Source: Gamsiella multidivaricata
Taxonomy: Eukaryota; Mortierellomycota; Mortierellomycetes; Mortierellales; Mortierellaceae
Direction of reading: 5' to 3'
Assembly (NCBI RefSeq): GCF_025024155.1
Contig: NW_026251713.1
Location: 124,001 to 188,000 of the forward strand
DNA length: 64,000 nt
Of the stretch, positions 1-64,000 are shown piece after piece. The notes below the pieces were generated by a model. The model ran no database searches. It was not told the DNA's origin and saw only the letters and a list, made by a program, of their open reading frames with translations. Numbering within the stretch: the first letter of the stretch is position 1; each line of letters opens with the position of its first letter. A program made the position numbers and the translations under genes.

Positions 1-1002
1 AAAGAAACACCTCCGCCCACCAGTAGGTTTGGACGTTTGTGTTGCATGAATGCGAGTGGGAATATCCAGGGCGCCTCTTCCCCTGAGACGATGTTGCATG
101 AACTCGCTAAGACCCACATTGTGGGACAACTGCAGAGTGCCAACGTGCCGGACAAATCCCATCCACATGGGCAGATAGTTTACAGGGGTCACTCCGAGGT
201 AAGAGAGACGGAAAAGGAGTTCGGTACATTTTAGTCGTCGTGGCAACGAATCGGCAGTGCAACGTGAACCCTTTCGTTCTTAGATGCTGATAGTCTGCAG
301 TAGTAGCTCGCTTCTTGGATTCTAATATCCTTTATTCATACGGAAACTGTCACTGGACCTTCTCAGTGATCACGCATGTCTCTCCCTACCTCGAACTTGG
401 TGAAGTATGGCTAATCCCCCCCACATTCCACAGGCGCATAGTCCGCCGTGCAACACGAAGACGCGATTTTTTTAAGCATCGAAAGAAGTAAAGCGATCAA
501 CGGGTGTATACAATAAAATTCTCTCACCCCTTCCCGTCCTCTCTCGGGCTCTATTGTTCCTTTTCACTATCTGGTACCGCGTAAGATGCAGGAATAACAT
601 GGTCTAATATGTTCTTTCCGTCGAAGGACGAATAGAAACCAGATCAGTCGACCATTATGTGTTTAGTGTGTCCCAGCCGACTGAACTCGGGCACTTGATT
701 TGTGCTGTATTCCAGCCCATCATGTCGGGCGGCGGCAGGACCCAAGCAACCCGCATGCCTGAATCGCGGCGGGAAGCATAGGCAAATCTGACGGAAGGAA
801 CCAACGATCCGTTGGCTTTGCCTTAATCAGGAAGGACGCGCTGTGGGTAATGAGCACGCGGAGAAACATGTGGAACTGGATCAGCTGGCATGAGGTACTT
901 TGCCCTTGAGGAATTATCTCACCGGTAAAGACCGTTCTTTTTTTGTTTGTTTGTTTTTTCAAAGTAAAAACGCCTGCGAAGAGTTGATGGGAAGATTGAG
1001 TG

Positions 1003-1162
1003 GCGGAAAGAGAGAGAGAGAGGGTGGCAAAGAGCGACAGAGAGCGAGAAAGAGAGAGGAGGAGAGTTGAAAGAAAGGATGGGGGGAGAAGAGAGAAGAG
1101 AGAGACAGGGAGTGGGAGAGAAGAGAGAGCGGGCAAGAGAGGACGGGGGAGGAAGAGGGAGA
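1003..1162. repeat. GA-rich low-complexity tract
   Basis: Almost pure purine run on the + strand built of GAGA, GAAAG and GGAG units. It generates spurious Arg/Glu-rich and Ser/Leu-rich open frames on the two strands. Confidence 0.8.
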
Positions 1163-1882
1163 TGGAGGCACAGGCATGGGCGCACACCCCAATAAGACTC
1201 TTGGTCTACACGCATGGCACATGTGCATCCACACGAAGCATGAAGATGCCTACAACTGACATCCTGCATATATTGCATGTCCATAGTGCTGGCTTCCCTC
1301 GTCCGTCAAAGCGTTCCGCTGGATCTTAGTAAGGAGGGCGAGTATACGGTAGAAAAGAAGAGGTCCCTCCGCGGCAAACACATTTTGTGAGCAAACAGAA
1401 CAGAGCGACCAAAGCATCGGATGAGTTGGTTGGTTACACCCATTTCTTCCTTCTTTGCTTCTTCCTTACTTCCTTACTTTTTTACTTCTTCCTTCCTTCT
1501 TTCCTTCCTTCCTTCTTCCTTATCTTTCTTCTACTTTACAACTTTAACTTTCTCCGCTCATTTCCTCCTCTCTTTCCTTCTTATTTCTTCTTCACCTCCG
1601 TCGTCTCTTTCATTCCCTCCCCTCTCTTCTCTCGCCGTAATCTCTCGACATTTCCCAGCCCGCTGCTCCACAGACATTCGATTCTCGTTCCTCTCCAAGG
1701 TCAGCTCCCACAATCCACTTAGGCCGGACCCTTCCACCGTTCCTCAGTCCACTTCGTCTCCTTTGTCCTGTCTCGCCAACGACGCGCTCGGCAACACAGG
1801 ATCGACTTTCGACACGCGTACTCCCTCATCCATTCTTTTGGCTATAACAATACTTTTATCGTCACACATCCCGCTTCTCCAC

Positions 1883-1920
1883 TTTCTTTCTTTCTTTCTT
1901 TCTTTCCTTTCTTTTGCCAT
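1883..1920. repeat. (TTTC)n microsatellite
   Basis: Seven or so consecutive TTTC units followed by imperfect copies, about 45 bases upstream of the GTPase start codon and so probably in its 5' UTR or core promoter. Confidence 0.75.
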
Positions 1921-1961
1921 TTAATTATCATCTCCTCACCTGTACTCTTGCTCCATCCACA

Positions 1962-3613
1962 ATGCGTGAATACAAACTGGTCGTCCTTGGCTCTGGAGGC
2001 GTCGGCAAGTCTGCCTTGGTAGGTTTGAAAAATTATTTCATGCTTCACACGAGTAAAGCGGCAATGCACGTACCAACTCCCCAGGCTCTCTACAGTACAC
2101 ACTCGTACGCCCTGGAGCACCCCGTGCGTATCCAAGAATAAACGTCCTTCGACCTGTAACGACTACACATACGCTCCTCAGCACAGTCAAGGGAGTGCTC
2201 ACCCCGATCGCCTTGCTCTATTTGATTCCACCTTGCTTCGTCCGCCTGATGCAGGCATGCAGATTCAAGTAGGGAGATGTTTCCTATGATGTTGCCTAAC
2301 CAGTGCAGAGAACAGGGTGGAATTCCTGAGGGGTAGCGACGATCATAAAAAATGAAGGGGAAAGGGATCTCGATAGCCAATACACCAGTAGATACTATTC
2401 ATGCAATGCTCAACATGCTGGCAGCATCAACAAATGAAGGGGCGAATATGGCGAAGACACACAGACACAACTGAGGTTAGGGGAAGAGGGGGCGATCGTG
2501 AAAAAAGATCAAGGGGTAAAAAAATAAGAGCACTATTGGTCCAATGTGTACTCCTCTGGCGGGCTTTGCGGACCATGAATGCATGAACACTTGTGGTGGT
2601 TTTTTCCAATTGCTGAGAGCGATACGCGACATCTGGTGGCTCAAGCATACGGACACCCCATGGTTCATTCTAACACCCTGTGTCTCTGCATCTGTTTCTG
2701 GCAATCTAGACCGTTCAATTCGTACAGTCAGTGTTCGTGGATCGATACGACCCAACAATCGAGGATTCCTATCGAAAGCAGGTCGAAGTGGACGGCCATC
2801 AATGCATGCTGGAGATCCTAGACACAGCCGGAACGGAGCAGTTTACAGCAATGCGGGACCTCTACATGAAGAACGGACAGGGGTTTATCCTCGTTTTCTC
2901 GATTATTGCTGCTCAAACGTTTGATGAGCTGCACGAACTCCACAGACAAATCCAACGAGTCAAGGACAGCGACACTGTAAGATTGGGCTGCAATGCTGTA
3001 GAGTTGTACCTCACCCGTCCGAAAACACAATGTTTATCTTTTCCTATTTAAAGAGATATGTGTGTGTGTATGCGTTGTTCTTTGTGCATGTTTGTGATTG
3101 CGTTGAGTGGGTCGATGCACCCGGACACAAGCACACCCCATGCGCTTGGGTATGAGGTGTAAGGGGTGAGATGAGAAGGTCTTGCAGTCAACCATGCTGG
3201 ACGAGGCATCGTGTACACGCCTTCCAGCGCGACTCACATCTTTGTCGCTCGCAATACTCTCCATTAAAGTTGAAAGCTGATCGATCACTGAAAAACGTAC
3301 TATTTTATGGTATAGTGTCCCTCGATATCAACGCTTCCATAGTTTACTGACAGCTGTGCATGATTTTTCATCAACATAGGTTCCTATCGTCCTTGTCGGT
3401 AATAAGTGCGACTTGGAGGATGATCGAACTGTGCCGCGAGAGGAGGGAGAGAGGCTGTCGAGCAAGTGGGGATCAGCGCCATTTTACGAAACGTCGGCAC
3501 GAACAAGGATAAACGTGGATGAAGTTTTTTACGATCTGGTTCGGTTGATTAACAGGCAGAATCCCGTCAGGACAGACAGAGCTTCACGCAGAAGGCGTTG
3601 CAGAATCCTCTGA
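1962..3613 (+). CDS. RSR1: Rap1/Rsr1-type small GTPase, Ras family
   Basis: Three exons (1962-2018, 2710-2976, 3380-3613) join in phase to give 185 aa, the normal length for Rap1/Rsr1. The protein opens [19 protein letters not shown] (P-loop). It has the Rap-type effector segment [24 protein letters not shown] (switch II with the Thr that marks Rap rather than Ras), VGNKCDLED and a polybasic tail before a CRIL CAAX box. The terminal Leu predicts geranylgeranylation and membrane attachment. Known family role: cell polarity and bud or growth-site selection at the plasma membrane. Both introns are long (691 and 403 nt) compared with the roughly 100-nt introns of neighbouring genes. The start is fixed by the family's invariant [10 protein letters not shown]. 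Very confident of family; orthology to yeast RSR1 versus animal Rap1 is a naming choice. Confidence 0.95.
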
Positions 3614-4255
3614 ACAACATTACCTCTTCATTTCCTGCTACAACAACTACGACAGCAGCAACCAAAAGCAACAACATCAATCCACAGTAACAGCAACAGC
3701 AATAGCAAAAAAATACCAACACCAACAACTAGCAATAGCATACCACTTGGCATAATACGCATGCGCACCTCCTCTCCCATCTTCCCACGCACATGCGTAA
3801 AAAAGAGTCATGAAGCAAGAAGTGGAAAAGTTCACGCACACTTGGGGTAGAGGATGACTTTCTAGAACCGTAGTTCTGGAGGGTTGTTCCATATCCGTCG
3901 ACAGCACTTTCTTCACATATTACACATGGAGCGTACTCACGTGCGCTGCTATCTACCCCGCTCTCGCTCCCATTTCAATCAAATGCTGCCTTTGGAAAAA
4001 GAAAAAAGAAAAAAAGAAAAAAGAAAAAAGAAAAAAGAAAAAGGAGAAGAAAAAGAAGAAAAAAAAATCCCTTCGTGCGTTTCCTGCTGAAGTCAATTCA
4101 AGGAAAATATCTTTTATGGTGTGCATGTCAAAGCGGTGAAATGAAAAGCTCAGACAACGCTCTTCTTTATTCCGAGCAAAGGACTCTACCCTAAATCGAG
4201 TCCAAGTTAGGTTCTAGCTCATCTTCCTTGTCTGCCCGTTGACACATCTAGTATG
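3614..4255. other. Intergenic, convergent 3' ends of RSR1 and GPI3
   Basis: No gene seen. It contains a CAA/CAG-rich stretch just after the RSR1 stop (about 3614-3730) and an A/G-rich AAAAAG repeat (about 3996-4067). The two flanking genes converge here, so this should hold both 3' UTRs. Confidence 0.6.
3996..4067. repeat. (AAAAAG)n low-complexity repeat
   Basis: Tandem, slightly imperfect runs of 4-6 A followed by G. Part of the convergent intergenic region. Confidence 0.75.
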
Positions 4256-6253
4256 TTACAAAGGGTGAAGACAGTAAGTTGCTGGCGACAATGCAAGACC
4301 CTTTCGCTGAAGAACCTTTACATAAAAACCATCTCTTATTACCTTTTTGAACTTCTTATACGGGAACTTCGGGGCGGGCTCAATTTCGTCCCTTGGAAGA
4401 ATCCACTCAAGATAAACCCAAAACAAATAGTCGAGTGCGATCATGATACAGAACAGTTTGCCAACAAATACTCCACATCCATAGTAACTAAAAGTGGGAA
4501 TACTGTGAATTAGCTAATTTGCATGGCAATTTTAGCCCATGATCATGGCCTGAAAACAAGAGTGAAAGTCTGAGGGTGTGTGTCAGATCGCAGTGAATTA
4601 CCTCCGAAGTCTCTCTATGAGCGGCGGATCTCTCGTTTGAGAGATCGCGTCGTAAACTTTTTCTGTCCTCTCCGCAACATTTACCCAACTATACATCTCC
4701 TTGAGTTCGTCGTTGAATTTCGCGGGCTGGACTTCCTTGCGCTGAATCATCTCGATAGCACGATCAAGCGCCTCAACAAGGTCTATTTGTGCATAGAACA
4801 GAAAATAATACGAGTCTGTCAGTAGCGAGCTTGACAAGTAATTTGCACCACTTTGCATAACATGCATGTAGTTGCGTCTGGTAATAAGCGCGACTCACCA
4901 TCCTCTTCCGGCTTCGCAAAATGGATCATATGCCTCGGGAGGACTTCTGGAACTCCACCAACTTTGGTGCTGACGACAAGGAGACCAGCACATGCTGCTT
5001 CCACAATGCCGATACAGAACGCCTCCGTCAAGCTGGTGTTCAAGAAAATTTGTCCGCGTACCAGTGTCTAATATAGGAGACAGGTCAATTGAGGGCGTGT
5101 TAGCCGATAGCCGATCCTTCATCCCATGCGAAGTGCTGTGGTGTCAGCCGTGACCTCGAGGCTGGACTTACATTCCGGACTTCATGGGCCTTGATAGACC
5201 CCAGGAACTCCACTCTATCATGCAACAGGTTCTTCTCTCGCATCTGCTCCAAATCGATTCTCTTCGGTCCATCTCCGCCGATGACAAATCGGACCTTTGA
5301 ATATTTCCGGCAGATCCTTGGCACCACCGCCACCAATAGATCCATTCCCTTTCGATATGTCTGCCTAGATATGACCACAATGGTGGCTATTGGGAGCGAT
5401 ACGCGTGCTCAGGAAAACATGGACTTCCTCATTTGCTATCATCTCCTCGTCTTATTTATAGATGGTGGCACTTACTGACGTTGGGATCTTGCATACTGGG
5501 ATCGGGCTTGAATCTCGATGCAATGACAGCGTTGGGGATCACCGAAACATTTTGAGGTGTCAGGGCAGCACGGAGAACGGTGTTCTCTTTACTATAAAAC
5601 GAGTGCAAGAGCACGTTTAGAGGCGATATCGTACATTGGGACATTGATTGGCAAGCATCTTTAAGTACGGCGCATTCTCATCCATACCTTGTGTGGGATA
5701 CACAGACGACATGATCAATATCCGAAAGTGTGAACTTCAGGAACTTGTTCATGACAATACTGCTGGGGTCTGAAAACCCAAAGAGAGAGTGATCTGTGAA
5801 GCACGTTTTGAGTCCCATAGTTCTTGCGTGGATGATGGCCTCATGACACATGGAGGAAAAGGCTTGATGACCATGCACAATTGATATCCGTTCTCGCAGG
5901 ACAATGGAACGGAAGATAGGGAAGAAACCGTACAGGGTTGGAGGGGACGCCGCCTGAAAAACGACCATCATGGGGACGTGGTATACTTTGAGGCCATTTG
6001 TGAGACATCGGATCCCTGTCCTGCCTCCGTATGCATGTGTGATAATAATGACCTTGTGTCCTCGTTGGATGAGTCGCTGTGACAAGTGATATAGATGAGA
6101 TTCGACTCCTCCCGCGTTGGGATAGAAGAAATCCGATACCATACTACCAAAACATATGGAATATAGGTAAGCGACTTCGGGTGTGTTCCTGCATCACATT
6201 CATTGGACCGTTGGGAAGTCATTCTGTCGCTCTCACCAGATGTTATAAGGCAT
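4256..6253 (-). CDS. GPI3: GPI3/PIG-A, catalytic subunit of GPI-GlcNAc transferase
   Basis: Glycosyltransferase family 4 enzyme that adds GlcNAc to phosphatidylinositol, the first step of GPI-anchor synthesis at the ER. Seven exons close in phase (6253-6237, 6143-5688, 5591-5476, 5386-5172, 5067-4899, 4782-4602, 4487-4256), giving 461 aa, close to the family length. Diagnostic stretches: [18 protein letters not shown] at the N-terminus, [27 protein letters not shown], and [19 protein letters not shown] with the EX7E motif. The C-terminus YYGCG...[17 protein letters not shown] is the ER-membrane anchor region. The first coding exon is only 17 nt (M-P-Y-N-I plus two bases of Cys) and is chosen because it restores the conserved ICMVSDFF. 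The last 20-30 residues are less certain, since another small intron could lie near 4330. Divergent with SYF1 across 573 bp. Confidence 0.93.
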
Positions 6254-6826
6254 AGCTGAGTGTTTCCTATAGATATTCCAATCGAAATGATGTGGCCCTG
6301 GATGTCCTTGGCGGGTCTGCGAGCCGTCTCCTGTCAAAAGTCCATGTCCTCTGCTGGCTGATGATTACCAGGACTTGACACCGTTTGGGCGAAGAGGGCA
6401 GGTAGATCAATCAACCCTTAAGAAGCGCACCGTTAGTAATACCTCTAGGCGCTCCTGGACCCATTGAGAAACTCGGCACCAAGGTTGCCAACGTGAGGCG
6501 ATAGGCGACGGCGGCACTTGGCGGTGCTGAAGAACCTATTTAGTTGACGCAACCGCTGGATCACCCTCAGCTATCTGCCAGATACCGCGACACCATGAGT
6601 TCCGCTCAACCGAGGGGCATGGGAATGCTGCTGGTGGCTTGGGCATTGAAGTCCAGTGGGATCTGGCTAACTCGCTTGTCCTTGATGGAATCAAATCTCT
6701 AAGCTCTGTCAACCCTTGTTTTCTCGCCTCCACTTCCCGCCTGCCAGACCATCTTGTCAACGCGCAATTACCCATCGCGCGATCGATTCGACGGACATCC
6801 TCACTTCACCACCCCAGCATTTCAAC

Positions 6827-9800
6827 ATGCCAGGAGAGAAAAAAGCTGCCACTAAGCGCGGCGGCAAGGCAACTGCAGCCGCTCCAGTGCCTTTAGATAT
6901 CGTCCTTGAGGATTCCATCAATATTGTATGAAGCAGCCAGGTTCAGTGTCAAATGTGCTTCATGAAATAGCAGCGATTATGGGTATCTCCAGGCCTAACC
7001 ACTTGCCTATGCCCTATTTTCATAGACGGACAAGGATTTGGCATTTGAAGAGGAACTTCTGCGAAATCCTTATTCGCTACGCCACTGGCTGCGTTACTTG
7101 GATCACCATGCGAGCTCGCCCATTGCACAGCAGTTTGTTGTTTATGAGAGGGCTGTCAAGGAGCTGCCAGGATCATACAAGCTGTGGAAAGCCTATCTGG
7201 ACCAACGGCGGCAGCATCTCGCCAAGCGCGATCAACCCTTTGTGAAAGCTCAGGAGGAGTGGGAGAGCGTGGCCGATTGTTATGAGAGGGCCCTGGTGCT
7301 GCTTCACAAGGTGCGATACGGTCTCTCGAAATACTTGTGCCAGTCTAACCGTTGATGACTATTTGACGCGAGAAGTTATACATTAACCAAGCTGCATTTT
7401 TCACGCGATTGATTTGTTTCTTCCTCAGATGCCTAGGATCTGGATTGACTATTTGGAGCACCTCATGGTGACACCCCGGATTACAAAGACAAGGAGGACA
7501 TTTGATAAGGCACTGAGGGCTCTCCCAATTACTCAGCATATCCGGATCTGGACGTTGTATCTAGGCTGGGCTAAAAAAATTGGTGGCGAGACGGCGTTGA
7601 AAGTATACAAGCGGTACCTGAAGGTAACAAGACTGTTTTCTTCCCATACTTGAAAGCACAAGCATCATGACAAGATGATTGACATCCACGTTCTTGTAAT
7701 AGCTGGAACCGAATCACGGAGAGGACTATGTCGATCTGTTGGTCTCATTGGAGCGCTACGACGAGGCGGCTTCTCGACTTTGCAAGATGATTAACAACGA
7801 AAACTTCCAATCCATGCACGGCAAATCTCATTATCAGCTATGGCGTCAGCTTTGTGATATCATCTGCAGCCATCCTAAGGACATCAAGTCGCTGCCTATT
7901 GAAAGGATCATTCGCAGCGGCATCAAGCGGTTTACAGACCAGACTGGACGCCTCTGGAACGACCTCGCCAAATACTGGATCCTGCTTAACCACTTCGAGA
8001 AGGCGAGAGACGTATATGAGGAGGCGATTACATCTGTCATGACTGTTCGCGATTTCACCCAAGTCTTTGATGCCTATGCTGAGTTCGAGGAGTCCGTTAT
8101 CAGTGCAAAGATGGAGGCAGCGGAAGTAGCGGAGGCAGAGGGCGAAGAGGTCGATCAAATGGAACTCGATATGCGCCTGATGAGACTGGAACGCCTCATG
8201 GAAAGGCGCCCATTCCTGGTCAACGAGGTCTTACTGCGACAGAATCCCAACAGTGTTCATGAGTGGCAGAAGCGGGTGGAGCTATGGGGTGACAACGCGC
8301 CAAAGGTCGTCGAAACTTACACCAAGGCTGTGACAACAATTCACCCCAAGAAGGCGGACGGCAAATTCAACAGCCTGTGGGTCAACTTTGCCAAGTTTTA
8401 TGAGCAAGGCAATGACATCGTATCAGCAAGGACGATTTTTGAGAAGGCGACCAAAGTCAATTACAAGACTGTCAATGATCTTGCGGATGTCTGGTGCGAA
8501 TATGCCGAGATGGAGCTGCGAAACGAGTATGTGGATATGGATTCTCGTTGCCGCGTGTTGCCATGGTAGTGTTTACAGTGCAGTTGACTGATCAGTTTCT
8601 GTGCTTCATCTATTGCTCTCTAGGAATTACGATGCGGCACTGCAGGTCATGGGGCGCGCCACGATACCATCCAAGCAAAAGAACATTGCGTTCCACGATG
8701 AGGTATCGAACAATACATGGAGCATGGCTGTAATGCAGCCTGATGCAAGCCCCTGACATGTTTCTGTGTTTGTTAACATATGCCCGGTTTCTGCTACCAT
8801 TGTGTATCTCATAGACCCTGCCCGTTCAAATCCGCGTTTACAAATCATTACGGTTGTGGTCATTCTATGTGGACTTGGAAGAATCCATTGGCACAGTCGA
8901 ATCCACAAAGGCAGTATATGATAAAATTCTGGAGCTCAAAATCGCCAACCCTCAGATCATTGTCAATTATGCCAATTTTCTGGAAGAGAACAAGTTCTTT
9001 GAGGAGAGTTACAAGGTGTACGAGCGCGGCATCGATCTTTTTGGATACCCAATTGCGTTCGAACTCTGGAATACCTATCTGCTGAAGTTCATCGAGCGAT
9101 ATGTAAGTGATCCTTTTTAAGGTTAAAGTGATATTTGGGCGATATTCGGTCAAAATGCAATTCTCATGGCTAAAGTCGCATCTATTTTCTGTTATTCTTT
9201 CTCATAGGGCGGGACAAAACTTGAGCGCACAAGGGATCTGTTCGAGCAGGCTTTAGAAAAAGTGCCAGCCAAGTACGCCAAACCCTTATATCTCATGTAT
9301 GGTAATCTGGAGGAGACCCATGGACTCGCTCGCCATGCGATGAGCATTTACGACAGGGCAACTAAGGCTGTCGCAGCAGAGGATCGCGCAGACATGTATC
9401 ACTTTTACATTGCCAAGGCCGCAACCATGTTTGGTGTCACCTCTACTCGTGAGATCTACGAGCGCGCCATCGAGGTCTTGCCGGACAAGGATGCTCGTGT
9501 TATGTGCATGCGCTTCGCAGATATGGAGCGAAAGCTGGGCGAAATCGATCGTGCCAGAGGCATCTTTGCACATGGAAGTCAGTTCTGTGACCCAAGAGTA
9601 AGTCGGATTGTTGCAGACGAGGAAGTAATCATGTTCTTTTCAAAATGGGTCAATTTACCAGTAACTAACAACACATCTGTTTACTACACGATCTGGTTAA
9701 TAGATTGCGCCAGATTACTGGCAGGCGTGGCACGATTTCGAGGTCCAGCACGGAAACGAGGACACGTTCAAGGAGATGTTGCGCATCAAGCGCAGTGTCC

Positions 9801-10081
9801 AGGTCAAATTCAACACGGACGTCAGCTATATCACTGCTCAAATGCTCCAGACGCAAGAGAAGATCAAGGCTGCGGCTGGGTCTGGTTCTGGTTCTGGCGA
9901 CGCCATGCAGACGTTGGATCGCATGATCACCGGCGGTGTTGGAGAGATGACCTTTGTTAAGTCGAAAGCACATTCCGTGCAGGTTACGCACGGTGAGGGA
10001 GCAGAGAACACGGCATCGATGGAACCGGCAGCACCGGCTAACCCAGACGAGATTGCAATTGATGACGACGAGGATCTTTAA
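6827..10081 (+). CDS. SYF1: SYF1/XAB2 pre-mRNA-splicing factor (HAT-repeat protein)
   Basis: Eight exons (6827-6925, 7026-7310, 7429-7623, 7703-8526, 8624-8702, 8815-9102, 9208-9597, 9704-10081) join without frame loss to 845 aa, the usual size of Syf1/XAB2. The protein is an array of half-a-TPR (HAT) repeats: [71 protein letters not shown]. It ends in an acidic DDDEDL tail preceded by a Gly/Ser linker. Known role: scaffold of the Prp19-associated (NTC/IBC) spliceosome complex, and in animals also transcription-coupled repair. Start ATG lies in a short Lys/Ala-rich leader ([10 protein letters not shown]). ISY1, another NTC protein, lies at 32.9 kb. The gene converges with URB1, the stops being 133 bp apart. 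Confidence 0.95.
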
Positions 10082-10214
10082 GAGACTCGACACTCTCTTT
10101 TACAAGGACAAAACGATGGCTTTAACACCCTGCCATTCCCAAAATTAAAAATGCCAAATGGTTTAATGCAAATCTATGGTTATGACTGTATTCTGGGGCC
10201 ATGATGCTGTATCC

Positions 10215-13200
10215 TTATTTCGAGATGTCCCGCATACGTGCCAGTTCGATGGCTTCTTCGATCCGATAGCAAAGCGCCCTCGAGAGAACGGCTTCCTTCT
10301 GATCAGCAGTTATGTCGGGATGCTTTGCCATCAACGTGAAAGCTAGACATACAGCCCTGCTATGACTATGGACAGGTACGGGGTCGATGGCGTACAATGT
10401 TTCCAACGGGTCAGATCTTTTGGGCATGCATTTCTCAAAAGACGGTGCGGAAGGCACCTTGACAGGGCAGTGGTCTGCAGAAATGACCATGACTTGCTCG
10501 CAGGTCGCCATGAACTGCAGGAGTAGTTGTGCGTGAGACGCGGTGAAGAGTTGGCTCTTTTTGATGCTCGCATCCTCGGTCTGGGTTCGAGTATCAGGAA
10601 CACTGACTGACTCCAAGAATGCGAATACCTCGAGAATAGACTCTAGGCACGTCAAGGCCCATGGGAGGTTTGTGGTTGTAACTTTGATGGTATCTATACA
10701 GTTCAATACAAAAAAAAACATTTTAGTAATAGTCTGAGGCAGATGTAGTAGACCACCTGGGATGGGTGCAGGCACATACTCAGCTGACGGAGCATAGTGG
10801 CGGAAATGCCAGCGACCTGGTTCTTCCAAATATCATTCATCCACCGAATGCTCTCCTTTGGGCAGGACCGGATGACGCGAAGTAAAAGCCTCGCGGGAAC
10901 CAGAGAGAACTCATTTTCATAGCTCATACCACTGAGGACTGCCAAAGTGTGGAGCCAACTTAGGAAGGCGCTTTGAGTGATCAGCTGCAGCGAGACCTTG
11001 GGAATCGATGTCGCGTTGAACAGGATCTAGGTTGGTGTTCATAGACAGGCAAACATGGAGAAGAATGTTAGCATCAAGTGCGTTGTTGTGATAGCCTTAA
11101 CTAGATATTACTTGCTTACTTACCTCAATGACAATTTTCCTAGACAGGGGCTCACTCAGTTGCGAGTTGAAGAACGCCATCAAAAGGTCGACAACATGAC
11201 GACGCTTAAACAACCTGTAGTCGTCTGCAATCTTGAGCGACGTGGCCAGTAACCTGAGCATCCAGACGCGCTCTTTGCGATGTTGCTCTGAGGAAGAGTT
11301 GAACATGCTGTAGAACATTGGAATGTCCTCCAGATCGATTGTCGGGCGCTGGAGGCAGAACTTGTTCACATGTGGGTACATAAAATGGTCGGGTTTCAAT
11401 AAGTAGGACAGAGCATGCGCGACAAATGTAGTGATCACCGCTGGGATTCTAGGAGTTGAGACCATATCCTCACGGTCCACAATCGAGTTCTTGAGAGAGT
11501 CTAGCAGCAGCAGCAGTTGATTCTTTTCCCGCATCGTCGTATTCGACAGAATGATGTAGAAGTCGTCCAACAATGAATACGCAGCAAGGCGCATGTTGTC
11601 GTCAATTGATGACAAGGCCACGACGATCATACCCAGGCCATTAGACTCGATCAAACGACGGCAATCCATCAGATTCCCGAAAGCCATGTAGGTCCCGAAA
11701 AGAGGAAGCATAAAGCACGGATCGTAAATCGGGGTCTGTCGCTGCTGTAGTGCTTCCTCTTGATAATCTCTCTTCGTCACCGAAGGCGCAGAGCACTCCA
11801 GCGCACGGTCAAAGGGGAACTGGATGACAGAGATCATCATTACGTTCGGGTCAATCAAATCGATGCTCTCATTGATCATCGCCTGTCCGAAGAGTGCGCT
11901 CGAGGCCCTTGTGTTCTCGGCTGCTGATCCCCAGAGTGGAGCGCGATTTGAGATTGATCCCGCCGTTTGAGCCTCCGTTATTCTCAGTACGGAGAGAACA
12001 AGTTGGTCTGCAGCAGAAGTTGATGCCGAGTACGATGCCAGAAGTGCCGGGAGAAATCCAGCCTTGCAACATGTCGCAGGTTCGAGACAGGTGAGGGTAT
12101 AGATCAACTGGACGATCGCCAAACGACTCTTTAAATTTTCGGCCACGGGAGGCTTAGTTGTGGGCGCAGTAGCCATGGTTAAGGACGAGAACTGTCGGTG
12201 CTTGAACAGCGTCTGCAGGATCTGGGAGAGGACAGAGCTCTGTGTGGTCTTAAAAAAAAAAAGAGGAGAGGAGGACCGTTAGTGTCATGAACACTAATAC
12301 ATCATGTTCGAAATAAAACGACCGATGGTGCCTGATGTTTTACCTCTACATAGTAGTACTTTGCCAAACAGGCCGCGAACCGGATCAGCTCCACGTTGTC
12401 GAGTGCCTTTTCGATCGCGAATGACACGAGCTCAAATAGGACCTTTTGATCGATGCTCCGTGTTCGTTGAACAACATGTTCCTCAAGCAAGTCGTAAAGT
12501 CGATCGCAGATAGGCTCCAGCCATTCGGCATCTCCATGCTTGTCCAAAACGACTATCAGCTGGCGGGCTGCTTCTTCAAACCACCCCGCAACTCTGTCCT
12601 GTCTCTCCAAATATTCTTGTTCGCCACCTTGGTCCTTGGTGATATCGAGCAACGCGTTCAAAAGGATGATGCTGTCCATTCCGAGGCGGGAAATGCTTTC
12701 AATCAGCGTCCAAACAGATGCTGTCTCGTCCTCGTCTTTCGCCTCGGTTGTCAAAGAAATGAAGATGGCGGCTGATTGAGCCACTATGACAGACTCGCGA
12801 GAACTGGAAGGAGTGGTGGCGATGAATCGAACAAGCCTTGGGAGCATGATGGGTCGCAGTGCCTTCACAGACGCACGGTCTTGTTCAGATGCAGAAGCCG
12901 ACCATTCATAATGTCCTCTCGCTGGGAAGGACACTCTGTTCAAGTATGCATGCAGCAGAGTAAAGTAACCAGCGTCATTCAGATAGGCTCCCGACTCCTT
13001 CGTAGCAATGACCATGGTAGCCTCCGCAAACCGTTGACGGAAGACGCCAGACGATGTCATTAGAGCTGCCAAGATCAGATTGCGCTGAGGATTAGAGTTG
13101 TTTAAAATGAAATCAACAAGGGAATCATCCAGAGATTCCAGTGTGGAGCGATGCAAAGAGATAGCCGCTTGATCAAAGATGCCTGGTGTTGAAAGGTCCA

Positions 13201-16200
13201 CTGGATGAAGCGTTCTGGCCATGGCGTTTAGCCACAGACGACCGCAGATCACTTCCAGCACAATAGCGTCCAGCTCATCCGACGGTTGCTCCTTCCAAAG
13301 ATCCAGTAGTGCGGCTGTTGACTCCACAGGAATTGCTGAGGCCGAACCTCCTTGTTGTGTCAGCTGTTTCAAGATTGCGGAAAGTAGCGCATTGAATGAG
13401 GCCGTTGTTGAAAAAGCCGCCTGCTTATGCAGACTAAGAAGCGACTGCAGAAGCATCGACAGGTCTGAGGCATGGCACATGAACGCCAGCTTCGTGAACA
13501 GCTTGACGGTCTATAATGAGAAGTGAAGTCAAAGGGTTATTAATAAGATTATAGGATTAATGGGATAAGACTATTGATCGATCGATACATGACAAGAACC
13601 ACGTTAACATGTAGTACCTTAGAGTGTAAGCCTCCTCTGCTAGTCTTTTTCATGGTCTCAAGCTCATACACGACTCTCTCCACAGTCTTGCGGACGAACG
13701 GGCTGGCTGTGGCCTGGCTGGCAACGTTAGTTTTACTGGCGGTGATAGCAATTCCCGGTTTCGTGCTCGCGACGAGAAGATCCGCAATTAGTGAGTCCAT
13801 CGTGTCCATGTATTTGGGCTTTGCTTCGCTGTCCTGGAACTGATAAAGATACAGCTCACGTAGGATAAATTGCTCCCAGAGACGATCCTTGAATCCTCCG
13901 AAGTCAATTTCACGCGAATGATTCGATTCCAGAAGACAAGTCAGCAAGGCAAAACATGCGCTGATTGAGGCTTCTCCTGCATCACCCGACTTCACCCACC
14001 AAGCCAGTCGACGAATGATGAAGTTTGCAAAGAGAGTATAGTTTCTAGGCTCCGCCTCCTTTGCTGCTTGCGTTAAAAGACTCAGAACGAATGGATCCGA
14101 TACTACCGATGAGCTAACATTGTCGAATAAGGATGTGAAACCCAGCTTGAGCAACATTCCATAAACGGGATCCTGCGCAAGATGATCCTGCTGCTTCGTG
14201 TCGCCCATGAAAGCGGATACATCGGGAAAGCTGTATATCGAGCCAGCAAAAGGGTATCTTGTCCGAACATAATCGATGAGGCACTCCGTCAACTCGATGC
14301 TCTTCATTGTGTACTCCACAAATTGCCTGAAATGGATGGAAACGCTTGCTGCGTTCTGTTCATGCAGTTCGGCTACAAATATCGAGTGGTCATCTGCTGA
14401 CAGTCGCTGCAGCCAAAGGCGGTCTGCCAGTTTTTCGGCCTCCATGCCGTTGCTCAACTTCCGATGGGTTCCACCCCGCAAGGACTCGAGTGCCATAGTA
14501 AGGTACTCAACGACGCCGAGTTGAGAAATCTGTCTCCGTTTCCGCGTACTCATCATCAGTGCCTTTTCAAGTTCTTGCCTTGATGGCTCCTGGATCTTCT
14601 CTAAGCATTTGACGGCATAGGCTGGCGTCCGATTCTGGCTGAGAACCAATGCTGGTAGAAGACGGTGAAGGAATCCTGCGATGGATCGAGCTGCATCCTT
14701 TGAGGCGTCCTTGGCGTAGACATGCTGGAACTGTTCGAGAACGGTCATCAATAAAGGACTGAAAGATTGAGTGAAATCTTGGTACGGAGAGATTGCAAGG
14801 CTCCATGTGATCCGGTCTGTTTCATCAGGACCGACGGCTGTCGAACCTTGCAGGGATTTCAAGATGGCGGAGGACTGATCGACGTATTTGTAGGGCGTCC
14901 TTAAGCATCGAGCAACGCAGTCGTCGAAGAACTGTAAGAAGGCCGTCTGATCTGCTGCGAGGTTTGACCGGCCGTAATTGGAAATAGGGATAGCCTCTAT
15001 CCAAAGGTTGGCCTCTGAGGGGTTGTGGTGGAACAGAATCGATTCGCCGAGAAGTTTGGAAACCAGGCGCCTTGTAAGAGTTCTAATTTGAGGGTGGGCG
15101 TTGGTGAGAAATAGGATGAGTAGTTTCGAGAGATGAGAGGAGGAACCATCGGAAGATTTGTTGGACCATCGGAAATCGGCTAATTCCAGAAGGAGCTCCA
15201 GCAAATGAATCAGCGTTCCAGCCTGCACTGCTGAAAAGTCGGAAGGGATGAGTTTTCCGATATCAAACTTGGACTCGCTCACGGCCTGCGGCAGAAATTG
15301 TTGGTAGTACTTGATTAGGCGGAGCACTCCATTGTTGAAGAGGTCAAGTCGAGTCTTTTCATCGCCCTCTATTTCGCTCAGTGTTGTCGACTGAATTCCA
15401 TTGTGGAGCGAGATAATGATCTGGATGTCCGGCACACGACGGCGAAGTTCTGCCAAGAGTAACGTGATAGCGCCTGCCCACTGCTGTGCCGGCGGATCCG
15501 ATGCGTTTGCGCCTGCGAGTGCCTCGCTAATATCCATGGAGTCGCTTGTCGCTGGCACCTCCTCATCTGTTGCAAGGGACTTTACTGCAGACTGCATGAC
15601 GGCGATTGTTTGCTCCATTTTCTGAAAAGCTGCAGCCAGCTCGACAATGGTGAAGTATCGGACAAGCATACTTGAGTGCTGCAAACCCTTGCTGAGAATT
15701 GTCCTGTTGATTGCACTTGGAAGAATATTCTCGATGATGGTCGATACCGGCGGTGGGTGTGATGCAAAGAGTCCTGTGTGCTGGAGATATAGGTTGGGTA
15801 CGGGGATCTCTGTGATCTTGTGAAGTAGGGTCATGTTCGCTAGCCACCTTGCAGACAATCTTGGTTCCATTTGTACGCTCGTCTTTTGCCAGAACCTACA
15901 TAAAGCATATTGTCGACGCGTTAGTTAATTGATTAATTGCTCCGATCAAGATTGTCTTCGTCATATTATTCTGCGCTTACAATCGAACTAGCTCTGGACA
16001 AGCTGTTAGGATCGAAACTGTCAACTCCTGCTGCAAGTTGTTCTCAGTTGGGCGAAGGTGGTTGAGGAGCTGTGAGAGCGTCTTGTTGAAAATGTGTTTC
16101 GTGCCCTCCTCTGATATTCTCTCATCGAATGCTGTTGACTTCAGAGTGCTGGGAGGGTACCATGCGGCATCCTGAAAACAAACGCCGACGCCGGGGGTTG

Positions 16201-17297
16201 TGCAAAGCGCCATCATATAACTATGTACCAGTTGTGCGGCTGTCTGATCTGAGTTCGGCACCGGTTCTGTCCTTGTGTACAGCCTCAATTGGTTCACCAA
16301 AAACGACGTGTTGAAAAAGCTGATCTTGACGCTCCTGGAAAGGTCATTGTCCATGACAATGTTATTAATAAGAACTTCAAGAACCTGCTTGATGAGCGGA
16401 AACGAGTCGTTATGTAGATCCTTAAGTGCTGACTGGAACAGGTCCGGCATTTCTAAAACTTCCTTCTTGACAGCCGCGTCGCCCCGAATGAAGAATGCCA
16501 ATAGGAACTGAATATAAAGCGTCCTTGTATCTAGTTACAGCAGTTGATTGACAAGCAAAATGTTAACACTGAAAATGATAGCCATGGCTGCTTCTCAACT
16601 GCTGCCAAATCGCGCCTCTCAAACATACCAGCTTTGTTCGTTGCCTCCTCGCCTTCCTTTCGCCGTTGATTTTTAAGTTTAGATAGAACCTTCAGCCCAA
16701 AATTGAATCCGTCCTTGAGTTCCCTGGTTGTTGAATGATGAACGTGATTCATGGCGGTCAAGAGCCGAAGAGTAGCCTGAATCGTGATTTGGCGACCAGA
16801 TGATAGATATTTATAGATGGTTGTCATACGGCTCTGGTTTTGCAAGATCGATCTGGTCAGCTTGATGGCATGCGTCCGGTGAAGGGCTGTATTGAGCTGG
16901 TGAATGAGTTTGGAAAGGACCTCGACAAGCAAGGCTTCGATCTTGCGGACATCGTGTTGTTGCTGCCATTCCCAGATATTTAACAGCTCCGTGCATTCTG
17001 GGGACTCGTCGACATATGCATATACAACTCCGAGAGTTTTGGTGGCCTGAGCACTTTCGCTAGGGTCGTTGGAGTTGGGTCGAACGTTCAGCTGCTGTCG
17101 AAGGCGCTTCAGACCTATGTTAAGATTGAGGGTATTGTCAGCGTACTTCGCCTCGGCTGCTCTTGCTGGGGAGGCGTATATTTTGCTGCAAGTGAAGACA
17201 GAACTGGCAACGTGCCTACGTATATTGGCTCCTCCTTAAGGTCCGAGAGAGCCTTGACGAGCTCATTCTTGTCCCTGAACTGCATCTTGGCCTCCAT
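10215..17297 (-). CDS. URB1: URB1/NPA1, nucleolar pre-ribosomal-associated protein 1
   Basis: Giant alpha-helical repeat protein of early 60S pre-ribosomes. Supported exons: 17114 or 17160 to 16629, 16530-15981, 15895-13618, 13510-12344, 12248-11124, 11026-10780, 10693-10215, all phase-consistent. They give about 2,125-2,160 aa (human about 2,270, yeast about 1,760). Recognisable stretches include DTRTLYIQFLLAFFIRG, VSFFN-like KISFFNTSFLVNQL, PGVGVCFQDAAWYP, VPNLYLQHTGLFASHPPP, VPDIQIIISLHNG, and YYQQFLPQAVSESKFDIGKL. The N-terminus is the weak point. The ATG at 17297 opens a 50-codon frame that joins the rest only by assuming a 32-nt intron (17146-17115), far shorter than other introns here. 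The true start may therefore differ. Divergent with IDH1 across about 516 bp. Confidence 0.88.
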
Positions 17298-17760
17298 TAT
17301 TGCGCTGTCGAGAGAGTGAATGAAAACAACGAGGCAACAAAAAAAAAAAAAGCATTGTTTGGGTTGGTGACTTTGGTCCTTTTGAGTATAGTAGCCACGT
17401 GATCTAACCTAGATTTGCGGCATTCCCTGTTTTGGAATCCTCGCCTTGTGCCTAATTTTCATGCACCTACGGTACGCGATAGATGTGAGTGCAGAGTATC
17501 GAGCCCAATAACTGAAGTGCACTACAGATGTTTGGCTGGAAAGAGGGCTGCGGACGATGGAGGCTGTATTTGGTAATGAGCTGCTTCCAGTGCCTGTCAA
17601 TTGCCCCGTTCAGAGTTGAGTATGTTCCGAATGCGGATGTCTGCGGCGAAGTGTGGAGGGGTCGGCGATAAGAAAAAGAGTTCAACTCAATTGAGGGTGA
17701 TCAGCGAAAGATTCCGCTCCACTCAACTTCACTCCACTTCACTCCGCTCCACTCCACAAC

Positions 17761-17803
17761 CTCCCCACTCTACATCCTCCCCACTCCACATCCTCCCCAC
17801 TCC
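17761..17803. repeat. 16-bp tandem repeat in the IDH1 5' leader
   Basis: CTCCCCACTCTACATC is followed directly by CTCCCCACTCCACATC and a third partial copy, ending about ten bases before the IDH1 ATG. It is preceded by related CACTTCACTCC units from about 17718. Seen directly; any effect on translation is unknown. Confidence 0.75.
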
Positions 17804-17813
17804 TGCTGTGATC

Positions 17814-19288
17814 ATGTTGCACTCCATCCCCCTCTCGGAGCCCTTGGCTGCTACCTTTAGCAAGGTTAGACAGCTACCATGTTTTTATAACACGTTGCGC
17901 GATCAAAGCGAGCAGCCTAGGATCGCCTTCATTAACGCATGGTGTATTCTACTCTCCGCCGCTACTAGGTGGGCCTCCGTGCTACGAGCACCTCGACCAT
18001 CGTCCCTCAGCCCCAGGATGTAAGTTTGCTGGAAAGAATGAACCAGTGGACCGAGACTGTACTCGGCCAGAAATCGACACGCAGGATGCTCATTCTCTCT
18101 CTCTCGCTCTCTCTTTCTATGGCCCTGCGTTCGATGTCAACTCGAGATAATAGCAGATCCACAGCTCGAAACTCGGAGGCCGCTACACTGTCACCTTGAT
18201 CCCTGGTGATGGTGTCGGTCAAGAGATTGCCGCGGCTGTCAAGACCATCTTCAAGGCCGCCAACGTGCCTGTGGATTGGGAGCAGTTCGATGTGTCTGGA
18301 TATACCTCCGCTGGCGATAACACCTTCCAGCAGTCGGTTGAGTCCCTAAGACGTAACAAGGTCGGTCTCAAAGGCATCCTCTACACCCCTGTATCCTCCC
18401 TCGACCACTCCTCCTTCAATGTCACCATCCGCAAGGACCTGGACATGTACGCGTCTTTGGTTCTCTGCAAAAACATCCCCGGCTATCCTACTCGTCACGA
18501 AGGCGTCGACTTTGTCATCATCCGTGAGAATACCGAGGGAGAGTACTCTGGTCTCGAGCACGAGTCCTATCCCGGAGTTGTCGAGTCGCTTAAGGTCGTC
18601 ACCCGCATCAAGTCTGAGCGCATCGCCCGCTTTGCCTTTGACTTTGCTCTCCGTAACAACCGCAAGAAGGTTACCTGCATCCACAAGGCCAACATCATGA
18701 AGTTGGCCGATGGTCTCTTCCTCGACACTTGCCGGGAGGTCTCGAAGGAATACGCCAGCTCAGGCATCAAGTTTGATGATATGATTGTCGACAATGCTTC
18801 CATGCAGCTCGTCTCGAAACCCCAGCAGTTCGATGTCATGGTCATGCCCAACTTGTACGGAAATATTGTCTCCAACATCGGTGCTGGCCTCGTCGGTGGT
18901 CCCGGCATTGTTCCTGGATCCAACATTGGTCGCGAGTATGCCATGTTCGAGCCCGTAAGCGATTGTTGACTGCAGTCGATATGATGTTCAGTATCATTAC
19001 ATAGATGTAGTGTCCTAACCGAGTATCTGTCTTGTCTGTCGTATGCCATGCATCACACAGGGCTGCCGTCATGTCGGTAAGGACATTCAGGGACGCAACA
19101 CTGCCAACCCGTCGGCAATGATTTTCTCGTCCGTTATGATGCTCCGTCACCTCGGCCTGGATGATCATGCCAACAAGATCGCCAACGCTGTTTTTAAGAC
19201 CATCCTGACCGGCGCCATCAAGACGCCCGATATGGGCGGCTCTAGCACCACCACCGACTTCACTTCTGCGGTCGTCTCCAATCTGTAA
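17814..19288 (+). CDS. IDH1: NAD+-dependent isocitrate dehydrogenase subunit 1, mitochondrial
   Basis: Oxidative decarboxylation of isocitrate in the TCA cycle; this is the Idh1-type (regulatory) subunit of the NAD-linked enzyme. Four exons (17814-17864, 17969-18019, 18157-18954, 19061-19288) give 375 aa, normal for the family. The first two exons encode a short Ser/Thr/Ala-rich leader (MLHSIPLSEPLAATFSK, VGLRATSTSTIVPQPQD) that fits a mitochondrial targeting peptide. The body begins SKLGGRYTVTLIPGDGVGQE. It contains RENTEGEYSGLEH, IHKANIMK, DNASMQLV, NLYGNIVSN and the isocitrate/isopropylmalate dehydrogenase signature spanning NLYGNIVSNIGAGLVGG. It continues FEPGCRHVGKDIQGR and ends TSAVVSNL. 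Assigning subunit 1 rather than 2 rests on the variant IREN/GCRHV segments. The gene uses clearly C-rich, biased codons, consistent with high expression. Confidence 0.94.
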
Positions 19289-19977
19289 ATCAATGTGAAT
19301 GTTTTTATTTCATTCCTCACCCCTCACTCTCCACTCTTCACATATAAAGTTCAGTTCATTATCCAAGCGTTGTGTCAAGAAAACATTGGGTTGAACGTAT
19401 TACAGAAGCACCCTCCTGGATCCGATACTGATTTGGAACCGGATCCTGCGCACTCACATAAAAATTGTGAACCACACTGATGACAGTATCGAAAGGTTGG
19501 CTTGTGCAAAGTAATACCATTCGTTGCTGCCATTGACAATGCTCGATATGGAGTGGATGATTTTGATGGTGTGCCTGAGAGTAAAGATAGTGCAGATGAG
19601 CGCCCAGAGAGTACCAGGGCGGACGCTCCTATGCTATGCCGCTCATGCGAGACGACCTCACCACCAGACCGCAGTATGGATCGCAAAAGGCCTGATAGGG
19701 GAAACGCTGTGGTGAAGTGTCCCCGCTGATGGATTGGCTGAGAGGATCCTGTGTCCAGAGGTAGTACTGCTTCCCGCGCTGCTTGTGGCCCTGGGTCGGA
19801 AGCAGGCAGCTGCTGCACAGATAGTCGGTTAGTCCAGCGAGCGCGCCATGGAACGAATGATAACGGGATATAGGCGTCCAGTGGAGATGTCTCCTGAATA
19901 ATCTCGTCAGTTGCCGTGGAACACCGCTCGTCTTGCCGCCTTCCGATGGAGCTAGTAACAGATTTATCTATAAGTGA
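19289..19977. other. Intergenic between convergent IDH1 and F-box genes
   Basis: No supported gene. A minus-strand open frame (19818-19375) contains a Cys-rich end (YCHQCGSQFLCECAG) but has no ATG and no recognisable family, so it is not called. Confidence 0.45.
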
Positions 19978-21265
19978 TTACTCAAACATGAATGACCATC
20001 GCTCAAGTTGTTGGCGGATGACATATATCTTGGCCGCAGGCCGCCATGGTGCGCGCAATGTTTGAAGCGTGTCCAGTCCATTCAGCGATAAGATGCGGAT
20101 CAGTATCCTGGCGCGTTGATATGCGGCGCGAGTTTCGGACTGCCGGCGTTCTTGTTCGAGAATGTTCTCCTGCGGGAGCAATTCCGCTTCTTCTGAGGCC
20201 CTTGCATTGTCTTCTAGTGTAGTACGTAGATTGAGCACGGAGTACCTTTGTTTAACTCAACGACTTCAAGATCAGCGAGATAGCGGCAACAGAACGGCGG
20301 CAGAATACCATAAACGTACTGCCTCTTTTTGAGAGTGATGACTGGGGGTCTAATAGTTGCTCGCCTTCGAAGTGATCCAATTGCTGCAGAGCACCCTGGC
20401 GACCGAAGTCATTAAGTGAAGAGAAGTTACTGTGAAGACTTGCTGCCGAACTAATGATATTGCTTCCTGGCAAGTCAAACGAACCTAGCAATTCCTGCAG
20501 TAGGGACGGGAAGGATAAGTTGTTGATTCCATAGGGTTATTCATGCGTGCATTGGCTGCCAAGGTTCTTGCCCATGAGGGTACCGTTCAAGGAGCGTAGA
20601 TCGATGTGCCGGCTGAAGTTCACTAGTCCCAATTCGAACAGATCCTGCAGAGGTTGCGAGAGCAGCGCAAATCCTCGCTGCTGTGTGTTATCGCCGGCTT
20701 CGTCAAGAGTGGTGCCGCTGCGAGGATCGTGCTTCTGTCCGTTCTGATGACACTCACAGACGCAAAATTGCCTGCACGGGTAGACACAAAGTTGGCAAGG
20801 CGGACAATCGAAGCTCAGATGCTGGACGAATTGCAGCGGTATCTGACCAAGGACATCTAATATGATCCAGACGGTGTTGTTCTCATTACTATCGAACTCG
20901 CCTCCTTCAATGTCGGGCAGATCGTAGTACGCAGGCTCACTCAAGGTTCGGTACCGGCCGTCCTGGAAAAGCGTTGATCTACTAGCGCTGGTCCTACGCT
21001 CATGTCTACTGTTGCCACTTCCTCCTCCTGGGACAGAGGTCAAATCATCGATGGGGCAGCGCCTTTGCCATCCTGGATAGCTGTAGAGGAACGGGTCTGG
21101 GAAAGGCAGATGCAGGGATTGCCAGAGACTTGCTGTGTTTGTAACCAGTGGATCGATTGCTGGATATGTTGCACATAGGTTGAGCAGATCCAGCGTAGGC
21201 AAGAACGTGCAAACGTTCAACACAGTCTCTGGAGGAAGAATATCCCAATACGAGTATTCCTTCAT
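19978..21265 (-). CDS. F-box-like domain protein
   Basis: From the ATG at 21265 (MKEYSYWDILPPETVLNVC) the first 50 residues form an F-box-like helix bundle (LPPETVLNVCTFLPTLDLLNLCATYP), the Skp1-binding module of SCF ubiquitin ligases. The next ~60 residues look like a short substrate domain ending near a Ser/Arg-rich linker. A Cys cluster follows (CPPCQLCVYPCRQFCVCECH) that could bind metal. If unspliced, the frame stops at 20537 (243 aa). A phase-consistent alternative with exons 21265-20624, 20494-20316 and 20245-19978 gives 362 aa with an Arg/Glu-rich helical C-terminus. I prefer the longer model, but its first donor (GTGAAC) is weak. Target unknown. Confidence 0.6.
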
Positions 21266-21378
21266 GGGGCTTGGATGAGCGCTGCTCCGTGATCCAGCTC
21301 GACGGAAGGATGAAAGACGCAGGGTCAATGAGGAGCGGGGTAGAAAGTATAACAGTAGACCGGATAACCGCCTTTATC

Positions 21379-21422
21379 GCTTATTTCTTGCTTATCCTGT
21401 GCTTATTTCTTGCTTATCCTGT
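21379..21422. repeat. Perfect 22-bp tandem duplication
   Basis: A 22-bp unit beginning GCTTATTTCTTGCTTATCCT occupies 21379-21400 and is repeated exactly at 21401-21422. It lies between the F-box gene start and the Harbinger transposase, and may be a footprint or subterminal repeat of the mobile island. Confidence 0.85.
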
Positions 21423-21702
21423 CTGCAACATATCAAAGGGCACTTTGCTGAAAGTATAACCGAAACAGAACATCAGATTTTTTTTTTTGGTTTTTGGGGT
21501 CGTTTGAAAAAGTGGTCTGTGCGTCATGTACCACACCCATCCTCAGCACATCCAAATAGACACTCATTTTAAGGAATTTGGGTGTAACAGTAAAATCGGG
21601 TTGATCGTGGTGCACTCATTTCTTCTACAAGCAACATCGCCAAAAGAGCCATGCCACTCTTTTAAATTTGCCCTTCGCTTTCCTTAGCACTTTTTTTACA
21701 CC

Positions 21703-23230
21703 ATGCCTCCATTTCGCAACTATTCTCGCCACCGAAAGACTCCGCGAGCACTGATACTTGAAGCATTGACACGCCTTGAATTCCAACTATTCCTTGACGC
21801 GTCCCAGAAAGAGATGTTTACAATCACTCCTCTGTTCCTGAAAGTGTTCATCACAAAGCATTTTTTTAAAACCAACAGATACCTCAATCCAAGGACACCA
21901 ATCTTCAAGTCGTCGACCTACCGGGACAAAGTCCTTACCACGGACAATGGGACCCTCTTCCAAGATGCTCTACGGTTATCTCCCGAGCAGTTCGAGTACG
22001 TGCTCGAGATCATTCGAGATCACTCGGTGTTTCAACGTCAGGGGAAGAAGCCCCAGATGGATGTCGCAATCCAGCTGAAAGTTGGCCTTCATCGCTTAGC
22101 ACACGACGGATCATTGGTTTCATACAAAGCAATCGGTCGAGTATTGGGCGTAACTGAAGGGACAGCCATCAAGTACTCCCAGCGGGTCATCGAAGCACTC
22201 TGTGCCCATATCTCGAGATTCGTTTCCTGGCCCGATGTCGAGGCGAAGGCTATCATCAAGGCGGTTTTCGCGAAAAAGGGTTTCAAAGACTTGCTTGGGG
22301 CCATTGACGGTACCTTATTTCCTTTATACCGTGTGCCTTCAATGGACAAGAACAGCTGGGCAACAAGGAAAGGCAACTTCGCAATGGGCGCGACTGGCGT
22401 CTGTGATCATCGAGGAGTTTTCATCTTCTTTTCCACGGGATACCCGGGGAGCAGACATGACTCCGCAGCGTATAAGGACACCGAGCTCTATCGCTTCCAG
22501 AACCGGTACTTCGAGGGAGACGAATACATGGTCGGTGATGCGGCGTATGGGCTGTCACCTACTCTCATGACAGCCTTCAAAGGCGCTCTTACGCCCTGTG
22601 GTGTTCCAACCTGGTGTGGGGCTTGGGCACTATGTGCCTGAGTCGCACCTCCATTTTTATTTCTACGACGTATTAGCGAGTCTTCTGTGACTAGTAACTA
22701 CAGGGACTATAAAAGACCTGTTGGTACCTGTCATCAATAAAACCTTCTCTTGTTCTCGTTGACTTCAGTCCGATTGTTTAATTAGTAAGTTAACTCCTAG
22801 AGAATATCACACGCCCAACAAGATCAAATTCAACAAAAAACTCAGTGGAACCCGGACGAAAGTGGAGCATGGCTTTGGTCTACTCAAAGGACGATTCAAA
22901 TCCCTCCGCTGCCTTAGAATCCATATCAACAGCAACCAGAGCGTCTTTGAGGCAAGTAGGCATGTAGCGGCTTGCGTTGTCCTGCACAATATTCTTTTGA
23001 CGAGTGGGATTCACAATCCGTATGAAAAAGAGACTGAGCGATGGATACAAGAGGAGGTCGAGGAAAGGAGGGCGAGGGGCACGATTGCAGAAAATGACAG
23101 TGGTAGCGAGGGTGGTAGTGACGACGATAACGACGATGAGTTGACTCCTGCTCAACAGAGACAGATGCGTGAGGAGGCATTAAACAAACGAATCACTATC
23201 ATGGCCGCAGTTTTACAAAGAAGACGATGA
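21703..23230 (+). pseudogene. PIF/Harbinger (DDE_4-type) transposase, split by a solo LTR
   Basis: Two blocks encode one HARBI1-like DDE transposase: 21703-22596 and 22817-23230. In the first, the putative N-terminal helix-turn-helix region (SYKAIGRVLGVTEGTAIKYSQ) is followed by GAIDGT (first catalytic Asp) and GYPGSRHDS. MVGDAAYGLSP then supplies the second Asp. The second block supplies the catalytic Glu (VEHGFGLLKGRFKSL) and an acidic tail. Between them sits a 215-bp LTR flanked by CGCCC on both sides. With the insertion and one duplicate removed, the reading frame is continuous through TAFKGALTP and NKIKF, giving about 435 aa. As it stands the frame terminates inside the LTR at 22641, before the Glu, so the enzyme should be inactive. 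Start ATG 21703 (MPPFRNYSRHRK). The stop lies 23 bp from the convergent Myb-like gene, the usual two-gene content of Harbinger elements. Confidence 0.9.
22597..22811. mobile_element. Solo LTR inserted in the Harbinger transposase
   Basis: 215 bp beginning TGTGGTGTTC and ending GAATATCACA. The reverse complement of the end, TGTGATATTC, matches the start at 8 of 10 bases, giving TG...CA termini. It is flanked by the perfect 5-bp duplication CGCCC (22592-22596 and 22812-22816). Internally it has TATAAAA (22708-22714) and AATAAA (22736-22741), as expected for an LTR promoter and polyadenylation signal on the + strand. No internal retrotransposon genes remain, so it is a solo LTR left after LTR-LTR recombination. 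Superfamily (copia or gypsy) cannot be told from the LTR alone. Confidence 0.9.
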
Positions 23231-23253
23231 GTAATAAAAAATATAGCAGTTCT

Positions 23254-25074
23254 TTAGTGATGATACTTGGATGAACTTCCACCGCCAGGACTTCTCTGCG
23301 GGCTAGGACTACATCTCTGTGGACTTTGTGAAGATCTCTGTTGCGTTACTCCCGTGTACTGCGCTTTCGCCAATTCCGCCTCTGCTCTCTTCATCTCTGC
23401 GGCTGCCTTAATTTTTTCGATCTCCAACTTCATCCTTTCAGCCTCCATTTCGGACTTCAGCTTCAAGGTCTGCATCTCGATGAATCGTATCTGCGCTTCT
23501 TGATACCGGCGATTATCCTCGATTGCCCTCTCCTCGATAGCCAGTTTCTGTCGTTTGAGCTCGTGCGCTGTTTCAGATATGTCAGATAAGTTCTTGAGCA
23601 TGGCGACGTAATCCGACCCTTCATTTCCACGCTTGTTGGATGTCTTGGCCGGTGTCGTTGAGCTCCGGTGTCCGCGTACAGCGCTGGTTTCTGGGAGTCT
23701 ATTGGGAGAGTCCGGCGGTCCAGCTCCAGTGCCTTGCCCGTCGCTCTCGTCGCTAGTGATGTCGTTGTCGTCCGGAATAGGTCGGTTGAGGTTGCCGGTA
23801 AGCTGATAGGGCTCCCTTGGGTTCAAGGACCAAGACGCAGACCAGACCTCGACCAAGATGTAGTAGAAGTGACAAATTTGGATGACCTTCTCCTTCAATG
23901 ACTTGTTGGGCAGGTCTCCATTGCCGGTCTTGTTGAGAGCCAGGTTAGCCCTCTTCCAGACTTTCTTCATGTTATCGATCTTGTTCTTGATCTGAAAGCC
24001 ATCAAGGGTTACCGGCTTCTCCTCCGTGGAAAACTTGAGATTGACCTTCTTAGCAATGCCTTCACGAACCTCGGTCTTAGGCATGTGGTAGCTGTTTCTG
24101 TCACTTGGACCGTCCAAAAAAGACCAAGTCTCTGGGTCCGCAAGCAGCTCTGCGATATACGTCTCCTGATCCATTGTGAAAACATGTCCTTTCGACCTCC
24201 CCTTCGCCTCTGACTGAGTAGGCGCGGAAGGCCGTCGAGGCAGTTTTTTTGGGACTGCGGGGGAATTGGAGGATACGCTGCTGGCAGTTAAAGTCGGGGA
24301 AGGGAATGCTGCCGAAAGCAGAGGAGAACGTAGTGATGAGGCAACAGAGACCGGTGATGACATATGGTCTTGAGGCTGCGAAGGATACGTCAATTGAGAA
24401 ACATCCAGGGGTCCCGTGTTTGACGCAATACCAAGGGAGGCAGCGGTCGTTTGCAAAGGTCCATAGCGTGTGCCTGGCGCTGAATGGGTGGGGAACAAGG
24501 GATTATCGCAATGCTAGAAAAGAGACGCTTGTCACCATCTGCAACGAGGCTACAGTCTGACAAGAGAAAAGGTGTCGCGTGTTTTATTTACCTGACTCAG
24601 GGCCTGCAGCCGAAGAAGCTCCAAAGTAGAAAACTGCTGCTTTCGATGCAGTTGCTCTTGGTACTGTTGGTTCCTTGGGTACAGCTGATGCTGTTGATAC
24701 TGTTGAGGCTGTTGAGGCTGCTGGTGTTGTTGAGGCTGTTGGTGTTGTGACTGTGGTGGTTGCCGTAGCTGGGACTGATGATGTAGAACGTCGCGAACAG
24801 GATCGTCAGAGAGTTGCTGCCGACTTTGCTGTTGTTGAGGTCGTCTGCTCATTCGAAAAAAGTCTTGGTTTGTTGCTCCATTCTGATGATAGAGACGACG
24901 AGATCGAATGCTCGAGCGGGTCAATGGAGTTTCCTGCTCGGGGTCAGATTCTTCTGCCCTGCTGATGGTAGGCGCAGGTAAAACGTCGTACTCAGGTGGG
25001 CGGGGAGTGAGGGGAGGGGAAGAAGGAGAACTGGAGTCAACCTCATTGGTAACAGTACGTTGCTCTTGCGACAT
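23254..25074 (-). CDS. Myb/SANT-like DNA-binding protein, Harbinger accessory gene
   Basis: Two exons (25074-24592 and 24513-23254) join in phase to 580 aa. The N-terminus is Pro/Ser-rich and then strongly Gln-rich. The middle carries a trihelix/MADF-like segment: FTMDQETYIAELLADPETW, then IKNKIDNMKKVWKRANLAL. The C-terminus is a long charged coiled coil (AHELKRQKLAIEERAIE ... KIKAAAEMKRAEAELAKAQ). PIF/Harbinger elements encode a Myb-like protein that assists the transposase in binding terminal repeats, and this convergent neighbour with stops 23 bp apart fits that role. The reading frame is intact, in contrast to the interrupted transposase, so it could still act in trans. Start ATG at 25074 (MSQEQRTVTNEV). 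Function is inferred from domain and position. Confidence 0.8.
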
Positions 25075-25159
25075 GGGTTGCGGGGATGGCGACGGGTGTG
25101 CGATGAATGAAGAACAGGAAGCGAAAACAGTGGGACGTTGAGCTTGACTAGGGTGTGAG

Positions 25160-25300
25160 AACCTGATGTCGACGATTTTGCCCTAAACATCGTCCTTTTT
25201 GGCGAGTCCACGATGTCAACCGACGATGTTACACGAACAGCGTCCGCTCCTCCCCTTAACACAACATCGAGAACAACATCGCAGACAACATCGTGCACGA
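25160..25300. repeat. Cluster of ACATCG/CGATGT motifs
   Basis: Within about 140 bp upstream of the Myb-like gene, ACATCG or its complement CGATGT occurs six times. These are AACATCGTCC, CACGATGTCA, CGACGATGTTA, then CAACATCG three times at about 12-bp spacing. A further GATGTCG flanks the cluster. Its position between the element's Myb-like gene and the Fanzor remnant suggests a promoter or subterminal binding-site array, but this is inference. Confidence 0.5.
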
Positions 25301-25322
25301 TTTTTAGAACTGAGGGCGGCTA

Positions 25323-26218
25323 ATAACGCCGATTACCAAGGCCGTGGAAAAGGCGATGCAGGACTACGAGTCTGCTGTCAAGGTCCATCTCGTCAATGTA
25401 GCAAAAAAGGCGTCGACTCTCCGATCCTTTTATGGCGGCGCTAGGTTCAAGCAAGACAAGTGCGACTATAGAGAGGCCCTGCGGCATGACCTTGATAAGG
25501 CTACAACCGCGATCCTACAGATGCGGAAGCATGTCCCCGATCGGCAACTATCAGACAAGGATCTCGCGGATGTGCTCCACCATCTTGATGACGATATCAA
25601 GGGTTCCATGGCATTTTTCGATGGATTGCCGAATGTAAAAGAATACGATTGGGCACCATATCTGCGACTCATGGACGAGGTAAATAAGCGACCGGAGATT
25701 GAGCGCAAAACGCTCCTAAAATCCAAGTCGTTGACGAGGCGTCGGAAGAAGATCGCCAGATCTCTCTTCGAACGAGGATTTCTGAATTTGAATACTCTGC
25801 CGGACGACAAGCGTAATGCCTTTCTGCAGTCGCCACTCGTGATCGGGATAGGTAATGGTGATTTCCGTGGTTGGAAAGGTCAGAGCCACGGCGGTAGCCA
25901 GTTTACCAGGAACTTAATGCGACAGGCAAGCATTGAAGACTTTTCTAAGAGAAGCGAGTGGCAATTGAATGATTCTAATATTTTGGCTTCCCCTGGCATT
26001 ACTAGACTCGGGATCTCGTCAAGGACTTGGCAAGGAGCAAGAAGTCACCAGTGGTGATCGAGTTGGTCAAGGTCCCAGAGTTCCGGACGTCGATTTTTTG
26101 CTGTTCGTGCCACTCTCGGATGAGAGTCCGGGGCCGGTCGGTAATCTGCGACGAGTGCAAGTGGGAGCGCGACCGGGACCACAACGCTGCCACGAATATG
26201 TCCAGCGCTGTGTTGTAG
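25323..26218 (+). pseudogene. Fanzor (eukaryotic TnpB-like nuclease), truncated and frameshifted remnant
   Basis: The frame 25344-26057 encodes the segment that lies between RuvC-I and RuvC-II in Fanzor proteins (RSFYGGARFKQDKCDYREAL), followed by VIGIGNGDFRGWKG. A different frame (about 26004-26218) then carries the C-terminal part: VVIELVKVPEFRTSIFCCSC, and ICDECKWERDRDHNAATNM. This has both CxxC pairs of the TnpB zinc ribbon, the alternative catalytic Glu found in Fanzors (PEFRTS) and the RuvC-III Asp (RDRDHNAA). The RuvC-I half and the whole N-terminus are missing, and no clean splice links the two frames. The RDxNAA end resembles the IS607-linked (Fanzor2) lineage more than the copy at 43.8 kb. 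It may be cargo of, or a neighbour to, the Harbinger element. Confidence 0.75.
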
Positions 26219-26506
26219 TTTCTCCGCAATGGGCAGTGGCCCGCTCCTCTTGACTATGAAAGGGCCAAGCTTGTCGACAAAACAACAACATCAACAATAA
26301 CGACGCTCGAAACATACAATCGGCAGCCACAGTCTTCAGACCAATCAGAACGCCGAATTTTTGGTCAAATAACGAGGTTCCTCATAGTAAAGGGCCTTGT
26401 TGATGAATGCCTACAACTTTTGATCCACTGGTCTTTTCGACATGCGGACAACGCTGCTCTGTCGAGAGAATCAAAATCTCCGCTCGACTAACCCGCACGC
26501 AACAAC

Positions 26507-27307
26507 ATGAGCGCTCGTCTGAACCTCTACACCAGTTACCGTGACGCTGAGCGCACCTGGCTCCACTCCTTCACTAGTGCCGCAGCAGCTACAGAAGACC
26601 CTGGTGATCCATCAACCATTGAAGAGTGCTCCCTGCACTACGGAGAGCTGGCCTTCCTTCTCGCCGGCCTAAAGCCTTGTGTCCTGATCCAACTTCCGAC
26701 GCTAGATCTAACCCTCAGTCTGTACCGTCATGTCCTCCAATCCCAATGGACGCAGCTCCCTGCTTATAAGCAACAGAGCTTGCAGCAACAACATGAAGAT
26801 ATGCAGGAGGAGGAACACGCATTAGGACTGCACTGTAAAATGATCACACAAAACGTGCGGTCGCCAGAGATGCCACTTCAAGGATGTGTCCTCGTCTGGG
26901 CTGACCAAACCGTTCGCTCTCATCCACAATCGGACCTGATCCAACGTGGTATCAATCTTTTATGCCCATTATCGCACTATGACCGAGAAGACACAGTCCC
27001 AGGAGTGCAATCTGTCATATCTGAAACAGATTTAGCCATCATGCTGGATCTTCCAGGACGATTACCAGAGAGCGAAACTGAGATGCACCAGATGATAGAG
27101 GTTTCATATTGGCATCAGGAAGAGGTGGCCGACATAGCAAATGACAGTCCCTCAGAACCACAGCCGACGCTCCTAACAGCCTTTGCCGCACAACCAGATC
27201 AGATACCCAACGTGCAATCTCATTTCAAAAGATACAGGGACGCTGTTCGTGAGAAGTATGGGATGCGGTTAAAACTTCATGTTCAATCCATGGCCGACAT
27301 GCTATAA
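26507..27307 (+). CDS. Conserved-looking protein of unknown function, 266 aa
   Basis: Single-exon frame from a clean ATG (MSARLNLYTSYRDAERTWLH) to TAA, with no low-complexity bias except a short Gln-rich patch (QQQHEDMQEEEH). It is globular in composition, with hydrophobic segments such as ELAFLLAGLKPCVLIQLP and a C-terminal HFKRYRDAVREKYGMRLKL. No signal peptide, membrane helix or known motif is seen. An AATAAA lies just after the stop (about 27312). It is convergent with the ISWI gene. I do not recognise the family. Confidence 0.65.
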   Translation: MSARLNLYTSYRDAERTWLHSFTSAAAATEDPGDPSTIEECSLHYGELAFLLAGLKPCVLIQLPTLDLTLSLYRHVLQSQWTQLPAYKQQSLQQQHEDMQEEEHALGLHCKMITQNVRSPEMPLQGCVLVWADQTVRSHPQSDLIQRGINLLCPLSHYDREDTVPGVQSVISETDLAIMLDLPGRLPESETEMHQMIEVSYWHQEEVADIANDSPSEPQPTLLTAFAAQPDQIPNVQSHFKRYRDAVREKYGMRLKLHVQSMADML

Positions 27308-27520
27308 ACACAAATAAAAGGCACACACACGATATTCGTGGTTTTCTGTTTAATTGATGCATTATGATGGACTGGTAACTATTTGGAAGACAGGAAAGAA
27401 CTGTGGGAAGGAGTAAAGTTTTTCAGTCTTTTTTTTTCTTTTTTTTTTAGTAGTAAAAGAATATTATCTATTGAGCAAATAAAACAATTCCTGTGTGATA
27501 GACCGCGACCAGTTGCTCCA

Positions 27521-31954
<4,434 letters not shown>

Positions 31955-32894
31955 TCTGTATATGAGGTTGTGTGCCTAAAGCATTGCGTAATAAGGAAGA
32001 GGTGATGAGTTTTCAAGTTGATCTCGTCTGCCTGCTTGCTGTGCTCTGTTTGTTTCCTGAAGTTGACGCGTTGAAGTTTCCAGTCGGTCAGCTTACGATT
32101 TGTGCAGAGTCGAGGCGAGGTCGGGTAGACGAGAAACTGGATGTCTGTATAGAAGCTACCGAAAGAAGAGAAGTGCGAGGTGAGTGAGTGAGTGTGGGTG
32201 AGTGTGAATGTGTAGTCGAGCGAGATGAGATGGGTGAGGAAGAACGAAGGAGTTGGCAAAAGGCGAAAGACGCAAAAATGAAATCAAAAGCAGATCCAAG
32301 CCACAAGCAAGCTGTCTCCTGCCAATTGTGCGTCTGTCTGTTTGAGCATACACCGTACGGTGAACTATAAGGCCTGCTGCACATCCAGATCCATGACGCC
32401 TAAAAACCACAGTGACTATTGATACCGTTGATCGAATATAAGTAGCGCAAGACGCGTCGAAAGTCAAAAAAATGCGACGCGTTCTGGACGTTCGTGTTTG
32501 AGAAGAACGTGCCTTGGGCCTCATATGGCTCACGCAAACCAGATCGGTCTTGGTTTTTATGATCCTACACATATGAGCTACCTGCGCTGAACACAGAGAT
32601 CATGATATGAGTGCGTTTGGGGTTACAATTGCGTTGGATCTCTCTAACATGGATCTTTATTCTGGAACCACGGATCTTCGATATTTTGCTATTTCAATTG
32701 GCAAGCGTACAGGGATCAGTCGGTCAATCTTCAGTATCGTAGTGTAAGCGATAGATCGTAAAGTACAGTTTGCACTGGTGAAACGCCCATGGAAACGTAG
32801 TTTCTCAACTAAAAATCTCGGTGACGTCGATTCAGCTAATAAAATAGGGTACTATCCTTCACCTCCATCAGCACCTTCCTTTCCTCTTGACACC
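31955..32894. other. Divergent intergenic region between ISWI and ISY1
   Basis: About 940 bp separating two divergently transcribed genes, so both promoters should be here. Open frames on either strand are short, Ser/His/Thr-rich, and show no family motif. No RNA gene seen. Confidence 0.5.
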
Positions 32895-34172
32895 ATGGCT
32901 AGAAATGAAGAGAAAGCACAGTATGTCCTTAAGCCTGTTCTCCTATTCGACTACACTATAAGATGCAGGATCGCATTCTCTGGAACTGGATTCACTGATC
33001 GAATTTTTTTCCCAATGAACGGCGATGTAGATCTATGCTGTATCGCTTTCGCGAGGCAAAGAATGCTGAGCTAGGTGGATCAAAGAAGCTGGAAAGAAGA
33101 CCTTACCGCATATCAGAAGTGAGCTCCCTTGCTGAGGCAGAGAAATGGCGCCGCAATGTCATTGGCGATATCTCAAAGAAAGTATCCAAGATCCAGGACT
33201 GTACGTGTCAATGCCGTCGTCTTGCCGCCAAAATCCTTGTTGAATTGTCGTTATGGATCAGCGTATAAATCTTGAGACTTGGTACTCACCTTGCTTCTTT
33301 TTTTTTTGGCCCCGTGTCAAAATAGCCGGTCTGTCTGATTACCAAATCCGAGACCTGAATGACGAGATTAACAAGCTGATGCGCGAAAAGTATCGATGGG
33401 AGCAGCAAATTAAGGATCTCGGAGGCGTGAATTATAGGGTAACAGGACAAAGCAAACTGCTTGAGAGTACCATCAGAAGTCAAAGAATCATTTGAATCTG
33501 GATTACTGATTGCGTGCTTTTGCATTCATCTCATCGCAGATAACGGGACCAAAAACGCTAGATGCTCAAGGCAAGGAGGTCCCAGGTGCACGTGGATATA
33601 AGTATTTTGGGCGCGCCAAAGACCTGCCGGGAGTCAAGGAACTGTTCCAACCACAAGGTAAGCGTCTTTTTATCAGATCTCAATTGGTATCATGGTGGTA
33701 TCAGTGCGCATTTATGACATGAGGACTGACGCAGGGACGACTCTTCTTTCACATGTAGCGCTGACGCTGAAGGAGAAGACCAGAGCTGAATTATACCGCT
33801 ATATTGATGCGGATTATTACGGATACAGGGATGAAGAGGATGGAACGCTTCTAGAATTTGAAGAAGAACAAGAGGAGTTGGGTACGACTAAGAACAAATT
33901 TCTTACAATTAACTTATGACCGAGTCATCGTATTGAAGTACTGACCATTTATCTATATTCCTTATCGAATATTAGCAATGGTGAAAGCGCTAGAGAAAGC
34001 AAACGCGGAGGAAGAGGATGGCATGGACGTGGATGGCCAGGGTGAAAATACCCAGCCTCTGGGCAAGTTGTATGTTCCTTCACAGAAGGAGGTCGAGGAG
34101 TACTTGGTGAAGAGGAGGAAGCAGGCTATTCTGGATCGCTATATCAGCGAAGAAGTCGTTCAGAGTTTGTAG
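32895..34172 (+). CDS. ISY1: ISY1 pre-mRNA-splicing factor
   Basis: Six exons (32895-32920, 33031-33200, 33326-33438, 33540-33657, 33759-33881, 33976-34172) give 248 aa. The N-terminus [19 protein letters not shown] is the invariant Isy1 signature. It is followed by [57 protein letters not shown] and [13 protein letters not shown]. The protein ends [21 protein letters not shown]. Known role: NTC-associated spliceosome component affecting splicing fidelity. It acts in the same complex as SYF1 at 6.8 kb. Start ATG is in ACCATGGCT context. Confidence 0.95.
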
Positions 34173-34998
34173 CAGCACTCATCATGCCCCCTATCATTCC
34201 AATTGTACTATACATCATCTACAAAACTAAACTCTTCAGACCTGGGCCAACGATGGATATGGCGACTAGATACCCTAAAATACTGATCTTGGCAAGAGCG
34301 ACCTCAATGAGTATAGTAATTTGTGTGTGCACTCCTCTCAGTTTATTGTGTGTGCAATTGAGGATAGCACTTCATCTCGGTAAACATACATCTCAATGGT
34401 CCGTTTTAGGCGAGTCCGTGCTGTTGCCTTGGGCACGAGCAGAGAATCCGTTAACACCATGCCATAACTTTGATTCAGCGCGTGCTTACTCGATCTTAGT
34501 GCCATTGCGGTATGAGTCGATACGCCGTTCTCTCGAGATATCGACCAACTAAGTACAAGAGACAATGTTGATGAGGAACACAAAAGGTCAACTAAAAGGA
34601 ACAACCCAGACACAAGAAACATTTTTCCCGCTTTTCCTTTGAGCACAAAACAAGTAGAAAAGTTTCTCCTTTTGCCTGTTTACCACCAACCTCCATCGCC
34701 CTCCAGTCAAATCCACAGCTGCACGCATCCTTTGCATAACCATCAACACGAGCCAGCGTCCACGCCATCGAACCTCCTCGAGGCCACAACTCGATTGCTG
34801 AAGAATAGGCCTTTTAAAAAAAAGGCGAGTTCAGGAACCAGGCACAGATGAGAATCCCCCGTCAAAGCGAGGAGCTGCTCTAGAGCTTTTGTTGTTGTTT
34901 TTCTTTTTTTTTTCCTCTCTACCCCTGCCTTACACCAACAACCAATTCCACTTCACACTTTACTCCCGGCTGGTCATTTCCACCCTTAGTTTGCAAGA
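34173..34998. other. Intergenic, ISY1 3' end and PKC1 5' region
   Basis: No gene seen. The last 150 bp before the PKC1 ATG is pyrimidine-rich (TTTTTCTTTTTTTTT, CCTCTCTACCCC), probably promoter or leader. Confidence 0.5.
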
Positions 34999-38957
<3,959 letters not shown>

Positions 38958-39093
38958 GCGCCTTTCATTTTGTGCTTACACCTCTTATAAATACATACAC
39001 ATCTGCTCACATAATAAATATACAGCGCGATGCGGCTTTAACAAGCACAACTTCAGCAAGCAAATGAGGCAAAATGCATGTAAAGTGTTACTT

Positions 39094-41157
39094 TTACTCT
39101 AGTCGCAACGCAGATAGGACTTCAGTATGTCGTAATTTGCCGGCCAAGAGCTGCAGAAAGTCCATGGCGCCTGCATCGGGCTGAGTGTGTTTGTCGAGGT
39201 AGATTATAACTACAGAGACATGTTTATCGATCCGCGCAATGTAATAGGTACATCCGATCTTGTGGTCGTAAAAGTACTGGCTTCGGAAATGGCGGAGGAT
39301 ATTGACACTACCCTGCATGATTGAAATGATGTTCGGCCAATGGTCTCGTGGAGGTTCCTATGATAATAGACGGTGGAGTGTCAGTGATATTGGAGACCAG
39401 CGACATTAGCTCCGGTGAGGAACAAGAGACGACAAGGGTAAAGGAGACATTACCGGTGGATAGCTGTAAATGCAAGGAAAGGAGTTAAGACCAGTCGGGG
39501 ATTCGTATGGCGCATTTGCACTGACAAAGCCCATGGCAGAGAAGCGGACATCTCGAGATATCTCGTACACAAACGAAACACTATGCGGACCAGCCTTCTT
39601 GCGGAACGTTCTGATCCTAATAATAAGAAAGCACAGAGAACAGCGAAGTAGCCATACGCCAATGTTGAGTCCAAATGCATCACGCGCAGTTTGCATCACG
39701 CGTAGTTCCACCCTGATATCTTCAGCCATATCAAATAACATACATTCCGTGCAAGTCTGGTTCGATATTCGCCCAAAGGCTCCGCTCGTCGCCCCCCATA
39801 GCCTGCTCCTTCTCCAGCAGAACATTCATAAAGTAGATCGTCATCTTGCACTTCTCGCTGGCGATCCATCGACCCAGCCACTGTAGGTGATTGGGATGCA
39901 AATTGAATTTCCCTTTGACCGCCGACTTGTTCTTATCCTCTGAACTACTCGCAAAGATGCTGTATCGCCATGAGGTCTCCTCAGGTCGATGGTAAGACTT
40001 GTCTTCATATTCCTGCTCAGAAGATATCCGCCGCCATTCTGCGAGGGCAACGCAGGCAAGGTGCAAATTGGTAACGGACTTTTGGATGTCGTACTCAGAG
40101 ACGGCTTTATCCATGACAAGTCCGTGCTTTAGTACTCGGATCTCGTACCCAATGCCAACACCAAGGACCGAGACTTGGATCTCGAGAGATGCTGAGTCGA
40201 ATGTCTGGAGAGCTTGCTCTGCGTCGATAAGTAGATTGTCCACATCAATATCAACGGTCGATGATGACAATAGCCGATAGCTAACCACCGATTCCCACAA
40301 GAAAGTAGAAGTTAGTTTATGAAAATTCACGGGAAACAGATCCTTCTATGAAAATGTGAATCCACTATTCTTACGTTCGGATCAGAATCATCCTAAGACT
40401 GCATAGTTCTCGGAGAATGGTATAGAGCACAACATGATCGGCGGCGGTCTGTTCCTCACGTCCGTTAGAGCTGCTTCCCTGATAATACTGCTGGTGATAA
40501 GTTGGCGAGAGGTTGCTGTTGTTGGGTATAATATCGAGAACTCTCGAACTGTTGTTGCTGCTGGTGCTCCCTCCACCCGCGAGATTGTGGGAGATGTACT
40601 GATGAATACTGGGCTGGCTTACTTCAGACATGTTCATGACTGGAGAGTTATGGCCTGATGCTCCGTGCCGTACTGCTCCTACAATTGCCTTGGAGAGGTC
40701 CATTTCCGCAGAGCCATAGCTTCCAATGCTCGTATCCCGGTAAACCAAAAGTTCTCGATCGATATCCACGGCAATCTCGCTGTATATTTGGTATAGATGC
40801 TAAACATATTTGACCACGTCGCGTTCAAGTCAGCTGCGACCATACATCGCTGCAAGCAAAAGATAACCAGGATTGGAATGTACCTACGTCTTCTCTTCTG
40901 AACAATTTCGGTTTCAGAAATTGCATGGAGCTATATAGACTCTCGCATTGGATAACCCTTGAACATATTGACCCAGCCGTCGGGTGTGCCTATGGCGTGC
41001 CATCATGGTTTAATGGTCCGTTACTTTCCTCATTCCGTTATTGATTATTTCGGGCAAAACAAGCTACCTTGCTAATTCTCATGAGGTGCTTATTAGCACA
41101 GGCATAGTCAAAGGAGCCTAAAGCCTTGATCAGCTCGGCGCAATCTTGCGGAAACAT
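39094..41157 (-). CDS. KICS2: KICSTOR subunit 2-like protein (C12orf66/KICS2 homologue)
   Basis: In animals KICSTOR tethers GATOR1 to lysosomes and represses mTORC1 when nutrients are low. Exons: 41157-41068, 40989-40888, 40799-about 40375, 40345-39744, 39616-39454, 39357-39094 (about 545 aa). Family-like stretches: ELIKALGSFDYACANKHL; CESLYSSMQFLKPKLFRRED; MTIYFMNVLLEKEQAM followed by NIEPDLHG; RTFRKKAGPHSVSFVYEI; then EPPRDHWPNIISIMQ, FYDHKIGCTYYIARIDKHVS, VVIIYLD. These follow the same order and spacing as the animal protein (FYFHEAL, NPDFFGKISSFI, HWPNVIMIM, HFYDDKVQSTYFLTR). An unstructured Ser/Asn/Gln-rich insert follows about residue 90. One junction (40375/40345) implies a 29-nt intron and leaves a one-base frame mismatch, so that joint is unresolved. 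The start is the first in-frame ATG in good context, but an upstream extension is possible. Confidence 0.75.
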
Positions 41158-41590
41158 GGTCAGAATGATGGAGGCCAACTCGGCGGCAAGCCAACCATTT
41201 CTATCCTATGGGCGCTTATCACGTGTATGAGACCCACTATGGTGGGTTTGGAGCAGACGGAGTCCTGTCCAGTAGTATAAGGGAACACTTAGCATTGGTA
41301 TTCTTGTTCTTTTAATGTCGCCCCACTCAATGGCCTTTCTGCGTTCTATCTATGTGTGGTGATCTGTCATTCAGTCGTTCCAATGGTGTATAGCACCCAA
41401 GAGTTCATCGTTTTTGCGTACTCTGCAGAGTCCTGCTTCGCGTGTTATCTTCCTTTTACTTGCTGTCCACCTGTGCTTCTCTCAGCTCATGCTTCTGCTG
41501 CTCGGTTATCTCAGCGTATTTGCCCTGTAATTAAAAAAGAGCAGCCATTTAGCATTTCGAAAAAAGAATCGTAGATGATATCTCAGTCAA

Positions 41591-42444
41591 TTACTCCAGT
41601 CCTAGATACTTTACCTTCAAAGAGTTTCCGCTAACATCAAAGGCGCCCATCATAGCGCCCATGCTCACACATCCAAAAACCATGGTCTGGGGGCTGCGCT
41701 GGAATCCACCGGCGACCATTCCTGCAGCACATCCAGCAGCAATAGAGTTCCAAGCGTCCTTTTTCTCACGGATGTTTCCGACAGCAGAGTCGGTCGCTGC
41801 AAAGACACCGGCCATAGCGGCTAATTAAAATAATGCCGAAGAAAGTAATCGAGAAAAAAAAACGCGGAAGAGAGTTAGAGGGTCCGAAAGGATATTTGCG
41901 TCGAAATAATGGCTGTGATTTGATAGGGGGAATGTCCTGAAGCGAGCAATATTCCTTGAGCTGAGAGAAACGAGGATAACAGCCAAGATAACGATGCATA
42001 TATCAGTACTGCGAGGAGTGGTATCGTTTCTGAAGCTGTTAATTGATCCATGATGGTAAAAGGATTTAGGCTGGGTATGCAACAGGTCTTCGGATATCAC
42101 CTCCGAGATATCCCAATGTAAGATATAGATTCCTGTAGCGATTCCTGTCTCCGTCAACGTAATACGCCTTGCTTCGGACTCGGATGACTGGAAAATAATG
42201 TTGAAGGCGGATGAAAAGAGCTCCATTAAGAAAATAGCCGGGGCGAGGGTTCTGTAGTTTTACCAAAAATTCCGATGGTGCCTCCAGTTCGTGAAAAAAC
42301 ACCGATGGCTCCTTGTGAGTGGCTTCCGATCGAGTTCTGAGCAGCAGAGACGAGAACACCGACACCGGCACCGATGGCGCCGGCCTGGAAACCCTCCTTA
42401 AGGGGGGACTTGGCGTGGTAGATGACTTCCTCTGGGGCGGACAT
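41591..42444 (-). CDS. NDUFA11: NDUFA11/B14.7-like complex I subunit (Tim17/22/23 family fold)
   Basis: Two exons (42444-42264 and 41820-41591) encode 136 aa, close to animal NDUFA11 (about 140 aa). The protein is Gly/Ala-rich with several short membrane helices: GFQAGAIGAGVGVLVSAAQ, GGTIGIF, AAMAGVFAATDSAVGNIREK, and SIAAGCAAGMVAGGF followed by MVFGCVSMGAMMGAFD. The TDSAVGNIREKKDAWNS loop is the typical Tim17-fold segment of this subunit. Known role: accessory membrane-arm subunit of respiratory complex I. The 443-nt intron is unusually long here. ATG at 42444 (MSAPEEVIYHAKSPLKEG). Other Tim17-family members (Tim22, Pmp24) are less likely given length and sequence. Confidence 0.8.
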
Positions 42445-42710
42445 GACAGTTGTGTGATGCGAGGTGATGATGGCGTGAGTGGGGAGTTGAGCTGTGTCGA
42501 ATCGATCCTGAGCGAGGCCGGTGCAGCGCGTTTCGGGACAAAAACAAATCCTGGATCAATCACGTGTAGTCGCCATGCCACTTAAAAAAAAGGGAGCAGG
42601 ACTTTTCAGGCATAAACCTCCTGATTGGCTGGCAGACTTTTTGGACGGAAATAAGTTTTTTAAGGGTGGTAATAAGGACCATCCTATTTTGGAACGCAAT
42701 CTTCTGACCG

Positions 42711-43255
42711 TCAATCAGACTCAATTCCTTGTGCCTGTTTGACAACGGCTAACTGACATCTTTGTCCCGCCTGGACAGTATTGAGGCCCTTCACCTCAAG
42801 CAAGGTCTTCCTTACTCCTGCAATTGTGGTCTGGAAGTACTCGAGCGTACATTTCCTCTTCTTTGTTGAGCCAGCGGCAATGACGATCTCCGATATCATG
42901 TTTTTCAGATCGGCCTCAAGATTCTGAAGCTCCTGCTCTTGATCTTTTTCTCTGGCTATTCTTTTCTGTTCCGCCTTTTCTGCCCTTTGTCTATGAAGTA
43001 GAAGAAGGTTTGCTGGTGGAAAGGTTTGCTCCAAAGACGGTGGAAGTGTTGAATCAGGTGAAGGATCAAAATCATTCTGGTCGGCCTGTACTTGTAAGTA
43101 GTCAACTTCGTAAGGCTCTCCTTGATAAAAATCTCCATGCCCTTATAGACCTTTGCGGTTAAACACATATGTTTGCACGGCGCCTGATGTTGAGCATAAT
43201 AGTTGCAGCGATAGGCAGCAATGATGGCGAATTCTTCGTCTGTACGGACGTCATA
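42711..43255 (-). pseudogene. SWIM-type zinc-finger protein fragment, cut by an LTR
   Basis: The minus strand reads, from the LTR edge at 43255, DVRTDEEFAIIAAYRCNYYAQ followed by HQAPCKHMCLTAKVYKGM, with a SWIM-like C...CxH pattern. A second frame then encodes a Glu/Gln/Lys-rich coiled coil (AEKAEQKRIAREKDQEQELQN) to a stop at 42711. The two frames connect either by a 65-nt intron (donor after CLTAK, acceptor before ADQNDFDPSP) or by a frameshift. There is no start codon: the frame enters directly from the LTR boundary, so the 5' part has been lost. SWIM fingers occur in MULE-type transposases and in host proteins; origin undetermined. Confidence 0.45.
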
Positions 43256-43612
43256 TGTAAGACTTGTGGGTGCGCGAGGAACAACGAGGTGAAAACGAGG
43301 GGAGACGAGTGAACAAGGTGAGTGAACAAAGACGAATGTGTGAAGACAATTGTTTATTGGCTAGACTGTTGTGAGTATATGAACTGTGGTCCAACTACAT
43401 AGTCTGTCCTTCCTTATATACATCAGACGAATGAAGGCCCAGATTAGTAATCCATGGCTCCATGGTTCTAGACGTTTCGGTGCTGCCTTTGCTCATCTTT
43501 GCATCATGGAGCTTTCTGTGATGAGGGCGACGTTGATCCTTTCTTAGACGCGTCTAGCGTCACATGACAATACTAATCAGAGTTAAACTCTGACATGAAC
43601 CCACGCGTTACA
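43256..43612 (-). mobile_element. LTR (357 bp) without matching target duplication
   Basis: Begins TGTAAGACTTGTGGG and ends CCCACGCGTTACA on the + strand. The reverse complement of the end (TGTAACGCGTGGG) shares TGTAA and GTGGG with the start. On the minus strand a TATA box (TATATAA, complement of about 43414-43420) precedes AATAAA (complement of 43353-43358) by about 55 nt, the usual LTR order, so the element points to the minus strand. Flanks differ (TCATA before, GCACT after), so this is not a simple solo LTR. It separates the truncated SWIM fragment from the nuclease gene. Confidence 0.7.
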
Positions 43613-43779
43613 GCACTGATCACTCGTTTTCCTTCCTTACTTTAAACCTCATAACCTCATTGTCTTTGCAGATTCCCGACATCCGACCTCTTTTCCATTG
43701 AATCGATCACATTACTTCAGCTAAACACTACACATTCGACAGCAGCTCTCTCATCGCACCACTCGACGTACAGGAAGTG

Positions 43780-46700
43780 ATGGGTCTTAAAGGCTGGTAC
43801 GCCTTTCTTCGTAAGAAGGGTTACCAACCCTCTGTACTTTACCCATCAGCCGCGTCAACAACCTCGAGCGCCGCCACCAGAAGAGTCGACCTTCTCTCTC
43901 GCATTTCAGTCATCAGGAATGCTTATACATGAAACTCCATCGAGGTGGTCCATACGATCCTAGAGCTGGATGTCATGCGGTTCGGGACCAAGGAAAACAT
44001 CATTATCTACGTCGACGGAGTCCAGGCAGAGGAGAAGGGGTTCACTGCTCAGATCCGCCAAGAAGCTCGGGAGAAGACCACTAAGCGATGCAAAGAAAGT
44101 GTGGATGAACTACAAAGACGGATCGATAACAACCTCAAGGTCCGTAAGCGACACTTTGCCGATGCCTGGACCAGCCTTGCGTCCTCCTTCTATTGGTCCC
44201 TGCCCATCCGTGATGCATTTGTCAAGTATATGCAGGACGAGGGATGGAACATTCAGCGATGCGAGACGGAAGCTGATGTTGTGATCGCTCGAGATTGCAA
44301 ATCTGACGATATTGTCGTGTCTGCGGACAGCGATATGCTCGCGTACCCATCCGTGTCAACCCTGTGGCGCCCGATTTCAAAGAACTTGATTCTGATTTAT
44401 AAGATTTCGGATATCTGTGAGGTTCTCGGTGTGTCTAGGATCCAACTCACGGCCCTCGCTGTTGCCTCCAACAACGACTACGGAAAAAATATCTACTCTC
44501 TTGGACCGGCGACCAACTTTTCGATTATCAAGACGATCAAGAAACAAGGTAAATATCAATGATCAAAGTATTAAGGAGCGAGGCTGAGCCATTTAACTAA
44601 TATATATATTTTTCTACTTTTTTTTACCCTATTTTTGCAGATGTGCGACAGACGGTGAATGCATATTTGGAAGACTCCAAGGTCGTTTTAAAAATCACAG
44701 ACAACAGAACACTTGAACTTGCACTCAGAGTCTTTGTTGATCTCCAACAGACGCCTGTCAGTGATCCTCGTCCTTTGTCCAACGTCTCATCCTACAGTGA
44801 GCTTTACAAACGACTCAAGGATCTTTGTGCCGTGTACCAGGAGAACATGGATTTTCGCGCACAACTGCAACCAAGGTATGCTATATTTCTGTTCAATATC
44901 GCACGGCATTTAGGACTTGGTATCGGCAATCGTCTCACAGCTCACCTTACTTATTGTTTTGAAGTCAATAGTACTCGCAAGGATCAGATCATCCGCCTCC
45001 GCTCCTCGCATTCTTCCATTCGATATAGGTCAGTTGAGTCTCCAGCTATGTTGAAGCCTGGCCTTGGGTCGCGCTTACCACAGCTGCCATCACCGCAACC
45101 ATCCTCAGCACAACCAGAACAACCTGCACCGAACCTGCAGGATAACCCTCCGAACACATTACCGTCTCAGAAGTCAAACGGTCGCCCGCCGCTTCCAAGA
45201 ACGCAATTCCCACGAAATCGCCATCGTTACTCATTCAAGACGAGGACAGGGGCAACAAACCCCCCACCCCCATTCAAGATGAAGCTCTACAAGTTCAAGC
45301 CTTACAAGGAGCCTGAAGCAAAAGACGAGCTTGAGCCCTCCAGCGACGAGTCCAAGCCCAAGCCCAAGCCCAAGACCAAACTCAAAACGTTGTCCGATTC
45401 GAGTGCAGCCACCCGCAAGCTCGCTATTACACGGTTATTACAATACCAGCACCCAACGTCTACTTTGAACGTCGGTACTCTATCCGCTAACCTCAGACGA
45501 GCTCTGCCAAACGACGGTACCGTTCAACAGGAAGTTGCCCTCTGTATCCGAAACGCTGTGCGCGAGGCTGCCAGGATCAGACGACAAGGTCAACGAGTAA
45601 TTGGAAAGTTTGTCGAGCATGTAAACAAGCATGGACCGGGTCCCAACGATCATCGATTCATGAATTTTCTTTGCCCTCGAGTCTCCATAAAGGACGCGAA
45701 AAAGCTGGATGATGGTTGTGCTGCAGAGGACGACGATGAGGATGGTGGTGACATGGACCAGAAATCCAAGGATGGCAAAGGCTCTGAGCAGTTCTTGTTC
45801 CTCCAGAGCTTTCTGTCATACCTCTACTCTGGGAACTACCCACGAAAAAGTGGTACCGGTCAGAAGGTCAACGATTTCATTGATCGCCTCAAGGATCTCG
45901 GACTGTACGCCCCACCACGTCCTCGGGCCGCTCTCAACGAGACAACTCCCTTCTCACCAACAGAGTTACTCCTATCGGTGGCGTTGCAGCTCAAGGTCGA
46001 ACTCAAAAAAATATACCGTAATGGGACCTGTGAGCTGCATAATAAGGTATGAGTTGAGGGCACTACTGGTCATCTTAATGTACATCAAACCGATACCTAT
46101 CATGCCTCTCATTTATTATTTTTTATCTTCTCAAATATAGCTCCAGAAGAGAAAAAAGAAGGGGCTGCTGGGATCTGATGTTAACGTGGAGATCCAGGAG
46201 GAGGTATCTGCTATTGAAAACTACCTCGCGATCAACAAATTGAGTCCAAACCCTCGTAGGATCATCCCCATGTCGACGGCGAAGCAATCTTTTGTCAGTT
46301 TCACGGAGCGACAACTAGCCATGTTCTTTTTCAACCGCGGAGGCGCACTGAGGGCACGGGTTCAGGAGCTGGTCGGTACCGTCTGCACATCCATGCAGGA
46401 TGTTGAGGAGTGGATAGGAGGAAAAAAACCAGGCTTTCTCATCAAGCACCTCATCGTCGATATCGATTCCGAAGATCTGACCAGTCGCCAGAGAGGCAAG
46501 GCTGGACACCGCGCTGCGATCGTTGTTATCCCTTGATGATCTCGAGATCCACTTGCAGGTGCTGAACGATCCAGAGTTCAGACCGGAGACCTATGCCCGC
46601 AAAGGATATTTTCTCAGGGGGTCTTTACGAACTGACGGATTCACTATGCAGCTCCTGTGTTCCAAAGTCAGGGAACTTCTGTCAGTCAAATACAAGCGGT

Positions 46701-47981
46701 TGCCCGACGATCGCCTACCTCCTCGATTGACTTCCACACCTCACGGTACCAGTGATTTTTTTGAAACTTTATCCGAACCAAAGACGATGTGGCGAGACTT
46801 TGGCCTAGTGTCGATCCTAAAGATATCAAGATCCTCACCCTTGATGCAGGACAAGCTTTCGTCGTCGGAGCATACGCACATCTTCCACAATCGGGCAAAG
46901 ACAAGGATCCAGTACAAGGAGCCCCTCCGTCCTTCAAAGGCTCATTCTCTACTACCTCTTCCTCGACAACAACACCACAGGATGTTATGCAGAGACTCAC
47001 TTTGGAACAACAAGCGACCACCAGGCCACCAACAATGATAGGGCTCACGAAGGCCATAGAGCTCACGAAAGCCCACCACCATAATCTTGCTGTCGACCAA
47101 AAAGCGGTGATGCAGCCTGTGTTCCGATACAGACGGTGGCTTGAGGACGAGAAGCAGTTGATTCCAGCGGGTCAGTCAAACTCCATCGCGGACATCGAGT
47201 CCTGTCTTCCTCCTATTCGAGGTCCAGAGGCGAGCGTCACCAATTACATTGAGATGCTTGAACAAGTCGAGGACCGACTGTTGAACTTTTATAATGGTAA
47301 CAATAATCGGCTCAACAAACACACTTGGGATATGAAGCGAGCTAAGCACATCGAGTACCAGGCTATTGCCAACAGCCTACTCCGGATTGTTGGTGGCAGC
47401 ATCGGTGAGCGCTGCAAGGATGACAATCCTGTGTTGATCGGTGTAGGCCTCGGTCAGTTCGGAAGCTCCAGTCGACTGTCATCTCTGCACTCTTCATTTT
47501 TGTCGTATTTCGTCCCAATGGTAAGCAAACTCTTCACCATGTACCATCGGGAATGTCTTCAGAGGAGTGAGTGCCAATGAATAACATATTTTGTTATTTT
47601 ATTTAGGCTCGGTCTCTCAGATACAATGTGGTGGGTCTCAACGAATTTTATACGTCAAAGAAATGTCCGGATTGCCACTGGTTTGTGGCCCAAGTCACCC
47701 TTCGAGAACTCTTCTACCCCCACTGTGGACGGTATCGTCACAGAGATGTGATGGCGGTCGAAAACATGTCCAACATTGCCCGAGAGTACCTATTGCACCA
47801 GGAACGACCACTCTGTCTTCACCCCGTCACGGCAGATGGTAGATACCCATGGATAGAGTCAAGAAGTCCAGGGCAAGAGATGGCCGAAGGGGCGATTGTT
47901 GGAACCAGCGCCACTAATCGCAAAAAAAGATGGAACTTTAGCATTTTGTGTGTACGGCGTGCTGATTACAGGGGGCGTTGA
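43780..47981 (+). pseudogene. XPG/FEN1-type nuclease fused to a Fanzor (TnpB-like) protein; damaged copy
   Basis: Four exons (43780-44548, 44641-46046, 46141-47520, 47607-47981) would give about 1,309 aa. Residues 1-256 form an XPG/FEN1-like PIN nuclease: MGLKGWYAFLRKKGY start, IIYVDGV (Asp about 79), CETEAD (Glu about 162) and VVSADSDMLAY (Asp about 183 and 185). A Pro/Lys-rich linker and a Fanzor-like helical region follow (FLSYLYSGNYPRKSGTGQK). Next come YFLRGSLRTDGFTMQLLCSK, RuvC-I (ILTLDAGQAFVVGAY, Asp about 960), NPVLIGVGLGQF, and GLNEFYTSKKCPDC with the alternative Glu of Fanzors (about 1198). The end has RHRDVMAVENM (RuvC-III Asp about 1232). Lesions: in-frame TGA at 43930-43932; frame 1 to frame 2 near 46500, and back near 46770; and one zinc Cys replaced (YPHC). 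Introns keep phase across the XPG/Fanzor junction, so this is one gene. Probably a decayed mobile-element protein. Confidence 0.82.
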
Positions 47982-48354
47982 TGAATTTACGATGACGTAG
48001 ATAGCGCCTAGGTAGTCCTGTTTTCAAAAAAAAAAAAAGAATCTGCCTCCAATCTACCCAATTTACTGTCCCCTCTCGAGGTCGTAGGAAAAGTGGTCTG
48101 GAGAAGAATCTGGATCAGCTATGTTGTGATGAAGCAGGGCTCGAGGCGGAGAGCAATCCGCTTCGGATTGTTTATAGTCGGATGTATAGGACATATCTAG
48201 AGTCTACGCCGGCAGGAGACATCTGAATGGGCGGATTTGGATGCGAATTTCAAACTACTAGACGTGAAGACAATTCATCGAATCTCCCTTTCGTGTCGCC
48301 TTAAACAAGAGTATAGATTGCCTGTATGATGCTGGATATGTCAACTATGGAATT

Positions 48355-48625
48355 GAAATTGCATTAATGGCCAAAGGTGCAGACATCGTGGATATCGGTT
48401 TTCACGGGGATCTTGGCCTAGACATCGCCATCCTTGGTAGCAACATTGACAAGGCCACGCTTGTCAAGGCGAAAGTCTTGGAATAAGTCCACAGAGGTCT
48501 GGAGATCGCGCTTAAACACATATTCGACGTTGGTTCCTATGACAGCGGCGGTAAGTATAGGGGACACGTTGAACTGTTGTCAGGGTGACAGCGAGCACAG
48601 TGGCTATGATAGAGATGATCTTCAT
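48355..48625 (-). pseudogene. Possible decayed small secreted protein
   Basis: The ATG at 48625 opens a hydrophobic signal-peptide-like start (MKIISIIATVLAVTLTTVQ). The continuation AAVIGTNVEYVFKRDLQTS and LDKRGLVNVATKDGDV is in a different frame and meets TAG, after which AKIPVKTDIHDVCTFGH runs to a stop. One frameshift and one nonsense change would reconcile these into about a 100-residue secreted protein. No family recognised; evidence is weak. Confidence 0.3.
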
Positions 48626-49744
48626 GCTGCAGCGGATGGGTCTTGTTAAAGGAGGAAAGGCAGCCGCTGTGAAAAGATCTACAGAAGCGCTGGTGGATGG
48701 TTCTGTGTACGGATAGGCAGGGAGGATAATCAGTAAAGAGTATTGCTTTGCCTTGTATACGCGCGAAGCTAACTTGTGCAAACATAAGCAGGGATGGCGG
48801 ACATCAAGGACTTAAACATGGCGCTCGTCTTTTCAAAGCAACAGAATCTTTATTCGCAGCCTGTCTGGTCTCCTGTACCCCTTTGTCCACTCGACTTTTT
48901 CTTGCGACTTGGTACCAACAATCAGAGGTGAAAACGCATCGGATCTGTAAAAGATATGAGGTCATTAGGATTACTTGTGGGACTTTTGGTTTCCAGTATG
49001 GCGCGAATAATTGCCTCAGGTTAACAAATAGAAAAAGTTTGTTAGCAGGAATAGGAACCATCATACAAATTCATGCATGTCAGACATGCATGCGGCTGTA
49101 CAACAGGAAATGGGCGGAATGCATAGTATATTGCTACGTATCCTGCATGTCCTAGTGGCAAACAGGTTCGTTCCGTAGCCAATGCTATTGCAACGTATAT
49201 GCGCAATAACGTGGCTCATACGCGTGAGACAAGATATGGGCTCATGGCCGATATCGTGTCTCCGTTACACCTTTTGTCATACTGTTTTTTTCGTCCGAAA
49301 CCGGGAAAAGGTAGCACATGGTGGTATTCAAGAAGAAGGACCTCAGGGTGACATAGTTCTTGCTAGGAAAGAGCCGTTTCAGGGCCTACCAGATGGGTGA
49401 TAGAAAAAGAAGGATTTGGGCACGTTTTCTTTAAATGTCTAAGAAGGATCATTTTCACACCAATGATTCTATACATGTACCACTATAAATATATCTCTTT
49501 AACCTGCTCTACATGCGCGATTATGAAAGAGAAGGAAGGAATGCAGTGCTGCATGTGCAGAATTGCCTGGTTGTGGCTCAATATGGCACCATTACACATG
49601 CGGGCTTTGATTAGGTCGCTTAAAGAAATGGCGCTTGTGAGCACTCGATTTCGCACTCAGTAACAACGTTTCACCACCGCACCCGGCGAGCATGCTATGG
49701 ACACGCGCTATGATAGGAAGCAACCCAGCTCAAACCAGTATAAT

Positions 49745-49762
49745 GGGGGGGGGGTTATATAA
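49745..49762 (+). promoter_or_regulatory. G-tract plus TATA box upstream of the RGS gene
   Basis: A run of nine or so G is followed by TTATATAACTGCAG, about 120 bp upstream of the RGS start codon at 49878. The position suits a TATA-type core promoter. Confidence 0.5.
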
Positions 49763-49877
49763 CTGCAGACCCTTTTGGAACGATCTCCTCTTCCTTTCTT
49801 GTTTTCTCACATTTTGTACCCTGAATCTGATCCGCATCCCTGCAACCCCTGCACTTCCCTGCACCATCTCCTTCAAA

Positions 49878-50784
49878 ATGTCTGCCGCCGTTTCGTCATC
49901 CACAGCTACAGCATCACAGGGGCCTGCTATGCACCGGCACACGACCATCGCTTCCAGCCCACTTCCGCTGCTCCACCCCTTTTCACACTTCAAGCAACAG
50001 CGTCCCCGATCTGTCCCCACCTCCGCATCAGAGGAGCGGTCGGATGACGAGACATTAAGACCACCCTCCCCTTCTGCTTCTGCCGCTGGCAGGTATAGTC
50101 CACCGCTGCATGAGATCCTGATGGATCAAGCAGGTGAACCCTACAGCCTTGAACGCTTCGCCAACTTTTTGCAAGCCCAGTTTTGTTACGAGAACCTTGC
50201 CTTCTGGCTCGCTTCACGTCAATACAAGGTACAGAAATAACCTTTCCTCATTCCGGCTCTGTACCCAATACCACCTACCGTTGAGTCCCGACTTCTTACT
50301 CCCTTTATTTCGTGCTCAGTTCTGTGCCCAAGCATTAGAGCAATCGGTTCGGCAGACAAGCCCAGAGTTCAACCTGCACCAAAGCTCACTCCCGTTCTTA
50401 ACACCGGCACAAACCCGTCTCTTTTCGGACCTTCAAGGCGATATGCTGGTCATCCTCGAGACCTTTATCCTTCCAGATAGCCCATATGAGCTGAACCTAT
50501 CAGATTCTATTCGATCCAGACTGCTCAAGGCGGTTACTGTGGGAGATTATAACCCTCAAGTCCTAGGTGATGCCCGGAATGCTGTAACAGATCTCATGAA
50601 GAGCTCCAGCTATCCTTTGTTTCTCGAGAGTGTCTCAGGCAGAGTCTCACTATCAACGTCATCATCGTCTTCCGCGTCCATGCTCTCGCAAGACGATTCT
50701 GACCGTGATCACGCTCCGTGGCGACTCAGGGCCAAAGAAAACCTCAAGCTGGTTTCCAAGGCCCTGAAGATGCATGGATTGTAA
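49878..50784 (+). CDS. RGS-domain protein (regulator of G-protein signalling)
   Basis: Two exons (49878-50228, 50320-50784) give 271 aa. An N-terminal Ser/Pro/Ala-rich region (about 75 residues) precedes the RGS fold: EPYSLERFANFLQAQFCYENLAFWLASRQYK. This matches the canonical helices with the conserved F..FL....C.EN..FW pattern. The C-terminal RGS helices (VTVGDYNPQVLGDARNAVTDLMKSS, LFLESV) come after the intron. RGS proteins accelerate GTP hydrolysis by G-alpha subunits. Between the halves a 60-residue segment (NLHQSSLPFLTPAQTRLFSD) is longer than in compact RGS domains. Start ATG in AAAATGTCT context. No membrane segments. Confidence 0.9.
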
Positions 50785-51149
50785 AAAGCACATCCCTACC
50801 ACTGTACATATAATCTAGAAACCCTTTCCCCTCCATTGACATGTAAAATATTGTAAATGTATCCAAAAATCCCCCTGGAGCTTTCATAAAGTTGCACTCG
50901 TTTAAGCAGTGTTGTTGTTCTTTTTATGTACGAGACTGTAATGTGAACAAAATAAGAAAAAAAAAAAAGTGTGTGGTGAATGTATCTTACGAGCAAGCGG
51001 GAAAGAAAAGACACCCCTGTGTATTTGTCCTCCTGGGGCTACCCAGACAACAGAAAAGACAAAGAGAAAACAGAAAGGTTGAGCGGGATAAATAACAAAA
51101 AGAAAAACGAGGTCATGTCACCGCAAAGACCTTCTCCTTTGCTGTAGTA

Positions 51150-53203
51150 TTAATGGTGGTTGACTTGATCCTGAGGTGGGATGAACGCTGCATCCGACGA
51201 TGCAGCTTCGACCGCCGCTTGCTGATCCTGAAGCAGCTGTTGCTGCTGGATTTGCTGCTCAATCGTTTGATAGTTGTCGCTGTTACGTTTGATAATCTCG
51301 ACCACCGGCCCTAACAGGCGCACAAAGGCCCTCTTGCCCAAAGTCGCGCACTTTAGCCTGCCTTTTGCCCTCACAGTCGCCGCGCGTGGCATATTGTTGA
51401 GTAGCGCCAATTCTACATAGGCACAAAATGATACACATCAGTCAAGAGTTCCACATTATGCTCAAGACAATACAAAAATATGATGCGATACATGAAAAGA
51501 GATGAGAAATGAATAGTCTACCTCCAAAGTACTGGCCAGGTCCGAGTCCTGGCATGGCGTACTCAACACCTTCATCGTTGCACTTTGTGACTGTAGCCTC
51601 TCCGGATTCGATAATGAAGAAATTGTCTCCTTGATCGCCCTGCTTAACGACAACCTGTCCGTCATCAAAATAGACTGACTCCAGTGCATCTGCGATCTTG
51701 TGGCGTTCATACGGTTCCAAGGACATGAGCAGCGGGACGGTCTCCAAAAAGGCCTCGTACATGCGCCTCTTTCTCGATGTGTTCTCCATTAGGATCCGGC
51801 GGAATGTGATGCGATCAAGAGCCCAAAGAACCACATCCGACGTTGCAGTAACGGTAGCAGCGCGAGGTCCGTTATACATGAGCGCGAGCTCTCCAAAACT
51901 GCCTCCTGGTCCGTACTCGAAAACTTTTTCAGCAGGGTTGCCATTTTTTGCCACAAAGACGTCCAGCGTTCCTGTTTCGACCACATAGAAAAAGTCACCG
52001 ACGGCGCCCTGCTCGATCACGTTGTCGTTGCGCTGGAAGCGTTTCTCTGTCATAGCGTTCACGACATCCTCGTGCTGATCCTCATCCAGGTTCTTGAACA
52101 GGAAGTTGTTGGAGATTGATGCTTCAATTCTCCTGCGCTGCTCCTCTGTCTTTGGGATGACTGTCTTGACATAGTTCTGATGGCTGGGAACCATGCTCTC
52201 TGCACTTACAGAAGTGCGACGCCCAAGCATGTAGTTAGGGGGAATTGTCATCAAAGGACTGGGGCCGTCTCCGTCCTCGTCATCGCTATCGCTGTTGCCT
52301 TCGCTTTCGCTCTCGCTCTCCATCGAATGATCGGGACTGGATGCTACAGGGGTGGTGGCATTGCCAAGCTTCGGGGAAGAGACCGAGAGAGTCGGCGGCA
52401 CCACAGCGGGAAGGAATTGAGGAACTTCCCGATTTTGTTGTGGTGCAGCTCGAGCTAAGGAGCGAAGGATTCAGGAGAGGGTGCGCTAGTCAATACCAAA
52501 GCATAGATAGACAAGAAAGAGACGCTCATTCGTCCAACAGAAGTCCACGCGCCCCATCCAATGGTACGGGGCTTGACCCTTTTTCGTCTTTCCTTCCTTC
52601 TTTCTTTTTCCCTCCTCTTTTGTATTCCCATCCGTCCAAACTAATGGCTGGCCGCTGCCTTTTTTTTTTTTTTAGTTTAGCAATTGGCGACAGAAGACAA
52701 CTGCCGAAGCACATATCCCAATATGCGATTTTATTTTGAAAAATGGTCTGAATGGGCACACGATACGTTTCCCATCATCTGGATGTGCAGCTTTTTGCTC
52801 GCGCTCCATCTCCAGTTTGCTTGCAGCTCTCTTTTTTTTTTTCTTTCTCTCAAAATCTCTTTTACATCTTTCTGTGGACGAGAGATTTTCTGCAACACAA
52901 CTGATTCAGTCCCTCGGCTCTTCCATATGTCCGAAATAGCAAAACGCGTACTTAATCCACTACAGAAAACAACAAAGCCCAAACAATTAGTGGCAATGTA
53001 TGGTGTGCGCGCTTCTTACCTGCAGCCAGGAATCGAACGCGCTGCTCCTCCAGCTTCTGGTTGAAGTAGTTGGCACAGAACTGGAGGACGTCCTGGGGCT
53101 GAGCAGAGATGACCTTTTGATTCAGGTCATTCAAGATCTCTGCATATGCCTGGGGGAGCGACCTGTGGATAGGTGACTGAGATGAGGTCGAGGGAGCAAA
53201 CAT
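51150..53203 (-). CDS. BCY1: cAMP-dependent protein kinase regulatory subunit
   Basis: Three exons (53203-53020, 52454-51522, 51412-51150) give 459 aa. N-terminal RII-type dimerisation/docking helix pair ([38 protein letters not shown]). Acidic Ser-rich linker ([20 protein letters not shown]), then the inhibitor site [10 protein letters not shown], an RRxS type that can be phosphorylated. Two cyclic-nucleotide-binding domains follow with intact phosphate-binding cassettes: [18 protein letters not shown] and, across the last intron, [19 protein letters not shown]. The C-terminus has an added Gln-rich tail ([19 protein letters not shown]) not typical of yeast Bcy1. The first intron (565 nt) is long and contains pyrimidine tracts. 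Confidence 0.95.
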
Positions 53204-53744
53204 TGGTCTCGTTTTCAGGACGGACGGAGGGGTTGGGTGGAAGTGATGAAATGAATTTGTTGGGTTGCTGCTGTTGCTGCTGAAGGTGTGAGATGCCGGT
53301 TGCGTACGTGTATTTTTATCCTTCTATTTTGTCGTCCCAGCTGGATAATAATGCCGGGGGAGGGGAGAAGGGGAGGGGAAGGGAGAGGAAGAGACAAAAA
53401 GAGTCGCGTCTTTTGGAATAAAATGAGAGCAGAAAAGGGTTCAGAAAGGGCCAAAAGGACGACTGCCGGCAGGGACGGCGGGGCGGGAAGGTGTGAGCAA
53501 AAAAAATAAGAAGAGAGGTCAGTCAGTTATGGTGTGTCTGTGGTCCGTTTGAGCAACAAGTGCTCATTTCCCTTCATCCTTTTTTGTTTGCATGGATGAA
53601 GAACGAGAGAAGAGAAAGACGTTCCTTTCGTATGTGCATCGCACGCTGGAGGGATGAGTAATGCGATGTAATGAGTGGGATGAACATGCGAGTTACTTAC
53701 ACTGGGTGTTGTGGGTGGAGAGGGATCTGATCGGCAGCGAAAAG

Positions 53745-54050
53745 ATCCTTGAGGGGAAACAAAAGGAAAAAGAAAAAAGCGAGGGAGTGAAAGAGAGAAA
53801 GAAGGGGAGAGAAAGAGAGGGAGAGAAAGAGATGGGTGAGAATGAGTGGATGAGCGAAAGTGAGAGTGTGAGAGAGTGAGAGTGTGTGAGTGTGTGAGTG
53901 TGAGAGGATTGGCTAAGAGAAAAGAAAAGAAAAAAAAAGGGTGCGTGTGTATCGTCTCCCTCTCTCTCTCGCCTCTCTCGCTCTCACTCTCGCTCACTCT
54001 CTCCCTTTTGGGCCGCTCGTGTCTCTCTCTCTCTCTTTCTCTCCTCGAAA
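53745..54050. repeat. Facing GA-rich and CT-rich tracts
   Basis: A purine tract of GAAAGAG/GAGAAAG units (about 53745-53885) is followed after about 75 bp by a pyrimidine tract of CTCTCTC units (about 53960-54050). The two could pair as a loose inverted repeat. Confidence 0.6.
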
Positions 54051-54796
54051 GACGACTCGACGTGTTCCAGTCGGCCAAAGAAACACATAATACCCACGTA
54101 ACTGGTGGAGAATCGTACTACACCCAACACGGACCATGGGGATACCCGTCCAATGGCATCCATCCCACTGCACCGGAATTGCTCTTTTTTATTTTATTTT
54201 ACCTTTGCTTGCATAACACCAAAATAACCCCTGTTGAACGGGGGTCGAGAGGCCAGGGGGATGGGTGGATTGTCCCTCTTACTCTTCCTTCTTTCTCGTT
54301 TTGACATGCATTCTCCTCCCCCCCTCTCTCTCTCACGCACGCTCACTCCCACACATATTTATACAGCAGTGCACTATGCACGAAGCGGCATGCATGCACA
54401 TTGTTAGATTAGCAGTAGCGGGACCTATTCATGTCAAGTAAACGACCGCCATCCATCCCGACCCTGAAACTCTGACTGCAGGAGCTGGAGCCGGAGACGG
54501 TTCGTGAAAAAAGTGTCTCTGTGCATTCCTCCTTCACTCTGCAGGACGCATAAGAATATCGTCTGAATATCTACTATATACATCCGCCCATCGCTAGAAA
54601 CTCTAAACTCTCCTTTTTTTTCTGGAAAAAAAGGGTGCAATCCTTCCATGCCTCAATGTCTCTTGGTAACTAGCAGTTTCATGGTCCATTCATCCATGAA
54701 CTCAATCTGGCTTTGTGTTTAGTAGAATGGGGAGCACAGACAAATCAAACTTGCCAAGGATAGATGGTTTGGATTGCACAAAGCGTCAGGAAAGGG

Positions 54797-54819
54797 AACA
54801 ACAACAACAACAACAACAC
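54797..54819. repeat. (AAC)n microsatellite
   Basis: Seven consecutive AAC units. Confidence 0.8.
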
Positions 54820-55574
54820 AGGCAGCACAGCAGACCCCGCAACTTGGATCGCTCGTCCAGCTTTGGATAGGTGCATATACGAATCTATGTAGTATCCCAG
54901 CCCCTTGTATGCGTATTCTGATCTGAGCATTGTGTGATAATGAGATAATGGTAAGCATGCAATATGCGCTGTGCTGCTGCATATTTTAGTGGCAAAATTG
55001 TAGCCTATAGATTGGCGGACGCGTCCAGGTCGCGTTCAGCTGTTGCAAATTGTGGGGGTTGTGACGTGTAATTTCGAGACCAAAAGCCACATTCAAAAAC
55101 ATTAACCTCGCCCAAGGCTGCTTGACATGACCTGACCATGACCAAGCATTTCTACCCTCTCGACCCCGACTTGGCGCTCACAAGCACTCCATAGACATAA
55201 AAGCTTACACTAGACATTAGAAACCTCTATCCGCATCCACGGCACGTTCATTCCCCTATCTTCAGCCTATTATTTACTTCCCGGTTTTCATCAGTCCAAG
55301 GTATATGGTAGTGCTTTTTCTCAGGAACATCATCTGCACAGGCACAGGAACAGTTCTTCTTACCTTGGTCCCATCCCTACTGCGCTCAAATACAACGAAG
55401 ACTAGTAGGAATATCATCTCCGATACATTGTTCCCTGCTGGAGAGCATGTAAATGGCTAACCTTGTAGCAGAAGCAAATCATCTAACCAGTCTATACCAT
55501 TTCATTCCTGAGCTACAGTCCAGCCATCCATTAAGGCTCTATTTTAGTGAGAGCGAACCGGGACCACAGCGACC

Positions 55575-57984
55575 ATGGATGAAGCGACCCTTGTTGCAGA
55601 GTTGCTGGCCGAAAAGTTCAATACTCAGGCTCAGACACCACATCTCCAGCACTTGCAGCAAACACAGCAACCACATTCCCAGATATTAACAGCAGCAACA
55701 ACTACAACAGCGGCATCGTATTCCGACGTTGCATATCCACAGGCAACAGACACCAACGTAGCTGCCACCAGCCATGGGGAATTGTCAAGCGAACCTGTAC
55801 AGGCTTACGCGAAATTGGAGGGCGAATCCTTTTGCTACTATATAAGGTGCGCGCAACATGACACAGATTTTGTACGTGGATTACTGTCACCCTGGGGCAG
55901 GGACAGCCGCTAGTTTTGGTCAGAGTTGATCTGAGTAGAGTATCTACTAAGCTAACTGCGTCTATTTCATGCCTGTTATATATATGGTTCAGAACCCTGC
56001 AGGTAACATTTGGACGGAAAGCCAGCTCTTCCGACCAAGTCGACATCCATCTCGGCCCCACCAAGGCCATCTCTCGCCAGCATGCGCGTCTCTTTTATAA
56101 CTTCACAACCCAGCGCTTTGAGATGATGGTTTTCGGCAAGAACGGCGCCTTCGTTAACGATCAGTTTGTGGAGAAGGGTGTTACAGTTCCCCTGGAGAAC
56201 AGGACTAAGATTCAGATTGGAGAGGTTTCCTTTTCGTTCTTGCTACCAAAAATCGAGCCAGACGATACGACTCAGGACGCGACTTATGAACAAGGAATAC
56301 CTCAGCGGAATAGCGGGAATTTTAGCATCGATGGTGGCGATGCCAGGTCAGCTGCAACTTCTGCCACAAAGGAAGCACTGGGTACGCCGACGGAGCAATT
56401 TGACGTGTCCGAGTACTCGTCCAAGGACACCAAACCACCATTCTCGTATGCCTCGCTTATTGCGCAGGCCATCAATTCGACTCCTTCCAGAAAGCTGACC
56501 CTGAACGGAATCTACCAGCACATCACAAACAACTATCCATACTATCAGCTGGCACAGAATGGCTGGCAGGTAATGCTTGTTCTTGAGGTGGACTGCACAG
56601 CATTTTCTTGCAGCACAATGAAACAGTCTGCTAATTTTCATTTTATCGAATTTACTGATTCTCTCTTATCTCCATACAGAACTCGATTCGTCATAACTTG
56701 TCGTTAAACAAGGCATTTGTCAAAGTACCACGGTCTGATAGTGAACCAGGCAAGGGCGCATTCTGGACAATTGATCAAAGTTGCGAAAACCAATTTGCAA
56801 ACGGAGTGTATAAGCGGAATCGGCGAGCCATGTCTTCTAAGCCCAACACTGGGGTACGAAATAGATCTGATTCAGAATCACCCATGGATCAGGCTGATAG
56901 ACCAAGGAAGCGCGTCAACACGGGTCTGGAAGGCGATTCCCACCAATCACAACAGCAATCACAAGCCCTAACTACACAACAAATACCATCGCCTCAGACG
57001 TCAAATCCTGTAGTCGGTGTATCTCCCATGAACCTCGCTAACCCACTCCAGGAGGCTCCTGGGCTGTCGGCGCTGAACCTAGCTGCACTCACTCAAACAA
57101 TAACGGCTGCAGCAAAGGAAGGAAATCAAGCCGCACTGGCATCCGCCTTGATTGCAGCAGCAAATGCAAGCGGCATTCCAGGAGGGCTAGCGGCATCGTT
57201 GCCTGCGACAGCAAGGGCGCTGGCAGCCCATGTACAACAGCAGCAGCTCCTTTTACAGCAGCAACAGCAAGCTCAAGCGCAGGCACGTGCGCAGGCTCAG
57301 GCACAAGTCTCAGCGCAATCACAGCAAACGACAATAATATCGGCTGCCAGCAGTCCCCAGACCTTAGTGTCATCAGCCGTCTCTGCTCAGCTGCTCTCCA
57401 ATCTTCAAGCCGTGGCCACAGCTACAACTGCCGCCCGCCCGGCAGCCTCCTCATCTGCAGCATCATCCGCTTCAGCGACCGCGTCGACAGCACCTTCTAG
57501 TCCAACATCGTTTATACCCATCTCGGCAGCATCTGTTGCAGGCACCCTTTCTTTATCTGAACCATCGTCACTACTATCTGCCTTACCCAGCGCTGCGGCC
57601 TCATCGTCACCATCTAATGCTACGAGTACCCCTACGATAACTTCGAGTTCTGCAGCAGGAGATACCTCTACTGCACACTCTCCAATAGCCCAGTTAGTGG
57701 CGGCCGCACAAGCGCAGGCCAGAGCACAGGCATTAGCCCAACAGCAGCAACAGCAATTACAGCAACAGGAAGAAGGCCAAGTACAGACCTCTTCTGGTCT
57801 CAAATCCCCGGTGGTATCTCACGAAGCAGCGTCAAACCCATTGCAGGCAACAGCAGCGGATGCAGTAGTACCGACATCTTCATCCCCGGCCACTGTGCGT
57901 CCAAGCAGGACAAGCACTGCGTCTCAATCAGATTTTGAAACTGCAAACGGAATCTCAGCAACAACAGATATAACGGACTCATAG
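55575..57984 (+). CDS. FHA + forkhead transcription factor (FOXK/Fkh type)
   Basis: Three exons (55575-55846, 55993-56569, 56680-57984) give 717 aa. An FHA phosphopeptide-binding domain at about residues 75-170 ([40 protein letters not shown]) precedes the winged helix at about 225-315 ([59 protein letters not shown]). The recognition helix is split by an intron immediately before [10 protein letters not shown]. The C-terminal 350 residues are Ala/Gln/Ser/Thr-rich and probably an activation or interaction region. FHA plus forkhead is the architecture of FOXK and yeast Fkh1/Fkh2 (cell-cycle and metabolic transcription). Start ATG in ACCATGGAT context. Confidence 0.93.
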
Positions 57985-58373
57985 CAGCTGTACTATCAGT
58001 ATCGACCTTGCTTTCTTCATTAGCCAGCCTTCACGAGTAATAAGAGAGTAAACATATATCATAACTTATTGGCAACTGCAGGGATCTGACGGGATGGCGA
58101 CATGGGCTCTGCATTGCTGTTGCGGAGAAGGGGTAGAGTGCGACCAAAGCCCACGATCGTTGCTTTTGGGTGTGCTTGTGCATGAATCGCATTCACTTTC
58201 AGGGCAGCATATCCACCCGTCACCACCCTCTATCCAATCGTCCTCTCACTTTTCTCTGCATCCCACTTTCACATGTACCATTCTTCTCCGCACCCAACCC
58301 TTGTAACCTTTGTATATACCTTAATAACCCGAAAATCGATCGCAAGACACGCCGTGTCGATTCCCTCACCGAC

Positions 58374-61300
58374 ATGGATTCATGGAAGGCAATTCATTCA
58401 AGCATTCGCCCTCCACCTACTCAGAGGAATCACTCGGTACTCGCTCCGGTCGTCGTCTTCGATGCTGCACCCGCTAGTCCAGCACTGAGTACTTCTGATT
58501 GTGGGCTCCTGAGCCCGCGTATCGATGTGGAGGCTTCAGGTTCCAATGGGTCCTTCGTTCAGACTACCTCTCCTCTCGAGCAGTCACCTTCGGGGCGCTG
58601 GGCGACTAGCTCCATACCCGGCGTGGACATCCAAGCAGGATCAGACAGTACTTCGGAAGCACTTCAACGCGAACCACCTTGTTCTCAGGCGTTTGTTCCA
58701 AGACCTCCTGTCCAATTGCGTGTCTCAATTATAGTAGACCCCGAACGACATTATGAAAAGCTGGTGAAGGCGAAGGTTCAAATTGTCCTTGTCTTGACGG
58801 CCCTAGTGCAGCTGCCTGATCGCCGCGAGACATGGGTGGAGCAAAGCAGAACGGAGCTCATGGTATTAGAAAAGGTAAACGTACTGGGGTATATCGTTGA
58901 TTGATATGTGTTGTCCAGCTCAAAGGAAAATCATCATGCAATAGAGCCGAGGACCTGTGATCTGTTGTTTTGTTAACAGGGCTGCTCATATACCCTTGTG
59001 ATGGTGATAGGGGCGACACGAGGGTCACTTTGTCAAAGTGCTGCCACTTCAAATTCAAGAAAGCTTTCTTGTCGTAGGGTTCACGCTCTTGCTCGTACCT
59101 CCGTCAAGCGCCAGCCAAAAATTAATCGCAGCGTTCCCTGGACTCGATGGTCTGGTGCCTTGGGCAGAAACATCGGTCGCGATTGAACATTTTGATCTGG
59201 GATCCTTTGGCGAATCTGACGGCGATATTTTTCATGAGAACAGCCATTCTCAGACGTACCTCTCGTCATTCTCTACCCCCCTCATGGAGATATCTGCGCT
59301 GCCCGATATCGGACTGAGAAAGAGCAAGCAAACAGTTGCCACGTTGAGCGTTGTCGTGGAGGAAGTAAGTCGTCCAGGAACCCCCACATGCGGTGCTCCA
59401 TTCAAAGGGCATATCATACCAGGATCAGCCGCACTGATGCCAAGTTATTCAATATCATATTTTTAGATGCTGCCAAAGATACTTCGGACAAAGGCGATCG
59501 CGGAGAAACACAGGACTGGTCCTAGCTTCACGCAGACCTATCATGGACACACTGTTCGAGGGACTATTGTGTATGGTCGTGAGCACTTGTATGAATCCCC
59601 ATTAGCATTCACTCTGCCTCTAAAGTTACTTCAGTTTCTTGCGCAAGATGAGAGGAGAGTCCTAGAAGAAATGGAGAGAGAGCCCGGTGTATCATTATCC
59701 GATATGATCCAAGCAGTGCCCTTGGATCACCAGCCTAATCCGATCACGCGAGGTGCAAGCTTCCTGGACAATTTGCGAAGGAGTACAGCACGGCCAAGCA
59801 TTACTTCAAAGGAGGATGCGTCAAAGTCAACGAGAGCACGTCAGATCGGCCTATCGGAGGAGGATTCGCAGCTTCAGAAGCTGCTCAGACAGCAGATCAG
59901 CGCCCACCGTAATATTGAGGTCTACTACCAAGAAATGACGTCCAAGGTTGAGCAACGGCTGAGAGATAACCTGGAGATTGGACAAGGAGCATTTCGCAGA
60001 AGTTCCGAAAAGAAGGAAGAGTCGGTGCAATGGATCCCTTTGAACTGCTGTGTGCAGGATTTGCTTGTCTACGATGATGGATATCGTAAGTACATATGCC
60101 ATCTAATCACCTAATATGCACGGTGCAGTTGGCTTTGGAGATGACCAATAACTAACGCATTGTATATGTACTATCCTGAGCAGAGACCAATTACCAGACA
60201 ACAACAGTTGGAGCCGCAGCAGCCCATAACGCAGGATTCACTCGATGGGCTAATCTACAAACGCTGAGCCAGGTACCTGCACTTGGTGCCTATTGGGACG
60301 TTCAGGAGCGGGGAAACGACCTCATACGGGACTTCAAGGCTCTGCAGGAGATCCTCGCCACTTGCTCCTCTGATTTCAACTCTCTCATGGCCTCAGAAGA
60401 AGATTTAAACGGACCAAGGATCTGGGCGCTTCTCAAGGAAATTAAGTTCTTGAACAATGAGATCGTATCGTTTGGCAATTTCCTTCTCTCCCAATTCTTG
60501 ACGACCATGTCAACGGAGGGTAGCGCGCGTTTCGTTTGTGCCGAGATCAGGAGTCTTATCGAACGACTGAAGCAGATCGACCTGGCCGAGAACGAGGCAG
60601 AACAGCAGGATCCGACACAAGGACTTTCCTCAACATGGCTGGCTCACTGCAGACGATCTATCAGAGAAACAGTCAGCTGTACACAGGACCTGAACAGCTT
60701 TGTTGTCATTGCAGTCCAGCACGAGTGCCTGGTGACTGATGCTGCGTTTGTGGCTACGCCGGAGTGGATCATGGTAAAAAAGACGCGCGAGTGCTGTCTT
60801 TCACAGATTATTACAGCACTAGCAACATCTTTCCAAGCGGTACTGGAAGACTGGTGGACAAACATGGCAGCAGCATTGCAGAAGGAACAGAAAATCACTG
60901 AACAAGAGCAGCAACGGCAAGACCAGCATCATCCAGAATGTCGACGCTTTTTATCTCGGGACATGGACTTTATCAGCGAAGAGAGCTCAAATGTTGCAAG
61001 GGAAGACCGGGTCCAAGAAGAGGTGCCGACGTCGGAACCATCCATCAGATCTCGCAACTCAATCAAACGCAGAGGAAAGGGAATAGCGGTCCGACGATCG
61101 TCCCAGAGATCAACAACATCCAATAACTCTTCTGTCGGCTCGGCTTCAAGCGCCTTGGGCGGCATGGACCCCAAATCACGATCGAAATCGACTCCCCGGC
61201 ATCCATTGGAACACTCTCCTCAGGCAAAAGCCCAGAACAACCTTTTCTGGAACCAGCTGATGACTTTAGGGTGGCTCGCGCAGATCAGTAGCCTTCTTTC

Positions 61301-63755
61301 AACTCAAGGCAGCGAGCTGGGCATGCTTCTGGATTTTGCACAAGCAGTTGCCGATGCACGAGAAACAGTTACGATCAGCTTCCATTGTCGGCCCCAGGTT
61401 CCTGCCAGCTTGCCAACATCTCCAAGGAGCCCAAAATCAACTTTAAGAGCAAATTCGATCGATCTGGATGAAATTGGAGACAATTCAATACAGATATCCG
61501 GTCGCAGGGGGCGACTCACACTGTCGTTCGGCCTGGAGCCACAGCAGTTTTCGTTGCTGCCGGATCAGCTGAAAGCGGGTATCGCCAAGATTCAGGTCTG
61601 GCCCGTACTCTTTTCCCAAGGAATCAACGAGATGCAGACCATTTCCAATCTGACTGGAAAATCACCTCTACAGCGCTCGATCAACGAAGAGGGACTTCGA
61701 CATATGCAGAGCTATGTTCTGCGCTACCTTGCTTGGCATGCACAACATCAAGCGGCTGCGGAGATCAGTGAAGTGCTGCCCGATAAGACTAGGGACAACC
61801 CTGCACGACCCTATGCTACCTGGAAGAACCGTGCTAACCTTTCCTCGGTATCGGTGATGTCGAATCTGAGTTCCGACTGGGATATGGTGTCACCTACAAA
61901 AGCCGAACTGTGGAATGGTGAGCCCCTGGTAGCCGAGCTCCTGAATCACTTGGAGATGGCGGTGCTGGGACATTCGGACGAGACAAGGTCGCTTTTAAGC
62001 TCCTCCGCGACATCCCTGGACGAAGGCGGTTCTGAGGTCTTCAGCGAAACGACTATTGCGGAAACTGTACCAGGTTCAGCACCAGGAATCTTTGGGACGA
62101 TGGTAGAATTTGGAACTTCCAAGCTGCTCAGCTTCAGGGGCTCGAAGGACACTTGCATACTGGAGTGCGCGGAGGCACTCACCCGAGCCCTTGGCCAGAT
62201 CAAGACACTAGGTCATGTCGAGGGTACCAGCAGTCAGTCATGGAAATCTAAGGGCAAGAGCGTGCAACCTGATGGTTATGTTTTTCAGGCGGATATGGAC
62301 AGGTGCGAATGCTTTACTCGATCCCAAGACGCGCCCACGACAATGTCATTCACCTCCCTATGGGTCACTAGCCACATTTCTTCTTGCAAGAGCGCCAAGG
62401 ACAGAACTTCGATGTCGGTTACCTTATCGCAAGCGAATCTTCTAAGGGCATGCCATGGGCTGCAGACTGGTCCGGAGCAAAGCGGTGAAGATGATTGGCA
62501 GGCTATTTTGGACGCGATGAGGAGTGAGATTGGAGTGCGGATTAAAAATGTGGAAAGGAACCTCAAGCTGGGGGACTTTGCAAAGGATTTACTATGGCTA
62601 TCTGCGTTTGGATCTCCAGAACCGCAGCAGCAGCCCATGTATGCCTTTGACGCCTCAAGTAGCCATTATCAAGAGTCCGACTATTCGCCTGACGCAATCA
62701 CCCTCGTTCGCTCGTTACTTCCTGGAACAACACAGCTGGACATAAGCGGCATTTTGACAGCCAAATCAGAAGACGACATGGATGAGCCGGACGCGCGGGA
62801 AGACTCTGTCGATTCGATTGACGATGATGTGGCCTTGCTGGAACCTAACTCTCCGGAATATACGCAAGCGAGTGATACTGTGGCAGGGACATCTCAGCTG
62901 TTATCTCCGATTTTGCTGGAATCTCCACCACCACCACAGAAACTTGTCAGGTCCTCAACAGGACCTGCGCTGGCGCCGGTCGTAACTCTGGATACTAATG
63001 TCGGCCAAGAGCAAGACAGCAATCTATCACTGTCCCCTTTTTCTGGGTCGCAGGATGCTCTCGTGAAGCCCATGAATATCCCTGATGGACATCCTCAAGA
63101 ACAAGAACAGACCAGGATGGAAGAGCATTACACATCCTTCCCTGACTCATTTGATGAGCCGGTTCTGGCAGTGCGCTTGGCACGATCGCTTGGTTTGGAC
63201 GCACTAGGAAAATCCTTGGCCTCGGACACTTCCTCAATTGAAAGATCACCACAACAGGCACGGACTCAAGACTATCCTCCGCAAAACCAGACTCGGCGAG
63301 CAGTAGGCATGCATCGATCAACGCCCTCTTGGTCCTCTCAACAGTCGGTCTTCTACCAACAGCAACGGCAGCAGCAGCAGCAGCAAATTGCCTCGCCTCA
63401 CAGTCAGAAAGTACCTGCTTTGACGAGGCGTCTTTCTTCATTTGGACTTGGACTGGGATTGATTTCAAAGCCGAAGGACTCGCTTCCTTTTATCGATAGG
63501 GAATCTTTGATCAACTCTGCTCAAGCGCACACCCGCAGTGAAAGCCAAGGAAGCGTTGACTATGGCGGCTCGTCGCAGATATCCAGTCCTCCAGGCTCGA
63601 GCAGTAGCAGAACGGCAGTGGTAGCGCATGATCGAAACGTTACTGTGACAAAGGCTAAGAAAGGGAAGTTTGCATTCAACAAGGTCCAGCTCAAGTTCCT
63701 CCCTGCTGCCTATCGACCCCCTCGGCGCATGACAAGCAACTTATTTGAGAGTTAG
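58374..63755 (+). CDS. INPP4-type phosphatidylinositol-3,4-bisphosphate 4-phosphatase-like protein
   Basis: Four exons (58374-58874, 59011-59364, 59467-60085, 60184-63755) give 1,681 aa, much longer than animal INPP4 (about 925-975). The catalytic CX5R loop is CKSAKDRTSM (Cys about residue 1226) preceded by SLWVTSHISS, identical in core to INPP4A/B CKSAKDRT. Upstream VLFSQGINEMQTI and RSINEEGLRHMQSYV match the INPP4 region before the active site (VLFNVGINEQQT). The end KGKFAFNKVQLKFLPAAYRPP corresponds to the INPP4 C-terminus, but is displaced by a 350-residue Ser/Pro/Gln-rich insertion after the active site. The N-terminal 450 residues may contain a C2 domain (LMVLEKGRHEGHFVKVLPLQ) but I cannot verify this. 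Known activity: removes the 4-phosphate of PI(3,4)P2 on endosomal and plasma membranes. A polyadenylation signal cluster (AAATAAATAAAAG) follows the stop. Confidence 0.85.
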
Positions 63756-63941
63756 AGCTAAATAAATAAAAGACCGCAAGGTACGCGTAGGACAAAACGC
63801 GTGAAAATGATTTGCTTTTTTGTTGAGGGATGTGTTTTCGAACCTATCGAGTTAAGGGGCACGATAAGCACTTTTGCTGTATTTCCAAACAAAGATCATC
63901 TTCCACAACGATGTTCAACAGGCACTGGCCTTACAATAACG

Positions 63942-64000
63942 ATGGACGATTCTACAGCCTTGCAAGGCTTTGTTCAGCAGCAAGAACAAGCCCTTGCAGC
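63942..64000 (+). CDS. Possible start of a further gene, cut by the window end
   Basis: An ATG at 63942 opens MDDSTALQGFVQQQEQALA and runs off the end. The pattern could suit the N-terminus of a small Tim-type mitochondrial chaperone, but 19 residues are not enough to assign it. Confidence 0.3.
   Translation, partial: MDDSTALQGFVQQQEQALA

Follow-up and report, generated by a model that had tools for sequence, protein, structure and literature searches.

Why eukaryotic transposons keep Fanzor nucleases is an open question, and a stretch of the Gamsiella multidivaricata genome in which an XPG/FEN1-type nuclease and a Fanzor-type nuclease follow each other on one strand raises a more specific one, namely whether both parts belong to a single polypeptide and, if so, what use a transposon could make of it. 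The window analysed is 64,000 nucleotides long (C126:124001-188000, in an assembly of 180 contigs and 37.5 Mb). Within it, 43780-47978 holds a decayed spliced gene of five exons and four introns, with the XPG-type nuclease first and a Fanzor1-type nuclease last (Table 1). Reading the sequence confirmed the motifs of both halves where the original prediction had placed them, i.e., VDL, VDG, ETEAD, SADSD and NNDY on the XPG side and LTLDAGQ, NEFYTSKK and HRDVMA on the Fanzor side. The predicted spliced gene was right in that the 92-nt intron 1 joins its exons in phase, but there are four introns rather than one, and the second of them had been misread as coding; as this intron carries no stop in the window copy, about 32 residues of the 483-aa open reading frame are intron-encoded. 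Besides the in-frame stop in exon 1, the copy has, when compared with L009, two gaps that shift the frame of exon 4, and the third cysteine of its zinc ribbon is lost (FYPHC, compared with FCPHC in L014 of the same family A).

Table 1. Features of the decayed gene and of the repeat unit around it, in positions of the window.
Feature	Position	Strand	Basis or remark
Family A repeat unit (transposon relic)	42592..48026	+	extent common to other copies, blastn
Transposase-like gene, C-terminal remnant	42792..43300	-	tblastn match to the gene of subfamily B (E 6.7e-17)
Exon 1: N and I regions plus H3TH of the XPG/FEN1-type nuclease	43780..44548	+	in-frame TGA at 43930
Intron 1	44549..44640	+	92 nt, GT..AG, phase 1
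Exon 2: post-H3TH part, taken as XPG C-terminal helical part	44641..44875	+	coding homology with subfamily B
Intron 2	44876..44971	+	96 nt, open in the window copy; counterparts in B and L054 with in-frame TAA at the donor
Exon 3: linker rich in proline, then start of the Fanzor half	44972..46047	+	comparison with subfamily B
Intron 3	46048..46140	+	
Exon 4: TDG-motif region, RuvC-I (LTLDAGQ), GLGQF motif	46141..47521	+	frameshifts near 46522 and 46762
Intron 4	47522..47607	+	
Exon 5: relocated Glu (NEFYTS), TNB zinc ribbon, RuvC-III (HRD)	47608..47978	+	Pfam PF07282, E 1.5e-8 on 47607-47978

For the N-terminal half, the predicted identity as an XPG/FEN1-type nuclease was borne out by a profile (A1), which among solved structures matched RAD2 (E 2.5e-12), XPG (3.5e-9), FEN1 (1.2e-8), EXO1 (6.5e-5) and GEN1 (0.0098), and by the predicted fold, which resembles RAD2, XPG, FEN1 and EXO1. 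Single sequences stay below the Pfam cut-offs, with 19.6 bits for XPG_I in the window copy (cut-off 24.9) and 14.0 bits for XPG_N in L054 (cut-off 22); in a scan of the genome, XPG_I scores above the cut-off at five places of transposon type. The family shares with RAD2/XPG, EXO1 and FEN1 not only this fold but also the N, I and H3TH regions and the active-site acids, whereas it differs in that those are host proteins without a Fanzor part and in that the second Glu of the I region is an Asp here. All seven active-site acids are present in three of nine aligned rows (L012 of family A, L044 and L052). Gaps occur in L018 (subfamily B), L035, L043 and L055, the covered positions being kept in the first three. 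Changes were found in L054 (Asn at D181), L055 (Gln at E158) and L053 (Ala at D233), and catalysis may consequently have been lost in some lines.

The C-terminal half is of Fanzor type, as had been proposed, and several features of the cores of family A, subfamily B, L054 and L055 bear this out. All four match TNB (PF07282, cut-off 26.3 bits; 35.1 bits for exon 5 of the window copy, 35.9 for L054 and 28.9 for L055), have the RuvC acids D, E and D, and carry the relocated RuvC-II Glu (Ealt) in the form E[FY][YL]TS. The pattern D-X(125,275)-[TS][TS]-X-X-C4 zinc finger-X(5,50)-RD was found with X = 240 (A), 226 (B), 186 (L054) and 195 (L055), and RD terminates it in each of the four. RuvC-I reads DPG in L054 and L055 and DAG in A and B, and the TDG motif, located by eye, is exact in three cores (RTDGF in A and B, RTDGV in L055), L054 having CTNGL. 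TDG (WED region), DPG and Ealt are named as Fanzor1 features in PMC10711439. Matches to the NCBIfam model guided_TnpB, which was built for prokaryotic TnpB, are weak and partial in all four cores (best E 2.3e-10), the window core reaching 17.9 bits and thus lying far under the cut-off of 100. One alignment of this half (A2), in which RuvC-I was misaligned between subfamilies, gave no PDB match and was replaced by A3. The best solved structure for the Fanzor profile is the TnpB-like L79 of a mimivirus (E 4.1e-7); the match to Fanzor1 of G. theta is weak (9.7e-4), that to the S. punctatus Fanzor is at 0.098, and between L79 and G. theta Fanzor1 score LaTranC and two apparently unrelated proteins (1.1e-4 and 1.7e-4), which match another stretch. 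An AlphaFold model of exon 4 (pLDDT 34.5) was too poor for a structure search.

A DNA search with window 44700-46000 gave matches at 15 genomic places, one of them in the window: eight further copies of family A at 93-97% identity to the query, and six copies of a subfamily B, which are about 66% identical to it and 95-99% alike among themselves. In five B copies (L017-L021; L022 begins at a contig edge), as well as in those A copies that reach both halves, the XPG part comes first and the Fanzor part second. Distant subfamilies were read in whole or in part (L054, L055, L044, L035, L053 and L041). Reading frames are fragmented in A and B copies, L054 and L055 have at least one lesion each, L041 (subfamily F, read in part) has a frameshift, and no unbroken copy was seen among the copies read. 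Copies of subfamily F coincide with the ends of contigs C12, C88, C33, C121, C62, C140 and C111 and, in six of these seven, are 99-100% identical over the compared stretch, as if a young repeat broke the assembly. A ladder of 5' truncations in this subfamily, considered as a sign of retrotransposition, was dropped because the F sequence ends at the contig end in C12, C33, C121, C140 and C111; in C88 the copy stops at most four bases from the contig end, and C62 ends 20 bases past the Fanzor exon. The subfamily F copy on C98 (96%) stops inside the contig, which is a real truncation or divergence.

How regularly the two parts occur together was counted over the whole genome. Pfam TNB gave 109 matches, 104 of them above cut-off (for two, only when neighbours in frame are included), and the XPG queries gave 116 (window piece, down to 24% identity), 93 and 64 matches. 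In a first count, for which 94 of the 116 window-query rows were entered and second pieces omitted, an XPG place lies upstream within 9 kb at 56 of the 109 TNB places, 42 of these at 2.7-3.31 kb; it lies downstream at three and on the other strand at nine. A merged set, consisting of the window-query XPG rows plus new places from the other two queries (nine rows out of 93 and two out of 64) and of Fanzor places for which RuvC rows were entered without second pieces, comprises 102 XPG and 145 Fanzor places. Here, 73 of the 102 XPG places are followed within 6 kb by a same-strand Fanzor place, as compared with about 1.2 pairs expected by a naive estimate, and the Fanzor lies upstream at five and on the opposite strand at eight. 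The four strongest PF00867 matches, which were taken as host Rad2-family genes, have no Fanzor near them. An XPG match upstream is absent at 73 of the 145 Fanzor places, some of which are cut by contig ends, the rest being unexplained; as several subfamily F places stop at contig ends, part of the missing matches is an assembly effect. Since the places are in many cases duplicates of each other, the pairing counts do not represent independent events, and in our judgement more weight lies with the spread across subfamilies.

This spread, by which the predicted architecture was found to recur beyond the window with order, strand and spacing alike in at least six diverged subfamilies, bears directly on whether the arrangement means anything at all. 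A chance juxtaposition within a degenerate repeat, without any functional fusion, would be in keeping with the lesions in the copies read, but is hardly credible where so many subfamilies keep one order, where their XPG parts are roughly 20-65% identical to each other, far above controls, and where purifying constraint acts on both halves. The latter was measured between A and B, with synonymous sites near saturation, and gave pS 0.76 and pN 0.21 for exon 1 (192 codons), 0.69 and 0.35 for exon 2 (73 codons), 0.71 and 0.29 for exon 3 (350 codons), 0.64 and 0.19 for exon 4 (446 codons) and 0.70 and 0.24 for exon 5 (112 codons). The XPG half, the Fanzor half and the linker are thus all under coding constraint between the two subfamilies. 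A more serious objection is that the transposon might carry first an XPG-type nuclease gene and then, adjacent to it, a Fanzor gene in its own right, with no polypeptide ever containing both. In subfamily B and L054, the XPG frame indeed runs into an in-frame TAA right at the donor of intron 2, which on this reading would be the XPG stop. These stops, however, lie within GT..AG introns, introns 1 and 2 being placed alike in A and B (by eye) and an intron being visible at a comparable place in L054 and L055. Moreover, coding conservation downstream begins at the acceptor of intron 2, 93 codons ahead of the first Met common to A and B (pS 0.68, pN 0.35 over this stretch), which argues against two genes and makes such an arrangement very unlikely. 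Intact homologues with separate XPG and Fanzor genes were not seen in this genome, in which no unbroken copy was seen either. The one-gene reading of the original prediction is hence supported by a linker that is constrained from the splice acceptor onwards and by the shared order, strand and spacing, and from our point of view the XPG and Fanzor parts very probably form a true fusion.

As to the element that carries this gene, subfamily B has a second gene, on the opposite strand, whose start lies immediately upstream of the XPG exon, so that the two stand head to head; in family A this transposase-like gene is reduced to its C-terminal remnant. By eye, and judging by its motifs, it looks MULE-like. 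Its pieces gave no match to PF10551 (MULE) or to any Pfam transposase model, SWIM appearing only at 0.034, and none of the eight genome matches of the MULE model lies at an upstream-gene place. The central part of the gene gave 28 matching rows, 23 of which were entered in the merged count, at 23 places in the genome; 18 of these are divergent to an XPG or Fanzor place at most 6 kb away, and three have a same-strand one nearby. The right end is common to seven of the nine A copies (window counted; L013 and L015 stop earlier) and left ends vary, as judged by blastn. Among eight A copies aligned, only L012 has a terminal inverted repeat (35 bp, imperfect), and no target-site duplication of the 9-bp MULE/MuDR kind was recognised at A copies. 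The motif TACGTCA occurs near the left break in four of eight A copies (L011, L012, L013 and L016) though their outer flanks differ, which is unexplained. A short hairpin of the type TGTGTGT..ACACACA, some 70-110 nt ahead of the element end, has been conserved in both A and B, unlike its flanks (alignment A4, 3' ends of L009-L012, L014 and L016-L022), and the window copy lacks one arm of it. This hairpin could belong to the scaffold of a guide RNA, a reading that is only suggestive as its seven pairs are without two-sided change, which three of 20 predicted pairs elsewhere have.

The pairing of XPG and Fanzor in one gene seems to be undescribed. The RuvC domain and TNB zinc ribbon are shared with TnpB of IS200/IS605 and IS607, which are prokaryotic, smaller and without an XPG part. 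In viral contigs, 52 pattern matches yielded two confirmed loci, both of ordinary-looking phage type, and no XPG was seen beside these two TnpB loci among open reading frames of at least 150 aa that were read. No description of an XPG-Fanzor fusion was found in the literature searched (preprints, most subscription papers and supplements lay outside), nor in the available parts of PMC11423790, PMC10432273 and PMC10711439. For Fanzor1 elements of Mucorales, Bao and Jurka (2013; PMC3627910) describe MuDR-type ends, and for MCi-2 a 5' end that varies between copies. Compared with Fanzor1 as presented there, the present family has the same D-X-[TS][TS]-zinc finger-RD motif, relocated Glu, TDG, transposon setting and, as in MCi-2, variable 5' ends, but adds an N-terminal FEN1/EXO1/XPG-type nuclease and a head-to-head transposase-like gene. 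An extra lineage-specific domain on Fanzor1 is also found in Parasitella parasitica, although that FRI domain is described with cyclophilin binding and not as a nuclease (PMC11423790).

What, then, could the potential advantage of such a fusion be? We consider it rather likely that the window copy is a decayed transposon gene for one XPG-linker-Fanzor1 protein, in which guided cutting and 5' processing would together restore or spread the element. At the level of sequence comparison, both domains, their order, the comparable introns and the constraint on halves and linker are established parts of this reading. The transposase would move the element, and the Fanzor half, with an RNA from the 3' end of the element as its guide, would cut the empty site or an allele that lacks the element. 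One could speculate that the fused 5' nuclease would resect or trim 5' ends or flaps at the cut, a wholly conjectural step, and that homologous-copying repair could restore or spread the element. Given a true fusion, guided cutting followed by 5' resection or by flap or R-loop processing that favours copying of the element appears possible, with somewhat less than an even chance. That one polypeptide would amount to a self-contained homing machine, which cuts by an RNA guide, processes the DNA and forces copying of the element beside a divergent transposase, is rather unlikely. The co-constrained 5' nuclease points to the stage after the cut, i.e., end resection or flap or R-loop processing, and makes it testable; the family may also be a source of a naturally occurring RNA-guided nuclease with a preference for repair from a template.

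Two other roles can be imagined for the XPG domain of a real fusion. XPG cuts the displaced strand at the edge of a repair bubble, and since the sequence matches RAD2 and XPG best and both active sites are kept in most sequences read, the domain could mainly nick the displaced strand at the edge of the Fanzor R-loop, so that two nucleases would make the double-strand cut. In known Fanzors, however, RuvC cuts both strands unaided, and no result obtained here separates R-loop cutting from resection; we regard this role as unlikely. Alternatively, the domain could be a structure-specific DNA-binding module with dispensable catalysis that brings the protein to replication forks or to intermediates of transposition. 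The single altered active-site positions of L054, L055 and L053 would agree with this, yet the full set of acids in L012, L044 and L052, the retention of all covered positions in L018, L035 and L043, and a constraint on exon 1 that is comparable to that on Fanzor exon 4 (pN 0.21 versus 0.19) render it quite improbable; 5' processing after a guided cut remains our preferred role for the domain.

Three further observations concern neighbouring copies. Beside the A copy L012 lies a second, diverged Fanzor copy in the opposite orientation (about 8170-9652, minus strand), and an XPG match at C118:21771-22380 is on the same strand as that second copy. The window itself contains a second, degenerate Fanzor-type zinc ribbon at 26057-26200 on the plus strand (42.3 bits), which has no XPG match beside it. 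About 5 kb to the left of the window, at C126:114987-118787, there is another XPG-TNB pair, which belongs to the L054 subfamily and whose XPG part is 89% identical.
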